This document shows positions 1-64,000 of a DNA stretch of 64,000 nucleotides, one piece after another; position 1 is the first letter of the stretch; each line of letters opens with the position of its first letter. Source of the DNA: Akkermansia muciniphila (lineage in GTDB: Bacteria > Verrucomicrobiota > Kiritimatiellia > RFP12 > JAAYNR01). Under the pieces are notes generated by a model that was not told the origin of the DNA, did no database searches, and saw only the letters and a program-made list of their open reading frames with translations. Both the position numbers and the translations under genes were made by a program. The stretch spans positions 1 to 64,000 of the forward strand of contig CAMBQN010000015.1 of assembly GCA_945870025.1 (NCBI GenBank), read 5' to 3'.

Positions 1-103
1 CGGCGGGGGGCACCCCCGCAGGGACCCCGGCGCAGCCCGCCATGCCCGCCCGCAGGGCGACGGCGGCGGGCTCCGGAAGGGTTGTCTGGCTCTTGAAGGA
101 CAT
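1..103 (-). CDS. N-terminal fragment of a CDS running off the left window edge (hypothetical)
   Basis: Open minus-strand frame from ATG at 103 (MSFKSQTTLPEPAAVALRAGMAGC...) to the window edge; no clear RBS. Confidence 0.25.
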   Translation of the reverse strand, partial: MSFKSQTTLPEPAAVALRAGMAGCAGVPAGVPPA

Positions 104-149
104 GATGCAAACAACGAAAAACGTGTCAAACGGAAATCAGGACTCGACA

Positions 150-293
150 CAGCAATTCTAATTATGACAGCCGCTATCGGGATCCAAATCGGGATCGGGA
201 CCGAAATCGACGAGAAAGCAAGGAATTCGACCCCGATAGCGATAGCGATTTCGATTTCGACTGTACAGATGTGCCACATAATTAGAATTGCTG
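150..293. repeat. MITE-like inverted-repeat element (17-bp perfect terminal inverted repeats)
   Basis: CAGCAATTCTAATTATG at 150-166 and its exact reverse complement CATAATTAGAATTGCTG at 277-293; interior is an ATCGNN-type degenerate hexamer tract. Confidence 0.7.
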
Positions 294-372
294 GTGTGGG
301 AGTGTGTGGGTGAGTGGGTGCAGGGCCTGCGCTCGTCGTAGGCCATCAGGTTGCACAGCTCGACAAGACAGC

Positions 373-433
373 GCGGTCCTCGTCCTCGTCGTCGTCGTCG
401 TCCTCGATTTCACGATTCGAGGACGAGGACCGC
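373..433. repeat. GC-rich inverted repeat with 16-bp stem
   Basis: GCGGTCCTCGTCCTCG (373-388) and reverse complement CGAGGACGAGGACCGC (418-433). Confidence 0.65.
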
Positions 434-516
434 TACGCTGAGGACGAGGACGAGGACGATCAAGATGTCTCAATCCTATTTTCCATCCGGCTGCAGGCCG
501 GCTGCATCATCGGCCC

Positions 517-3243
517 TCAAGGATTGGCGGCGCGCGGCGGCTCCGCGCAGGAGAGGTAGTCCGCCAGTCGTCCATGCACCGAGGGCGCCGCTACGGCGGG
601 GATGGCGTCGAGCAGACGGCGGAGGGTGGCGGTCACGCGCGGGCGCAGGTCGTCGGCCAGGGAGGCGGCCTGCTGCAGCGGCGCTATCAGACGCAGGGCC
701 GTGTTTTCATTGACGGCGGCGAGCGTTTCGGTCGTGCGCGCGAGGAAGTCGAGTCCCTCGTCGGTCCAGAGCCGGGCGTTGTTGAGTGAGAAGGGGACGT
801 ACAGGGCACGGGCGATGCCGGGGTGGCTGATGTCGAACGAGGGGCGCGACGCCTCGCGCACGATCTCCGCGCACACATCGGCGTGGGGTGAACGGCCGAG
901 TATCCCGAGCCAGCCGACGTAGCCGGAGAGGATCGGACGCAGTTCGTCACCTGCGGCGGCGACGAGCGGCCGCCGGCGCGGGTGCGAGGAACGGTGGAGG
1001 GCCGAGAGGGCGTTGAGGCGGTCGGAGATGGCGACGGCCGCGGCGGCGTGCGCCTCCAGCGCGGCGTGGGCCTGGGGCGTGTCGGCCGCGACGAGCGGCT
1101 CCATGAGGACGCCTGCCAGAAAACGCCGCTCGATCGCGGACGAGAGGCCGCGCGTGTCGGACAGATCGGGCGCATGACGGGTGTCGGTGGCGGCAAAAAG
1201 GCCGAACACGGCGTCGCCCGCATGACGCGCGACGGCGCGCAGGAGGATGCGGCGGGCTTGCCAGCATTCGCGGACATAGCGGAGGTTGCGGCGGTCGAGC
1301 GGCTGTTCGTCGATCTGGAGGAGATACCCCTTGAGGCCGTCGGGGAGCGTCAGGTCCTGCAGCACGTCCGCAACGAGATCGAGCCAGTCCGCCGAGACGG
1401 CCGATTCGAGCGACGCCGGATCGGCGCCGGCCAGTAGAGCGTCGAGAATCACGCTGCGTTCGCGGTCGGTCAGCGTGCGCATCGCTTCGACCCGGTTGAA
1501 GGTGTCGGCATCGTGCCGGACTTGCAGCCGCCGCTGATCGGGCGTCGCCGAACGGTCCTCGCACGTTCCATAGAACGAGGCACTGCGGTTGAGCGAGACA
1601 AATGCGGGAGCGGGAACATCCGCAAACGTAAACGTCTGTTCGGGGCTGTCCAGAACGAGCGTGCGGGAGGTGCCCGGAATATCGTGGCCGTCGGCGCCGA
1701 CGGCCGCGCAGACGACAGGGACGATGAAGGGGGCGCCCGCGCCGGTGCGGGTCTGGCGAAGGGTGAGGATGAGCCGGCGCGCGGGGGCGTCGTAGCGATA
1801 ATCGGCGGTGACGCGCGGATAGCCCGCCGATTCGAGCCAGGGGCCGCGGAACGCCACGAGGCTGCGGCCGGAGGCCTCCTCGAAACAGGCGAGAAACTGG
1901 TCGGTGTTGGCATTGGCGCCGGTGTGGCGGCCAAAGTAGAGGCGGACGCCGCGATCAAAGACCTCCCGGCCCAGGAACAGCCGGAGCATGGCGACCACCT
2001 CGGGCGCCTTGACGTAGGTCAGACCGTCAACCAGCTCGTCGGGGTGGTTGAAACCGTCGCGCACGATGCGGCCGAAGACGCCGCCATCCTCGGTGGCGAG
2101 CGGGCCGATGCCGGGCGCGCGGATGGCGTCAACCTCCCGCAGGCGGAGAAAGGCGGGGTTGAACACGGAACGAAGATAGGTCCGTTCGACGTCGACGGTG
2201 AACGCCTCGTTGAGCCACATATCGAAGGGCGACTCCATGGTGACGTCCGACCCGCATTCGTTGTGCTCGTACTCATGGACGATCACGCCGTGGGCGTAGA
2301 TCAGGCGGGCGTCGGAGGTGTAGCGGTCGATCAGGGCCGCCTCGGTGATGATCGTGGTGTTGCCGACATTCTCCATCCCGCCGAAGTTGGACTTCTCCAT
2401 GCAGATGGTGCGGTAGGTGTCGTAGCGGTAGGCATAGGCGCGGGCCTGGCGCTGCCAGAGAACGGAATCCTTGAGGATGGCGAGGGGGATGCGGGCGTCG
2501 GCGGCGCGGCCGGGCGGGACGAGGTATTCGAGCGTGACGGTCTTTTGCGCGAGGCCGGTGGAGGCGGGGAGGGTCAGCGTGTCGCGCAGCACGTCCCAGG
2601 TGCCGGCGCAGGCGATGAAGAGATAGGGCGCCATCGGCGCGGGGTTGATGTAGGTGATGCGCTGGCGCGAGGGGTCGCCGGGGAGCGGGACCGGGCGTCC
2701 GTCGGGGTTGACCGAGCGGTCCACATCGCCATTGGAGATGAGGTGTGTGTAGCGGGCGTCGCCTTCGAGCGTCGTGCGATAGGTGCATTTGGCGGTGCAA
2801 TCGTCAATGACGGGCAGAATGCGCTGGAAGCCCCACTGCTGACACTGGGACATGTACTGCTGCGGCGCGCCGGGCGGGGTGACGTCGCGATAGATCCCGT
2901 CGAGAACCGTGTTGGAGGGAATGCACCGGGAGCGGGTGTGGATGAGACACGTCTCGCCGGGGGCAAGCGGGCGGGGGAGGGAGACGGCGAGGGTGCGGGC
3001 ATCGGCATCGACGCGAAAAGGCGCGGGCGTGAGAGCGCCGGACGCGTCGACGGCGGCAAAGACCTCCCGGATGTCGAGGTCGTGGGCATTGAAGACGATT
3101 TCGGCGACCGGCTCGCGGGCGGTCAGTCGCAGCCGGGCCTCGCCGTCGACATGGGTCTCAAAAAATGAAAGCGTGATATCCAGGTGCTCAAGCTGCACCG
3201 GTGGACGGCGAAACGCGGATTTCAGAAAACGGTAGGTGCCCAT
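517..3243 (-). CDS. M1 family zinc aminopeptidase
   Basis: HEYEHN...(x18)...NEAF motif (VHEYEHNECGSDVTMESPFDMWLNEAFTV), M1-like N-terminal beta domain, GGMEN motif. Confidence 0.88.
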   Translation of the reverse strand: MGTYRFLKSAFRRPPVQLEHLDITLSFFETHVDGEARLRLTAREPVAEIVFNAHDLDIREVFAAVDASGALTPAPFRVDADARTLAVSLPRPLAPGETCLIHTRSRCIPSNTVLDGIYRDVTPPGAPQQYMSQCQQWGFQRILPVIDDCTAKCTYRTTLEGDARYTHLISNGDVDRSVNPDGRPVPLPGDPSRQRITYINPAPMAPYLFIACAGTWDVLRDTLTLPASTGLAQKTVTLEYLVPPGRAADARIPLAILKDSVLWQRQARAYAYRYDTYRTICMEKSNFGGMENVGNTTIITEAALIDRYTSDARLIYAHGVIVHEYEHNECGSDVTMESPFDMWLNEAFTVDVERTYLRSVFNPAFLRLREVDAIRAPGIGPLATEDGGVFGRIVRDGFNHPDELVDGLTYVKAPEVVAMLRLFLGREVFDRGVRLYFGRHTGANANTDQFLACFEEASGRSLVAFRGPWLESAGYPRVTADYRYDAPARRLILTLRQTRTGAGAPFIVPVVCAAVGADGHDIPGTSRTLVLDSPEQTFTFADVPAPAFVSLNRSASFYGTCEDRSATPDQRRLQVRHDADTFNRVEAMRTLTDRERSVILDALLAGADPASLESAVSADWLDLVADVLQDLTLPDGLKGYLLQIDEQPLDRRNLRYVRECWQARRILLRAVARHAGDAVFGLFAATDTRHAPDLSDTRGLSSAIERRFLAGVLMEPLVAADTPQAHAALEAHAAAAVAISDRLNALSALHRSSHPRRRPLVAAAGDELRPILSGYVGWLGILGRSPHADVCAEIVREASRPSFDISHPGIARALYVPFSLNNARLWTDEGLDFLARTTETLAAVNENTALRLIAPLQQAASLADDLRPRVTATLRRLLDAIPAVAAPSVHGRLADYLSCAEPPRAANP

Positions 3244-3274
3244 AGAATCTCCAAATGAGAAGGGTCAATGCGCA

Positions 3275-3358
3275 GTGTTCGGTGTTCAGTTTGCAGTGTT
3301 CAGTGTTTAGTGTTCGGTGTTCAGTGTTCAGTGTTCGGTGTTCAGTTTGCAGTATTCA
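3275..3358. repeat. Heptanucleotide tandem repeat (GTGTTCR)x12, degenerate
   Basis: 12 consecutive 7-mers: GTGTTCG GTGTTCA GTTTGCA GTGTTCA GTGTTTA GTGTTCG GTGTTCA GTGTTCA GTGTTCG GTGTTCA GTTTGCA GTATTCA. Confidence 0.85.
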
Positions 3359-3442
3359 GACTCCTGCTTCCTTAGACAGGTTCTCAGGGTAGCGAGAATG
3401 ACGGCCTGCGGTCAAGTTCATTACCCATGGGCATCATGGGCG

Positions 3443-3641
3443 CATGGCAGTTCTGATGAGGGTTATTCCTTCCTCGTAATCATAATCGTAATCGTAATCT
3501 TAATCCTCCAACCCTCGCCGATCCGAGTCGTAGACGGCTCCCTGCTCATGCACACGATCAGGGGATGTGCTGCGGATCAATCCGAGCAAAGGATAACGAT
3601 TATGATTACGAATCAACGACCTCATCTGAACTGCCATCCGG
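3443..3641. repeat. Long imperfect inverted repeat (about 45-bp arms), MITE-like
   Basis: 16-bp perfect core TCGTAATCATAATCGT (3474-3489) / ACGATTATGATTACGA (3596-3611), extended by CATGGCAGTTCTGATGAGG (left) versus CCTCATCTGAACTGCCAT (right). Confidence 0.65.
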
Positions 3642-3871
3642 CTTTCCAAATAAAAACAAACTGCGCAGCTTTGCCGGATTCCCGGCTTGGCGCGGAATTA
3701 TGTAATTAGAAATCAGGAAATCAGGAAGGGAGCAATTTGGTTTGATCCATAGCAAAGATCATGGTACGGTAACTCATTAACTATTAACACAGTTGTTGAT
3801 TTTTAGCCGGTGTGAAAGCGGGTTCTCTGAACCGCTAATTTTGATCCTCTTTCAGAGGTTTGGCCGAGACG

Positions 3872-4552
3872 ATGAAAACGAAAACGAACTATGCTGGGCA
3901 TGACACGGCCTACAAACGACGCCGGGCAGAGGGCAAGGTCGGATGGGATGAGACACCGCAAGCCTATGCAGAAAGGGAGGCGGGTCTGATCAAACTTCTC
4001 GGCCAAGGTTATGCCCCATGTTCGGGTATGTTTCTTGAACTCGGTTGCGGTGCCGGTAACATCTCAATCTGGTTTGCTCAACACGGTTTTGAAGTCACCG
4101 GAGTAGATATTTCTGAGACTGCCATTCTCTGGGCACGTGAACGCGCTCAGAGTGCCGGAGTCAAAGCACAGTTCATGCTTGGCAATGTTCTTGAGTTGAA
4201 CGGCGTCCTTTCAGATGCGTCCATTGATTTTGTTCTGGATGGGCATTGTTTGCACTGCATCATCGGCGAAGATCGTAAGACGTTCCTCCAGACCGCATGG
4301 CGTTTCGCGAAATCCGGAGGTTTCTTTCTTGTTGACACAATGTGTGGCCCTGTCGAATCAGGGTCGGTTGACGGATATGATCCGGCATCGTGTTGCACAA
4401 TGATTCAAGGACTTCCAACCCGCTATTTTGGAAGCCCAGACCAGATTCAAAAGGAGATATGTGACGCCGGTTTCGATGTGTTGGACGTTTCGATTGAACG
4501 CAACAAGTCTCACGGGAACATGATGATTCAAGCAAGAATGAGACCAACATGA
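3872..4552 (+). CDS. Class I SAM-dependent methyltransferase
   Basis: Motif I LELGCGAGNISIWFAQHGFEVTGVDIS; Rossmann-type methyltransferase layout. Confidence 0.8.
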   Translation: MKTKTNYAGHDTAYKRRRAEGKVGWDETPQAYAEREAGLIKLLGQGYAPCSGMFLELGCGAGNISIWFAQHGFEVTGVDISETAILWARERAQSAGVKAQFMLGNVLELNGVLSDASIDFVLDGHCLHCIIGEDRKTFLQTAWRFAKSGGFFLVDTMCGPVESGSVDGYDPASCCTMIQGLPTRYFGSPDQIQKEICDAGFDVLDVSIERNKSHGNMMIQARMRPT

Positions 4553-4620
4553 TGCCTGAAAACTAGCTCGCAAAGCTCGCAGTTTCAGGCGTGACGTTCG
4601 GCAACGGAAAGGAGATCAAA

Positions 4621-4887
4621 ATGAAAATGAGCAAAGCAATCGGAATGGGGTCAGCCATCGGTGGCGTTGCTTCCTTCGGCGTGCTCTTCCTGTGCGGATC
4701 ACCTCTTGCATCGGATTCGCTTCTGCCTCTCGCATACGTGCCGACGAAGATATGCATGTGGCTGGCGGATGTTTGTTTTGGTGGAGGCGAGGGCGGGATG
4801 ATTTTCATACTTCCGGTCTGGCTGGCCTGTGGTGCAGTGGTGGGCGGCGCAACGGGTTCAATTGTCGCCGGGTTTTCAAGACTCTGA
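4621..4887 (+). CDS. Small membrane protein, hypothetical
   Basis: ATG with GGAAAGGAG RBS; two hydrophobic segments. Confidence 0.5.
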   Translation: MKMSKAIGMGSAIGGVASFGVLFLCGSPLASDSLLPLAYVPTKICMWLADVCFGGGEGGMIFILPVWLACGAVVGGATGSIVAGFSRL

Positions 4888-5066
4888 GGCAAACGAAGCG
4901 AACCAGTGGCGAAACCGTACGTCGCTTGTGCAAGCGTAGGGTTCAGGGTTCGGGGTTCGGTCGGGCCATCGGCCTGCGGCCGGATGGAAACGGAGACCGG
5001 GATTATCGGGATCGAAATCGAAATCGGGACCGGTCTCGATTCCGATACGAATGGATGGCATTCGCT

Positions 5067-5139
5067 CCACGATCAAATCCTCACGATAATCCGCATGATC
5101 TCGCTCTCTCAACTGCCGCCTCTCTGGCTAACCGATTAC
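5067..5139. repeat. Dispersed repeat R2 (copy 1)
   Basis: CCACGATCAAATCC..CACGATAATC..CGCATGATCTCG..CTCTCAAC..GGCTAACCGATTAC matches the reverse complement of 56530-56607. Confidence 0.65.
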
Positions 5140-5148
5140 CCGCAAAAC

Positions 5149-5356
5149 GGGCGCATCCCCGTTTCACTGACCTGCGATCGCCCGCCGCTACCGCACCGGT
5201 CGGCGCGTGATCGGGATCTACGAGACCGCTCACGCCGTCTGCGCGGTCCGATACGTCCCGCGCCACCGCTGCCGCGTCGGCCGGGGCGCTAGCCCACGTC
5301 ACAGGGCTGTCCACAGGATCGCCCGCTTGACAGGTCAGTGACACGGGGATGCGCCC
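5149..5356 (+). mobile_element. 208-bp MITE, copy 1, with 9-bp TSD (CCGCAAAAC, 5140-5148 and 5357-5365)
   Basis: 26-bp TIRs GGGCGCATCCCCGTTTCACTGACCTG / CAGGTCAGTGACACGGGGATGCGCCC; 3 mismatches to the inverted copy at 56318-56525 by eye. Confidence 0.9.
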
Positions 5357-5365
5357 CCGCAAAAC

Positions 5366-5541
5366 GGAGTTCACGGTTGACAATCCAGTCGGGGAAGGGT
5401 ACTTTGCTCGAAGTCAAAGGAGCGCGCGAATCACGCGGATGGAAGTACAGACGGACACGGACCATGTTGGACACCCACAGACACATACGGATGCTGCCGG
5501 AGCAGGTGGCGAACAAGATCGCGGCGGGCGAGGTGGTGGAG
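5366..5541 (+). repeat. 176-bp direct repeat of the mutL upstream region and first codons (copy 1)
   Basis: Aligns gap-free with 14699-14874 with 5 mismatches by eye; includes ATG and MLDTHRHIRMLPEQVANKIAAGEVVE. Confidence 0.93.
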
Positions 5542-6768
5542 GCGGACGCCATCACGGGGTTGTTGCGTGTCCTGCGGGCGGTGGTGAATCAGACGTGCCT
5601 GGAAGGCCCTCCCGTGTCGTGGCCCGATGTGTGGCGGGAGGCCTGCCGACACCACCTGGATGCGTATCTGTTTGCCGCCGTGCTGGAGTGGCCGGCGGCA
5701 CAACGGCCACCCCAGGCATGGATCGAACAGGCGAAATCGCTGTTCCTGTCAAGGGCCGCTGCGGCCGTGCGCATTCACTGTCAACTGGCTGACGTTCTGG
5801 GCGCTTTGCGGGGTGCGGGTGTGGCGGCGGTGCCCATCAAGGGCGCCTGGCTTGCCGAGCATGTTTATGCCGATATCGTTCAGCGTCCGATGCACGACAT
5901 TGACCTGCTGGTGCATCCGGCGGATGCGCCGCGTGCCGGCGACGTGCTCTGCCGTTTGGGCTATCGCGGGAACGAGCAGATTACGCCTGGAGGCTGGGGG
6001 AAGGATCAGCAGTTTCGGCATCCGGAAGGGCGTGTGGCGGTCGAACTGCATTGGCAGGTGGGCGCCCCGGATAACGACCTGTTGTCCGTGCCGGATACGG
6101 AGCGTATCCTGGGGCTGGCGGTGCGGGGCGTCGTCGCTGGCGTTGAGATGCCTGTCTTGTCCCTCGCCACCCACGTGGTCTATCTGATTTACCACATCTT
6201 GGCGCATCATTGGCGTTTCCCCGCGCGTGCTCATCTGGATCTGGTGCTTTTGGGCCGCAGGCACGCTTCGACCCTCACGGTTGAGGCTCTGGAGGCGGAG
6301 GCGCGCGTCTGGGGGTTGGGGGTCCGGGCTCCCTTTGTGTGGCGGGTTGCGCACGACCTGTGTGGCTGTGAGCCGCCAGCGTCTTTGACCGGTTGGGCGC
6401 CTCAGGATGCCGCCTGGATGGTGCGTGAAAGGGCGGCGGCGCTCGCCGTTGCGATGCCGAGAACCTCGTGGCGTGTTCCCATGTCGGCATTGCTGTGCGA
6501 CTATCAGCGCGCATCCGGAGTGAAGCGATTTGTCCTGGGGATGCGGGCTGTCTTGTTGCCTGCAGCGAATCTGCGTCATGCCTACCCGCGGGCGACGCGT
6601 TGGGGGGGGTGGCTGGGAGGGTGCGCCGCACGGCTCGCGGATCTCATCGGCCGCCGTTCACGCGATCTTCTGCCGGGATGCCGCAAACGGGAGGATATGG
6701 TTGACGCCGTGGATGATATGGCGGCCCGACTGGCCCTTGATCGGCGGTTGAAGGACCTGGAGGGATGA
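5464..6768 (+). CDS. Nucleotidyltransferase family protein (NTP_transf_5-like) with a MutL-derived N-terminal extension
   Basis: Core IKGAWLAEHVYADIVQRPMHDIDLLVHPADAPRAGDVLCRLGY...VAVELHWQV; N-terminus MLDTHRHIRMLPEQVANKIAAGEVVE identical to MutL. Confidence 0.8.
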   Translation: MLDTHRHIRMLPEQVANKIAAGEVVEADAITGLLRVLRAVVNQTCLEGPPVSWPDVWREACRHHLDAYLFAAVLEWPAAQRPPQAWIEQAKSLFLSRAAAAVRIHCQLADVLGALRGAGVAAVPIKGAWLAEHVYADIVQRPMHDIDLLVHPADAPRAGDVLCRLGYRGNEQITPGGWGKDQQFRHPEGRVAVELHWQVGAPDNDLLSVPDTERILGLAVRGVVAGVEMPVLSLATHVVYLIYHILAHHWRFPARAHLDLVLLGRRHASTLTVEALEAEARVWGLGVRAPFVWRVAHDLCGCEPPASLTGWAPQDAAWMVRERAAALAVAMPRTSWRVPMSALLCDYQRASGVKRFVLGMRAVLLPAANLRHAYPRATRWGGWLGGCAARLADLIGRRSRDLLPGCRKREDMVDAVDDMAARLALDRRLKDLEG

Positions 6769-6783
6769 GGTGAGGCACCCGAA

Positions 6784-6812
6784 AACAGCAATTCTCAATT
6801 TGAGCGCATCCG
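6784..6812. repeat. 29-bp dispersed repeat AACAGCAATTCTCAATTTGAGCGCATCCG (copy 1)
   Basis: Exact match to 31966-31994. Confidence 0.8.
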
Positions 6813-6890
6813 TACAGTCAAAATCTCCGAAAAATCCTGTGGACTTTTTTTCATAAAACTGTGAAAATTAATTCACTTTTTCGTTTTGGT

Positions 6891-6930
6891 CAAGCCAACG
6901 CAAGCCAACGCAAGCCAACGCAAGCCAACG
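6891..6930 (+). repeat. (CAAGCCAACG)x4 tandem repeat directly upstream of a GGAGG RBS
   Basis: Four perfect 10-bp copies. Confidence 0.95.
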
Positions 6931-6942
6931 GAGGATTGGACT

Positions 6943-8262
6943 ATGAAACAGAAGCCAGAGTGTATGTTCGGCAATGACGGTGGAAGCCGGGTGTGGGTCA
7001 TGGTGGGCGTGATCGTGTCGGTGCTGGTCTCCGGGGTGCTGGCGGATACGAACAACGTCATCGGAACACACAACAACTGGCCGACCAACTGGATTCCGGT
7101 TGTCAGTCTCAACGATGGCAATGACGGACTCGGCCGCCAGCTCGATTTCGTGGGCGACGCCTCATCGCCGGGAGGATATTACCGGGTTGCCTCTGATTAT
7201 GTCTATTTTCGCATGCGCGTTCAGCTTGGGACCAACAGCAGCTCGTTTACCGATTCGCATTTCGTGTTGATCAACGTGGCGTCGAACAATTATAACACAA
7301 CCAGTAAAGCGCTCGATCAGGGACCAGACGACGGTTATCCCGATTATGCGTTCGCGTGGGATAGCCAATCCAATGACCCGGCCAAACACGGCCTTGAGAT
7401 GATGGTGCGTCAAACCGTCAATAATTCTTGGGGCGGGGTGAGAATGGATGATATTGATTTACAAAATGCCCAGAAACTAGCCAATGACATCAATGGAGAT
7501 AACCGGAATACAGATGGTTATCTGCGGACGATTGATCGTGTCGCCACGCCCAACTTTGGTGAAACGATCTTTGTGGATTTTGCGGTTTCCTGGAGTTATC
7601 TGTACGCCTACACCGGCTTGCGGTCCAATCAGTTGTGGAAGGTCGCTTTTGCGTCAATCGCGAATGCGACCGATCACAATTTTATCAACGGCGATGTGTC
7701 GGGTGGCGCGTCTCCATCCAGTCTGGTGACGGAGGGGTGGTCGAACTGGGGTTCGACAACGCCGACAACGACCAGTTCGGGGATCGACCTGCGCGCCTAT
7801 CAGGGAGCTGATGGGGTCTATGTCGAGTTCGTGGCGTACGACGTTGAGCAGAATGGGGAAGCGAAATTGATCCTGCTGGGCGCGGGTGGCCAGGAGGTCT
7901 GGCGTGGCACAACTCCGGTCAAAGCCGGCGAGCGCTTTGTTTACCGGTTCGTGGTTCCCAGTTTGGTTTTGGGCGGCACGTATGACTTTATCGTGAACGA
8001 CGAGGTCGGCAACCAATGGACGCTCAACGGGGTGACGGTTCAACCGTTTGCGGCGGAGATGATCAGCATGACGCTCACGGGGGTGACACTTTCTTTTGAC
8101 AGTTTGCCGGGGCGTGACTATGAGGTGCAGTGGACGGAACGGCTGAATTCGGGTTTCTCGCCCCTCACCAATGTCACCGCCGTCAGCGGACGCACCACGG
8201 TTTTCGTGGCGCATCCCAAGCCGAATGCCGCGTCCGGGTTCTTCAGAATACGGGCGCAGTAA
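6943..8262 (+). CDS. Secreted protein of unknown function with C-terminal ...GFFRIRAQ tail
   Basis: ATG after GGAGG; signal-peptide-like segment VWVMVGVIVSVLVSGVLA; C-terminus resembles that of the next gene (AFFRIRELE). Confidence 0.65.
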   Translation: MKQKPECMFGNDGGSRVWVMVGVIVSVLVSGVLADTNNVIGTHNNWPTNWIPVVSLNDGNDGLGRQLDFVGDASSPGGYYRVASDYVYFRMRVQLGTNSSSFTDSHFVLINVASNNYNTTSKALDQGPDDGYPDYAFAWDSQSNDPAKHGLEMMVRQTVNNSWGGVRMDDIDLQNAQKLANDINGDNRNTDGYLRTIDRVATPNFGETIFVDFAVSWSYLYAYTGLRSNQLWKVAFASIANATDHNFINGDVSGGASPSSLVTEGWSNWGSTTPTTTSSGIDLRAYQGADGVYVEFVAYDVEQNGEAKLILLGAGGQEVWRGTTPVKAGERFVYRFVVPSLVLGGTYDFIVNDEVGNQWTLNGVTVQPFAAEMISMTLTGVTLSFDSLPGRDYEVQWTERLNSGFSPLTNVTAVSGRTTVFVAHPKPNAASGFFRIRAQ

Positions 8263-8380
8263 CGGCGCGGGGCCTGTGCGAGTGGACTCCGGTTGGCACG
8301 GTGTGATCGTTCCTCGTTGGTTTCATTCCTTCCCGGGATACCGTGTGTTTGATGGCAGGTGAAAACTCAGGAGTTGGCTG

Positions 8381-11230
8381 GTGCGCGTGCTTGCACTTAT
8401 AGTTTTCCTCGGAGTGCGGGTTGCCGATGCCGCCACTCCGATCTTGCTGTTTGCACCGGAAGTCGAGGTCTCGGCGTGTCAAGCATCGTTAGAAACGAAG
8501 CCGGGGGTGGCGGTGTTCCTGAAGACGTCCCTCGCGGAGTCGCCGCCATCGGCACAGTCGTGGATTGGCAATCACGTTCGGGTGTGTGAGTGGCGAGAGG
8601 AAACGCCTGCCGACCGTGTGCGGCTGAGCCTCCGTCACGAGGGGCTTTATCGGGTCTCCGCGCAAGAACTCGCCGAGGCCGGCGGGTGGGATGAGGCGGC
8701 AGTTTCCCAGGCGTTGAGTGAGACGAATCTCAGCCTGACGTGTCAAGGCGCTCCCGTCGCGTGGATGGCAGAGCGTGACAACCTCTATTTCTACGGCATG
8801 CCCGCCGCGCACCGCTATGCTCCCGAGAATGTCTACTGGGTGGCCTGGGGGGCGGGGACGAATCGAACGTGCGTCATGCGTGCCGAACCGGAACACCCGG
8901 TCACAAACGCGTGGTTCGGCGAACGACTCACGTTTCAAGGTACCAGCTATTTATCGCGAGTTTCGTATAGCTCGCTGGCCGATGTGCCGGTGTCGTATCT
9001 GGCGGATGGAACAGTGCTTTTGCAGAATAAGGCGCATACGCCAAGCTTCACCTTGCCGGACTGCAGCAGTGGAGTTTGGAATGGGGCGGTGACGGTCAGT
9101 TTGGTGTCCTTTTTTGAAGCCGGATATGAGGGCCACGATCATGTCGCGCGTGTTTCGGTGGGGGGTGTCCCCGTGGGCGATCCTGCGATCTGGCTGGATG
9201 AACAGGCGGTTTCATTGGCCGTGCCATTCTCATCCACTCAGATGGTGGGAGAGGCGGTTTCCCTGCTCATCGCGAACGAGACGGTTATCCCGGCCGGCGC
9301 TCCGGATATCAGTCGCTTTCTGTGCCTGTCCTATGCCTTTGACTATCGGCGGTTGTATCGGGCGCGTGGAGACACGCTGCGTTGCAGGGGAGGGGATGGC
9401 AACACGGTGGCGGTTTCGGGGTTTGGCACCAATGATGTCGTCGTGTGGGATGTGACGAACCCGCACCAACCGGTGGAGGTGGCCCCGGTGGCTTTTGCGG
9501 AGGACGGTCTGACTTCTGAGTGGACGGCTTCCTTTTCCTGCGGCGGGAGCGGCGTTGTTTACCGGGTGTGTTCGCTATCGCGGGGGACGCGGGAGCCCTC
9601 GGTCCGCGGCGTGCGCGATCGAGACTGGGCGTCGGTCGCGCAGGCCGCCGATTATGTGATGCTGATTCCCCCAGAAGGCTGGTGCCGTGGTTTCCGGGAA
9701 ACCTTGCAGCCCCTGGCCGACTACCGAAACGCAGAGGGGTTGAAGACCGTGATTGTGGATGTTGAGTCACTTTACGACCATTACAGTGATGGGCTGGTGG
9801 ATCCCCTTGCGATTCGGGCGTTTTGCGCACAGGGGCGCGCATGGGCAGGGCGTCCCTTGCGTTACCTGCTGCTGACTGGGGCGGGTTCGTTGGATTTCAA
9901 GCACGATCGGTTCACGGTCGGTGATTATACCGCCTGTCTGATTCCCACCCTGATAGCGGGTCAGCGATTCTCCTCCGGCGAGGCGATGACGATGGCGCTG
10001 GACGGTGCGCTGGGCGATGTGGACGGTGATGACATTCCGGACGTGGCGATTGGGCGGTTGCCGACCACGCGCACTCAGGACGTCGCCACGGTCGTCCAGA
10101 AAACGATCGCCTATGAGGGCGTTCTCACACGCGAGGATGGCTCGCTGGCCAAAAGCTATGCCGTCATTGCGCCCGACTGGAATGGCGTCCCGAATTCAGA
10201 TAAGTACTATCTCTTTGATCAGGCGACCGATCGACTGCGGATGCCGCTCGAAGCCGCAGGACGGAGATTCCTCGCGAGTTATCCCGACCCGGCCGACCCC
10301 GAGAATCCATCCTTGGTGAAGCGTGACGTTCTTTTTCCCGCACTGCAGGCAGGCACGGGCCTCTTTCATTTCTTTGGGCACAGCAACAAAAACTCCTTGG
10401 GATTCAAAGAACCCAAGCTGTTGCTGGGAAGTACGGACATCAAGCCGACAAACTGGCAGCGGCCGACGCTGGCGGTTCTGATCGGCTGTCAGGTCAACGT
10501 GTGGCACTATTTAACGGACTATTCCGTGACGCTGGTTCCGTACGGGACCTTTGCGAAAAACACCGGTTTTGTCGCGGGCTTGGGGTCAACGGGCTTTTTT
10601 TTGGCGCACGAAGGGGCTGAATTAGGAGTTCATTTCTATGCCGAGGCGGCCGCACAGGGGACGGTACGGATTGGCGATGCCCTGCGAATGGGACTGAAAA
10701 AGACGATGGAAGACCCCGTGCTGGACCCCGAGCAATTGCCCTCTCTGGAGAAGGAGCATTTCCGCAAGCGGATTTTGTCTTTCAGTTTGGTGGGTGATCC
10801 GGCGTTGGTATATCGGCATGACGTGACACCCCAGGGAACGGATGTCGGATGGCTGATGGGACAGGGGCAATGCGCACCGCAAGCCGATCTGCAAGACCCT
10901 GATGCTGACGGGTGGCCTAGTTGGCAGGAATACCAGGCGGGGACGGCGGCAACCGGATGTGTGCTCCGCATCAAGGCTTGGGAATCGATGGACGAGGGCC
11001 GACGGGCGCTTGCGTTTGAGGCGAATGGGGCCAAGCGCTATCACGTGGAGCAGAAGCAGTCCTTAGCGGCCGGCGACACCTGGCAAGCTGTCCCCTGGTC
11101 TTGGACGAACGCGACGGATTGGACATCCGATACGGTTCCCATTCAGCCTCAGGGACCCGTCACCCGGATCACGATTCCGGGGTCACCGGGAGCATCACGC
11201 GCTTTTTTCCGGATACGTGAGCTGGAGTAA
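8381..11230 (+). CDS. Secreted C25 (gingipain/PorU-like) cysteine peptidase
   Basis: Signal peptide; GLYRVSAQEL N-terminal region; GALGDVDGDDIPDVAIGRLPTTR; catalytic His in LFHFFGHSN and Cys in LAVLIGCQ. Confidence 0.82.
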   Translation: MRVLALIVFLGVRVADAATPILLFAPEVEVSACQASLETKPGVAVFLKTSLAESPPSAQSWIGNHVRVCEWREETPADRVRLSLRHEGLYRVSAQELAEAGGWDEAAVSQALSETNLSLTCQGAPVAWMAERDNLYFYGMPAAHRYAPENVYWVAWGAGTNRTCVMRAEPEHPVTNAWFGERLTFQGTSYLSRVSYSSLADVPVSYLADGTVLLQNKAHTPSFTLPDCSSGVWNGAVTVSLVSFFEAGYEGHDHVARVSVGGVPVGDPAIWLDEQAVSLAVPFSSTQMVGEAVSLLIANETVIPAGAPDISRFLCLSYAFDYRRLYRARGDTLRCRGGDGNTVAVSGFGTNDVVVWDVTNPHQPVEVAPVAFAEDGLTSEWTASFSCGGSGVVYRVCSLSRGTREPSVRGVRDRDWASVAQAADYVMLIPPEGWCRGFRETLQPLADYRNAEGLKTVIVDVESLYDHYSDGLVDPLAIRAFCAQGRAWAGRPLRYLLLTGAGSLDFKHDRFTVGDYTACLIPTLIAGQRFSSGEAMTMALDGALGDVDGDDIPDVAIGRLPTTRTQDVATVVQKTIAYEGVLTREDGSLAKSYAVIAPDWNGVPNSDKYYLFDQATDRLRMPLEAAGRRFLASYPDPADPENPSLVKRDVLFPALQAGTGLFHFFGHSNKNSLGFKEPKLLLGSTDIKPTNWQRPTLAVLIGCQVNVWHYLTDYSVTLVPYGTFAKNTGFVAGLGSTGFFLAHEGAELGVHFYAEAAAQGTVRIGDALRMGLKKTMEDPVLDPEQLPSLEKEHFRKRILSFSLVGDPALVYRHDVTPQGTDVGWLMGQGQCAPQADLQDPDADGWPSWQEYQAGTAATGCVLRIKAWESMDEGRRALAFEANGAKRYHVEQKQSLAAGDTWQAVPWSWTNATDWTSDTVPIQPQGPVTRITIPGSPGASRAFFRIRELE

Positions 11231-11233
11231 GTC

Positions 11234-11524
11234 ATGACCTATTGTCGAAAGCCCGAGATTGTAGCCCGATCAGTTGCCGGAGAGCATGTTTTGATTCCCA
11301 TACAGGGGTGCACGAATCGGGTGTATACCGTGAACGGCGTGGGACGGTGGTTATGGGAATTGCTTGCGACGCCGTGTTCAGACGGGGATTTGTTGGAGGC
11401 GCTGGTGGAGCGTTACGGCCTTTCGCCGGAGACGGCGTGTGTCGATGTGCGCCACTTTCTGGATGAAATGAAGCGGATGGGGCTCGTGGAAGTGGTGGAA
11501 GGATGGAAGGATATCGGGCGGTGA
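11234..11524 (+). CDS. PqqD-like protein (RiPP recognition element)
   Basis: PqqD-type wHTH layout: RSVAGEHVLIPIQGCTNRVYTVNGVGRWLWELLATPCSDGDLLEALVERYGLSPETACVDVRHFLDEMKRMGLVE. Confidence 0.8.
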   Translation: MTYCRKPEIVARSVAGEHVLIPIQGCTNRVYTVNGVGRWLWELLATPCSDGDLLEALVERYGLSPETACVDVRHFLDEMKRMGLVEVVEGWKDIGR

Positions 11525-11606
11525 AGAATCCGGAAGAATCCGGTGTTGACGTGGGTCCGTTTATTCTGAATAATGTGAATCCAAACGGTTTAAAAGGGAG
11601 ATGACT

Positions 11607-11786
11607 ATGGGCTGGATGGATCGTTCCCGAGAATACAGTGGCGAAGAGTATCGCTCGCCTGCGGTGGCCGAACATCAATTAGACGCGGGCGGCAATTACG
11701 TCAGCCCCGCATGGGCTGTGGGTGATGTTGACAAACCTTCTACGGGTGGCGGGATTGTGCCGTTGGATGGGTCGCCCGCGCTCTGA
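11607..11786 (+). CDS. Candidate RiPP-type precursor peptide (59 aa)
   Basis: RBS AAAGGGAG; MGWMDRSREYSGEEYRSPAVAEHQLDAGGNYVSPAWAVGDVDKPSTGGGIVPLDGSPAL; YxxPxV motif; lies between PqqD-like and HprK-like genes. Confidence 0.6.
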   Translation: MGWMDRSREYSGEEYRSPAVAEHQLDAGGNYVSPAWAVGDVDKPSTGGGIVPLDGSPAL

Positions 11787-11825
11787 TGTGAGGCGATCTT
11801 TGTCACGGGTATTTGGGATCAGGGC

Positions 11826-12791
11826 GTGGTTTTGCCCCTGAGTGTGGGGGTGTTCATGTCTCCAGTTACTGCCGCGATGCAGCCGACATTAACCTTGGGG
11901 GGAGTACGGTTCACGCTGCGGGGAACGGGAGATGCGTTGGCGTTCCGCCCCGCCTTTGAACCCTTCTGGACGCGCGAGGAGACGGCTGATTTGGCGTGTG
12001 AGGTGTTGTGTTGCGGTGCCGACGCGACGCTGGCCTTACGGCCCAGCATGCCCGACCGCCCCTGGTCTTTCACGGTACAGGCGGGATGCTGTGACGTGGT
12101 GCGCCGCAATCAGGCAGGGGAAGCGCTTTGGCGGCTGGTGGCACCGCTCTCTTTCGAACAGGTTGAAGTCACGTGGAACCCCGTGTTATTTCCGGATTTC
12201 TTCGGCTCGTATGAACGGGCATGGAGCACGGGCCTGGGGATATGCCTGCTCGCCTTCCGGTTGCGCGCCTGCGGCGGACTGGTGCTTCACGGGACGGCCG
12301 CCGACCTGCAGGGAGAGGGCATCCTGTGTCTCGGCGTATCGGGAAGAGGTAAAAGCACGCTGGCGCGCCTGTTGGATGCTGAAGGGATTCCGGTGCTCAC
12401 AGACGAGCGCCCGATCGTAAGGCTCATGCGGGAAACGCCTGCGGGCGACGTTCCGGGGTCACCCCGTTTTCACGTTTATGGTTCGCCCTGGCCCAGTTCG
12501 GCGGGATTTGCGGCGCAGGCGCGCGCCACGCTGCGGCGCATCTACTTCTTGGAGCACGGGCGCGAAAACCGCCGGGTGCCCTTGACGCCGCCCGAGGCGT
12601 TCCGTCGTCTCATCCAGGTGGTGGCCATTCCCTGGCAGAATCCGGTTCTGTTTGATCCCTGCCTGGAGACGATTCAGACGCTGCTGGAGACCGTTCCTGC
12701 GGCTGTGCTCGCGTTCCGTCCGGACGCGTCGGCGGTCGACTGGGTGCGCAACGGAGGGGGCGTGAACGAAGCGGAGGTGGGCGTTGAGTAA
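11826..12791 (+). CDS. HPr kinase-like (HprK-related) P-loop kinase
   Basis: GILCLGVSGRGKSTLARLLDAEGIPVLTDERPIVR (Walker A plus HprK-type following region); ATG at 11856 is an alternative start. Confidence 0.75.
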   Translation: MVLPLSVGVFMSPVTAAMQPTLTLGGVRFTLRGTGDALAFRPAFEPFWTREETADLACEVLCCGADATLALRPSMPDRPWSFTVQAGCCDVVRRNQAGEALWRLVAPLSFEQVEVTWNPVLFPDFFGSYERAWSTGLGICLLAFRLRACGGLVLHGTAADLQGEGILCLGVSGRGKSTLARLLDAEGIPVLTDERPIVRLMRETPAGDVPGSPRFHVYGSPWPSSAGFAAQARATLRRIYFLEHGRENRRVPLTPPEAFRRLIQVVAIPWQNPVLFDPCLETIQTLLETVPAAVLAFRPDASAVDWVRNGGGVNEAEVGVE

Positions 12792-14589
12792 GCTCCGGAA
12801 ATGGCGCGAAATCACCGCCCCCTGCCTGCGTGCGTTGCATCTGGCATGGGCGAGTTCGCGCCCGCTGGCGTGGTTGCAGACGGGTCTCGTGGGGCTCCAA
12901 GCCCTGGTGCCGCTGGCAGCCCTGTATACCTTGAAACGGGCTGTGGATGCGGCGTCGGCCGCGTTTACGCAGCTTGCGGATCAACCTGTAACCGGATTGG
13001 GGTCCCTCACGTTGCGTCTGGCGCATGATCCGGTGGGGCGGGCGGTGGCGTTCTGGTTTGTGGCGGGTGCCGGTGTCATGGCCGTATCGGCCTGTTTGCG
13101 AGTGTGGGTGGCGTGGGTGGCAGAACAGCATGCCATGGCGGTGAGCGACCATGTTCATCGTTTGCTGCACCAGAAGATGACAGAGATCGATCTAGCCTTT
13201 TTCGACAACACGGCCGACCAGGATCGTTTGCATTTCGTGCAGGAACAGGCGATGAGCCGGCCGGTGGCCGTATTGGGATCGGTGTATCAGATCTTTCAGA
13301 GTGTCATCGGGCTCTTGGGCGTGTTGGCCCTGATTTCGCTCCTCCATCCGGTGGCTGGATTGGTGCTGGTGCTTTCCGGAACCCCAGGCCTGTTGCTGCG
13401 GATCTACCGGGGGCGACGGTATTACGAATGGCGCAAGGTGCTGGCGCCCTTGGAACGTGAAGCGGGTTACTTTCATCACCTGCTGACATCTGGCGATGCC
13501 GCCAAAGAAATCAGGGTTTATCGGTTGGGCGAATTCTGCCGCCAGCGGTTTGATGGTGTGCGCATGCGGTTGCGGCAAGCCCGTCTGGCGTGGCGCAAAC
13601 AGACGTTGCGGGAGGAGTTTGGCCTTCAGATCTGGGTGTGGGTTGTGGCGAGCGGGTTGCTGCTGTGGATGACGGGTAACCTGCTGACCCACGGGATCAC
13701 GCTTGGCGCGTTGGTCATGTATGCTCAGGCCGTCCAGCGTGGACAAGGGTTGCTGGGTTCGCTTGTCGGCGCGATTGCGGATATGCGTCAATCCGCTTTG
13801 TTTCTGGCTTCTTTCGACGAGTTGCTGCATCTGCCTGCTGACGTGAAGGCGCCCCCTGTTCCGCGACCGGTCCCGTCCTCGTTGGTCCACGGGGTGGTCT
13901 TTGATCACGTGAGTTTTGCCTATCCGGGAAAAGAGCGGCCCGTGCTGGATCAGGTGTCGTTTACGTTGCGTGTCGGCGAGCGGATTGCCCTGATGGGGCC
14001 GAATGGGTCGGGCAAATCCACGATCCTCAAACTGCTGGCCCGGCTCTATGATCCCGATTCGGGACGGATTCTGGTGGATGGCGTCGATGTGCGCGAATTC
14101 GACCCGCAAGCCTGGCGCTGTCGGCTGGGTTTTTTGTTTCAGGATTACGGATGCTATCAACTGACGGCTGCAGAGAATATCCGCTTGGGAGACCCGATCT
14201 CGGCAGACATGGAGATTCGGGTGGACGTGGCCGCCCGCCAGGCGGGGCTTGATGAGTGTCTGCGGCAGTGGCCGCAGGCGATTGACACGGCGTTGGGACG
14301 GAAGTTTCAGGATGGAATTGAACCCAGCATGGGACAGTGGCAGCGACTGGCGATCGCGCGCGCGCTTGTGCGACAATCAGATCTGCTGATTCTAGATGAG
14401 CCGACCCGGTCACTCGACGCCCGTAGTCTGCATGATTTGCAGCGTCTGCTGGCGCAGACGGACGCCCATCGGATCACGTTGATTGTGAGTCATCGCGAGG
14501 AGTTGATCGCGGTGGCGGATCGCGTGCTGATCGTCGCCGAAGGTCTGGTGAGTGATGCGGAAACGCGGCCGGCGGGTGACGAAAGGTAA
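12784..14589 (+). CDS. ABC transporter, fused permease/ATPase (exporter)
   Basis: TM N-terminal half; Walker A LMGPNGSGKST, Walker B LLILDEPTRSLDARS, degenerate signature PSMGQWQRLAIARAL. Confidence 0.92.
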   Translation: MSKLRKWREITAPCLRALHLAWASSRPLAWLQTGLVGLQALVPLAALYTLKRAVDAASAAFTQLADQPVTGLGSLTLRLAHDPVGRAVAFWFVAGAGVMAVSACLRVWVAWVAEQHAMAVSDHVHRLLHQKMTEIDLAFFDNTADQDRLHFVQEQAMSRPVAVLGSVYQIFQSVIGLLGVLALISLLHPVAGLVLVLSGTPGLLLRIYRGRRYYEWRKVLAPLEREAGYFHHLLTSGDAAKEIRVYRLGEFCRQRFDGVRMRLRQARLAWRKQTLREEFGLQIWVWVVASGLLLWMTGNLLTHGITLGALVMYAQAVQRGQGLLGSLVGAIADMRQSALFLASFDELLHLPADVKAPPVPRPVPSSLVHGVVFDHVSFAYPGKERPVLDQVSFTLRVGERIALMGPNGSGKSTILKLLARLYDPDSGRILVDGVDVREFDPQAWRCRLGFLFQDYGCYQLTAAENIRLGDPISADMEIRVDVAARQAGLDECLRQWPQAIDTALGRKFQDGIEPSMGQWQRLAIARALVRQSDLLILDEPTRSLDARSLHDLQRLLAQTDAHRITLIVSHREELIAVADRVLIVAEGLVSDAETRPAGDER

Positions 14590-14698
14590 TGGGTCACTCA
14601 TTGGAGGTGTGGCAAGCGGTATTCCGCGCGACACCGATTCCGATACCGACCCCGACCTCGATAACTCAATCACCTCATCATTAGAATTGCTGTCGCCG

Positions 14699-14874
14699 GG
14701 AGTTCACGGTTGACAATCCACTCAGGGAAGGGTACTTTGCTCGAAGTCAAAGGAGCGCGCGAATCAGGCGGATGGAAGTACTGACGGACACGGACCATGT
14801 TGGACACCCACAGACACATACGGATGCTGCCGGAACAGGTGGCGAACAAGATCGCGGCGGGCGAGGTGGTGGAG
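14699..14874 (+). repeat. 176-bp direct repeat of the mutL 5' region (copy 2, native mutL)
   Basis: See 5366-5541. Confidence 0.93.
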
Positions 14875-16680
14875 CGTCCGGCATCGGTGGTGAAGGAGCT
14901 TGTCGAGAATGCCATTGACGCAGGGGCGCGCCGAATCGAGGTGCATGTCGCCGCGGGTGGTCGCAAGCTGATCGAGGTGCGCGACGACGGGAGCGGCATG
15001 GGCCGTGACGACGCGCTGATGAGCATCGAGCGGCAGGCGACGAGCAAGATCCGGGATGTGGACGACATTGAGCGCATCAGCACGCTCGGGTTTCGCGGCG
15101 AAGCCATTCCGGCGATTGCATCGGTCTCGCGTTTCACCCTCAAAACCTGCGCCGCAGGAGAGGGGGAGGGGACGGAGCTGACGGTGATTGGCGGCCGGTT
15201 GCAAGACGTCAAGGCGGCCGGATTTCCCCAGGGAACAACCATCGAGGTCAGGGATTTGTTTTTCAACGTCCCGGCGCGGCGAAAGTTTTTGCGGGCGTAT
15301 CAAACCGAACAGGCGCACATCCGCACGGTGTTTACGCTGCACGCGCTCGCCCATCCGGAGATCGGGATGGCGCTCCAGTCGGACGGACGGGACGTGGCGC
15401 GGCTGGCGCCGGAGTCGACGCTGGAGGATCGTATCCGCGAGCTGTTTGGCGCAGAATTTCTGACGGGGCTGCGGCCGGTTTCGCGCGAACTGGCGGGCGT
15501 GTCCGTGACCGGATTTGTGGGCTTGCCGGCGTTGACCCGTTCGGATCGGAGCGACCAGTACGTCTTCATCAATGGCCGTCCTGCGACCGCACCGGTGATC
15601 GCCTACGCCTTGCGCGAGGCCTATCCGCCGCTGGACGGCGAGCGGAAGCCCGTGGTGTTCCTGTTTCTGGCGATGAACCCCGAGCTGGTGGATGTCAATG
15701 TCCACCCGACCAAGCGCGAGGTTCGGTTCCGGCGGCCGGCCGATGTGCGCGAAGCGATAATCGAGGGGATCTGCGCGGCGTTGGGGCGGACGCGGCGTCT
15801 GGCGGTTGCAACGGGGGCGGCCGCGTCATCCGCTGGCGGGGCCGGGCACCCGCCGGAGGGCGCATGCGGCGTGGATGCGGCGCTGCCGGTCATGCCGACG
15901 GCTGCCCCGCCGCCGGGCCAGCCGGCGCGCGATCTGCCGTTGCCGCCGCTGCGGCCGCCCGGGGGCGTGCCGCTGCCGTTCGATTATCCGGGGAAGACCT
16001 TGCCGTGTCCGCAAGCGCCCCCTCCGGTCGTCGAGGCCGTGCCTGCGGCGGAAACGCCGCAACCCCTCGACGACGCCTTTGCCGGCGGCGCGGGGGCGCC
16101 ATGGGCCTGGTGCCGCGTCATCGGTCCGGTGGGCGGCTTGTATCTGCTGCTGGAGATCGATTCCGGGTATGTCGTGCTGGACCCGCGAGCCGCGCACGAG
16201 CGGGTGCTTTACGAACGGCTGCTGGCGCGGGTCAGGCGCGGCGAGGCATTGACGCAGACCTTGCTGCTTCCCGAAACAGTGGTCCTGCCGCCAGCGCATG
16301 CCGAGCGGTTGCGCGGATGGCTGACGGTCTTGCAGCGAATGGGGTTTGGGGTGGCTGAGTTTGGCGGCGACACATTTCTGGTGGACGCGTTGCCTCCGGA
16401 GGTTGCGGCCGTGCCCTGCCGCAGCCTGTTGCTGGACATTTGCAACGATCTCGAGACGCTCGGTGCGCGGCGCGGCGCAGAGGGGTGGCGTGAGGATGCG
16501 CTGGTGCGGGCGGCGTGTGCGGCGGCGGTCAAGAACGACGGCGCGCTGGCGACCGAGGAGGCCGGGCAATTGGTGCGCGACCTCGCTGCATGCCGCATGC
16601 CGTACACCTGTCCACGTGGCCGTCCGACGATGATTCTCACGACGTACCGCGAACTGGCGCGCAAATTCGGCCGCGCCTAA
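14797..16680 (+). CDS. mutL: DNA mismatch repair protein MutL
   Basis: RMLPEQVANKIAAGEVVERPASVVKELVENAIDAGA; IRDVDDIERISTLGFRGEAIPAIASVS; VDVNVHPTKREVRF. Confidence 0.97.
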   Translation: MLDTHRHIRMLPEQVANKIAAGEVVERPASVVKELVENAIDAGARRIEVHVAAGGRKLIEVRDDGSGMGRDDALMSIERQATSKIRDVDDIERISTLGFRGEAIPAIASVSRFTLKTCAAGEGEGTELTVIGGRLQDVKAAGFPQGTTIEVRDLFFNVPARRKFLRAYQTEQAHIRTVFTLHALAHPEIGMALQSDGRDVARLAPESTLEDRIRELFGAEFLTGLRPVSRELAGVSVTGFVGLPALTRSDRSDQYVFINGRPATAPVIAYALREAYPPLDGERKPVVFLFLAMNPELVDVNVHPTKREVRFRRPADVREAIIEGICAALGRTRRLAVATGAAASSAGGAGHPPEGACGVDAALPVMPTAAPPPGQPARDLPLPPLRPPGGVPLPFDYPGKTLPCPQAPPPVVEAVPAAETPQPLDDAFAGGAGAPWAWCRVIGPVGGLYLLLEIDSGYVVLDPRAAHERVLYERLLARVRRGEALTQTLLLPETVVLPPAHAERLRGWLTVLQRMGFGVAEFGGDTFLVDALPPEVAAVPCRSLLLDICNDLETLGARRGAEGWREDALVRAACAAAVKNDGALATEEAGQLVRDLAACRMPYTCPRGRPTMILTTYRELARKFGRA

Positions 16681-16723
16681 ATATCGTCTCGTAATTCGCC
16701 TCTTCTCGCACGTAACGCCCACC

Positions 16724-16742
16724 CTGTGGCTAAACCGATTAC
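16724..16742. repeat. R2-core-like sequence CTGTGGCTAAACCGATTAC (no MITE)
   Basis: Matches the end of the R2 repeats at 5131-5139 and 56530-56546 (reverse complement). Confidence 0.5.
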
Positions 16743-16765
16743 AGCTGGGTGTCCGGGTTAGCGCT

Positions 16766-17902
16766 CTACTTGATTGAACGCACGACGGTATAATCGCGGC
16801 GGCGGATGGGTTCGGCTTGGCCGAATAGCCGGGTCATGAATTCGATGTGCCAGTCGGTCTGCTTGGCGACGATCAGGCAGCGGCCGCCGGGCACAAGCGC
16901 ATCGCAGGCGGTGCGAATGAACAGTTCGGCAATGGCGTAATCGCCGAAGTAGGGCGGATTGCCGACGGCGAGGGTGAAGCCGGTGCGGCGGGTTCCCGTG
17001 TCGGAGCATTCGAAAGCCGGGTCGGCCAGCCCGTTGGCGGCAGCGTTGGCGGCGGCGCACGCCACCGCGCGGGCGTGGCTGTCGAGAAAGGTGACGTGAA
17101 GGCCCGGAACGGCGCGGGCCAGGGCAATGCCAACCATGCCGCATCCGCAGCCGATGTCGAGCACGCGGTCGCCAGTCACCACCTCGCGAGCGGCGACCTC
17201 GGCGAGCGAAAGGCCGCCGAGGTCGGGGCGGCGATGGGCGAAGACTCCGGGACGGGTCTGCAGGGTGAACGGCGCGACGCCGGGCAGGGAGACCTCGAAC
17301 GAGGCGGAAAAATTGCGGGGCTTGGGGAGCGGCCGCACGCGGATCGCGCAGGCCACCGTGATGTCGTCTTCCACCGTCACCGAGGTCTTGCCGAAAATGG
17401 TCTTGAGCTGGGCGCGGAGCCATTCGGCGTCGCCTTCGAATCCGATGAGGCAGACGCCGCCGTCGGCCAGTCCCTCATGAACCTGCTCCAGAAGGTCGAT
17501 CACCAGCTCGGTGGGCATGGCGTGGCGCGAGAGCTGGAGGACGGCGGCGTCGAAGGGCGTCTCACGGGGAATATCGGCTGCCGCGACGCAGGCAATGCCA
17601 GCCTCGGCACCGCTTCCGGCGAGTGTACGAAGGATGATCGCCCGGTGATGCGTGTCGAAGACATGAGCCAGCACCTCGGTCCGCGGGAACAGATGATGGA
17701 TCGCGGCGGGCAGGACGCCGGTGCGGTTACCTGCGACAAGAACGCGCGAAACGGCGCGGGGGAGCGTCGGCAGCCGCTCCAACAGCGCGCGCTCGGTGGG
17801 ATGAAGCCCCGAACGCGACCGCACCAGGAGGGCTCCTTCGAGAAACCGTTCATCGCGGGCCAGCGGCGGGAGACGGTCGGTGGTGGTGAGCGTAAAGGGC
17901 AT
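16766..17902 (-). CDS. RsmC-like class I methyltransferase
   Basis: VLDIGCGCGMVGIALARAVPG and NPPYF motifs; duplicated Rossmann domain layout. Confidence 0.78.
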   Translation of the reverse strand: MPFTLTTTDRLPPLARDERFLEGALLVRSRSGLHPTERALLERLPTLPRAVSRVLVAGNRTGVLPAAIHHLFPRTEVLAHVFDTHHRAIILRTLAGSGAEAGIACVAAADIPRETPFDAAVLQLSRHAMPTELVIDLLEQVHEGLADGGVCLIGFEGDAEWLRAQLKTIFGKTSVTVEDDITVACAIRVRPLPKPRNFSASFEVSLPGVAPFTLQTRPGVFAHRRPDLGGLSLAEVAAREVVTGDRVLDIGCGCGMVGIALARAVPGLHVTFLDSHARAVACAAANAAANGLADPAFECSDTGTRRTGFTLAVGNPPYFGDYAIAELFIRTACDALVPGGRCLIVAKQTDWHIEFMTRLFGQAEPIRRRDYTVVRSIK

Positions 17903-18552
17903 CAGCAGGTTCCTTCAGCGATGAGGCGGGGAAGATCGTCCAGACGGTCGATGACCGGCCGACCGGCGGCGAGCAATCGTTCGCGGGATTGGTGTCCGCG
18001 GGCGACGAGGACGCAGCGGCAGCCGAGTTCGGCGGCCACGTCGTGATCATGAAGCGTGTCGCCCACGAAAAGCGTCGTGGCGCTGGAGAAGCCGAGATCG
18101 CGGACGAGGGCGCGTCCGCGTTCGGCCTTGGAGAGGCCGTGCAGGTTGTCGGCACCGCAAATATGGGAGAAGCAACCGGTCAGCCGGACCTCGCCCAGCA
18201 AGCGATCGAGAATGGACTGTTCGCAGGACGAGAGGATCGCCTGGCGGATGCCGCACGCGGCGAGGGTGTTGAGGACGGGCCTGGCGTCGTCGAAGAGCTG
18301 CCGTCCGGGCTGCGCGAGATAGGCGGCGTGATAGTCGCGGGCCAGACGCTCCCAATCCTCGCTAGGCAGATCAAAGCCAGCCTTCAGGTAATAGTCGCGC
18401 ACCGGAAAACCGAAGCGGTCGCGGTAGCGCGCCACGGTTTCGGGACCGAGGCCGCGGGGCGCCATGAGCGTGTTCAGCGCGCTCACCGAGGCGCAGACAT
18501 CATCCAGCAGGGTACCGTTCCAATCCCAGATGATGCAGGTGATGCGGGACAC
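17902..18552 (-). CDS. HAD-family phosphatase (phosphoglycolate phosphatase-like)
   Basis: WDWNGTLLDD motif I; FVGDTLHDHDVAAELG; start codon uncertain (GTG at 18552 proposed). Confidence 0.78.
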   Translation of the reverse strand: MSRITCIIWDWNGTLLDDVCASVSALNTLMAPRGLGPETVARYRDRFGFPVRDYYLKAGFDLPSEDWERLARDYHAAYLAQPGRQLFDDARPVLNTLAACGIRQAILSSCEQSILDRLLGEVRLTGCFSHICGADNLHGLSKAERGRALVRDLGFSSATTLFVGDTLHDHDVAAELGCRCVLVARGHQSRERLLAAGRPVIDRLDDLPRLIAEGTC

Positions 18553-18770
18553 GGCGGCGTCGGGTCCCGTCTGATCCGGCAACCGATTGTTGAAAGCCTG
18601 AGCCAAAACAAAACTCCCTTCGCGCGTCCGCCACCGATCCGTCAGCGCCTGAACACCACGCGCCGCATGGGTTGGGATTGTGCGACAGGCGGCTCGCGCT
18701 GTCAAGCGCTGAGAGCGCGGATGGATTTTTTAGTGTATCTTTTCGCCCGTATGCTTCAAAATGAGAACCC

Positions 18771-19658
18771 ATGTCAAACGTAAGGGGTGTTATGGTGTTG
18801 CCTGATCTCATGAGGAATCCGCGGGTCGCCGAGGCGGTACGACTGGCGCTGGAAGAGGATGTGGGGCCGGGGGATGTGACGACGCTGGCGCTGGTGGACC
18901 CGGATGCGCAGGCGGTTGGAGCGATCCTCAGCCGCGCGGCGTGCCGCGTGGCCGGAGGCGCCGTGGCGGCAGCCGTGCTGCGAGCGGTGGACCCGGATGT
19001 GGTCTGCGAGACCGTCATTGCCGATGGCTGCGACGCGGCGGCCGGTGCGACGTTGCTCGCGATCCGCGGACGCGCGGCGGCGATCCTGACCGCCGAACGG
19101 ACGGCCCTGAATTTCATGCAGCGGATGTGCGGCATTGCCACGCTCACGAGCCGGTTTGCCGAGGCCGTCAAGCCGTGGGGGACGCAGATCCTCGACACCC
19201 GCAAGACCACCCCTGGATTGCGGCTTTTCGAGAAATACAGCGTGCTGTGCGGCGGGGGCGCCAACCACCGATTCGGCCTCTTCGACCGTGTGCTGATGAA
19301 GGACAACCACCGCCGGCTCTGGCAGGGCGGCGTTCCGTCGCGGCTCGATCTGGCCGTCGCGGCGGCGCGGCGGTGCTTCCCCGCGATCCCGGTGGAGGTG
19401 GAGGTGGAGAGCATCGAGGAGCTGATCAGCGCCCTGCGCGGCAAACCCGATTGGGTGATGCTCGACAACATGGATTGCGCCACGATGCGCGAATGCGTGC
19501 GCCTCACAGCGGGTCAGGCGCGGCTGGAGGCCTCCGGCGGGATTACGCTCGAACGGGCCGCAGCGGTGGCGGCGACCGGCGTGGATGCGATCTCGCTGGG
19601 GTGCCTGACCCATTCGGCCCCTGCGGTGGATTTGTCATTGGAATGGGATGCGGTTTGA
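18771..19658 (+). CDS. nadC: Nicotinate-nucleotide pyrophosphorylase (carboxylating)
   Basis: EEDVGPGDVTT; ERTALNFMQRMCGIATLT; DTRKTTPGLR; KDNH; EVEVESIEEL; LDNMD. Confidence 0.95.
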   Translation: MSNVRGVMVLPDLMRNPRVAEAVRLALEEDVGPGDVTTLALVDPDAQAVGAILSRAACRVAGGAVAAAVLRAVDPDVVCETVIADGCDAAAGATLLAIRGRAAAILTAERTALNFMQRMCGIATLTSRFAEAVKPWGTQILDTRKTTPGLRLFEKYSVLCGGGANHRFGLFDRVLMKDNHRRLWQGGVPSRLDLAVAAARRCFPAIPVEVEVESIEELISALRGKPDWVMLDNMDCATMRECVRLTAGQARLEASGGITLERAAAVAATGVDAISLGCLTHSAPAVDLSLEWDAV

Positions 19659-19674
19659 TCAAAGGAGGCGGCTC

Positions 19675-20436
19675 ATGCGGTGTGTCGTGATCGATGTCGG
19701 CAACACGTCGACCAGTCTGGCGTTGTATGCGGACGGCCGTATCTCGCGGTTCGCGCATGTGACCGGCGGGATCGTCAAGAATCCGGATGCTTGCGCCGCG
19801 GCGGTGCGGCGGGCCGCACGGGGCGGGGTTTGCGGCGCGGTGCTAGGGTCGGTGGTTCCCAAGACCAACGCGCTGTGGCGCGCGCTGGTCATGCGTGAGC
19901 TGGGATGCGCACCGTTGGTGGTGCGGGCCGGGATACCGATGGCCGTGGAGGTCGATTATCCGAAGCCCGAGACCATCGGTGCCGACCGGCTCGCAAATGC
20001 GGCCGGCGGCGTGGTGAAATACGGCGCGCCGCTGATTGTCGCCGACTTCGGCACGGCCCTGACGTTCGACATCGTGACCCGGGCACGGGGCTACATCGGC
20101 GGCGTGATTGCGCCGGGGCTGCCGCTGATGACTGACTACCTGCACGAGCGGACGGCCCTGCTGCCGCACGTGGCGCCGGGCGGGGCCTGTCCGAAGATCG
20201 GACGCAGCACGCGCGGCGCGATCCAGATCGGCGCACGCATTGGCTACCGGGGCATGGTGCGCGAGATTGTCGGCTACCTGATGCAAACGATGGGGTCCGG
20301 CGTCACGCTCGTCGGAACCGGCGGTTTTGCCCGCTGGGTGCTGAACGGAATCGACCTGCCTTTTGTGATTGACCCGCAACTGACCTTGTTCGGGCTGGGG
20401 ACCATTTTTGAACAAAACGCGGGCAGCAAAAAATGA
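19675..20436 (+). CDS. coaX: Type III pantothenate kinase
   Basis: VVIDVGNTSTSLALY; GADRLANAAGGVVKYGAPLIVADFGTALTFD; GGVIAPGL. Confidence 0.93.
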   Translation: MRCVVIDVGNTSTSLALYADGRISRFAHVTGGIVKNPDACAAAVRRAARGGVCGAVLGSVVPKTNALWRALVMRELGCAPLVVRAGIPMAVEVDYPKPETIGADRLANAAGGVVKYGAPLIVADFGTALTFDIVTRARGYIGGVIAPGLPLMTDYLHERTALLPHVAPGGACPKIGRSTRGAIQIGARIGYRGMVREIVGYLMQTMGSGVTLVGTGGFARWVLNGIDLPFVIDPQLTLFGLGTIFEQNAGSKK

Positions 20437-20446
20437 AGGGTGATGC

Positions 20447-21016
20447 ATGAAAAAAAAACAAACTGTGGATGTAGTGCTCGGCGTGACCGGTTCGATCGCC
20501 GCATACAAGGCGGCGGAGCTGGTGCGGCTAATGGTCAAGGCGGGGTGGACGGTGCATGTGGTGATGACCGAGGCGGCGACCCGGTTCGTGACGCCGCTGA
20601 CCTTCCGGACCCTCTCGCGCAATCCGGTCGGCGTGAATACGTTTGATGATCCGGAGGACTGGATGCCGGGGCATATTTCACTCGCCGAGCGGGCCGACAT
20701 CGTGGTGGTGGCGCCCTGCACGGCCAATGTTCTGGCCAAGCTGGCCCACGGCCTGGCCGATGATTTGCTTACTGCCACCGTGCTCGCCACGCGCGCGCCG
20801 CTGCTGATTGCGCCAGCGATGAACACGGGGATGTGGGAGCATCCGGCGACTCAGGCCAATCTGACGACGGTGCGTGCGCGCGGCGCGAGGATCGTCGAGG
20901 CCGCGACGGGCGAGCTGGCCTGCGGCACCACCGGCCCCGGCCGCATGGCCGAGCCCGAGGCGATTCTTGAAGCGGCGCAGCGGATGATCCTCAATGGCAA
21001 ACACGGACAGTCTTAA
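20447..21016 (+). CDS. coaC: Flavoprotein, stand-alone phosphopantothenoylcysteine decarboxylase
   Basis: GVTGSIAAYKAAELVR; PGHISLAERADIVVVAPCTANVLAKLAHGLADDLLTATVLA; APAMNTGMWEHPAT. Confidence 0.9.
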   Translation: MKKKQTVDVVLGVTGSIAAYKAAELVRLMVKAGWTVHVVMTEAATRFVTPLTFRTLSRNPVGVNTFDDPEDWMPGHISLAERADIVVVAPCTANVLAKLAHGLADDLLTATVLATRAPLLIAPAMNTGMWEHPATQANLTTVRARGARIVEAATGELACGTTGPGRMAEPEAILEAAQRMILNGKHGQS

Positions 21017-22079
21017 AAAACCGCGCGTTCGCCGTTTGATTCGATTCACGGATGTGGCGGCGTTGCGTCGGTGGTTGGATGCGGCCCACGCGACGCCGGC
21101 ATGGTCGGACTGGAAATGGCAGATGCGCCAGGCGCTCGATGCGACGGATCTGGCGCGTCTCGGCCTGTTGGTGCACCCCGACTCAGCCGCAGCCGCCATC
21201 CGCTATCCGGCGCGCGTTTCGCCCTATTATCTGGCGGCGGGCGATTTCACCGATCCGGCCGATCCGCTGCGCGCGCAGTGGCTGCCCGTTGCGGGCGAGA
21301 TGGTGGCGGCGGCAGGGTATTGCGCCGACCCCTTTGATGAGGTCGCGCACTCGCCCGTGCCCGGCCTGGTGCATCGATTCCACGACCGCGTGCTGGTGCT
21401 CGCGTCGGCGCGGTGCGCCGTGAACTGCCGTCACTGCACCCGCAAAAACGATTTTGAGAACCGTGCCGTGATGACCGATTCGGCGGGGCTGCGCGCTGCC
21501 GTCGCCTACGTCCGGGCCAACCCCGGCGTGCGCGAGGTGATCCTGTCGGGCGGCGACCCGCTGCTGGAAAACGATGCAGCCGTGCTGCGGCGCGTCCGGG
21601 CCTTTGCCTCGCTGCCTCAGCTCGACGCGGTGAGGATCGGCACGCGGACACCGGCGACGCTGCCGATGCGGATCACCGGCGCATTGGCCCGGGCGCTGGG
21701 CGCATCAAAAAAAGTATGGGTCAACACTCAGTTCAATCATGCGAGTGAACTGACACCCGATGCGGCCGAGGCGTGCGGGCGGCTGGTGGATGCGGGCATA
21801 CCGGTGTCGAATCAGGCCGTCTTGCTCAAGGGGGTGAACGATTCGGTCGATGCGCTGGTGCGGTTGTGTTCAGGCTTGCAGCGGATACGGGTGCGGCCGT
21901 ATTACGTCTTCATCGGCGACCCGGTGGCGGGAACGGCGCATTTCCGCGTCTCGGCCAAGCGGGCCGTCGAGCTGGCCGATGCGCTCGCGCAACGGGTCGG
22001 AGGACTGGCCATGCCTCGCTTCGTCGCCGATATCCCGGGCGCTCCCGCCAAGACCGCCGTGCAGGACCTGGTGAGATAG
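20994..22079 (+). CDS. KamA-family radical SAM protein (lysine 2,3-aminomutase / EpmB-like)
   Basis: CAVNCRHCTRKNDFENRAV (CxxxCxxC), ILSGGDPLL, WVNTQFNHASEL. Confidence 0.88.
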   Translation: MANTDSLKKPRVRRLIRFTDVAALRRWLDAAHATPAWSDWKWQMRQALDATDLARLGLLVHPDSAAAAIRYPARVSPYYLAAGDFTDPADPLRAQWLPVAGEMVAAAGYCADPFDEVAHSPVPGLVHRFHDRVLVLASARCAVNCRHCTRKNDFENRAVMTDSAGLRAAVAYVRANPGVREVILSGGDPLLENDAAVLRRVRAFASLPQLDAVRIGTRTPATLPMRITGALARALGASKKVWVNTQFNHASELTPDAAEACGRLVDAGIPVSNQAVLLKGVNDSVDALVRLCSGLQRIRVRPYYVFIGDPVAGTAHFRVSAKRAVELADALAQRVGGLAMPRFVADIPGAPAKTAVQDLVR

Positions 22080-22234
22080 GACCGGCCCACTCGCACAAAC
22101 CGGACCCAACACCCAACGGAGACGTTGGACATGAATAGCTTGCTCATAAAAGAAAACCGCCTTACACTGGTCGCACATGGGACAAAGCGACAGTTGTTCG
22201 GCTGTTGTAATAGATCGACTAACCAAGGAGAATT

Positions 22235-23344
22235 ATGCGTTGGCAATTTTTATCTATCGTAACGAGTCTGATCATGGCTGGTAGTCTGACAATGAACGCG
22301 ACGGCTGCGCCTGCCGAAAAGAAAGAAGCGGTCATTACGAACGCTCTTGCGCAGTTTGAGCCAGGCAAGACAAGTGCGGAGATCAAGGTTTCTGGTGCTG
22401 CCAAATGGTCCTATTTCGTCTACGTTCCCAAGTCTTATACCCCCGACAGGAAATGGCCTGTCATGTTTATCATGTCTCCTGGCGGTGGCAATCCCGAGAT
22501 GCTGAAGCGCTACATAGATGGTGCTGAGATGAATAACTGGATTCTGGTGGGTTCGGTGCAGGCGAGGAATGAATTTAATCAGTTCGATGAAGCGATTAAG
22601 GCAATGGTGGCGGATGTCTGCAAGAAAATGCCTGTTGACTTGAAGAGGATGTATGCCTCGGGATTTTCAGGAGGGGCGAGGATGTCATTCTGGTTATCCG
22701 AGGAAATGAAGTCCAAATCGTTTGCCGGGGTCTTGGCCTGTGGTGCGGGCGGACAACCCGACAAGATGTCGCCCAAAACCGTTGTATTTGGTTTGTGCGG
22801 GTCAAATTGTTTTAACCGCTGGGATATGGCCTGTACGTTAAAGCAGGTAAAGAATGACATGTCCCGTCTCCGCTTCTTTCCGGGTAATCATGTCTGGGCA
22901 GATGCCGTCTATATAACGTATGCCACGACTTGGTTGAATGCCTGTTATCTGAAGGGGGCGCCGACATCCAATTCTGCTCTGGTTGCAGAGAAGAAACAGA
23001 TGATTGCGAAGATCCAGACAGAGATAGAGAAAGAAACCGAAGCCAACCCTGAAAAAGCGTATGACTGGGCCGTGTGCCTTGGAATGTTTGCTTCGTCGCC
23101 GACAGCGGCCGGAAACCAACCGATGCAGTCGTTGCTCAAAAATCCGAAGATTCAGTTATATGCTGCGGGGCTCAAGGATATGGACGTGTTTGTCAGGAAA
23201 TTCTTTGCGACCGATGCTATGGATTCCGTCAATAATAATGGCACGCCCGCCGCCAAGAGGGAAGCGGGACGGCTGGCGAAGAAATATGCCGAAACGGGGC
23301 TTGCTGCAACTTTCGAAAAGATGGGTGAACCATCCGTAAAATAA
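22235..23344 (+). CDS. Secreted alpha/beta-hydrolase-like esterase
   Basis: Signal peptide; YASGFSGGARMSFWLSEEMKSKSFAGVLACGAGG. Confidence 0.6.
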   Translation: MRWQFLSIVTSLIMAGSLTMNATAAPAEKKEAVITNALAQFEPGKTSAEIKVSGAAKWSYFVYVPKSYTPDRKWPVMFIMSPGGGNPEMLKRYIDGAEMNNWILVGSVQARNEFNQFDEAIKAMVADVCKKMPVDLKRMYASGFSGGARMSFWLSEEMKSKSFAGVLACGAGGQPDKMSPKTVVFGLCGSNCFNRWDMACTLKQVKNDMSRLRFFPGNHVWADAVYITYATTWLNACYLKGAPTSNSALVAEKKQMIAKIQTEIEKETEANPEKAYDWAVCLGMFASSPTAAGNQPMQSLLKNPKIQLYAAGLKDMDVFVRKFFATDAMDSVNNNGTPAAKREAGRLAKKYAETGLAATFEKMGEPSVK

Positions 23345-23408
23345 CGAAGCAAAGTTGATCAGCCCGCGTCTTACTGGTATGCCGGTCCTCAATATGAGGT
23401 TCGCTTTC

Positions 23409-24428
23409 ATGATGAAGATGTTATTGACATGCACGGTATTGATGATCGCCGCATATGCGGTCGGCTGCAGGGGGCCGGACAACACTGTACGACTTGTTAT
23501 CCGCCCCGATGGCGCAGTCTACCACGGCAACAGGATGTCCGATGCAAAGGATGTGACGTTGCACCTGGCGCGAATGTGCCAAGCCCGTGGGCAGCCACCT
23601 GTTGTTCAGATCCAGGCGGATGATTCCGTCACTCACGGTCAGTTCGTGAGAGGGGTTATTGGGCCTTGTGCGCGGGCAGGAGTACAGAAATTCCATTGTC
23701 TTTCGTACGAGGGCGGACCGATCACAGTGTATCCAACAGTCCTCGCATGGACGAACGAATGGAAATGGCACGGGATGTTTACGAATGATTTCAACCTGCA
23801 CACAAATTCCGGCTTGAACTTGCGTGTTCTGGGCGATGGAGTCCTAATCAACGGGAGCCACGCCCTCCTCTCTGAACTGCCGAAGAGGCTCTCGGACGGG
23901 TGCTCTGCAGGTATCGGAAGGGCATCCGTGACCGCGGCGGACGATGCGCGACTGAAGGACGTGCTGTATCTTCTGAAAACGTGTGATGGGATGAATATAG
24001 ACGCAACCGTGTTCCATCGTGATCATGAAGGTGCGAACAAGCCGCTGGAGCACTACGTTGGGAACCGGCCCCCGAGCGAAACGATTGGAGGATTCGTGGT
24101 CCAAAAGGCGGCGAGCACGAAATCCTATGACGCGTGGAATGCACCCAGTGATCCGTACTACGTACTCGAACAAGACAGCAGGAAAACTACGCTTCGGCCT
24201 TCGGCGTCGGTTCCAACAGCGGATCTCGCAGCTCTTCGCGGGAAGCGAGTGTTGCTTAAGGGCTATCCTACCGATGGAGAACCGTATCAACCGGCCAACG
24301 AAGGCGAGCAATACCCAATGGAACCAGTATTTAATCTCGGGACAAACAATGCTGCGGTGCCGGTTAAGATGCGGCCTGCAAACCGAGGACGTGGCTTTGT
24401 GGTGACGCGCATTGTCGAGATGAAATAG
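23409..24428 (+). CDS. Lipoprotein with ExbD-periplasmic-domain-like segment, unknown function
   Basis: Lipobox AYAVGC; VRLVIRPDGAVYHGNRMSDAKDVTLHLARMCQARGQPPVVQIQADDSVTHGQFVRGVIGPCARAGVQKF. Confidence 0.5.
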   Translation: MMKMLLTCTVLMIAAYAVGCRGPDNTVRLVIRPDGAVYHGNRMSDAKDVTLHLARMCQARGQPPVVQIQADDSVTHGQFVRGVIGPCARAGVQKFHCLSYEGGPITVYPTVLAWTNEWKWHGMFTNDFNLHTNSGLNLRVLGDGVLINGSHALLSELPKRLSDGCSAGIGRASVTAADDARLKDVLYLLKTCDGMNIDATVFHRDHEGANKPLEHYVGNRPPSETIGGFVVQKAASTKSYDAWNAPSDPYYVLEQDSRKTTLRPSASVPTADLAALRGKRVLLKGYPTDGEPYQPANEGEQYPMEPVFNLGTNNAAVPVKMRPANRGRGFVVTRIVEMK

Positions 24429-24490
24429 GAAAAGGTTCGAATCAGCAAATGCTCGGTACGGCATTGCCGCCCGAGATTTGCAACGTTCGT

Positions 24491-26512
24491 CTAGCCGGTG
24501 AACTGCGGGTGGGCGCAGATTTGGCGGGCAAAAGCGCCCTGTGCGTCCGGCGCGACGTCGGCTGGATAACGGGCGCCGCTGCGATCCCAGCGATCCAACC
24601 ACTGACGATCCAGCAGCGGCGCAGCCGCAACACCGGCCACGGACAGGCAGGACGGGTGTGTGCACGCTACCGTCGTTTCGGCCTTGGGTCCCGTGGGCGC
24701 GCCGCGAGCCACATAGAAACCCGCAGCCAGCAGCGCCGCGCGAATCGCGGTGGAGGAGGTGTAGGTGAAGAGCGCGGTTTCGCCCGGAACCGAGGCCTGA
24801 AAGATGCGCGCCATCATCGCGGCCGTCCAGAGCGGACCGTCGGTCTTGTAGGAGAAGGGGTCGTAGTAAATCAGATCCGGACGGGGTGCCGACGTCAGGT
24901 GCTCGCAGAAATCACCGGCCAGCAATGTCCAGCGCAGTCCTCCCGTGCCATGTGCCCAGCAGGCGTGCTGAAGAATGGCGCTCGGCGCCGCATGGTGCAG
25001 GTGCGGAAAACGGGCTGAATGGCGAATGGCCAATCGCAGCGAATCGAGGTCGCGCTCAAAGCTGACAATCCGTAGCGGCCGGACCGGCTGTCCGTCGGCC
25101 TGCGCGGCTTCCCAGCAGCGTACCGCCGCCATCGCGTTGGTTGCGGCACCCAGTCCGACATCCCACACCACCAGTTCCGGCGCCTCCGGAAGACGCAGAC
25201 GCGCATCCAGCCCGGACTGCTCCACATAGAGCCGGCGCGATTCCTCGACCGGATTGCTGACGGAATGCATGACCTCGCCGGAACTGCATTGGCGGATACT
25301 GGAAAACCCCGCCTCGGACCGCTGCACTTCGTAGTCGCCCATCCGCAGCCGCGGCACGGGGCGTGGCTGCGGCCGCCGCGCGCCCGGCGAGTCGCCATCG
25401 ACACGCGCCCACGCCTCCCGCTTCTCCAGGTAGTATGCGTAAAAATCGCCCGCCACCACGCGCGCCCGGATCTCCCGCGTCAGGTGATGATAAAAAGAGA
25501 GGTTGTGCAGTCCCAGCAGATGCCACCCCAGCGCTTCATCCGATTTGAACAGGTGGTGCAGATACGCCCGTGAATAGCGGCGGCACGTCGAGCACGCGCA
25601 GTCTGGGTCCAGCGGCTGATCCTGCAGCCGGTACCATCCGCGCCGCATGTGCAGGCGGCCTTCCGAGGTATAGGCGGTGCCGCGCTGCGCGAGGGCGATC
25701 GGAATGATGCAATCAAACATGTCCACGCCGCGATGCACTGCCTCGATCACATCCACCGGCGTGCCGACGCCCATCAGGTAGCGGGGCCGATCACGCGGCA
25801 GACCGGCGGTGGCGGCGGCGGTCAGATCTTCGCGCTGCTCCCGCGACTCGCCCACGGCCAGGCCGCCGACCGCAAAGCCGTCGAACGGCAGGCTGGTGAG
25901 ATAGGCGGAGCTGGCCTCGCGCAGGTCGGGAAACGCCGCGCCCTGCACAATGCCGAACAGCGCCTGCGGCGAATCGCCGCGCGCCTCCAGACTCCGCAGC
26001 GCCCAGCGGTGCGTCCGCTCCATGGCGGCTTCGGCTTCGGCGCGGGGGGACGTGGATGCAATGCAGTGGTCCAGCGGCATCATGATGTCACTGCCGATTA
26101 CCCGCTGCATGGCGATGCTGGTCTCGGGGGAAAGCAGCAGCCAGCGCCCGTCGATGTAACTCTGAAACTGCGCGCCCGCTTCGGTCAGCCGGCAATCATT
26201 CGGCATGGAATAAATTTGATACCCGCCGGAGTCGGTCAGCACCGGACGGTCCCAGTGCATGAAGCGGTGAATGCCCCCGAATTTTTCAAACACGGCGGCG
26301 CCGGGACGCAACATCAGGTGATAGGTGTTGGCCAGCAGCACGCTGGACCCGGCCTCGCGCAGCGAATCCACGGTCTGACACTTGACTGTGGCCTGCGTGC
26401 CCACCGGCATGAACACCGGCGTCTGAACCCGGCCATGCCGGGTCTCAAATTCCGCCGCGCGAGCGCCCGAGCGGGAGGCTTCTGCGGCAATGCTGAATGG
26501 CAAACGTGACAT
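24491..26512 (-). CDS. tgt: Queuine/preQ1 tRNA-ribosyltransferase fused to an MnmC/MnmD-like (Methyltransf_30-type) domain
   Basis: Tgt motifs FMPVGTQATVK, LANTYHLMLRPGAA, DSGGYQIYS, GGLAVGES, RYLMGVG, zinc site CACSTCRRYSRAYLHHL; C-terminal SSGEVMHSVSNPVEESRRLYVEQ...VWDVGLGAATNAMAA...LIYYDPFSYKTDGPLWT. Confidence 0.9.
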   Translation of the reverse strand: MSRLPFSIAAEASRSGARAAEFETRHGRVQTPVFMPVGTQATVKCQTVDSLREAGSSVLLANTYHLMLRPGAAVFEKFGGIHRFMHWDRPVLTDSGGYQIYSMPNDCRLTEAGAQFQSYIDGRWLLLSPETSIAMQRVIGSDIMMPLDHCIASTSPRAEAEAAMERTHRWALRSLEARGDSPQALFGIVQGAAFPDLREASSAYLTSLPFDGFAVGGLAVGESREQREDLTAAATAGLPRDRPRYLMGVGTPVDVIEAVHRGVDMFDCIIPIALAQRGTAYTSEGRLHMRRGWYRLQDQPLDPDCACSTCRRYSRAYLHHLFKSDEALGWHLLGLHNLSFYHHLTREIRARVVAGDFYAYYLEKREAWARVDGDSPGARRPQPRPVPRLRMGDYEVQRSEAGFSSIRQCSSGEVMHSVSNPVEESRRLYVEQSGLDARLRLPEAPELVVWDVGLGAATNAMAAVRCWEAAQADGQPVRPLRIVSFERDLDSLRLAIRHSARFPHLHHAAPSAILQHACWAHGTGGLRWTLLAGDFCEHLTSAPRPDLIYYDPFSYKTDGPLWTAAMMARIFQASVPGETALFTYTSSTAIRAALLAAGFYVARGAPTGPKAETTVACTHPSCLSVAGVAAAPLLDRQWLDRWDRSGARYPADVAPDAQGAFARQICAHPQFTG

Positions 26513-26540
26513 AATTATCCAGAAGTCCGGGTCTGCCGTG

Positions 26541-27719
<1,179 letters not shown>

Positions 27720-27722
27720 GAC

Positions 27723-28445
27723 TTACTCCTCAAGCGCATAACGGCGCAGCGCATGCAGGGGGAAGCGCAGGGGACGGATGAGACGCGCGGGCAGGGTCTG
27801 CAGATCGGCGTCGATCAGGGGCAGCAGGGGATTGTCGGGGCTGTTCCCGCGGACGAGCGGAAGATAGGCGGCGCTTGCGGCCAGACGGGTTGCCGCCCGG
27901 TCGTCGGTGATGGCTTGGGGTTGGATCGTGCGGAGCGTGGTCTCGCGCAGCAGGGCGGCGAAGGCGAGCAGAAAGGCGTCGGCATGGGCGCGGGGGTCGG
28001 CGACGGGATCGATCTGGTAGAAGGTCTGGTAGTTTTGGGCGATCCTTCTGCAGACGGGGATGTCGGCGTCGGGGGTGCCGCTGAGGGCGAGCAGACGGGC
28101 CGTGTCGGTGTCGAGCCGTTCGCGCAGCGCCACGCCGCCGGTCGCCAATAGCGGCGAGGGTGTGGGTGGGGCGAAGAGAACCCAGGCACGAAGCAGGTTG
28201 GCCAGAATGATGGCGATCACGAAATGGGGCGCATAGGCGACTGCGAAGTGGCGGACATAGGTCTTGGCGTGGCGGCGATGACGGCTCAGGTCGCGGGCCG
28301 AGAGGGCGAGGCTCAGGGCCGCAGCGGCGAGCGCGGCCAGTCCGCACATCCGGCTGACAGGCTGCGCGCCCCACCAGATGATGCCGCCGGCGATGGTCAT
28401 CAAGGCCAATGCGGCGAGAAAGCGTTGTCGGAATGGGTGAATCAT
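27723..28445 (-). CDS. Hypothetical membrane-associated protein
   Basis: Two TM segments near the N-terminus; start overlaps neighbour as an operon. Confidence 0.55.
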   Translation of the reverse strand: MIHPFRQRFLAALALMTIAGGIIWWGAQPVSRMCGLAALAAAALSLALSARDLSRHRRHAKTYVRHFAVAYAPHFVIAIILANLLRAWVLFAPPTPSPLLATGGVALRERLDTDTARLLALSGTPDADIPVCRRIAQNYQTFYQIDPVADPRAHADAFLLAFAALLRETTLRTIQPQAITDDRAATRLAASAAYLPLVRGNSPDNPLLPLIDADLQTLPARLIRPLRFPLHALRRYALEE

Positions 28446-29110
28446 TAGGGTTTGTTCTTCTCCATCATATCGAGTTGCCAGAGGTGGCGCGCGGTGCGGT
28501 AGACGGTGACGAACAAACCGAAAAGCGAGGCGGCGACCGCATACGGAAGTGCGGCGGCCAGATACGTTTTGCCAAAAATAATCAGCAACACATTGACCGC
28601 GATAAAGAGCAGGCGGATCTCCGTCGGGCCGACACCCAGGTAGGAGATGGCGAATCGGTTGGTGCAGGCAAACTCCAGAAACGAATGGATCATGAAGCCG
28701 GTGAACATGACCAGCGTGAACAGGATCATCTTATGGAACGAAGCGGGAAGCAGGACCGCGTAGCCGAAGAATATCGCGCTCAAAAAAATAAAGTCGAGAA
28801 AGTGGTCGACGTAATAGCCCCATTTCTTGAGGCCGGTGTTGCGCGCGCGGCCGACGGCGCCGTCGAGCAGGTCGGTGATGTACTGGCCGATGATGCAGAG
28901 ATTAACAGCCCAGAGCCACTGGCTGGAGGTGCGGGCGAAAAGGCAGAAAAGCGGGATCAGCGCCGACCAGAGCACGGTCGTGAGGGTGAGGTGGTAGGTC
29001 TCGATCCAGAGCGGGACGCGCGGCAGGAGCGCCTGTTTGAGGCGCTCCTCGCCGACATGCAGGAGCGACGTTCCGTATTTGAGGTGGCCTTGAAATGCCA
29101 TAAATATCAA
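28445..29110 (-). CDS. CDP-alcohol phosphatidyltransferase family membrane protein
   Basis: DLLDGAVGRARNTGLKKWGYYVDHFLD matches D-x2-DG-x2-AR-x8-G-x3-D-x3-D (slightly variant spacing). Confidence 0.72.
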   Translation of the reverse strand: MIFMAFQGHLKYGTSLLHVGEERLKQALLPRVPLWIETYHLTLTTVLWSALIPLFCLFARTSSQWLWAVNLCIIGQYITDLLDGAVGRARNTGLKKWGYYVDHFLDFIFLSAIFFGYAVLLPASFHKMILFTLVMFTGFMIHSFLEFACTNRFAISYLGVGPTEIRLLFIAVNVLLIIFGKTYLAAALPYAVAASLFGLFVTVYRTARHLWQLDMMEKNKP

Positions 29111-29121
29111 ATTCTCGGGGG

Positions 29122-30048
29122 TTAAGAAGCCGGTGGATGGCCGGCTTCACGGATCAGCGGCTTGGGCTGCTGGTTGTAAACCGTGGAGTGGGGCGGCACG
29201 GAATGGATGAGCCAGACATTGCCGCCGATCGTCGAATGGTGCCCGATGACAGTTGCGCCGCCCAAGATGGTGGCGCCAGCGTAGATCACGACGTGGTCGC
29301 CCACGTCCGGGTGGCGCTTGATTCCCTTGATCGGGTTGCCCTGCTCGTCGTTGGCAAAGCTCAACGCGCCGAGCGTGACGCCCTGGTAGAGCTTGACGCG
29401 CGTGCCGATCACAGAGGTCTCGCCGATGACCACGCCCGTGCCGTGATCAATAAAGAATCCCGAGCCGATGGTCGCGCCCGGATGGATGTCGATGCCGGTG
29501 CGGGAGTGGGCGTGTTCGCTCCACACCCGCGGCAGGAGGGGAACGCCAGCCGCGTGGAGAGCGTGGGCCAGGCGGTGAACGCTCACCGCGTAGACGCCGG
29601 GGTAGCTCAGCACGATCTCCATCGTCGAGCGGGCCGCCGGGTCGCCTTCGTAGGCCGCCTGAATGTCTTCGCGCAAGGCGGCGCGGATGCCGGGCAGCGC
29701 GTCGAGCAGTTTGGCAACCACTGCGCCGGCCCGTTCCCGGCAATCGCCGCAGTTCTTGCATTTCTCGAACGCGCACTGATATTCGAAAACCCGGACAATC
29801 TGGTCGCGCAGGCTGATGGCGGTTTCGGCGAGGGTTTTGCGCAAGCCCTGTTCGCACGTGGCTTGGGTGACCGGCGCATGGCCGTGGCAACCGGGAAACA
29901 AGATGCCGATCAGATTCTCCAGCACGTCAACCACCGCCCGCTGGCTGGGGAGATTGACTTCCTTTTCGGTGTTGGACAAGGGGCAGTCGTTGCAGGGCGA
30001 CAAATCGCGCACTAGGTTGGGTAGATGATTTTCAAGCCACTTTTCCAT
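29122..30048 (-). CDS. cysE: Serine O-acetyltransferase (CysE/EpsC-like)
   Basis: GIDIHPGATIGSGFFIDHGTGVVIGETSVIGTRVKLYQGVTLGALSF; hexapeptide repeats. Confidence 0.88.
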   Translation of the reverse strand: MEKWLENHLPNLVRDLSPCNDCPLSNTEKEVNLPSQRAVVDVLENLIGILFPGCHGHAPVTQATCEQGLRKTLAETAISLRDQIVRVFEYQCAFEKCKNCGDCRERAGAVVAKLLDALPGIRAALREDIQAAYEGDPAARSTMEIVLSYPGVYAVSVHRLAHALHAAGVPLLPRVWSEHAHSRTGIDIHPGATIGSGFFIDHGTGVVIGETSVIGTRVKLYQGVTLGALSFANDEQGNPIKGIKRHPDVGDHVVIYAGATILGGATVIGHHSTIGGNVWLIHSVPPHSTVYNQQPKPLIREAGHPPAS

Positions 30049-30061
30049 GGGAGCATCCTTT

Positions 30062-31897
30062 TTAAGGGGTTTTGCAAGAGCCTTCAGTGTTGGGGGGCCG
30101 GACGATGTGGGCGATGACGCGGTCGGCGCCGAGGTTTCGGAGTCCGAGACGGCACAGCAGGCGACCGATCCAACTGCGGGAGATACCGTGGATCTTTTTC
30201 ACGGTGAGGCCATCCTGCTCGCACAAACCGAGGAAGTCGGCGAGGGTAAAGAGATGGATGTTGGGCGTGTCATACCATTCATACGGAAGGGCTTTGGCCT
30301 TGGGCATGCGGCCTTTCAGGAGGAGGCCGACGCGGACCGGAAGATAGCCGAAATTGGGAAAGGCCACCACGGCTTCGCGGGCGACGCGCAGAATCTGGTG
30401 GAGCACCTCGCGCGGGCGGAGCACGACCTGCAGGGTTTCGCCTAGGACGGCCACGTCATACGAGTCATCGGGAATCATCAGCAATCCGTCGTTGATGTCC
30501 TCGAGCAGGGCGTTGTGTCCGGCGTCGATCGTGCGAACGATGTGGCCGAGGTCGATTTCCACACCCGTGCCAGCGACCTGTCGTTCGTGTTCGAGTCGGG
30601 AGAGGAGATCGCCGTTGCCGCAGCCGAGGTCCAGCACGTGGCTGCCGGGCTGTACGAGGCCAGCGATGATCGCGTCCTCCAGTTCGTCAAACCTGTTTCC
30701 GTTGACGGTGCCGATCTCCGGCGTTCCCACCCACGGCAGGAAGGCGCGGATCACCCGCGTCAGGTCGGCGATATGCGTCAGGAAGGCGTCGTGGCCGGCC
30801 GGGGCGTCGAGATGGCAGTACGAGACCCGCTTGCGGTTGCGGATGAGCGCGGTGACCAGCTCGGCCGACTGTTCGGGCATGAAGAGCCAGTCTCCACTGA
30901 GGGCGACGATCAGCATCCGCGCCTCAACCCGGGCAAAAGCCTTTTCGAGCGAGCCGAACGCATCCTCCAAATCGTAATCGTCCATGGCCCGGGTGATGTG
31001 GAGGTACGAGTTGGCGTCGAACCGCTCCACGAACTTGGCGCCCTGGTGTTCGAGATAGCTCTCGATTTGGAAATAGGAGCGGAAGGTGCGGCGCGACTCG
31101 GCGTGAAACGCATCGTCGGCGTTCAGCCATTCGGGCCGCTTCTCGCGTCCGAACTTGGTCTCCATCAGTTGCTGCGAGAGATACGTGACGTGCGCCAGCT
31201 TGCGGGCGCTGCCCAGTCCCTGCCGTGGCGGTCCGTCGGCGCGGTCGTAGTAATCGCCGTGGCGCCAGGCGGGATCCTGGACGATCGCCTGGCGGCCGAT
31301 GATGTCGAAGGCCAGCGCCTGAGTGTTGAGGCTGGCGGCTGCGGCGATGACGATGCTTCGTCCGACAAAGTTCGGATAGCGGATCGCCCATTCCAGCGCC
31401 TGCATGCCGCCGAAGCTGCCGCCGACGACCGCCGCCAGGCCCAGGATTCCGAGCTGGTCGAGCAGCAGGCGCTGCACCGTCACGATGTCGCCGACGGTGA
31501 TCTCGGGGAACTGCGAGCCATAAGGCATCCCGGTTGCGGGATTGATGGACGCGGGGCCGGTGGTCCCCTTGCAGCCGCCGAGGATGTTGGCGCAGACGAT
31601 GTGATAGTGGCGGGTGTCGATCCCGAGTCCCGGCCCGATCATATCCTGCCACCATCCCGACGGGCGGGTTTCGCCCGGGCGCAGACCGGTGACGTGCGCA
31701 TCACCCGTGAGTGCGTGGCAGACATAAATCACATTGTCGGCTGATGAACTGAGGGTTCCGCAACGCTCGTACGTGACGTCCACTTCGGGCAAGACGCCGC
31801 CCCGTTCCAGGTGGAGTCCGCCCGGCGGCAGATTCAGCCGCAGCGTCTGCGGTTCGACGACGCCGACCGAATCAGGACTGGATGTGGCCTCGGACAT
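30062..31897 (-). CDS. metX: Homoserine O-acetyltransferase MetX fused to MetW
   Basis: MetX: VGGSFGGMQALEWAIRYPNFV, GHDAFL; MetW: RFDELEDAIIAGLVQPGSHVLDLGCGNGDLL...LPYEWYDTPNIHLFTLADF, in one uninterrupted frame. Confidence 0.9.
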   Translation of the reverse strand: MSEATSSPDSVGVVEPQTLRLNLPPGGLHLERGGVLPEVDVTYERCGTLSSSADNVIYVCHALTGDAHVTGLRPGETRPSGWWQDMIGPGLGIDTRHYHIVCANILGGCKGTTGPASINPATGMPYGSQFPEITVGDIVTVQRLLLDQLGILGLAAVVGGSFGGMQALEWAIRYPNFVGRSIVIAAAASLNTQALAFDIIGRQAIVQDPAWRHGDYYDRADGPPRQGLGSARKLAHVTYLSQQLMETKFGREKRPEWLNADDAFHAESRRTFRSYFQIESYLEHQGAKFVERFDANSYLHITRAMDDYDLEDAFGSLEKAFARVEARMLIVALSGDWLFMPEQSAELVTALIRNRKRVSYCHLDAPAGHDAFLTHIADLTRVIRAFLPWVGTPEIGTVNGNRFDELEDAIIAGLVQPGSHVLDLGCGNGDLLSRLEHERQVAGTGVEIDLGHIVRTIDAGHNALLEDINDGLLMIPDDSYDVAVLGETLQVVLRPREVLHQILRVAREAVVAFPNFGYLPVRVGLLLKGRMPKAKALPYEWYDTPNIHLFTLADFLGLCEQDGLTVKKIHGISRSWIGRLLCRLGLRNLGADRVIAHIVRPPNTEGSCKTP

Positions 31898-31965
31898 GCT
31901 GAATGTGTGCTCCCAGAGTCGTGTGTTGTTTGATCGCAACTGTAACATAAAACGGCGTGTTTGGT

Positions 31966-31994
31966 AACAGCAATTCTCAATTTGAGCGCATCCG
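31966..31994. repeat. 29-bp dispersed repeat (copy 2)
   Basis: Exact match to 6784-6812; upstream of metX-metW. Confidence 0.8.
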
Positions 31995-32182
31995 CCTGGA
32001 CCTCCTCCTGGACCAACAGGGGCTATTTTGCTGCTTGATCTCCTTGCAAGCCTGCCGGAATCCGGTATGATTATCTCATCGGTCGGGATCGTGACACGCC
32101 TGCTTGGGCTGCTTGACGAACAGGATATCTCGGACAGGTTCACGTGATAACCGTCAAAAAGGTGTTCGGCTGCAGGAGCTAT

Positions 32183-32593
32183 ATGAATAGAGTCTTGGTA
32201 ACTGTCGCTCTTCTTATCGTGTCCAACACGTTCATGACGTTCGCCTGGTACGCGCACTTGCGTGACTTGGCACACAAACCGTGGATAATCGCGGCGCTCG
32301 TGAGTTGGGTGATTGCCCTGTGCGAATACCTGTTTCAGGTTCCCGCGAATCGAATCGGATATGAGACGCTTTCCCTCCCGCAGCTCAAGATCATCCAGGA
32401 GGTCATTACCCTGACGGTCTTTGTTCCCTTCGCTATGCTTTACATGCACCAATCATGGTCATGGAACTATCTTTGGGCCGCATTGTGCTTGATGGGCGCC
32501 GTCTTCTTCATCTTCCGTGAACCCGGAAAACAGAAAGCCGAACCCGCCACGGCATCCTGCTCGGAACCCGCTGCGCGGTATCCTCAAGAGTGA
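32183..32593 (+). CDS. DMT family protein (DUF486-like)
   Basis: NTFMTFAWYAHLRDLAHKPWIIAALVSWVIALCEYLFQVPANRIGYETLSLPQLKIIQEVITL. Confidence 0.85.
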   Translation: MNRVLVTVALLIVSNTFMTFAWYAHLRDLAHKPWIIAALVSWVIALCEYLFQVPANRIGYETLSLPQLKIIQEVITLTVFVPFAMLYMHQSWSWNYLWAALCLMGAVFFIFREPGKQKAEPATASCSEPAARYPQE

Positions 32594-32719
32594 ACCGCTC
32601 ATGTACCATGAGACGGCAACACCAAAGTATCCAGAACAGCAAAATCTACACACTCAATCGGGCAGCCCCAGCCGTGCAACCGATTAGCCTCCAGCGACTG
32701 TTCCGGCGATTGGAACCGC

Positions 32720-34153
32720 TCACAGGACGGAACAGAGGCGGTAAAGCACGCCGGCGGCGACCGCCGAGCCGATGACGCCCGAGACGTTGGGTCCCATGGC
32801 GTGCATGAGCAGGTAGTTGGATGCGTCAGACTCCAGGCCGACCTTGTTGGAGACCCGCGCGGCCATCGGCACGGCCGAGACGCCGGCCGAGCCGATGAGC
32901 GGGTTGATTTTATCCTTCAGAAAGAGATTCATGAATCTGGCCATCAGCACGCCTGCGGCGGTGCCGACCGCGAATGCGAACAGGCCGAGGAGCAGAATGC
33001 CCAGCGTCTCAAGCGTCAGGAATTTTTCGGAGGCCAGCTTGGAGCCGACCGCGAGGCCGAGGAGGATCGTGACGATGTTGATCAGGCTGTTGGCCATGGT
33101 GTCTGAGAGGCGATCCACCACGCCGCACTCGCGGGCGAGGTTGCCGAGCATCAACGAGCCGACGAGTGGCGCGGCCGAGGGGATGAGCAGCGCGCACAAC
33201 AGGGTCACGATCAGCGGGAAGACCACCTTCTCGATCCGTTTGACTGGTCGCAGTTGCTTCATGATGATTGCACGGTCAGCCTTCGTGGTGCACCATTTCA
33301 TGATCGGTGGCTGGATGATCGGCACTAGGGCCATGTAGGAATAGGCGGCCACGGCAATCGCACCCAGCAGGTTGGGGGATAGCTTGGTGGTCAGCCAGAT
33401 CGCGGTCGGGCCATCGGCGCCACCGATGATGCCGATCGAGGCGGCGTCCTTGATCGAGAAATTGATCCCCGGCACGAAGTGGTTCAGCACCAGTGCGCCC
33501 AGCAGCGCGCAGAAGATGCCGAACTGGGCTGCGCCGCCCAGAAGCGATGTCTTGGGGTTGGCGATCAGCGGACCGAAGTCGGTCATCGCGCCCACGCCCA
33601 TGAAGATCAGCAGGGGAAACACCCCGGAGTTGACGCCCATATCAAAGATGTAATAAAGGAATCCGCCCGGTTCCAGCATGATCGGTATGCAGACGCCCGT
33701 CGCGCTATCGACTACCATCTTCATGACGGGCGCGGCAGTGAGACCCGCGTTGGGGATGTTGGCCAACAAACCGCCGAAGCCGATCGGCAGCAGCAGCAGC
33801 GGCTCGAATCCTTTGATGAGCGCCAGGTAAATGAGAACCAGACAGACCACGATCATCACCCCCTGGCTGACGCCATAACGCATCACGCCTGGCTTGTGAG
33901 CGGCCGAGACCTCGGCCTGATAGGTGGCGCTGTCGACGACGACTGGAACGGCTGCGGTGCGAGGCTCGGCCGCGAGGAAGCCGTAAACGCCCGTTTCCAT
34001 CCAGATGGTTTTCAGGCGGCTGCCCAGAGAGGGGATCTCCCGATGGGTCTGAACCGCGTTGGGAACCGCTGCGGAGTCGGACGGCTCGGCGCGTCCGGAC
34101 GGCGGCAGGGTCAGCGCGGCGGCGGCGATGAGAGCGGAGAGGAGCATTTTCAT
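32720..34153 (-). CDS. oadB: Na+-translocating decarboxylase beta subunit
   Basis: [53 protein letters not shown]; multi-TM. Confidence 0.9.
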
Positions 34154-34193
34154 AGGTAGGCAATCACTGAAAGGGTTGCGTATTGCACGAGCC

Positions 34194-36068
34194 TCATGAG
34201 AGGCGGGCCATGAGGTCGCCGGTGTTGATCTTTTGTGCATGGTTGACGTCGATGGATGCCACGGTGCCGTCGGAAGGCGCCTTGATCGGAATCTCCATCT
34301 TCATCGCCTCCATGACCAGAATCTCCTCGCCCGCCTTGATCAATTGACCCAACTGGGCGGTGATGCGCAGAATGACGCCGGGAACCGGCGCGTGGATGTG
34401 CACAGCGGCGGCGACAGGCGCGGCCGGCGCGGCCGCGGGCTGGGCGGCGGCCGGTGTATCGGCGACGGCAGCGGGCTTGGCGGCGGCCGCAGGCTGGGCG
34501 GCGGTGGGTGTCATGGCGACGCCATCCTTGACCGAGAACGCGTAGGCTTTGCCATTGACGATCGCCTGATCGCCCGTGAACGTGATGGCATATGCTTTGC
34601 CGTCAACCGTGACGGTACAGGCGTCAGATTTGGGTGCGACAGCAACCGTTTCGACCTTCATCGGCGCATTCTTTCGTACTCCGACCGTGGCCTTGCCCTC
34701 CAGGAAGAGGATGCCCTTCTCCTGGCAGGCGGCGGCGATGAAGACGTTCTCATCGGTCAGTGGAAGTCCCTTATCGGAGAGCATCTTTTTGAAGTAGGTG
34801 AGTGCCTTCTTGGGATCAGCGTCATTGATGGCCAACACGGACTCGGTGGTGGGCGGGAGGTTGAGTTGCTCGGCGGAAATCTTGACGATCTCAGGATCGG
34901 GCGCGACGGGGGTCCGGCCGAAATAGCCAAGCACCATTTTGCCATAACCCGGGGCGATCTTCTTCCACGGCCCGTGCAGCACGTTGTTAAACGCCTGCTG
35001 GAAATAGAACTGCGAGACCGGGGTGACGGAGGTGCCGAACCCGCCGCGGCGGACCACCTCGGACATGGCCGCGATCATTTCGCCGTAGCGGCTCATGAGA
35101 TTATTGTCGCGAAGCATCTGGGTGTTGGCGGTGAGCGCGCCGCCCGGCATGGGGGACCATGGGATCAGAGGCTCGACCGCCAGCGCCTCAGGCGGGAGGA
35201 AGTAGTCCTTCATGCAGTCGCGGAAGACCCCCTCCGCTTCGCGCACCTTGTCGATATCCACGCCCAGATCGTAGTCGGTGCCGCGCAGGGCGTGCCACAT
35301 GACGATCACGTCGGGCTGGCAGGTGCCTCCCGAGACGGGGGCCAGCGAAAGATCGATCACATCGGCGCCAGCGTCGAGGGCGGCCTTGTAGGAAAGGACT
35401 CCGCATCCGGCGGTCTCATGCGTATGGTACTGAAGCTGCGTACCTGCGGGGAGGAGCTTGCGTGCACGTTTGATCGTCTCAAAGACGATGGCCGGGATGG
35501 ACGTGCCCGAGGCGTCCTTGAAGCAGACCGAATCAAACGGAATGCCGGCTTTCAAAATCTCGCGCAGCGTTTTCTCGTAGAAATCAGGATCATGGGCGCC
35601 GGTGCACCCGGGCGGCAGCGCCATCATCGTGACGACGACCTGATGCTTGAGACCCGCATCATGGATGCACTGTCCCGAATACACGAGGTTGTTGACGTCG
35701 TTCAGGGCATCGAAGTTGCGGATCGTGGTGATGCCATGCTTCTTGAAGAGTCTAGCATGCAGCGCGATCACGTCGGAAGAGGCCGAATCCAGACAGACGA
35801 TGTTCACGCCACGGGCCAGCGTCTGCAGGTTCGCATCGGGTCCGGCCACCTCACGGAAACGGTCCATCATGTGGAACGCATCTTCATTGCAATAAAAATA
35901 GGGCGATTGAAACATCGCGCCGCCGCCGGCTTCAAAATAGGTAATACCAGCCTCACGCGCCGCCTGAACAGCGGGCATGAAGTCTTCGGTCAAGACACGG
36001 GCGCCGTAAACGGATTGGAAGCCGTCACGAAAGGCGGTACACATGAAGCGGACTTGCTTTTTGGCCAC
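34194..36068 (-). CDS. oadA: Oxaloacetate decarboxylase alpha / carboxyltransferase with C-terminal biotinyl domain
   Basis: [27 protein letters not shown]; biotin site [15 protein letters not shown] start with AGAGGAG RBS. Confidence 0.9.
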
Positions 36069-36121
36069 GGGTGGAACTCCTCTTAGTGGGAATGCGGGGA
36101 TGGGGCGGGTGTTTTTGACAA

Positions 36122-36361
36122 TCAACGCCGTCGGGCCGTTGCAATGGCGACGGCGATTCTGACGGCATCATCGGTTGCGTGTGCGGTGGGCAACGGCCGA
36201 GTGGGTTTGACCAGATCGGCATCCGGCAGAAGATAGGAAAAACGCTCAAAAAATTGGGAGAGCGACATCACGCCAATCATGACCAACAAGAAGGCATAGA
36301 CGATCAGCATGCCGACCGCCAGAAGAATGAGACCTTCCCGCAATAATAATGCCTGGTCCAT
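36122..36361 (-). CDS. OadG-like small membrane subunit
   Basis: 79 aa, one TM helix, directly upstream of oadA/oadB. Confidence 0.6.
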   Translation of the reverse strand: MDQALLLREGLILLAVGMLIVYAFLLVMIGVMSLSQFFERFSYLLPDADLVKPTRPLPTAHATDDAVRIAVAIATARRR

Positions 36362-36665
36362 AACCCGCCCTTTCCACAAAAAAATAAAGCGCAAAATATA
36401 TACGAAGACGGCTGATAAGTCCACGCAATTCATTGATGTTTTTTTTTGGTTTTTTTTCCGCTTGTCGGCATTCCCCGTTTCCGCTATTATGACGCTTCCG
36501 TTTTTCACGGCTCACCGGCTGAGGAGAGCGGGATTATCACAGGCGGACAAAAAAACGGCACGGGTGTGTCGCTTACAAACTGCCTATTTTCCGTACAACA
36601 ATGCAGGCGGAAGACCGATTCCGCGCATCGACGCGTGATGCGTTTTTCGCCGCAAAGGGTTACGA

Positions 36666-37100
36666 ATGAGCACCAAGACAACCAAACCTCAAGACCCGGG
36701 CACCAACCGTCGTTGGCTCCTGGTCGATGCGGCGGACAAACCGCTCGGCCGTCTGGCCGTGGCGATTGCCAATACGTTGCGTGGCAAGAACCGGCCGGAC
36801 TTCGATCCCAGCGTGGACATCGGCGATTTTGTGATCGTCATCAACGCCGAAAAGGTCGTATTGACCGGCAAGAAGGACGACACCAAGATCTATCAGCGTT
36901 ACAGCGGCTGGCGCGGCGGGTTGAAGGAAATCCCCGCAGCGACGATGCGCGAGCGCCATCCTGACCGGATGATCACCGAGGCGGTCTGGGGCATGATGCC
37001 CAAGAACCACCTGTGCCGGGGCGTCCTGACCCGTCTGAAGGTCTATCGCGGCGAAGAGCACCCCCATGCGGCGCAAAAGCCCGAAGCGTTCAAATTCTAA
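36666..37100 (+). CDS. rplM: 50S ribosomal protein L13
   Basis: RRWLLVDAADKPLGRLAVAIANTLRGKNRPDFDPSVDIGDFVIVINAEKV. Confidence 0.96.
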   Translation: MSTKTTKPQDPGTNRRWLLVDAADKPLGRLAVAIANTLRGKNRPDFDPSVDIGDFVIVINAEKVVLTGKKDDTKIYQRYSGWRGGLKEIPAATMRERHPDRMITEAVWGMMPKNHLCRGVLTRLKVYRGEEHPHAAQKPEAFKF

Positions 37101-37128
37101 AACGGTCTGATAAGAGAGAGGTTTTGTC

Positions 37129-37521
37129 ATGGTCAAAGAAATTGCTGCCGCCACGGGACGCCGGAAGACCGCCGTCGCGCGCGTCCGCCTGATGTCCGGT
37201 GACGGAAAATGTGTTATCAACGATGTTGATTCAGTCAAATACATCCCCAGCGAGGCATTGCGTAATTACATGCTGCAGCCGTTGGTGATTACCAACATGA
37301 AGGGTAAGTTCGATCTCGCCGTCAGCGTCAAGGGCGGCGGGGTGAGCGGTCAATCAGGAGCGGTGCGCCATGCGTTGTCGCGCGCGCTGATCATGTCCGA
37401 CGCATCGCTGCGCGACGCGCTGAAGAAGGCCGGATGCCTGACTCGCGACTCGCGCATGAAAGAACGCAAGAAGCCCGGCCAGCCCGGCGCCCGCAAGCGC
37501 TTCCAGTTCTCGAAGCGTTAA
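37129..37521 (+). CDS. rpsI: 30S ribosomal protein S9
   Basis: GRRKTAVARVRL...GGGVSGQSGAVRHALSRAL...RKKPGQPGARKRFQFSKR. Confidence 0.97.
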   Translation: MVKEIAAATGRRKTAVARVRLMSGDGKCVINDVDSVKYIPSEALRNYMLQPLVITNMKGKFDLAVSVKGGGVSGQSGAVRHALSRALIMSDASLRDALKKAGCLTRDSRMKERKKPGQPGARKRFQFSKR

Positions 37522-37551
37522 AACGCGTTCCGTTTCGGCGTTTACAAGATC

Positions 37552-37592
37552 TGCGGGCACCGTCTTGCCGACGTTGCCCGCATTTTGTTTTT
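37552..37592 (+). terminator. Rho-independent terminator after rpsI
   Basis: TGCGGGCA...TGCCCGCA stem followed by TTTTGTTTTT. Confidence 0.85.
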
Positions 37593-37642
37593 AACGGTGT
37601 CCGGCCTCACACGGGAGCGTCCGGACGAGAGATTGTCACATT

Positions 37643-39697
37643 ATGCCTTTACAACTCATTAAAAAATTGGCGGCCAAATTATTGGGTCGCTCGACCACGG
37701 TTCAAATTACCGAACGTCCAGGTAAGCCTGCCCGCCCCGCCCATCCGGGTGGACGCAGTGCACCCTCAAGCCCGCGCAAGCCGGCTGCATCGCCCCGCGA
37801 TCGGCCGATCCCCCCGCCAACCGGCCGCCCGGGCGCACGGACGCCCCGCCCGGATCGTCCGCCGCCGCCCGAGCGCACGGCAGCGCCGGGAGCCGTCGGT
37901 CGCTCGCCGTCTCGTGATGCGAGCGGACCGCAACGGCCCGTGCGCTCCGATCGGCCGACTCATTCCGATCGCGGTCCGCGCCCCGAGCGGCATTCGCCGG
38001 GAGGGCGTCCGCCCCCCCCGCGCAGCGGCCGTTCCGATCCCTCGGCCGTCCGTCCGGGTGGCGCCGTGCAGGAGGCCGAAACGACTCGACGCCGTGAGGC
38101 TCACGCCGTTTGGGCGCTCGATCAGTATGTCGTGCCGATCGTCGAAGATAAGAAGCGGTTTCAGGATTTTGACCTGCCGGCCGAAATCCTTCATGCCGTG
38201 GCCGATCTGAAATTTCAGTACTGCACGCCGATTCAGGCGATCAGCCTCGAATACGCCCTCGCGGGCAAGAACGTGGCGGGTAAGGCCCAAACAGGAACGG
38301 GCAAAACCGCTGCGTTTCTAGTGGCGCTGCTGACTCGCTACATGCGCACCCCCGATGCCCGCAATTCAGCCCCCGGGCGGCCGCGGGCGCTGGTGATCGC
38401 GCCGACGCGCGAGCTGGTGATTCAGATCTGTCAGGACGCCGATGCGCTGGGTAAGTACTGCGGGCTGCGCTACCTTGCGATTTACGGCGGCATGGACTAC
38501 GACCGCCAGCGCACCGAGCTTCAGGCCGGTCCGGTCGATCTGCTGGTCGCCACTCCGGGGCGCCTGCTTGATTTCGTCAGCGGCAAGGTGGTCGACCTGT
38601 CAGGCGTCGATACGCTGGTGATCGACGAGGCCGATCGCATGCTCGACATGGGCTTTATCCCCGACGTCAAACGGATCATCTTCCGGCTGCCTCCCAAGGA
38701 ACGCCGCTGCACGATGTTGTACAGCGCGACCCTCAACGACGACGTGATGCGGCTGGCTTCGCAGTGGATGACCGAGCCGGTGCGCGTGGAAATCGAGTCC
38801 GATTCCATGACGATTGATACGATCAGCCAGGTCGTCTACATCGTCCGGGCGAGCGAGAAATTCACGGTTCTGTATAACGTGCTCAAGACCCATGCAGACC
38901 AGCGGGTGCTGGTGTTTTGCAATCGGCGTAGCAGCACCGAGCGCGTGGCCGAGTCGCTGAACCGCCTGGGCATTCCTTGCGAAATGCTGAGCGGCGATGT
39001 GCAGCAGAACCGCCGGTTGCGCGTGCTGGAGGACTTCAAGTCCGGAAAAATCCGCGTCGTGGTGGCCACCGACGTCGCCGGGCGCGGGTTGCATGTGGAT
39101 GACATCGGGTTTGTCGTCAACTTCGACTTCCCGTATGAGGCCGACGATTATGTCCACCGCATCGGCCGCACCGGTCGGGCCGGTCATACCGGCACGGCGA
39201 TCTCGTTTGCCGATGAGGATGAATCGTTCATCATCCCCGAAATTGAAAAATTTATCGGCGAACCGCTGAAGTGTACGATGCCCGATGAGGCGCTGCTGCT
39301 GCCGATTCCCGACATCCGGAGCCAGCACCGGCCGCCGCGTCAGGAGCCGCATCCCCGCACCGAGCCGGTGTCACATCCGGTGCAGCCGGAACAGCCGCAT
39401 CACCGCGCGGAAGAGGTTCCGCATCCGGTGCAGCCGAAGCCGGAACAGCTGCATCACCGCGCAGAGCCGGTGTCGCATCCGGTGCAGCCGAAGCCGGAAC
39501 AGCCGCATCCTGCCGAGAAGCGTACGCCCGCCGTTGCCGAGGAGCCTGCGCGGCATCCGGTCGCGCCAGCCCACACGTCGCCGCCGCCCGTGAAACGGCC
39601 GCATCCGACGCCGCCCAGACACGAGACGCCCCGGACGCCCGTGGCGGTTGTCGCATCCAAACGCCCCGTGACCGAAGAGTGGTCGCCCGGTCAGTAG
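37643..39697 (+). CDS. DEAD-box RNA helicase with disordered Pro/Arg-rich N-terminal and His/Pro-repeat C-terminal tails
   Basis: AQTGTGKTAAF, PTRELVIQI, TPGRLLDF, VIDEADRMLDMGF, YSATL, HRIGRTGRAG. Confidence 0.95.
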   Translation: MPLQLIKKLAAKLLGRSTTVQITERPGKPARPAHPGGRSAPSSPRKPAASPRDRPIPPPTGRPGARTPRPDRPPPPERTAAPGAVGRSPSRDASGPQRPVRSDRPTHSDRGPRPERHSPGGRPPPPRSGRSDPSAVRPGGAVQEAETTRRREAHAVWALDQYVVPIVEDKKRFQDFDLPAEILHAVADLKFQYCTPIQAISLEYALAGKNVAGKAQTGTGKTAAFLVALLTRYMRTPDARNSAPGRPRALVIAPTRELVIQICQDADALGKYCGLRYLAIYGGMDYDRQRTELQAGPVDLLVATPGRLLDFVSGKVVDLSGVDTLVIDEADRMLDMGFIPDVKRIIFRLPPKERRCTMLYSATLNDDVMRLASQWMTEPVRVEIESDSMTIDTISQVVYIVRASEKFTVLYNVLKTHADQRVLVFCNRRSSTERVAESLNRLGIPCEMLSGDVQQNRRLRVLEDFKSGKIRVVVATDVAGRGLHVDDIGFVVNFDFPYEADDYVHRIGRTGRAGHTGTAISFADEDESFIIPEIEKFIGEPLKCTMPDEALLLPIPDIRSQHRPPRQEPHPRTEPVSHPVQPEQPHHRAEEVPHPVQPKPEQLHHRAEPVSHPVQPKPEQPHPAEKRTPAVAEEPARHPVAPAHTSPPPVKRPHPTPPRHETPRTPVAVVASKRPVTEEWSPGQ

Positions 39698-39707
39698 GGC
39701 GAGGCTT

Positions 39708-40520
39708 ATGCCCCCTCATCTCGTCAATTACACCGACACGCACGCGCACTTCGGCGGCGACGACGCGACGAAGATCGTGGCGCGCGCCGTTGCGGCGGGC
39801 GTGACGCGCATCCTGGCGGTCGGCGGCAACCCGGATCTGAACGCGGGCGCGGAGGCTGCGTTTCGCGCTGAGCCGAACCCTGTGCGTCTGGCGCTCGGAC
39901 TGGATCGCAGCCAGTCCAATGTGTCGGCGGATGGCGTGAATGCCTTTGAATCCAGTCTGGCAGCCGTGACGCTGTGTGCCATCGGCGAGGCGGGACTCGA
40001 TTATCACCACGATGCCGCCACCCGATCGGCGCAGCTTGTGCTGTTCGCTCGGATGCTCGATCTCGCCGCACGCCGCGCGCTGCCCATCATCATCCATACA
40101 CGCGAGGCCGACGAAGACACGCTGGCGGTGATTGATGAGGCCGGATCAGATGCGCTCGCGGCTGCGGGCCGGCTCGGCGTGGTGCATTGCTACACCGGAG
40201 GCAAGGCGTTTGCCCGACAATTGCTCGACCGGGGCCTTTACATCAGCTTCAGCGGCATCGTGACGTTTCGCAACGCCGAGGATCTGCGCGAGGTGTCGGC
40301 CTACGTTCCCGCCGACCGGCTGCTCATCGAGACCGACAGCCCTTACCTCACACCCGTTCCGTTGCGCGGCCAGCCCAACGAGCCGGCGTTTGTTCCGCAT
40401 GTCGCCGCCTGCGTGGCGCGTCAGCGCAAGATCGAACCCGCCGCCCTGGCCGATCTCACCACTCGCAACGCCGAGGCGCTGTTCGGCGCGTGGCTTGACT
40501 TTTCGGCCACTCAGCCGTAA
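39708..40520 (+). CDS. TatD family metal-dependent hydrolase
   Basis: YTDTHAHF, GEAGLDYH, IIHTREADEDT, VHCYTGG, IETDSPYLTPVPLRGQPNEP. Confidence 0.93.
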   Translation: MPPHLVNYTDTHAHFGGDDATKIVARAVAAGVTRILAVGGNPDLNAGAEAAFRAEPNPVRLALGLDRSQSNVSADGVNAFESSLAAVTLCAIGEAGLDYHHDAATRSAQLVLFARMLDLAARRALPIIIHTREADEDTLAVIDEAGSDALAAAGRLGVVHCYTGGKAFARQLLDRGLYISFSGIVTFRNAEDLREVSAYVPADRLLIETDSPYLTPVPLRGQPNEPAFVPHVAACVARQRKIEPAALADLTTRNAEALFGAWLDFSATQP

Positions 40521-43500
40521 ACCTTACCGAGACGGGTGAAGAGCAGCAACGCCTTGACCGCCCCGGTAGGCAGTCCGAGTAACCGCGCGGCGGCTGCGGC
40601 GTACTCCTGCATCTGCGTCTTGTACCCTGATGCGGTGTCGGCCATCTCCCGGTCATCAATGACGCGGTTGCTCTTGAAGTCCACGACCCAGGCGGACAGG
40701 GGCTGATTGGAACGGTCGCGTGCGATGACCAGCCGATCAAAGCGGCCGGTGACGATCTCGCGTCCGTCTGCGCCCTCGCGCACCGTGTCGAAGGGGGTCT
40801 CGCGCCAGACGTCGGCCTGCGCGACGCCCGCCGGACGCGCCAGCACGGCGCGCACCTCGGGGGAGGCGATGCACGCGCGGAATTGCGTCTCGACATCGCG
40901 CAGCAAATCCTCCGATTCGGGAGCCTCCGCCCGCCAGCCGGCAATGACGGCCTCGAGGTCGGCATCCTCGATCCACGCGATCCGCTCGAAGAGGCGGTGG
41001 ATGGCCGATCCGAAGGCGCGCACGTCGGAGGCTTCGCGATCGAACACGTGGCGTGCCGGGAAGGGCCGCCCTTCGGCCCGCTCCTTGGACGGCTCGCGGC
41101 GCGCGGCCTCCGCTACGAAAGTTACGGCGAGCGGCCGTGGCGCCTGCGTCCCCGTTTGGCCGGAGGCGTCGCCGGACGTGACGGCGGGAATCTCCGCATC
41201 CCACGCCCGGCTGCCTGCCGTGTGGAGCACGGTGAGGCCGTGCAGCGGGGCCTCGCCGGTCTCGTCAGCGGCCAGACGCTCGCGCAGAATGTCGGCCTCG
41301 CGCACGGTCGATGATTTTTCAGAGGCCGGAGGAACGAACAGGTACAGTGCCCGCTTGGCGCGAGTGAGGGCAACGTAGAGCACGCACAGTTGTGCGAAGT
41401 TCTCTTCCGCCCGCGCCGCATCGAGCGCGGCGACCGGCGTGCCGCCGGCCGCCTCCAGCGCCAGACGCTTCGGCGGCTGCAGCACCCAGCCGTCTGCATC
41501 GAAAGCGTCCTGGCCGCAATCGCTGCGCAGCAGGTCGATGCCAGCGATGCCGCAAAAACCTCTGGCTCGCGGGTCGAACGGCACGAACACGAGGTCGAAG
41601 CCGAGGCCCTTGGATTGGTGGATGGTCATCACGCGGATCGCCCCGGCGGCGGATTCGGATTTGACCTGATGGGCGCGGATGTGGTCACAGAAGGTGTCCG
41701 GATCGCGTGAACCGGTGGCATCGAAAGCCTCGGCTGCAGCCAGCAGCTCGCCGAGCCGTTGTCGTCCGAAGGCATCGTCGGCGCGCAGCGCCTGCACGTC
41801 CGTAAGCCGGTCTCCCCAGACGCGGAGCGCGCCTGCAAAACCGATCTCCTGCACCTGCGTGAACACGCGGCCGGGCAGTCCGGTCAGCCAGTCGGCATCA
41901 CCGGCGGCATCCGCCAGGGGACTCATCTGCAGGTGCCGCAGGGCGAGCGTATCCGCCGGATGGGCGGCGTAGCGGACGAGCGCGAGCAGCAGCGTCACCA
42001 CCGGATTGTCCAGAATCCCACCCGTCCCCTCATGGACCACGGAAACGCCTGGAAGCTTGCGCCGCAACACATCCGCGCAGGCGCGCCCCTGCTTGTTGCC
42101 GCGCACCAGCACCGCCGCGGAAAGCCCGCGCCGCACCGGCTGCACCTCCGCTAGGACTGCGGCGATCGCCTCGTACTGGGCCGGATCGCCATCGCCGTCG
42201 CCATCGTCAGCCACGCTATCGCCGCCGCTATCGGACGCCGTGCGCGCACCCGAAACCTTAGGCGTGTACTCCAGCAGCGCGGCAAATCCATCACCCTCGC
42301 CGCGTCTGGCGCTCACATGCGGCTGCCATTCCTTCAGAAAGGCTTTAAGGGCGGAGGGGTGCGGACCCCGGTCGCGGCCCGCGCGCGGGGTCCAATCGCC
42401 AAGCCCGTCAAACACCGTGTTGAGGGTGTCGATGATCGCCGGCAGCGACCGGTGGCACTCCACGAGTGGGGTGCCGCGCGGGATGTTGCAGTCGACGCTG
42501 ACCCGGCCGAACAACCGGTAGTTGCCGCCACGCCAGCCATAGATAGACTGCTTGATGTCGCCGACATAAAAGAACGAGCGCCGCTGTTCCGAATCCTGTG
42601 CCACCTCGTCCGCCAGATTGGCGATCGCGCGCCACTGGATGTCGCTGGTGTCCTGAAATTCGTCCAGCAGCCAGTGGTCGAGCTGGCCGTCGAGCCGATA
42701 GTCAATGTAGAGCCTGTCGCTGTCCGAATTGAGACTCGGCTGGTTCGCCGGTTCGCCAAGCCGGAGCGCGAAATCGGTAAACGAGAGGCGGCCGTCGTGG
42801 CGCTGCGCCTCGCGGTACAGCGTGTCGTAACGTTCCAGCAGCGCGCGCAGTCCCGCCGTCTTCTGCAGACTGCGCCGCATCTCCACGCCCACCAGATTGG
42901 CCAGTGCGGCTTGGAGCGGCGGCCAGAGGTCGGGAGGTAACGCATGTGACTTCTTGTAATAGAGGAGCGTCGGAATGACGGCGGGGTTGCCGATGTCGGC
43001 GAGGATCGAACGCAGCACGGTCTCGCTGAGCGTCTCCGGCCACGGCCGGTCGGGCGCGTGCGCGGCCGCAGCCGCCGCGATATTGGCGCAGGCCGCTCCC
43101 AACTGGAGGGCGCGCGTCTCGCCGCCGAAGGCCTGCCGCAACCGCTCCAGATACGCGGGGTCGGCGGCTTGGACGCGTGCTTCCTCGGCAGACGCCTCCC
43201 ACCAGCGTGCCGTCGGCCAGATGCGATCGGCGTCCCCCCACGCCTTGCTGCCATGCTGGCGGTAGAAGTCGTGACTGTTCCCGATGACGCCTTCCAGCAG
43301 CCGCGCCAGGCCCTTGCCCTCCTTGCCGAAGGCGGCCTGCCTGCAGGCATCCAGGATCGCGGCACCCGAGCGGTCTCCCGCGCCGTCGCGCTCGCGTTGC
43401 TGGGGATCATAAAGCCGCGTCAGAAGCGCCTGCCGCAGAGCGTGGGCCTCGCCGCCGTCGTTGTCCATGGGGCGAAGATCGGGGGGCAGCCCCAGTTCGA

Positions 43501-43870
43501 GCGGAAAAGAACGCGCCACGCCGAGAATGAAGCTGTCGAGCGTGCCGATGCGGAGGCGGTGTGATTGGTTTAGCAACGCGCGCAGCAGCGCGACATAGTC
43601 CTGGGCCTGCGTGGGAGCGGATATTCCCGATAGTTGCCGGACGATGCTCCCGGCCGTTGTTTCGCGCTCGCGGCTGTCGCTGGCCGAGAGACAGAGGCGC
43701 GCGACGATGGTGTCGAATATCTCGCCGGCCGCCTTGCGCGAAAAGGTGAGCGCGCAAATGCGGTCCGGCGGCACGCCCGCGGCGAGGAGCGCGAGGTAGC
43801 GGTGGGCGAGCGCCCAGGTTTTTCCGGTTCCCGCCGATGCGGAAATGGCGCAATGGCTGAACACGTTCAT
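40511..43870 (-). CDS. UvrD/AddA-like helicase-nuclease
   Basis: SASAGTGKTWALAHRYLALLAAG, LTFSRKAAGEI, LDEFQDTSDIQW, VGDIKQSIYGWRGG, TIHQSKGLGFDLVFVP, VVDFKSN. Confidence 0.88.
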   Translation of the reverse strand: MNVFSHCAISASAGTGKTWALAHRYLALLAAGVPPDRICALTFSRKAAGEIFDTIVARLCLSASDSRERETTAGSIVRQLSGISAPTQAQDYVALLRALLNQSHRLRIGTLDSFILGVARSFPLELGLPPDLRPMDNDGGEAHALRQALLTRLYDPQQRERDGAGDRSGAAILDACRQAAFGKEGKGLARLLEGVIGNSHDFYRQHGSKAWGDADRIWPTARWWEASAEEARVQAADPAYLERLRQAFGGETRALQLGAACANIAAAAAAHAPDRPWPETLSETVLRSILADIGNPAVIPTLLYYKKSHALPPDLWPPLQAALANLVGVEMRRSLQKTAGLRALLERYDTLYREAQRHDGRLSFTDFALRLGEPANQPSLNSDSDRLYIDYRLDGQLDHWLLDEFQDTSDIQWRAIANLADEVAQDSEQRRSFFYVGDIKQSIYGWRGGNYRLFGRVSVDCNIPRGTPLVECHRSLPAIIDTLNTVFDGLGDWTPRAGRDRGPHPSALKAFLKEWQPHVSARRGEGDGFAALLEYTPKVSGARTASDSGGDSVADDGDGDGDPAQYEAIAAVLAEVQPVRRGLSAAVLVRGNKQGRACADVLRRKLPGVSVVHEGTGGILDNPVVTLLLALVRYAAHPADTLALRHLQMSPLADAAGDADWLTGLPGRVFTQVQEIGFAGALRVWGDRLTDVQALRADDAFGRQRLGELLAAAEAFDATGSRDPDTFCDHIRAHQVKSESAAGAIRVMTIHQSKGLGFDLVFVPFDPRARGFCGIAGIDLLRSDCGQDAFDADGWVLQPPKRLALEAAGGTPVAALDAARAEENFAQLCVLYVALTRAKRALYLFVPPASEKSSTVREADILRERLAADETGEAPLHGLTVLHTAGSRAWDAEIPAVTSGDASGQTGTQAPRPLAVTFVAEAARREPSKERAEGRPFPARHVFDREASDVRAFGSAIHRLFERIAWIEDADLEAVIAGWRAEAPESEDLLRDVETQFRACIASPEVRAVLARPAGVAQADVWRETPFDTVREGADGREIVTGRFDRLVIARDRSNQPLSAWVVDFKSNRVIDDREMADTASGYKTQMQEYAAAAARLLGLPTGAVKALLLFTRLGKVYG

Positions 43871-46821
43871 CGCGCGTCCCTCCCGGTGCTGTCGGTGGAC
43901 GCGCCCGGCGGCCGGGCCGCATCGCGCAGCGGCCACGGGTTGGGCGGCGGCACGAACGTCCGCTCGGCATCGTTCAGAAGCAGGTCGCCGAAGTCGTCGT
44001 AGCGCGGCGGCCGGGCGGCGGGAGGCCAGAAGATGCCGTCGCTAATGCGGCGGATCACGGCGGCAGCACAGGCCAGGGCATGGCCGTGAAGCGCGTCGCT
44101 GTAGCTATCCCAGACGGCGAAGGATGTTTCGCCTCGCGCGGCCGGCAGGAGGATATGGCCGATGCACACATCGGGCCCCTGCGTGGCGCGCAGCATTTCG
44201 CGATAGAGCGGCAATTGCAGGTCGGTCCAGCGCTTGGACCGGGCTGAGGTTCTGCCTCCGGCTTCGTCGCTGCGACCCAGACCCTCGACAAACTCGCGCG
44301 AGAGTATCGCCTCCGGGAGATCCGCGTCGTCGCCGGCTGGTGCCAGATGGCTATCCGAGGGCGACGTCGCCTGGTCCGCCGTCTTGTAGTCCAGTACGCA
44401 GATGGAGCCGTCGCGATGGCGATCGATGCGGTCGATGCGGCCGCCGACCGTGACTCCGTTCAGGGTCGTTGAATGGCGGGCGGTCTCGCATTCGATGATC
44501 TCCCAGCCAGCCACGTGCCAGGCGACCTGTTGCGCGGCGAAGGCGTGCAGGCGGCGTGTGGCGGTTTCGATGGCGAGCGTCACGCCCAGCCATGGGCGGG
44601 CGCCGTACTGGGCGGCGGCTGCGGCATCGAGCTGACGCGAGAGCCACTCGGACAACCGGGCCGCATCGCCGCAGGCCCAGATGCGGCCGGGATCACGGGC
44701 CATGGCCTCGACGACCGCATGACAGAGGTTGCCGAAGCCGCGGGCGTCGGGTTCGCGGGCGCGGTCGTCCTGCGATTCCATCTGGAGGACGCGCTTCAGG
44801 TAAAACCGCAACGGGCATTGAAGATAATCCCGAAAGGCCGTGGGGCTGATGCGGCCGGGCAGCCGCTGGGTCAGGCACGCCGGGGGGACGCGCGTCGGGT
44901 CGAGCGTGAAGCTCACCGCATGGGCGGCGGCGGTGCGGACGGGCGGCGGATCGCGGAACAGGTTGCGTGCGCGCCGCACCAGCACGTCATCCGGGCAGCG
45001 GAACAGGAGCCGCGACGGCCGCAGCGGATCGCCTGCGTTCGCCCGCTTGCCGACCAGCAGCACGACTCGCGGCGGCGGCGTGGCGGCGGGGTTCAATCGC
45101 TGGGCGCACAGCGCGGCGAGCACATAGGCGTCGCGGGCGACGCGCAGCCGGTCGTCACGCAGTCCCAGTTGCCGCCGCAGGGAGTCGGGAAGAAACAGGT
45201 CGCCGACATGGCCATCGGGAACGAAGCCTTCGTTCATGCCCGCCACACAGAGAACCGGCGCCGGATTCCACGCCAGCTCCAGCCAGCCTTCGAGGTCCAG
45301 CGGCTCGCTGGCGCGTTCCGACTTGATCGTCGCGTCCTGCAATCGCGCCAGCAGCACGGTGGCGGCATCCGCGCCAGCCTGTCCTGCGGCCTCGGCGTCG
45401 GCCAGCTCGCGCAGCGCCTGATCAATCACCTCGCCAGCCTGCTGGAAGGCGGTATCGGCCGCCTGTCCGGGGTGGAGCAGACGCTGGGCGTAGATCGATT
45501 GCAGCGCGTTGCGCAGGCTCGTGGCAAGAGAGGACGCCTCGCGCAGCCCCGACCAAGCATCGAGATGGTCCAGCGCGGCGGCCAGGCGTTCGGGCGGACG
45601 CGCGTGCGTGTTACCGCCCGCCGGGTGCCGCGCGGCCCGACGCAGGTCGGCGAAGGTGACCGGCAAACGCTCCGCCTGGACGTCGTCCAGCTCGCGCAAG
45701 ACGTCATCGGGATCGGGGAGGGCGGCCAGCACATCGGGATGGCGCAGGAGGGCGGCGGTTTCGGCATACCCCGGCCGCACGCGCCAGGCCAGCAGCGCCT
45801 GAACGAGACGAAAGAGGGGCGTGTCGGAAAGCGGACGATTCTGCGGATCAAAGGCGGGCAAGCCGAGCGCCGCGAGTTCGCGCTGCACCGGCGCAACGGT
45901 CTCGCGGTCCGGAACACCGATGGCCAGCGTCGGACGCGTGCCGGTGTGATCGGCGGTCCTGCCAGCCAGGCCATCCTTCAGGAGGCCCGCGATGCAGGCC
46001 GCCTGATCTTCGGGGTTGGCGGCCAGCACGATGTCCCGGTCATCGAGGGCGATGTTCCGGTTGTCCCACGCATCCGGAAGCGGACGGCCCCACGCATCGA
46101 AAGCGCCAGCTTCGTCCGGCGGCGCCGCCATCAGAACCACGACCGTGCCGCCATTGCCGGCCCAGGCTTGCAGCAGCGTGAGCAGCAGGCGCGGAGGATC
46201 AGGCACGGCGGCGAGGACCACCCGCTGGACATCGGGCGCGAGGTGTCCGGCGCGGGCGTAGGCGATCTGTTCGGCCAGGGCGTCACTCAGGTTCCACGAC
46301 GCGAGACAGTCGAGATAGCGCCGTTCGAGTTCCGCCATGGCCTGCCAGCGCTCCGACTCCACCAGCTCCACGCCGCAGGCGGCGACCTCGCCGATCGTGA
46401 GTGCGCCATCGGCCAGCTCGCGGCGCAGGCCGATCAGACGGCGCGCGATGGGCAGCGCCCAGGAACCCGAGGCCGGGCGCTGTCCGCCCAGAAAGGCATC
46501 GAGATCGCCGGCCGGCGCAGCGAGCAGCACGTGACGCCACGCCAGCAGAGACTGAATCTCCGAGGCGCGGCCGGGGCGTGGTGGCGGGGCGATAAGGACA
46601 GAGGCGGTCACGATCTCCGGCGCCAGCAGCGCCGCGCCGTGGCGGTCATGGGCGGCCAGCGGCAGCGCCGCGCGGAGACGCCAACTCGACTGGCGCGTCG
46701 GCATTCCGACAACCGTTCCCCGCAAGTCGATCAGTCCCGGTGCCCCCGGGGCCAGCAGCCACTCCGGAACCGTCTCGCACAGCGGCCGGTCCCATCCCAG
46801 AAAAACCCGTGTGACTCCCAT
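43867..46821 (-). CDS. AddB-like PD-(D/E)XK nuclease partner
   Basis: Adjacent to AddA with 4-bp overlap; GRIDRIDRHRDGSICVLDYKTAD nuclease motif near C-terminus. Confidence 0.8.
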   Translation of the reverse strand: MGVTRVFLGWDRPLCETVPEWLLAPGAPGLIDLRGTVVGMPTRQSSWRLRAALPLAAHDRHGAALLAPEIVTASVLIAPPPRPGRASEIQSLLAWRHVLLAAPAGDLDAFLGGQRPASGSWALPIARRLIGLRRELADGALTIGEVAACGVELVESERWQAMAELERRYLDCLASWNLSDALAEQIAYARAGHLAPDVQRVVLAAVPDPPRLLLTLLQAWAGNGGTVVVLMAAPPDEAGAFDAWGRPLPDAWDNRNIALDDRDIVLAANPEDQAACIAGLLKDGLAGRTADHTGTRPTLAIGVPDRETVAPVQRELAALGLPAFDPQNRPLSDTPLFRLVQALLAWRVRPGYAETAALLRHPDVLAALPDPDDVLRELDDVQAERLPVTFADLRRAARHPAGGNTHARPPERLAAALDHLDAWSGLREASSLATSLRNALQSIYAQRLLHPGQAADTAFQQAGEVIDQALRELADAEAAGQAGADAATVLLARLQDATIKSERASEPLDLEGWLELAWNPAPVLCVAGMNEGFVPDGHVGDLFLPDSLRRQLGLRDDRLRVARDAYVLAALCAQRLNPAATPPPRVVLLVGKRANAGDPLRPSRLLFRCPDDVLVRRARNLFRDPPPVRTAAAHAVSFTLDPTRVPPACLTQRLPGRISPTAFRDYLQCPLRFYLKRVLQMESQDDRAREPDARGFGNLCHAVVEAMARDPGRIWACGDAARLSEWLSRQLDAAAAAQYGARPWLGVTLAIETATRRLHAFAAQQVAWHVAGWEIIECETARHSTTLNGVTVGGRIDRIDRHRDGSICVLDYKTADQATSPSDSHLAPAGDDADLPEAILSREFVEGLGRSDEAGGRTSARSKRWTDLQLPLYREMLRATQGPDVCIGHILLPAARGETSFAVWDSYSDALHGHALACAAAVIRRISDGIFWPPAARPPRYDDFGDLLLNDAERTFVPPPNPWPLRDAARPPGASTDSTGRDAR

Positions 46822-46900
46822 GGCAACGCACTCCTGATTTCATGTGTTCACAGCATACCGGATTGCCAAGCCAACCAGCAATTCTATTTATGAGGCGATT

Positions 46901-47116
46901 GCCCCACCGGCCGACTGGTCATCGAGCCTTTCTTCGATGACGCCACGATACCCCTTCCGCCCCAAAGCCGCTGGTTTGTGGTGATCTGTTATGGTCTTGA
47001 CGTTTTTACCCGCTTCTGCCACGCTTCCCACCATGACATCGCTACTCCAGACCGGTTTTGGCATGATTTCGGCCCGTGCGGGCCGGTGTAGACCGAAAAG
47101 CGATTTCTTATCAATC
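46901..47116 (+). mobile_element. IS91-like 3'-end remnant (copy A)
   Basis: GCCCCACCGGCCGACTGGTCATCGAGCCTTTCTTCGATGACGCC...GAAAAGCGATTTCTTATCAATC; matches 49002-49348 apart from an internal deletion. Confidence 0.7.
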
Positions 47117-47281
47117 GATGGGAAGAGTTTGCTCCCGCGAATGGCCGGGCGGACAGATGCTTCCCCTGGTTCGCCAATTCAAGGTGTCCAAGTTTCTGAA
47201 GGCGGTGAAGCAGATGCGACCCGATGTTCCGCACACTCTCATTTACAATTAGGGGGCTAACAACGCCGAAAGGAGAAACTG

Positions 47282-48436
47282 ATGAATAGTTCACTTGAGA
47301 CCCAATTTGCTCCTCCTGAAAGAGCAGATGCTGAAAGCATATCGCAGGATGCTCAGTTGCTGATGGAGTCCGCACTCCTTGATCATCTGACAAATGCTGT
47401 TCCCTGTGTCTTGCTGATCCTAAACCCCAAACGTCAAATCGTTTACAAGAATCAGCGTACAATAGACCTGCTGGGTACTTCCGAAATCGAAGAGATGCTC
47501 GGTAAACGACCGGGGGAAATGCTTCACTGTATCCATGCATGTGAATCGCTAGGTGGATGCGGAACGACTGAATCCTGCCGTGAGTGCGGTTCCGTAAACG
47601 CCACTCTCCAATCCCAGTCTGAAGGAACTACAGTTGTGAATGAATGCAGGATCTCGACAGTGAGTGGAGGCTCTTATGAATTCAGAGTATGGGCATCACC
47701 CTACATGTATGGGGAAAGGGACTTCACGCTCTTCACGCTTCTCGACATTAGCAACGAGAAGCGCCGGCATGCCCTTGAGAGAACATTCTTCCATGATATC
47801 GATAACATCATCAGCGTTGTCGTGGGATACTCTCAGCTTCTCGAAGGCACAACGGATGAGGCGATAGCCGCGGAGTGCATCAAGAACATCATGATGGCAG
47901 GCAATGACCTTGTTGAGGAGATCGCCTCTCACAGGAGACTACTACAGGCAGAAAATGGAGCCCTAGCAGTAACCATTTCCAACGTCGAGTCGCTTTCGCT
48001 TCTCAGAGAAGTCATGAACGTGTTTTCCGCGAACGAGAACCTGAAGGATCGGGAAATCATTCTGGATGAGCGATCGGAAGGAGTTGAAATCGCAACCGAT
48101 CGGGTGCTCCTGCGGCGCGTGCTCGAAAACATGATAAAGAACGCCCTTGAGGCGACATCTGCCGGGAAGGAAGTACGACTCGCCTGTGAACGAAGCCCGG
48201 CAGCCATGGTCTTCAGCGTGCACAATTCCGGCCACATGCCTCGTTCGGTCCAGCTTCAGATCTTTCAGCGTTCTTTTTCCACAAAGGGAAAGGGACGCGG
48301 CATTGGGACGTACAGCATGAAGTTGTTTGGAGAGCAGTACTTGAAGGGGAAGGTATGGTTCTCGTCGACGGAGGACAAAGGCACGACCTTCTATCTCTCC
48401 CTGCCGCTCGAATATCCCCCTGTCAATTCAAAATGA
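47282..48436 (+). CDS. PAS-domain sensor histidine kinase with Cys-rich PAS motif
   Basis: HDIDN H-box, ENMIKNALEATSAGK N-box, GKGRGIGTYSMKLFGEQYLKG G-box; PAS segment CIHACESLGGCGTTESCRECG. Confidence 0.85.
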   Translation: MNSSLETQFAPPERADAESISQDAQLLMESALLDHLTNAVPCVLLILNPKRQIVYKNQRTIDLLGTSEIEEMLGKRPGEMLHCIHACESLGGCGTTESCRECGSVNATLQSQSEGTTVVNECRISTVSGGSYEFRVWASPYMYGERDFTLFTLLDISNEKRRHALERTFFHDIDNIISVVVGYSQLLEGTTDEAIAAECIKNIMMAGNDLVEEIASHRRLLQAENGALAVTISNVESLSLLREVMNVFSANENLKDREIILDERSEGVEIATDRVLLRRVLENMIKNALEATSAGKEVRLACERSPAAMVFSVHNSGHMPRSVQLQIFQRSFSTKGKGRGIGTYSMKLFGEQYLKGKVWFSSTEDKGTTFYLSLPLEYPPVNSK

Positions 48437-48902
48437 ACAGTGCCCGCCAGCGCCATCGACAGCGACGAGGAATAGTGACAGTGAAGGGGACAGAGAAACA
48501 GCGTCAGGATGCAGCGGGGATCAGTAGTCGATGGAAAACTTCCTCTGTTTTTCGGAAGGCGGTTGCGCAGACGCGACGGTTTCAGACCTGATCAGGCGAC
48601 TGTTGACCGTTTGGTGCGGGCCTGATGTCTGTTATATTGCTTCGAACCTGATCAGCGGACAATGCGGGATCGTCGCAACGGGTGTTACGTTGGCTGATCT
48701 ACCGGTAGAACGTCAGGAATGCCGCTCATTCGAGGGCGAGGCGCAGATGACGCCAGCAGAAGACGCCGTTGGGGGCGTCGGACGTTGACGCGGCCTTGGC
48801 GATCCGGTGAGTCGGCTTCGTACTGGATGGCCGGGCGCGGCGGACCGCCTCCCGGATAAGATTTTCCAACTCGTCCGGTATTATGGGTAATACTCCAACA
48901 AG

Positions 48903-49094
48903 ATGCGCATTGTTTCTCTGATCGACGGCCCAGCCGTGATCGAGCGCATCCTCCGTCACCTCGGCCTGTGGCAACAAGGCATTCGCGTCGCTTCAGCACC
49001 TGCCCCACCGGTCGACTGGGTCATCGAGCCTTTCTTCGATGACGCCACTACCGACTACGACACCGATCAGGACCCGATTTACGCGAACGGATAA
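48903..49094 (+). pseudogene. C-terminal fragment of an IS91-family transposase
   Basis: MRIVSLIDGPAVIERILRHLGLWQQGIRVASAPAPPVDWVIEPFFDD resembles the conserved IS91/ISCR transposase tail. Confidence 0.65.
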
Positions 49095-49348
49095 TCCATC
49101 GCGGCCGGCCCGGTCTGTCTCTTTCCTGCCACCGGAACGCAAACCATCGGCTTTGGGACGGTCGGGGAGTACCCCGTCCATCCCAAAGCCGATGGTTTGC
49201 GGTGATCTGTTATGGACTTGACGGTTCCACCGGCTTTTGTCATGCTTCCCCCCCATGAAATCGCTGCGAAAGACCGCTTTCGGCATGTTTTCGGCCCGTA
49301 CGGGTCGATGCCGACCGGGGGGTGCCGAAAAGCGATTTCTTATCAATC
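49002..49348 (+). mobile_element. IS91-like 3'-end remnant (copy B), with a 20-bp-stem hairpin at 49139-49200
   Basis: GCAAACCATCGGCTTTGGGA / TCCCAAAGCCGATGGTTTGC stem; shared ending GAAAAGCGATTTCTTATCAATC with copy A. Confidence 0.7.
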
Positions 49349-49382
49349 AGACTTTCCAACACACACAACAAAGGGGGTACAA

Positions 49383-50108
49383 ATGAGGAAGATGTATGTC
49401 GGGGTTCTGGCTTCGTTCCTGGTTGCAGTGGTAACAGCGTCGGCCCAGATGGGCGGGCCCGGATCCAATCCGGCTCAGTCGGCGATGGAGAAGATCTCAA
49501 AGCTCTTCGAAAAGCAATCGTTCTCTGCCCGGGTTGTGATGACCATGCCCAAGGCCGAGAAGACCGGGCCGATGGAATTCACCATGATGATGAGCAAAGG
49601 CAAGACGCGCATGGAAATGGATATGGCCAAGATGGTCGGCGCGGCTGGCAAAGATGCGCAGATGCCGGCAGGGATGAGCAAGATGGTGATGATCACGAGA
49701 GTTGACAAGAAGGTGATGTACCATGTCATGCCCGGGCTCAAGGCCTACGCGGAAATAGCCTTTCCGGACAAGGCGACCGAAAAGGCGGATTCCGTCAAGG
49801 TCGAGCGCAAGGTCGAAGGACAGGAGAAGGTTGAGGGCTATGACTGTGAAAAGGTGCGCAATACGGTCACCGTGCCCGATGGCAAGCCGCAGGTCGTGAT
49901 GACCTGGGAGGCCAATGAACTCAAGGGCCTTCCGGTAAAGGTCGAAGTCGAGACGCCCGAAGGCAAGATGACCATGCTCTACAAAGACATCAAGACCGAC
50001 AAACTGGCTGATTCGCTGTTTGATCCGCCCGCCGGCTACACCAAGTACGGTTCGATGCAGGACATGATGATGAAGGGCATGATGAACATGGTGGAACAGC
50101 CGGAATAG
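49383..50108 (+). CDS. Secreted DUF4412-like protein
   Basis: Signal peptide; SARVVMTMPKAEKTGPMEFTMMMSKGKTRMEMDMAKM...EKVEGYDCEKVRNTVTVPDGKPQVVMTWEANELKGLPVKVE. Confidence 0.7.
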   Translation: MRKMYVGVLASFLVAVVTASAQMGGPGSNPAQSAMEKISKLFEKQSFSARVVMTMPKAEKTGPMEFTMMMSKGKTRMEMDMAKMVGAAGKDAQMPAGMSKMVMITRVDKKVMYHVMPGLKAYAEIAFPDKATEKADSVKVERKVEGQEKVEGYDCEKVRNTVTVPDGKPQVVMTWEANELKGLPVKVEVETPEGKMTMLYKDIKTDKLADSLFDPPAGYTKYGSMQDMMMKGMMNMVEQPE

Positions 50109-50142
50109 TGCTCGGATAGTTTCTGGTAGTCGGTAAGCCCCT

Positions 50143-50177
50143 GCGGTCGCGCCACGAAGTGCGCGACCGCTTCTTTT
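50143..50177 (+). terminator. Rho-independent terminator
   Basis: GCGGTCGCGC...GCGCGACCGC stem followed by TTCTTTT. Confidence 0.85.
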
Positions 50178-50208
50178 ATGGAAGTGAGGGTGAACGGTGT
50201 TGGATTCA

Positions 50209-50766
50209 TTAGCAAGTATATGCCTTCATATAGGGCTTCAGTTGCTCAATTTCGAGCCGCCAGCTACGCGAATGGTTGAGGCAATACCGTAGCCAACGGA
50301 TGAATTGGAGGCTGCGTTCGGTCGCTCGTGACCAACGGGTTACCAGTGGGTTTGGCGTCCGGCCTGCTGCGACAATTTCCTGTTCCATCTGCTGGCGTCT
50401 CGCCTCTCTTTTCTTATCCACTTTCTCATCTCGCACACCTTCGGATGTTTCGATTTCACGTTCGAGCATGAGCATGAGATTCCGGGTCATGCAGACAAAA
50501 TGCGCCTGCTGGCATTTTGCCTCGGGCGTAGTCGCCCACGTCTTGATGACGCCCAGTTTGTTTTTCTTCTCGTCGAATGCCTTCTCAATGTCCCAGCGCA
50601 TTTTGTAGATCAGCGCAATCAGGCCGGGCGGCAGTGTGAATTCGCTGGTCAGGAATGAGCAGACGGTGCCACTACAGGGGTCGTTGTGGCCCAATTTCTT
50701 TTCAACATAACCAATGGAACCAGATGAAATGGCATTGTTTTGATGGATGGAGTGTCCCTTATCCAC
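50209..50766 (-). pseudogene. Truncated IS4-like transposase (C-terminal part)
   Basis: LPPGLIALIYKMRWDIEKAFDEKKNKLGVIKTWATTPEAKCQQAHFVCMTRNLML matches the IS4-type C-terminal YxxRWxIExxFDExKN signature; catalytic N-terminal part absent. Confidence 0.72.
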
Positions 50767-50956
50767 GGGTGAAACAGCGGACTATGCCCACAAGGCAAAT
50801 CGTACCCTGCAGATCGGCACGAGGTCAAGCAGTCGCTGCAAAAATTCACAATTTGCTGCGAATATTGATGATTGACTATTACCACGCATCCCGCATAATG
50901 ATCTTCACTATGAGTCGCGGAGTGCTTGTGGCCCGCGCCCTAAAGGAGGCTCGGAT

Positions 50957-52981
50957 ATGCAGAGATACAGGGGACTGGCGCATCAGGTGAATGCTGGCAT
51001 CTTGGCCGCCGGGCTGTTGCTGGCCGGACAGACGGCGAGGGCGGCGGCGATCCAGGATGCGGAGGCTGCGGCGCACGGCGACACGGCGGCCGTTCAGACG
51101 GAGGTCAAGCGTTACGAGTTTCCCGGTGTCAGGATCGTCCAGTTCAATCTGTCGGTCTTGTCACACTACTCCTATCTCGTGGTCAGTGGCCGGGATGCGC
51201 TGGTGGTCGACCCATCCCGCGACATTCAGGTTTATCTCGATACGGCCAAGCGGGAGGGATGGACGATCGCGGGCGTCTTCCTGACCCATTCTCACGCCGA
51301 CTTCGTGGCGGGGCACAGCGAATTTACGAAGGCGCTCGGCTGTCCCATCTATCAAAACCGGGAGAGCGGGGCGAAATACCCCATCACGGTGCTGTCCGAT
51401 AGGCAGACGCTGCCGTGGGGCGAGGTCACGCTTCAGTTTCTGGCCACGCCGGGGCACACGCCGGACGGCATGTGCGCGCTTGTTTTTGACAAGGCCGACA
51501 AGGCCCAGCCCCGCGCGATCCTGACCGGCGACACGCTGTTCGTGGGGTCGATCGGGCGTCCCGACCTGCTGGGCGGGACGATGTCCGCCGCCACGCTCGC
51601 GGGGATGGGCTACGACACGTGGAAGAACAAGCTGGCGAAGCTCGACGACAGCGTGATCGTCCTTCCCGCGCACGGCGCGGGTTCGCTGTGCGGCGCCCAT
51701 CTGAGCGACGAGCCGGCCTCGACGATCGGGGCGGAGCGCGCGACCAATCCCTACTTGCAGCACACGGGCCGGAACGATTTCATCACGGCCGTGCTGGAGG
51801 GGCTTCCCGAGGCTCCGCAGTATTTTGCGCACAACGCCCGTATGAACCGCGAGGGTCCGCCGCCCGTCGCATGGAGCGCCCCGCTGCCGCCGGTTCCCGC
51901 TCTAGACCAGACGCTGACCGATGCCAGCGCCGTTTACGTCGTCGACCTGCGCGACGCGAAGCGCTTTGCAGCGGGTCATATTCCGAACGCGGTGAACATC
52001 GGCCTGCGCGGGCGGCTGGAGACGTGGGTCGGCATTCTGGTGCCGTGGGGCAGTCGCTTGGTGCTGTGCGGCGGCGGTGAGGAGTTGAAGGAGGCGGTCT
52101 ACCGCATGCACCGCGTCGGTTACGCTGTCGCGGGCACGGTGGGCATCGATGCGTGGGTCGCAGCCGGGCAGCCGGTCCTGTCGAACGTGGCGATCAGGCC
52201 GCAAGCCCTTCATCAACGGATGCAGGACGGCACCGCCCCGATCATTGTCGACGTGCGCCTGCCGAGCGAGTGGATGGGGCTGCGCATCGGCAACGTGGTG
52301 AATCTGCCGCTCAATCTTCTGGGCGATCTCGCGGCGATGAAGCTCGATTCGCGCGAGCCCGTCGTGACGGTTTGCAACTCGGCGTATCGCAGCAGCATGG
52401 GCATCGGCGTGCTGGAGCGAAAGGGGTTCACGAAGGTGGCCTCCCTGGTGGGCGGCAGCGAAGCCTGGATCGAGGCCGGACTCCCGGTGATCCAGCCCGC
52501 CGCTCGGGGCGGAGCGACAGCGGCGCAGCCCGCGCGTGTGGTGAATCTGCCCGCCCGGATCGACGCCGCGGCGCTCAAGCGGATGATCGTGGACCTGCCC
52601 GGAGCATTCGACCTCGTGGACATCCGTCCCTCCGGTCAGTTCGCCGATTATCAACTGCCCGGCGCGCGCAACGTGGCGCTGGCCGATCTGATCGCCGATC
52701 CCGCGTTCCTCACGGGCGCGGGGCCGTTGGTGATTGTGGACCGCGACGGCTCGCTGGCCATGGCGGCGGGCGGCATCCTCTCTCAGAAGACGGAGCGGCA
52801 GGTCAACGTGCTGTTCGGCGGACTTGATGCCTACTGGCGCGATGCGGAGATGGGCGGACCGGTCAAGGCCGTGCCGCTCGCGCCCGCCGTGTCCGCCACG
52901 CCGGCGGTGCGACCGTCCGCCCCGGCACCGGCCGTGCCTCAGGCGCCGCAGGCTCCGAAAAAGAAAAGCGCGGGGTGCTGA
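50957..52981 (+). CDS. Persulfide dioxygenase-like metallo-beta-lactamase protein with three rhodanese domains
   Basis: THSHADFVAGH, PGHTPDGMCALV, GDTLFVGSIGRPDL; rhodanese loops VLCGGG, VCNSAYRSS, VDRDGSLA. Confidence 0.87.
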   Translation: MQRYRGLAHQVNAGILAAGLLLAGQTARAAAIQDAEAAAHGDTAAVQTEVKRYEFPGVRIVQFNLSVLSHYSYLVVSGRDALVVDPSRDIQVYLDTAKREGWTIAGVFLTHSHADFVAGHSEFTKALGCPIYQNRESGAKYPITVLSDRQTLPWGEVTLQFLATPGHTPDGMCALVFDKADKAQPRAILTGDTLFVGSIGRPDLLGGTMSAATLAGMGYDTWKNKLAKLDDSVIVLPAHGAGSLCGAHLSDEPASTIGAERATNPYLQHTGRNDFITAVLEGLPEAPQYFAHNARMNREGPPPVAWSAPLPPVPALDQTLTDASAVYVVDLRDAKRFAAGHIPNAVNIGLRGRLETWVGILVPWGSRLVLCGGGEELKEAVYRMHRVGYAVAGTVGIDAWVAAGQPVLSNVAIRPQALHQRMQDGTAPIIVDVRLPSEWMGLRIGNVVNLPLNLLGDLAAMKLDSREPVVTVCNSAYRSSMGIGVLERKGFTKVASLVGGSEAWIEAGLPVIQPAARGGATAAQPARVVNLPARIDAAALKRMIVDLPGAFDLVDIRPSGQFADYQLPGARNVALADLIADPAFLTGAGPLVIVDRDGSLAMAAGGILSQKTERQVNVLFGGLDAYWRDAEMGGPVKAVPLAPAVSATPAVRPSAPAPAVPQAPQAPKKKSAGC

Positions 52982-52983
52982 TC

Positions 52984-53490
52984 ATGAGTCCGAAACCGTA
53001 TGCGAATCCGTATCTCGCCGGGGTGCTGCTCGGCCTGACCCTGCTGGCCTCGTACCTGATTCTCGGGGCCGGGCTGGGCGCGTCGGGAGGCCTGGCGCGC
53101 GCGGGAGCCTTCTGCGAACTCGCGCTCGCCCCGGCGCGGACGCTGGCGAGCCCGTACTTCGGCGCGTGGGGCGACCAGCCGCTGCGCTATTATCTGGTCT
53201 TCATGCTCGCGGGCGTGTTCGGCGGCGGCCTCGTTTCGGCGCTGCTGGCCGGCCGTTGCGTCCGGGGCGTGGAGCGCGGCGCCCGGTGTGCGCCGCGCGT
53301 GCGGCTGCTGCTCGCGCTGGCGGGTGGGGTCATCTCCGGATTCGCCAGCCGGCTGGCGAACGGCTGCACCTCCGGTCAGGCCCTGTCCGGCAGTGCGGTG
53401 CTGCTCACGGGCAGCCTGCTTTTCCTGATCAGCGTGTTCGCAGGAGGCTATGCGGCCGCGTGGTTCGTGAGGAGGCAGTGGCGTGATTGA
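52984..53490 (+). CDS. YeeE/YedE family sulfur transport half-protein
   Basis: GGVISGFASRLANGCTSGQALSG motif; multi-TM. Confidence 0.83.
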   Translation: MSPKPYANPYLAGVLLGLTLLASYLILGAGLGASGGLARAGAFCELALAPARTLASPYFGAWGDQPLRYYLVFMLAGVFGGGLVSALLAGRCVRGVERGARCAPRVRLLLALAGGVISGFASRLANGCTSGQALSGSAVLLTGSLLFLISVFAGGYAAAWFVRRQWRD

Positions 53491-55483
53491 CACCTTCTTC
53501 AGCAGCGGCACGCTGGACACGCCAGCAGCCTTTCTGGCGAGCTTCCTGATCGGACTCGCCTTCGGCGTGGCGTTGGAGCGCGCCGGTTTCGGAAGTTCGA
53601 AACGCCTGGCGGGGATTTTCTATTTCAGGGACATGGCGGTGATGAAGGTCATGTTCACGGCGGTGATCGTCGCCATGCTCGGCGTCTCCTACGCCAAGGC
53701 CTTCGGCTGGGTGACGACCGACAACGTCTATTTTCTGCACACCCTGTATGCGGCGCAAATCGTGGGCGGCCTGATTTTCGGCGTGGGCTTCGTGATGGGC
53801 GGATGGTGTCCCGGAACGGCGGCCGTGGGCGTGGCGTCCGGCAAGATCGACGCGCTGTTGTTTCTGGCCGGCGCGGTGGGCGGCAGCATCCTCTACAACG
53901 AGGCGTATCCGATCATGGCGCCGCTCACCGCCAATGATCGCGGCGTGGTCTTCGGGTTCGAGTCGCTGGGCGTTTCCGAGGCCGCATTCGCGTTTGCCTT
54001 CACGCTGATCGCCGTCGGCTGTTTCTGGGGCGCGGAGGTGATCGAGCGGCGTCGGACCGGTTCGGCCGGCTATCTGAATTCCCGTTTTCTCACGGTGTTC
54101 AGCGCCGTGCTGGTAGTCGGAGCGTTCGGGCTTTTCGCCGCGCGTCCGCGGCAACCGGTTGCGCCGGCGGCGACCGCGCAGGAGTCGGCGCTGCTGACGG
54201 GCCTGCAGGCGGGAGCGGACCACATCGGGCCTGAGGATCTCGCCGACCGGTTGCTGGGCGGCGACGCATCGCTCCTGCCGGTCGATATCCGCACGCCGGA
54301 GGAGTTCGCGCAATTTCATATTCGTTCGGCGGTGAACATACCGGTCGCTGACCTGCCAGCCGCGCTGGCGCCGCACAAGAACCGGGGCCTGATCGTGCTC
54401 TACTCGAACGGCATGACCCATCCCGCGCAGGCCCGTGACAGTTTGGCCAGGCTCGGCTTCGGCAACGTCTACTTGCTCACCGACGGGTTGGCGGGATTTC
54501 TGGACGCCTGCCTGAAGCCGGTGTCGCTGCGTGGCGAACCCGTGCCGCCCGTGCAGGCGGCCAAAATCCGTGCTTGGCGCGCGTTCTTCCTGAGTGCGCC
54601 CGCGCCCGCAGCGGCGCCCGTTGCGGCAATTGCGGCTGAATCCCTTTCCGCCGAGGTGGAGACCGGTTGGCTGGCGCAGCGCTTCGGTTCGCCGAACGTG
54701 AAGATCATCGACCTGCGGCCGCAGCCCGAGTACAACGGGGGACACGTTCCGGGGGCGCTGTCTCTGAACATCGAGAGCCTGCGCGGGTGCGTTGGGGGCC
54801 TTCCGTCCATGCTGCTTCCCGCCAACCTTCTGGCCGCTCATTTCTCGCTCATGGGCCTCCGTCCGGAAGACGCGATTATCGTGATCTGGGGCGACAAGAT
54901 CCAGGATGCGACGCTGTTCGGCATGGCCTGTGAACGATTGGGGCACCGGCGCTACGCGGTGCTGAGGGGTGGTTTCGTCAAATGGCAGAGCGAAAAACGG
55001 CCGCTGGATACCGGGCTTCCGGTTGTCACCCCCACATCGTATCCGGCACCGGAGGCGCCTGATGCGTTCACGGTTTCGGCACGGGAGGTGCTTGCCGCAA
55101 TGAGCCAGGCGGGAACGGTGATCCTCGATGTTCGTCCGGCGGATTACTACACGGGCAGGAAGCGCGACGAAGCGCGGGGCGGCCACGTTCCGGGTGCGAT
55201 CAACCGACCCTTCTCCGATGATGTGGTCAAAGCGGAGGCGTACAGCTTGCTGAAGCCCACCCAGGAACTGGCGGCCGTCTATGCGAACCTCATTCCGGCA
55301 AAGGACTCGCCGGTCATCATCCACTGCCGCACGGGGCATCAGGCCAGCCAGACCTATTTTTTGCTGACCCGGCTCCTGGGTTACACCCGCGTCCGTTGGT
55401 ATGACGCCGGCTGGACCGAATGGGCGGCGCGGTCGGAACTTCCGGTCAGCAGTGAAACCCCAGTGCCGGAAGCAGCAAAATGA
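53483..55483 (+). CDS. YeeE/YedE half-transporter fused to three rhodanese domains
   Basis: GFVMGGWCPGTAAVGVASGKIDALLFLAGAVGGS; C-terminal rhodanese domains incl. IIHCRTGHQAS. Confidence 0.87.
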   Translation: MIDTFFSSGTLDTPAAFLASFLIGLAFGVALERAGFGSSKRLAGIFYFRDMAVMKVMFTAVIVAMLGVSYAKAFGWVTTDNVYFLHTLYAAQIVGGLIFGVGFVMGGWCPGTAAVGVASGKIDALLFLAGAVGGSILYNEAYPIMAPLTANDRGVVFGFESLGVSEAAFAFAFTLIAVGCFWGAEVIERRRTGSAGYLNSRFLTVFSAVLVVGAFGLFAARPRQPVAPAATAQESALLTGLQAGADHIGPEDLADRLLGGDASLLPVDIRTPEEFAQFHIRSAVNIPVADLPAALAPHKNRGLIVLYSNGMTHPAQARDSLARLGFGNVYLLTDGLAGFLDACLKPVSLRGEPVPPVQAAKIRAWRAFFLSAPAPAAAPVAAIAAESLSAEVETGWLAQRFGSPNVKIIDLRPQPEYNGGHVPGALSLNIESLRGCVGGLPSMLLPANLLAAHFSLMGLRPEDAIIVIWGDKIQDATLFGMACERLGHRRYAVLRGGFVKWQSEKRPLDTGLPVVTPTSYPAPEAPDAFTVSAREVLAAMSQAGTVILDVRPADYYTGRKRDEARGGHVPGAINRPFSDDVVKAEAYSLLKPTQELAAVYANLIPAKDSPVIIHCRTGHQASQTYFLLTRLLGYTRVRWYDAGWTEWAARSELPVSSETPVPEAAK

Positions 55484-55675
55484 ACGCGCGGTTCAACGGT
55501 GTTGGGGTTCGATTCAATAATCACTGCATCAGCGTGGCATGTTTTTGCAGGCGTCTCACAATATCTGAACCCCCGGCGCGTTATGCAAAACATGTGTCAT
55601 GGTGTGGGTGACTGAGCACGGCCCGCGCCAGACCAGAAACTATTAAACGTGCCGATGTCCAAGGGAGACGTGAGT

Positions 55676-56209
55676 ATGAAGACCTGCGTGGGAATGTTGG
55701 CAGTGAGCGTGTTTTGTGTCATCGGTGCGACGGCCATGGCCGGCGATAAACCGGGCGAGAATGCAAACAAGGGAGCGAAACGCGCCGAGAAGATCGCCGA
55801 GAGGAAAGAGGCTCGCGACGCCAAGCATGACGCGAGGATGGCCGAGTGGCAGAAGCGTCATGACGCCTTCATCGCGAAGCTTCAGGAGCGGTTGGCGAAT
55901 AACAAGAAATTGACGGAGGCGGAAAAGACGGACATCGTCGCGTTCTTCGAGCAGCAGTACAAGGAGAACGTGGCCTTTCGCTCTGGACAGCATGAGGAGA
56001 ACATGAAGTTCCTCGATACGCTGAGCGGAGATACCAGCACCACAAGAGACCAGATCAAGACGCAGCTCAAGGCGCACTTCGCCAAGCAGAAGGGCGAGAA
56101 TCAGGAGCACCGCTCCACGCAACAGGCCGAACGCAAGGCGGAGCACGAGAAGATCAAGGCCGAAAAAAAGGATGGCGCAGGCGCGGCGATCCCACCGGCA
56201 ACGCCCTGA
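55676..56209 (+). CDS. Small secreted Lys/Glu-rich coiled-coil protein, hypothetical
   Basis: Signal peptide MKTCVGMLAVSVFCVIGATAMAG; charged repetitive sequence. Confidence 0.6.
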   Translation: MKTCVGMLAVSVFCVIGATAMAGDKPGENANKGAKRAEKIAERKEARDAKHDARMAEWQKRHDAFIAKLQERLANNKKLTEAEKTDIVAFFEQQYKENVAFRSGQHEENMKFLDTLSGDTSTTRDQIKTQLKAHFAKQKGENQEHRSTQQAERKAEHEKIKAEKKDGAGAAIPPATP

Positions 56210-56317
56210 TTACCGATCCCTCAGTCCGAATCCTGCCAGCAGCGGTAGGTGCCATTCTCGAGATGTTCGGGGACGGCGAGCACGCGGCCTCCAGATCAAT
56301 GACACTCCGACCGTAAT

Positions 56318-56525
56318 GGGCGCATCCCCGTTTCACTGACCTGTCAAGCGGGCGATCCTGTGAACAGCCCTGTGACGTGGGCTAGCGCCCCGGCCGACGC
56401 GGCAGCGGTGGCGCGGGACGTATCGGACCGCGCAGACGGCGTGAGCGGTCTCGTAGATCCCGCTCACGCGCCGACCGGTGCGGTAGCGGCGGGCGATCGC
56501 AGGTCAGTGAAACGGGGATGCGCCC
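56318..56525 (-). mobile_element. 208-bp MITE, copy 2 (inverted), with 9-bp TSD (GACCGTAAT, 56309-56317 and 56526-56534)
   Basis: See 5149-5356. Confidence 0.9.
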
Positions 56526-56529
56526 GACC

Positions 56530-56607
56530 GTAATCGGTTAGCCACAGGGGGAGGCCGTTGAGAGGTCGAGATCATGCGGAAAGATTATCGTGGGGATTTG
56601 ATCGTGG
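56530..56607. repeat. Dispersed repeat R2 (copy 2, inverted)
   Basis: Reverse complement aligns with 5067-5139. Confidence 0.65.
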
Positions 56608-56659
56608 CCTTTGCGCATGACTACGCCCTGAAAGGCGCTTAAGCGATCGCTTTCTCTTC

Positions 56660-56695
56660 TTGACAGGCGTTGAGCGTTTCTGTATATAGAAACGC
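56660..56695 (+). promoter_or_regulatory. Sigma70-type promoter with palindromic operator upstream of trpBA
   Basis: TTGACA (56660-56665), 17-nt spacer, TATATA (56683-56688); GCGTTTCT-GTATAT-AGAAACGC palindrome at 56674-56695 covers the -10. Confidence 0.75.
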
Positions 56696-56721
56696 ATGTA
56701 ACACGCGAAGGAGTCGATTCC

Positions 56722-57921
56722 ATGTCACAACAACCCGATGTCATCGGTCATTTTGGCCCGTTTGGCGGCCGCTATGTCGGCGAGACGCTGATGCCTGCCC
56801 TGATTGAATTGGAGGCTGCCTATCGCGACGCCATGGCGGACCCGGCCTTTCTCGCCGAGTATCACCACATGCTGGCCACGTATGTCGGACGGCCGACGCC
56901 GCTCGACCACGCGGCGCGCCTGACCTCCCGCGCCGGCGGCGCGCAAATCTGGCTGAAGCGGGAGGATCTGGCGCATTCGGGTGCCCACAAGATTAACAAC
57001 ACAGTCGGACAGGGGCTTCTGGCGCGTCGCATGGGCAAGCGCCGCCTCATCGCCGAAACCGGCGCGGGGCAGCACGGTGTCGCCACGGCCACCATCGCCG
57101 CCCGACTGGGGATGGAGTGCAAGGTGTTCATGGGCGCGGAGGATGTTCGGCGCCAGGCACCCAACGTCCATCGCATGAAGCTCCTCGGCGCGGAGGTTGT
57201 GCCAGTCACCGCAGGCACGGCGACCCTCAAGGACGCCATGAATGAGGCGCTCCGTTATTGGTCGGCGGCGGTGTCCGACACTTTTTATGTGATTGGCTCG
57301 GTCGCCGGACCCCACCCGTATCCCACGATGGTGCGCGACTTCCAGCGCGTCATTGGCGATGAAGCGCGCCGCCAGTTCCTGGATGCCAGCGACCGCCTCC
57401 CTGATCTGGTGGCGGCCTGTGTCGGCGGCGGCAGTAACGCCATGGGCATCTTCTACGCCTTTCTCAACGATCCGGTCGCCCTGCTGGGTGTCGAGGCCGC
57501 AGGGGAGGGTCTCGACACGCCGCACCATGCTGCCACCTTGAACAAGGGGAGTGTCGGCGTGCTGCACGGCTCGAAGTCGTACGTGCTCCAGGACCGGGAC
57601 GGACAGGTGATAGAGGCGTGGTCGATTTCCGCCGGGCTTGACTATCCTGGCGTCGGCCCCGAGCATGCCTTCTTCAAGGAAAGCGGACGCGTCCGCTACA
57701 CCTCCGTCACCGACACCGAGGCGCTGGAGGCGTTCCAGACCGTGACCCGTCTCGAAGGGATCATCCCTGCGTTGGAAAGCGCTCATGCCGTTGCGGCGGC
57801 GCTTACCGCCGCGCATGCGATGCGTCCCGATCAGCACGTCGTCGTCTGCCTCTCCGGACGCGGCGACAAAGACCTCGCTCATGTGGAATCCCTGCTCACG
57901 CGGACCAACCCGAAAGTCTGA
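56722..57921 (+). CDS. trpB: Tryptophan synthase beta subunit
   Basis: [53 protein letters not shown]. Confidence 0.97.
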
Positions 57922-57923
57922 CC

Positions 57924-58718
57924 ATGAACCGTTTTCAACGCGCCTTCGGCCGTCTGGCCGCACACAACCGCAAAGCTCTGGTCGCCTACTTCACGGCGGG
58001 CGATCCCCACTTTGACGCCAGTTACGCCGTGATGGACGCCGCCTGCGCGGCGGGCGTGGACGTGCTGGAAATTGGCGTTCCGTTCTCCGACGCCACCAGC
58101 GATGGACCCGTGATACAAGCTGCGGCCCGTCGCGCGTTGGACGCCGGGATGACTCTGAGCCGCGTCCTCGAACTCGCCGCCAAACTCCGTGCGGCGCATC
58201 CGGAGACACCGCTCGTCCTGTTCAGCTACTACAATCCGCTGCTCGCCTATGGGGTGGACCGCTTGGGGGCGGCCTTGGAAGCGGCGGGGGTTGACGGTCT
58301 GCTGATCGTCGATCTGCCGCCCGAGGAGTCGGCGGAGCTGACCGGGCGTCTGGGTGGCCGCGATCTGCCGTTGATCCGCCTTGTCGCGCCGACGACGCCG
58401 GATGATCGGATGCGTCTCATCGCCGATGGCGCGGGCGGGTTCATCTATCTCATCACCCGCACCGGCGTCACCGGGTCAGGCACGCTCGATCGGGCTGCCG
58501 TCGCTCGTCAGGCCAAGGCCCTGCAGGCGCTCAGCGCTATCCCCGTCTGCCTAGGGTTCGGCATTAGCACGCCCGCCGACGCCCGCGAATTGGGTCCGCT
58601 TGCCGACGGGATCGTCATCGGCAGTGCCTGGGGCGCACTGGCTCATGAGGCGGGCGCCGACGCGCCGCGGGCCGTTAGCTTGCGGGTGGCCGAGATCCGT
58701 GCCGCGCTGGATCAGTGA
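57924..58718 (+). CDS. trpA: Tryptophan synthase alpha subunit
   Basis: LVAYFTAGDP; DVLEIGVPFSDATSDGPVIQAAARRAL; CLGFGIS. Confidence 0.95.
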   Translation: MNRFQRAFGRLAAHNRKALVAYFTAGDPHFDASYAVMDAACAAGVDVLEIGVPFSDATSDGPVIQAAARRALDAGMTLSRVLELAAKLRAAHPETPLVLFSYYNPLLAYGVDRLGAALEAAGVDGLLIVDLPPEESAELTGRLGGRDLPLIRLVAPTTPDDRMRLIADGAGGFIYLITRTGVTGSGTLDRAAVARQAKALQALSAIPVCLGFGISTPADARELGPLADGIVIGSAWGALAHEAGADAPRAVSLRVAEIRAALDQ

Positions 58719-59328
58719 AGCATTCCCAGATATCCTGCAACCGGCGAATGGCGTCGTAAGGGGTCGCGCTGGCGCAAACATCGCGAACGACGGCAAAATT
58801 GATGGCACCCGCGCGAAGCACAGCGGGCAGGTTTTCCGCGTGGATGCCGCCAATGGCCACGGTGGTAATGGGCGACTGGCGTATGATGGCGCCCAGAGTG
58901 TCGAGTCCCAAGGTCGGGTCTGGAAGGTCCTTGGTGGGTGTGGCGAAGACCGGGCCGACGCCGATGTAATCCGGTTGCCTGGCGCACGCGGCCCCGGCCT
59001 GCTGCGCGTCATGCGTGGAGAGGCCGAAGAGCAAATGCGGATGACGGGCGCGGGCCGCGTCGAGAGGCTCGTCGGTCTGACCCAGATGGACGCCGTCGGC
59101 ACCCATGTGCGCGGCCAGATCGGCGTCATCATTCAAAATGAACCGGGTTTCGGAGCCCGCCGTGATTGCACGCACCGCACGGGCGGTCGTTTCTACCTGC
59201 TCGCGCGGAACGCGCTTCATGCGAAGCTGCAGATAGCGGATGCGGGCCTGCACGGCGGCTTCGGCGCACCGTTCGTAGCCAGCGACGGGGTTGGTCATGA
59301 CTAGATAAAGGCCGAAACGTTCGATCAT
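58675..59328 (-). CDS. thiE: Thiamine-phosphate synthase
   Basis: RYLQLRMK; RFILNDDADLAAHMGADGVHLGQTD; YIGVGPVFATPTK; VAIGGI. Confidence 0.9.
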   Translation of the reverse strand: MIERFGLYLVMTNPVAGYERCAEAAVQARIRYLQLRMKRVPREQVETTARAVRAITAGSETRFILNDDADLAAHMGADGVHLGQTDEPLDAARARHPHLLFGLSTHDAQQAGAACARQPDYIGVGPVFATPTKDLPDPTLGLDTLGAIIRQSPITTVAIGGIHAENLPAVLRAGAINFAVVRDVCASATPYDAIRRLQDIWECFTDPARHGSRPPAS

Positions 59329-60179
59329 GTCCAGTTTTCCTTGCGGGTGGGGAGAAGCGCGGCGGCGAGTACGAGTCCGCCGCCAGCGAGCAGGCGCGGC
59401 AGATTGGCTGATTCGCCAAAGACGAGGAAAGAGACCAGAACCGCCAGAGGGATTTTCAGATTGTTCATCACGGCGAGGGTGCCGGCCGAGGTGTAGCGGG
59501 CGCCCCGGTTCCACAAAAAGAAACTCACACCCGATGCAACGATGCCCAAGTAGAGCAAGGCAGCAAGCTGCTCGCGCGTCAGGCGGGCGATGGCGTCACC
59601 CAGATGGATGCTGGCGAGCGGCGCCGTGACCAGCGCGGCGCCAGCGTAGCAATAAAAGAAGACGCCTGCATCGCCCGGTTGCTTCTGGGCGTCCGCACCC
59701 GCATAGAGGCGCCGGTAGGCGAGCTGTCCGAAGGCGAAGGCGAGATTGGAAAGCTGAATCAGCAGAACGCCGACCAGAGAAGGTTGCACCACCGTGCCGC
59801 CAGCCTTGACGATGAGCGCGCCGAGCACAGCCAGTGTGGCTAGAATCGCGTTGATCGGGGCCAATCGGCGGCGCTGAAGATCATTGAGCGCAGTTATGAA
59901 AAGAGGCGTGGTGACCGTGAGCAGCGCGACCTCGTGTCCTTTGAGGTATTGAAACGACCAGTTATAGGCATGGTACATCACGCCGAATTGGATGGCGCCA
60001 ATGCCGGCAAACTGGAGCGCGCGTTTCCAGGGCATCCGGCGGGCAAACGGGACGAAACAGGCGGCGGCCAGAGTCAGTCGGAAGAACGAAACCACATCCG
60101 GATTGACCGGCTTCAGCGTGCTGCCAATCAGCCCGAATGAGAAGGCCCAAACCAGCGAAACCATGAGCAGAAGACTCAT
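59325..60179 (-). CDS. EamA/DMT-family transporter
   Basis: Ten hydrophobic segments; FALSFGLIGSTLKPVNPDVVSFFRLTLAA-type EamA start; 4-bp overlap with thiE. Confidence 0.85.
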   Translation of the reverse strand: MSLLLMVSLVWAFSFGLIGSTLKPVNPDVVSFFRLTLAAACFVPFARRMPWKRALQFAGIGAIQFGVMYHAYNWSFQYLKGHEVALLTVTTPLFITALNDLQRRRLAPINAILATLAVLGALIVKAGGTVVQPSLVGVLLIQLSNLAFAFGQLAYRRLYAGADAQKQPGDAGVFFYCYAGAALVTAPLASIHLGDAIARLTREQLAALLYLGIVASGVSFFLWNRGARYTSAGTLAVMNNLKIPLAVLVSFLVFGESANLPRLLAGGGLVLAAALLPTRKENWT

Positions 60180-62080
60180 GTGGGGGTAGCGCCTGACTCG
60201 ACGATGCCGTGGTAGCGGAGATAGGCGTCGGCCGTTTCATTGCCCATGTAGCGTCGGAGGGTTTTGGGCGATGCCTGCGACAGTTCAACCATGATCAGGC
60301 CGTCCACGACCGAGCTGAATTCAGGGTCGACGTTAAAGGCAAGCAACTTGCCGTTCAACTTGAGGTATTGGCGAAGCAGAATAGGAATGTCTTTGTGATC
60401 GGGCTCGATTTCAGAGACCAGCGTGGCCATGAGATCCAGATCGCCCAGAAAATGCCGATACTCCTTCATGCACCACTCGGCCCGGCGCGGAGGCTTGGGC
60501 GGAATACGCGGGGCGACAAACGAGACCAGATCTCCAGCCATGCAGATCTGCCGCATGCACGCAAGGATCATCCCGCGCGACGCCTCCCGGTACTCGTTGG
60601 TGATGCTCACCGGGCCGAAGAGCACGCGGTAATGCGGGTTCCGGCCGATATACGCCGAGATTCCCTTCCACAACAAATAAAGAGAGATGTAAGCCTTCTG
60701 ATATTCGGGGCGGATGAAGGACCGGCCCATCTCAATCGCTGGCTGGATACGATCCATGAGGCGTTCGTCGAACTTGAAGAGCGTGTGGGTGTAAAGTCCC
60801 TGCACGCCGTGGTCGCGGACGATTTCATCGGCGAGGCCGAGGCGGTAGCTGCCGATGACCTCCTGACGGACGCGGTTCCAGAGAAACGCATGGTTGTAGT
60901 AGTAGTCAAAGTCATCCAGATCGATTTCGTTGCCGGTCCCTTCGCCGACGGCCCGGAAGGTGATCTCGCGCAAACGACCGATCTCCCGAAGAATCGAGGG
61001 AATCTGGGACGATCGGGCGATGTAAACGGCCAGATCCCCGCTTTCGACAAGTTTGGCTTCCGGCGGCAACTGCTCAATTTCTCTTAACAGACACTCTGTC
61101 GGCTCGGGCGCGATGATTGGATCCTGTGGAAGGGCGCGTGGATGATGTTCCAGAAACAGGCGCCTTTGACGGCGAGTGGCTCGCTCATCGAGCAGGTAGC
61201 TGCGAAAACGCAGGTAGGTGATCAGCACGGCGTCGTCGGTGGCGATGCTTTCCAGACTCTTCCAAGTGAGCGGAGAACCGATGCGCACCAGCAGTCGGCG
61301 CCCGCGCTTGTTAACCAATTGTCGCGCCAGCATCAGGGTGCGCAGGCGGGGATGGATCATGCCCGCCGCATTGAATAGCGTGCTGTTTCGTCCGGGGAAA
61401 AACATGGGCACGACGGTGGCTTCGGTCTTCCGTATGATCGCCGCAATGCTCGGACTCCAGACATTGTCGCGCACGCGGTTGGCGCGGCGGTCGTAACCGG
61501 ACACCTCGCCTGCGGGGAAGACAATGAGCAGTCCGCCCTGCTTCAACCACGCCAGGCATTCCTTGATCGGCTTGAGGTTGGCGCGCGCCGAACCGGTCGA
61601 ACCGAAGGGGTCAACAAAAATAAAATCGTCGCGCATTTCAGGAATAGCATGCAGGAGATAGTTGGCCATCACGCGGACGTCCGGGCGGACACGGCGCAAC
61701 AACGATAGGAGCACGATGCCCTCCACGCCGCCGAACGGGTGATTGGCCACGATGACCACCGGGCCTGTCTTGGGCACGCCATCCAGATCGGTCTCCGCAT
61801 AGGAAAAGGCGACGCCCATGGATGCGAGGATGCGGTCGGAGAAGGGTTTTTCAGGATTGAGCCGGCAGGCACTGGAATAGATGTTGTCAACCTCGCGGAG
61901 GCCCATAGCGCGTTCGATCAGGCTGTGGGTGGGTCGCAGGAGGAGCCGGCACAGACGGTTCGGCCCCTTCTCCGGAGGAATAGTGAAGATCGGAGCTGGT
62001 TTTGTGTCCATAGTCAAAATCCTTTCAGAGCGATCATGCGGGTTCGGTCGTGTTTGGCGCCGGCAGCGCAGGCAGAACAC
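60176..62080 (-). CDS. Bifunctional acyltransferase, OlsF-like (PlsC-type N-terminus, OlsB/hemolysin-like GNAT C-terminus)
   Basis: VANHPFGGVEGIVL and FPAGEVSG (PlsC type); C-terminal EVIGSYRLGLADEIV...PEYQKAYISLYLLWKGISAYIGRNPHYRVLFGPVSI (Acetyltransf_5 type). Confidence 0.8.
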   Translation of the reverse strand: MFCLRCRRQTRPNPHDRSERILTMDTKPAPIFTIPPEKGPNRLCRLLLRPTHSLIERAMGLREVDNIYSSACRLNPEKPFSDRILASMGVAFSYAETDLDGVPKTGPVVIVANHPFGGVEGIVLLSLLRRVRPDVRVMANYLLHAIPEMRDDFIFVDPFGSTGSARANLKPIKECLAWLKQGGLLIVFPAGEVSGYDRRANRVRDNVWSPSIAAIIRKTEATVVPMFFPGRNSTLFNAAGMIHPRLRTLMLARQLVNKRGRRLLVRIGSPLTWKSLESIATDDAVLITYLRFRSYLLDERATRRQRRLFLEHHPRALPQDPIIAPEPTECLLREIEQLPPEAKLVESGDLAVYIARSSQIPSILREIGRLREITFRAVGEGTGNEIDLDDFDYYYNHAFLWNRVRQEVIGSYRLGLADEIVRDHGVQGLYTHTLFKFDERLMDRIQPAIEMGRSFIRPEYQKAYISLYLLWKGISAYIGRNPHYRVLFGPVSITNEYREASRGMILACMRQICMAGDLVSFVAPRIPPKPPRRAEWCMKEYRHFLGDLDLMATLVSEIEPDHKDIPILLRQYLKLNGKLLAFNVDPEFSSVVDGLIMVELSQASPKTLRRYMGNETADAYLRYHGIVESGATPT

Positions 62081-63335
62081 CGTGGCTGCAGGCCATCGCC
62101 TGCGTCAGAGCGAGAATAGCAGCTAGGGGAATGCCGATGCCTCGCACCAGCAGCGGGTGCCACAGCGCGGTCAGGGCAAATGCGCCGATGCCGGCCATCA
62201 GCCCGCCGGCAAGCCCCGTCTGCCAGGTCGGGCACCCCCGTGCGGCGCCTGCGGCGGCAAAGACTGCCCGGCCCAGAATGGCCATCCAGACAAAAAGCGC
62301 GGGCAGACCCAGTGAAGCGGCCAAGACGAGGTAGAGATTCTGGATGTCCGGCTCGGTCGGCCCGGTGGCATTGGGGACCACGTCGTAATACTGGCCGATC
62401 TGGCGTTGGTAATTACCTGCGCCTACGCCCGTCAGCGGATGGGTGAGGATCAGCGATGCGGCCGCCTGCCATTCGGGGTAGCGGCGTTCCGGCACACCGT
62501 TCGCGTCATACAAAGCGACAGACCGGAAGTGGGCGAGATCGTTCTCGCGCGGCAGGCGCGGCAGGACGAATACCTGCCAGAGCGTCAGACAAACGGCTGT
62601 GATCAAAAACAGCCGTGCGCCCTTTCGTGCGGCCAGCAGCAGCAGCGCCAGCGTGATCGCGGCATAAGCGGCGCCAGCCAATGTGACAGTCAGTGCGGCC
62701 AGCAGTACGAAGATGGCGACACTGCGCAGCAGCCTGCGGAGGGAATCGACCGCGAGGCCGAACAGGATCGGTGCCGTCAGCGCCAGATAGCCACCCAACA
62801 CATTCCGGTTGAGAAATAGGCCGCGAACCGCAAAGTCCTGGAGTCCCGAATGGACGTACTGCACGACGGCCACGGAAACGTTGACGAGCAGCGGTGCGAG
62901 GAGCGCCGCGAGTACGAGCGCCAGTCGTCGCGTGATGAGCGTGTTCGCAGGCCGGACAAAATCAAAGACGAGCAGGGGAGCGACGATAAGATAAAGGTTC
63001 AGTTGGACGACCTCTTTGACGGCGGCCGCCCGGTCGGCGGCCACACCGACCGAAACGGCGGCAATCAGCACCAGGAGTGCATGGGGCCAGAAGCGCCAGA
63101 ACGGGTGCGGCACGATTCCACAGGCGAAGCCCTGGCAGGGCACCAGCCGACGCCAGCGGCCGGTGACCAGGACGCCCAACAGCCAGCATCCGGCAACGGG
63201 CAACAGCAGCAGGTCGGCGGGTGAGACATTGACCCCGCGCGCGGCCGTGAAACTCCATTGGGTCGGTGCCAGCGCCAACGCCGCCACCAACCCGCAGCCG
63301 GCAAAGTATTCGAACACGCGTCCGACCCGCTTCAT
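62034..63335 (-). CDS. O-antigen ligase family membrane protein
   Basis: Multi-TM; LNRNVLGGYLALTAPI; HPLTGVGAGNYQRQ...NLYLVLAASLGLPALF. Confidence 0.77.
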   Translation of the reverse strand: MKRVGRVFEYFAGCGLVAALALAPTQWSFTAARGVNVSPADLLLLPVAGCWLLGVLVTGRWRRLVPCQGFACGIVPHPFWRFWPHALLVLIAAVSVGVAADRAAAVKEVVQLNLYLIVAPLLVFDFVRPANTLITRRLALVLAALLAPLLVNVSVAVVQYVHSGLQDFAVRGLFLNRNVLGGYLALTAPILFGLAVDSLRRLLRSVAIFVLLAALTVTLAGAAYAAITLALLLLAARKGARLFLITAVCLTLWQVFVLPRLPRENDLAHFRSVALYDANGVPERRYPEWQAAASLILTHPLTGVGAGNYQRQIGQYYDVVPNATGPTEPDIQNLYLVLAASLGLPALFVWMAILGRAVFAAAGAARGCPTWQTGLAGGLMAGIGAFALTALWHPLLVRGIGIPLAAILALTQAMACSHGVLPALPAPNTTEPA

Positions 63336-63901
63336 TTCGTTTTCACTCCCACCGGTTCCTGATCGACGGGGACGAAGCGCCGGTCGGCGCTCAGAATAAC
63401 CTGATCCAAACGGACACCATCCTCGCGATTGAGAACGGTGAGCGTGTTGGTGCCCGCTTTCAGTGTGATCGGCTTCACCGTCCGGGCGACGGGATAACGC
63501 ATCCAGTGCCACGTCTTGTACGTCGCATTCTCGCCGAACAAAAATGGGGCGGATTCATTGATTTTGACCGAGAAGGAGTTGCTGCACTCGTCCTCCCACC
63601 AGACGCGGCACCACAGCGTGTAATCGCCGTCAGATGGCACATTAACCGTCAGCACCGCCTGACCATGGGGATTATCGGGCGGGTTCCCCTTGCCTTGGGG
63701 AATCTCGAGATAGGCGGCGTTCGCTGCGCCCGGCACGTACTTCAAGCCATCGGGCACGGCGGCCTCTCGCACGACGACCACAGGGGCCTCGATGGTTTCC
63801 GCCGATTCAGCCTCGACCGTCACACGCCCGTTTGCCAAACCGGCAAGAGGCAAAATGGCCAGGGCAGGGATACCTAACAACAAAGAATGCCATTTAGTCA
63901 T
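63332..63901 (-). CDS. Secreted carbohydrate-binding-like protein
   Basis: Signal peptide; VTVEAESAETIEAP...YLEIPQGKG...GDYTLWCRVWWEDECSNSFSVKINE...GTNTLTVLNREDGVRLDQVILS (CBM-like beta sandwich). Confidence 0.55.
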   Translation of the reverse strand: MTKWHSLLLGIPALAILPLAGLANGRVTVEAESAETIEAPVVVVREAAVPDGLKYVPGAANAAYLEIPQGKGNPPDNPHGQAVLTVNVPSDGDYTLWCRVWWEDECSNSFSVKINESAPFLFGENATYKTWHWMRYPVARTVKPITLKAGTNTLTVLNREDGVRLDQVILSADRRFVPVDQEPVGVKTK

Positions 63902-64000
63902 GCGGAGACATTAGCACATTTCAGGGTTTCAAACAAGGGAGGTAATTTATCCCTCATGCGGCAAGATTAGGCTTGTTTGCAAACAGCAACCGTCATACAC

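Follow-up and report, generated by a model that had tools for sequence, protein, structure and literature searches.

A conserved Kiritimatiellota gene cassette combining lasso-type peptide tailoring genes with a C25 protease: a likely phosphopeptide pathway

Introduction

What might be the product of a locus that has the parts typical of lasso peptide tailoring and none of the enzymes that make a lasso? This question is raised by seven plus-strand genes at 5464-14589 of a 64,000-nucleotide stretch of DNA (hereafter, the window) from a Kiritimatiellota genome. The genes and the sequences that flank them are as follows.

5366..5541, +, left repeat copy: mutL promoter and first 26 codons (97% direct repeat of 14699-14874)
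5464..6768, +, NTP_transf_5 (PF14907) nucleotidyltransferase-like protein (Pfam E=2e-40)
6943..8262, +, secreted 439-aa protein, function unknown (hydrophobic segment near residue 19)
8381..11230, +, secreted gingipain/PorU-like C25 cysteine protease (Peptidase_C25 PF01364, E=1.8e-47)
11234..11524, +, PqqD-family RiPP recognition element (RRE), lasso B1 type (PqqD PF05402, E=4.8e-15)
11607..11786, +, precursor peptide, 59 aa (good ribosome-binding site upstream)
11826..12791, +, HprK-like peptide kinase, exact start uncertain (motif spacing, predicted fold)
12784..14589, +, ABC exporter, fused permease and ATPase (ABC_tran E=2.3e-32)
14699..14874, +, right repeat copy: functional mutL 5' end (repeat comparison, comparison with same-genus genome G001)
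14797..16680, +, mutL, 5' end duplicated at insertion

A first-pass annotation of the window had described seven same-strand genes with a 3-bp gap between the C25 and PqqD genes and an overlap of the kinase and ABC genes. This layout held, with the ORFs and families confirmed: the C25 stop is at 11230 and the PqqD start at 11234, and the kinase ends at 12791, 8 bp into the ABC gene that starts at 12784. The identities it gave for the nucleotidyltransferase, C25 protease, PqqD protein, HprK-like kinase and ABC protein were upheld by Pfam and, for the kinase, by the predicted fold. Its report that the window lacks lasso machinery also held within the scope of our scan, as neither a lasso B2 (transglutaminase-like) protease nor an asparagine-synthetase-like cyclase was found among all cassette genes and ten further window ORFs. 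The cassette is not a lasso cluster, because it has no B2 or C gene and its peptide has no ring-acceptor residue. We consider it likely, in the absence of any biochemistry, that the cassette encodes a RiPP-like pathway to a phosphopeptide, that is, the tailoring half of a lasso pathway without the lasso-making enzymes.

Results

Conservation of the cassette

The order C25-PqqD-peptide-kinase-ABC recurred in L018, L021, L059, L060 and L061, and the same set was kept in L019, but with the peptide gene ahead of that for C25. Another locus (L020) was incomplete, with PqqD-peptide-kinase alone and an ABC-NTP pair on a different contig (L124). A broader family with the order C25-PqqD-radical SAM-peptide-kinase (hereafter, the rSAM type) was found across the class. 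Among 346 genomes of the class, and without correction for relatedness, PqqD was present in 74 of the 78 kinase-bearing genomes (Fisher p=1.9e-38) and C25 in 69 of them. The peptide-kinase pair and PqqD were on separate contigs yet co-occurred in eight genomes, and C25 was directly upstream in 30 of 46 PqqD-kinase loci, often within a few bases. With a short precursor, an RRE and a tailoring enzyme co-conserved, the general criterion for a RiPP pathway was met. The first-pass annotation had stated that a lack of co-occurrence of the peptide with PqqD and HprK in relatives, or evidence of a decayed lasso cluster, would refute its proposal. Both conditions came out in favour of the proposal: co-occurrence was found class-wide, and the neighbourhood survey it had suggested showed the window-type order repeated in relatives of several genera.

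Nothing pointed to carriage on phages or plasmids: the kinase had no relative on viral contigs, and the L060 peptide had none on plasmids. The peptide, PqqD and secreted protein matched no PHROG family, and a kinase search of genome contigs returned only one distant relative. The cassette is conserved and, as far as the open-access literature searched shows, previously undescribed; we found no description of it there, which does not prove that no such paper exists.

Kinase and recognition element

By sequence, the kinase matched the HPr kinase C-domain weakly (E=0.0047). A model from a five-sequence alignment had a pLDDT of only 48, whereas the AlphaFold model from 26 aligned relatives had a pLDDT of 90.8, and Foldseek matched the kinase model to HPr kinase/phosphatase with probability 1.00. 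The HprK fold is a model prediction, and with the relatives added the kinase identity is firm. Residues H155, G170, G173, G175, K176, S177, D193 and E194 are at lasso-kinase spacing, and the pattern H-x14-G-x2-G-x-GKS-x15-D[D/E] matches H148-G163-G166-G168-K169-S170-D186-D187 of BsfK, whose catalytic residues and strong boost by B1 have been described (PMC10368454). The criterion for a lasso-type (PadeK/BsfK) kinase, motif spacing plus HprK fold, was met, with activity untested. The second Asp is Glu in the window kinase, as in the 22 of 59 relatives with DE. Window-type kinases formed one clade (starred) nested among the rSAM type, not among lasso loci. The best NCBIfam match of the PqqD protein was the lasso PqqD chaperone, below its cut-off.

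Precursor peptides

The window peptide carries the recognition motif Y15-x2-P18-x-V20 followed by L25-D26-x-G28-G29-N30-Y31-V32-S33, and the pattern YxxPxV...LDxGGNYVS...LGxS was conserved in eight window-type loci, the first five of which do not vary at Y, P, V, L, D, GG, N, Y and V. The presence of YxxPxV in 8/8 window-type peptides, together with a PqqD-type B1, met the criterion of the lasso YxxPxL leader motif, the role of which has been described (PMC10368454). All window-type and two-gene-type peptides have a Ser a few residues past a conserved position near the C-terminus, which in the L021 peptide is W instead of L. We infer that the candidate phosphosite is Ser56 (codon 11772-11774, LxxS motif), with Ser33 as an alternative. 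The two-gene loci consist of the kinase and a nearly invariant 47-aa peptide in which YxxP is lost (F..A), with no ABC gene nearby, an arrangement that fits an exported antibiotic poorly.

Read from the conserved Met, the 16 GG-type peptides contain no Cys, versus at least two Cys in 41/43 rSAM-locus peptides, where the exceptions are L082, which has no rSAM gene, and a spurious ORF. This sequence evidence shows that Cys was lost together with the radical SAM gene in window-type peptides. On inspection of the alignment, and with the core boundary assumed, there was no Asp or Glu at positions 7-9 after GG (GGNYVSPAWAVG), and the lasso core criterion was not met. A linear, phosphorylated or nucleotidylated peptide had been proposed in the first-pass annotation. 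Phosphorylation is now strongly suggested, nucleotidylation was not shown, and a linear product, although untested, is plausible in the window type, which lacks Cys, radical SAM and cyclase.

The candidate precursors of rSAM relatives have variable, Cys-rich, Ser-ended cores, as is typical of RiPPs. Ser was the final residue in 39/48 of them (P below 1e-27 at a 12% background), compared with 10.8% of 3442 other short ORFs and 15/158 short ORFs that carry this motif at other places. PadeK (paeninodin) and PsmK place their phosphate on the C-terminal Ser, and PsmN (pseudomycoidin) adds a hexose to the phospho-Ser (PMC9266682). BsfK indicates that lasso-type kinases need not use a C-terminal Ser (PMC10368454).

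C25 protease

His667 and Cys703 of the window C25 protein were invariant in an alignment of relatives, which met the catalytic His/Cys criterion, and both align with the catalytic His and Cys of the PorU structure 6za2. The NCBIfam PorU model scored 98.8 bits against a 420-bit cut-off, which was not met. A search of 11 genomes for SprA, of the type IX translocon, gave no match, but no control gave a signal either. We infer that C25 may be a peptide maturation protease, most likely removing the leader outside the cell. This role, also suggested in the first-pass annotation, was held only in part, as C25-PqqD adjacency is conserved and maturation was not shown. In rSAM loci C25 is often in tandem or giant copies (L074), which would not be expected of a peptidase dedicated to leader removal.

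The C25-type C-terminal domain was also considered as a sorting signal tied to the cassette. Proteins with this domain were more numerous in cassette genomes than in the ten C25-less genomes first compared (p=1.6e-4). This candidate was set aside, as there was no difference from C25-positive, kinase-less genomes (p=0.22). The domain was also present in genomes without detected C25 (G160), and the window's own genome had only two matches.

Remaining cassette genes and the flanking mutL duplication

The NTP_transf_5 protein is of the lasso N-protein (PsmN) type and a candidate phosphate decorator, the latter an inference, as sugar or nucleotide transfer was not shown. Its orthologues come after the ABC gene in L019, L021 and L124, and it was not found in G063. 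The 6943-8262 gene had no Pfam family above cut-off; surface-type proteins encoded upstream of C25 in L019, L059 and L061 share the C-terminal region of its product. The ABC protein is a candidate peptide exporter, with export inferred, and domain profile searches found no C39 peptidase domain in it.

On either side of the cassette lies one copy of a 176-bp direct repeat (5366-5541 and 14699-14874, 97% identical), a duplication absent from the first-pass annotation. The left copy retains the sequence that lies upstream of the empty site in G001 and supplies a promoter, ribosome-binding site and ATG for the nucleotidyltransferase ORF. Codons 1-26 of this ORF (5464-5541) encode MutL residues 1-26 in frame, and MutL models match residues 5-29. 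The ORF start given previously is thereby corrected: it is the mutL copy, and the nucleotidyltransferase's own conserved part begins near 5542. The ORF has captured the mutL start codon, as read from sequence alone. An assembly chimera was rejected as the origin of the repeat because of private substitutions in both copies relative to G001.

Comparison with known systems

The tailoring module of paeninodin and pseudomycoidin (A, B1, K, N, D) is like the cassette in its YxxPx[V/L] leader, PqqD-type B1, ABC exporter, PF14907 N protein and HprK-like kinase with the same catalytic spacing, and in the C-terminal Ser seen in the cassette's rSAM relatives. The cassette differs in lacking the B2 protease, lasso cyclase and ring acceptor, and in adding a secreted C25 protease and a surface-type protein. 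SynChlorMet (NCBIfam ScmC/ScmD/ScmE/ScmF) likewise unites PqqD-like, HprK-like and radical SAM proteins, as do the rSAM-type relatives. ScmC was the best NCBIfam match of the window kinase, but all scores were far under the cut-offs (ScmC 24.7 of 125 bits, ScmD 18.9 of 100), NCBIfam names no C25 part, and the window type has no radical SAM. The HPr-rel-A system (TIGR04352/TIGR04353) also has a PqqD-family protein alongside its HprK-related kinase; here too the scores were far under the cut-offs (HprK_rel_A 21.4 of 200 bits, PqqD_rel_X 13.8 of 35) and no C25 partner is named. PorU, the type IX secretion sortase, shares the C25 catalytic domain, aligned His and Cys, and secretion, whereas the operon partners of the window C25 are RiPP genes.

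Discussion

In the pathway that we propose, the 59-aa peptide would be made in the cytoplasm, where PqqD would bind the YxxPxV leader motif and present the peptide to the HprK-like kinase. Sequence shows the conserved gene order, this motif, the active site and fold of the kinase, and the joint loss of Cys and the radical SAM gene. The kinase would phosphorylate the conserved Ser near the C-terminus (Ser56, or alternatively Ser33), a step that is strongly implied and likely, with no modified product demonstrated. The remaining steps are inferred: NTP_transf_5 would probably decorate the phosphate with a sugar or nucleotide, by analogy with PsmN of pseudomycoidin; the ABC protein would export the peptide; and the secreted C25 would cut it outside, most likely removing the leader.

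Other readings were weighed against this one. The peptide might be an HPr-like phospho-switch read in the cell, possibly controlling C25 secretion or activity, with the ABC and NTP_transf_5 proteins as accessories. The kinase is an HprK homologue, the two-gene loci have no exporter alongside, and conservation of the whole peptide is unlike that of a variable antimicrobial. However, the peptide carries the RRE motif and PqqD is conserved along with it, a dedicated exporter is part of the window-type operon, and the rSAM-type cores are RiPP-like, so that we think signalling unlikely. We also doubt a surface-anchoring role, in which C25 would be a PorU-like transpeptidase joining a phospho(glyco)peptide to secreted proteins or exopolysaccharide. 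PorU is the best C25 alignment, surface proteins with a common C-terminal domain lie upstream of C25, L059 and L060 adjoin genes resembling polysaccharide export genes by sequence, and the C25-type domain is enriched relative to C25-less genomes. Against this are the domain's equal frequency without the kinase, its presence without detected C25, its two matches in the window's own genome, and the lack of an SprA match, uncontrolled as that search was.

Two further explanations appear very unlikely. A remnant of a lasso cluster minus B2 and C would account for A, B1, K, N and D parts that are all of lasso-tailoring type. However, several families retain the complete order without B2/C, the kinases branch as a clade within the rSAM type rather than with lasso loci, the peptide lacks the acceptor Asp/Glu, and no close relative was seen with B2 and C adjoining the cassette. 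That the genes are neighbours by chance, or were joined as a chimera during assembly across the mutL repeat, could be suspected from the fragmented MAG and the repeats at the cassette edges, but is refuted for the cassette itself, as each repeat copy has private substitutions, the NTP fusion is in frame, and other genomes carry the cassette with no connection to mutL.

The phosphopeptide pathway remains our preferred reading. It is possible, more boldly, that the cassette represents a class-wide system in which C25 acts outside the cell on kinase-made phosphopeptides, either removing leaders as a RiPP peptidase of a new kind or linking a phospho(glyco)peptide to surface proteins by transpeptidation. 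The cassette indicates that the module by which lasso pathways recognize, phosphorylate and decorate a peptide exists in conserved form without lasso machinery, and is linked to C25 proteases across a poorly studied bacterial group. It provides more than 40 short precursor peptides as testable substrates, of which those of the rSAM type mostly end in Ser with a predicted phosphosite. The Cys-rich, Ser-ended rSAM type and the rSAM-less window type together form a natural experiment on how the parts of the peptide are divided among the enzymes.

Conservation of the Window-Type Cassette

The window is contig 15 in a 2.76-Mb genome of 59 contigs. The first-pass annotation had listed a nucleotidyltransferase, C25 protease, PqqD protein, small peptide, HprK-like kinase and ABC exporter for the cassette, and this list held, as every named gene was found. 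The order C25-PqqD-peptide-kinase-ABC recurs in G001, a genome of the same genus (locus L018), and in G012 (L021), G067 (L059), G068 (L060) and G063 (L061); the window-type arrangement is conserved in relatives. In G029 (L019) the peptide gene follows the upstream surface-protein gene and precedes C25, and in G002 the parts lie on two contigs, PqqD-peptide-kinase (L020) and ABC-NTP_transf_5 (L124).

A relative of the kinase (L003) was on a contig of a Kiritimatiellae MAG, and on this basis we assign the window to Kiritimatiellota. The kinase profile matched 78 of the 346 genomes of the class. Inspection of approximately 65 loci defined three arrangements:

Type I: C25-PqqD-radical SAM-peptide-kinase, NTP_transf_5 often present
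Type II: the window type; radical SAM absent, ABC present
Type III: 47-aa peptide and kinase only; C25 and PqqD paired at another place in the genome (L022, L023)

The radical SAM identity was confirmed by Pfam at two loci. Loci L062-L070 consisted of two genes, the kinase and a nearly invariant 47-aa peptide (MAKSDAFAKTSKKRFEVADASEVKLGVGGTFKAEQIGTLGINSGNVE); PqqD was elsewhere in most of these genomes, and beside C25 in the two examined (L022, L023). Tandem precursor genes were observed 5' of a single kinase in L115 and L082. The window's genome also encodes a second PqqD-like protein (L002, 1279-1695, G000:C54), immediately 5' of an RNase H-like gene, with neither peptide nor kinase seen in the stretch read.

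Duplication of the mutL Start

In G001 the M1-peptidase gene and mutL are separated by 186 bp (L027, 7837-8022), and in the window this intergenic interval is expanded to 11.5 kb. Two 176-bp copies of the mutL promoter and start flank the cassette:

5366-5541: left copy, retaining the ancestral upstream flank
14699-14874: right copy, retaining mutL

Since each copy keeps a different part of the original site and has private substitutions, we take the repeat as an old, real duplication. The window NTP_transf_5 begins with the mutL start codon and first 26 MutL codons, captured as an in-frame fusion; the N-termini of its relatives elsewhere are their own and unrelated. The gene is on a separate contig in G001 (L123) and comes after ABC in L019 and L021. 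Last in that order, it is thus first in the window, behind a copied mutL promoter.

Just 5' of the left copy, between the M1-peptidase gene and mutL, is a further insertion (3422-5356) that is absent at that site in G001. It also carries a small membrane-like ORF, and its last part is a 208-bp element that has 26-bp inverted ends and occurs repeatedly across the genome.

3265-3359: TCAGTGTTCGG-like units in a short, degenerate tandem array just 5' of the M1-peptidase gene; the empty site of G001 lacks it
3860-4552: low-GC methyltransferase gene, inside the insertion
5149-5356 and 56318-56607: short interspersed element with 26-bp inverted ends

Matching pieces of the element numbered 72 in the window's genome (many being separate ends) and 21 in G001. 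Because several were at contig ends, the element probably breaks the assembly.

The Kinase and the Candidate Phosphosite

Residues H155, G170, G173, G175, K176, S177, D193 and E194 of the window kinase have exactly the spacing of the motif of BsfK, a lasso-peptide kinase, with the last Asp replaced by Glu. The pattern was matched by 59 of 67 kinase relatives (37 DD, 22 DE). The best structure matches of the AlphaFold model (pLDDT 90.8) were HPr kinase/phosphatases; TM-scores were modest, and the predicted structure demonstrates fold membership, not close similarity. Types II and III group together in the tree of 67 kinases, as a single starred clade of 17 (97/94) that is nested among the rows of type I.

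Window-type peptides share the motif Y-x2-P-x-V-x4-L-D-x-GGNYV; near the C-terminus a conserved Leu has a Ser close by, and four of the peptides have the ending TLG[N/T]S[I/V]I[E/K]. In type I the peptide gene lies between those for radical SAM and kinase, and its product combines YxxPx[VLI] with an EVLxxGCK-like turn. A C-terminal Ser was present in 39 of 48 type I candidates, 29 of them ending GS, and in 10.8% of other short ORFs of the same loci. Because some of the nine exceptions are spurious ORFs, 39/48 understates the true fraction.

The HprK-like kinases PadeK and PsmK phosphorylate a C-terminal Ser, to whose phosphate PsmN, an annotated nucleotidyltransferase, adds a hexose (PMC9266682), whereas BsfK, from another lasso system, targets core Ser3 and is greatly stimulated by the RRE protein B1 (PMC10368454). 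As known kinases differ in site, both Ser56 (C-terminal) and Ser33 (GGNYVS) are possible in the window peptide. The Ser33 position is Asp in L021 and missing in type III, which favors Ser56. We therefore prefer Ser56 as the putative phosphosite, with Ser33 as the alternative; phosphorylation itself, any NTP_transf_5 chemistry on the phosphate and export by the ABC protein are likewise inferred.

Type II and III peptides read from the conserved Met lacked Cys (16/16; two Cys in L067 sit in an upstream extension, outside the peptide so read). At radical SAM loci, 41 of 43 picks had at least two Cys, the exceptions being one spurious ORF and L082, which lacks radical SAM and whose peptides have no Cys. 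Peptide chemistry and enzyme content thus change together.

Role of the C25 Protease

The C25 protease has a hydrophobic N-terminus and conserved His and Cys, and aligns with PorU and gingipain R. Kinase, PqqD and C25 co-occurred by genome far above chance (relatedness uncorrected). Among the 46 loci for which enough sequence was available, 30 had C25 immediately 5' of PqqD; a previous count, made from the coordinates in hit lists, had placed it upstream, on the same strand and within 6 kb, for 38 PqqD genes, and in other orientations for five. By this conserved coupling, C25 belongs to the system. On some contigs with one radical SAM-kinase cassette (L074, L078; G103:C14, G104:C70) several C25 genes were clustered, some encoding proteins of 3000-4000 residues.

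The simplest role for C25 would be removal of the leader outside the cell; no other step of the model is as weak as this inferred cleavage, which is slightly more likely to be wrong than right. Alternatively, C25 may be a target or partner of the system rather than its maturase, which remains possible because tandem and giant C25 genes occur in some radical SAM loci.

Distribution beyond the Class

In other families of the phylum, outside the class, weak kinase relatives adjoin PqqD. In three such loci (L126-L128) these neighbors lie near a YxxP peptide whose C-terminal residue is not Ser, in one case with radical SAM, and C25 is absent. The peptide-RRE-kinase trio is therefore broad, and its link to C25 was, within what was seen here, observed in Kiritimatiellota.
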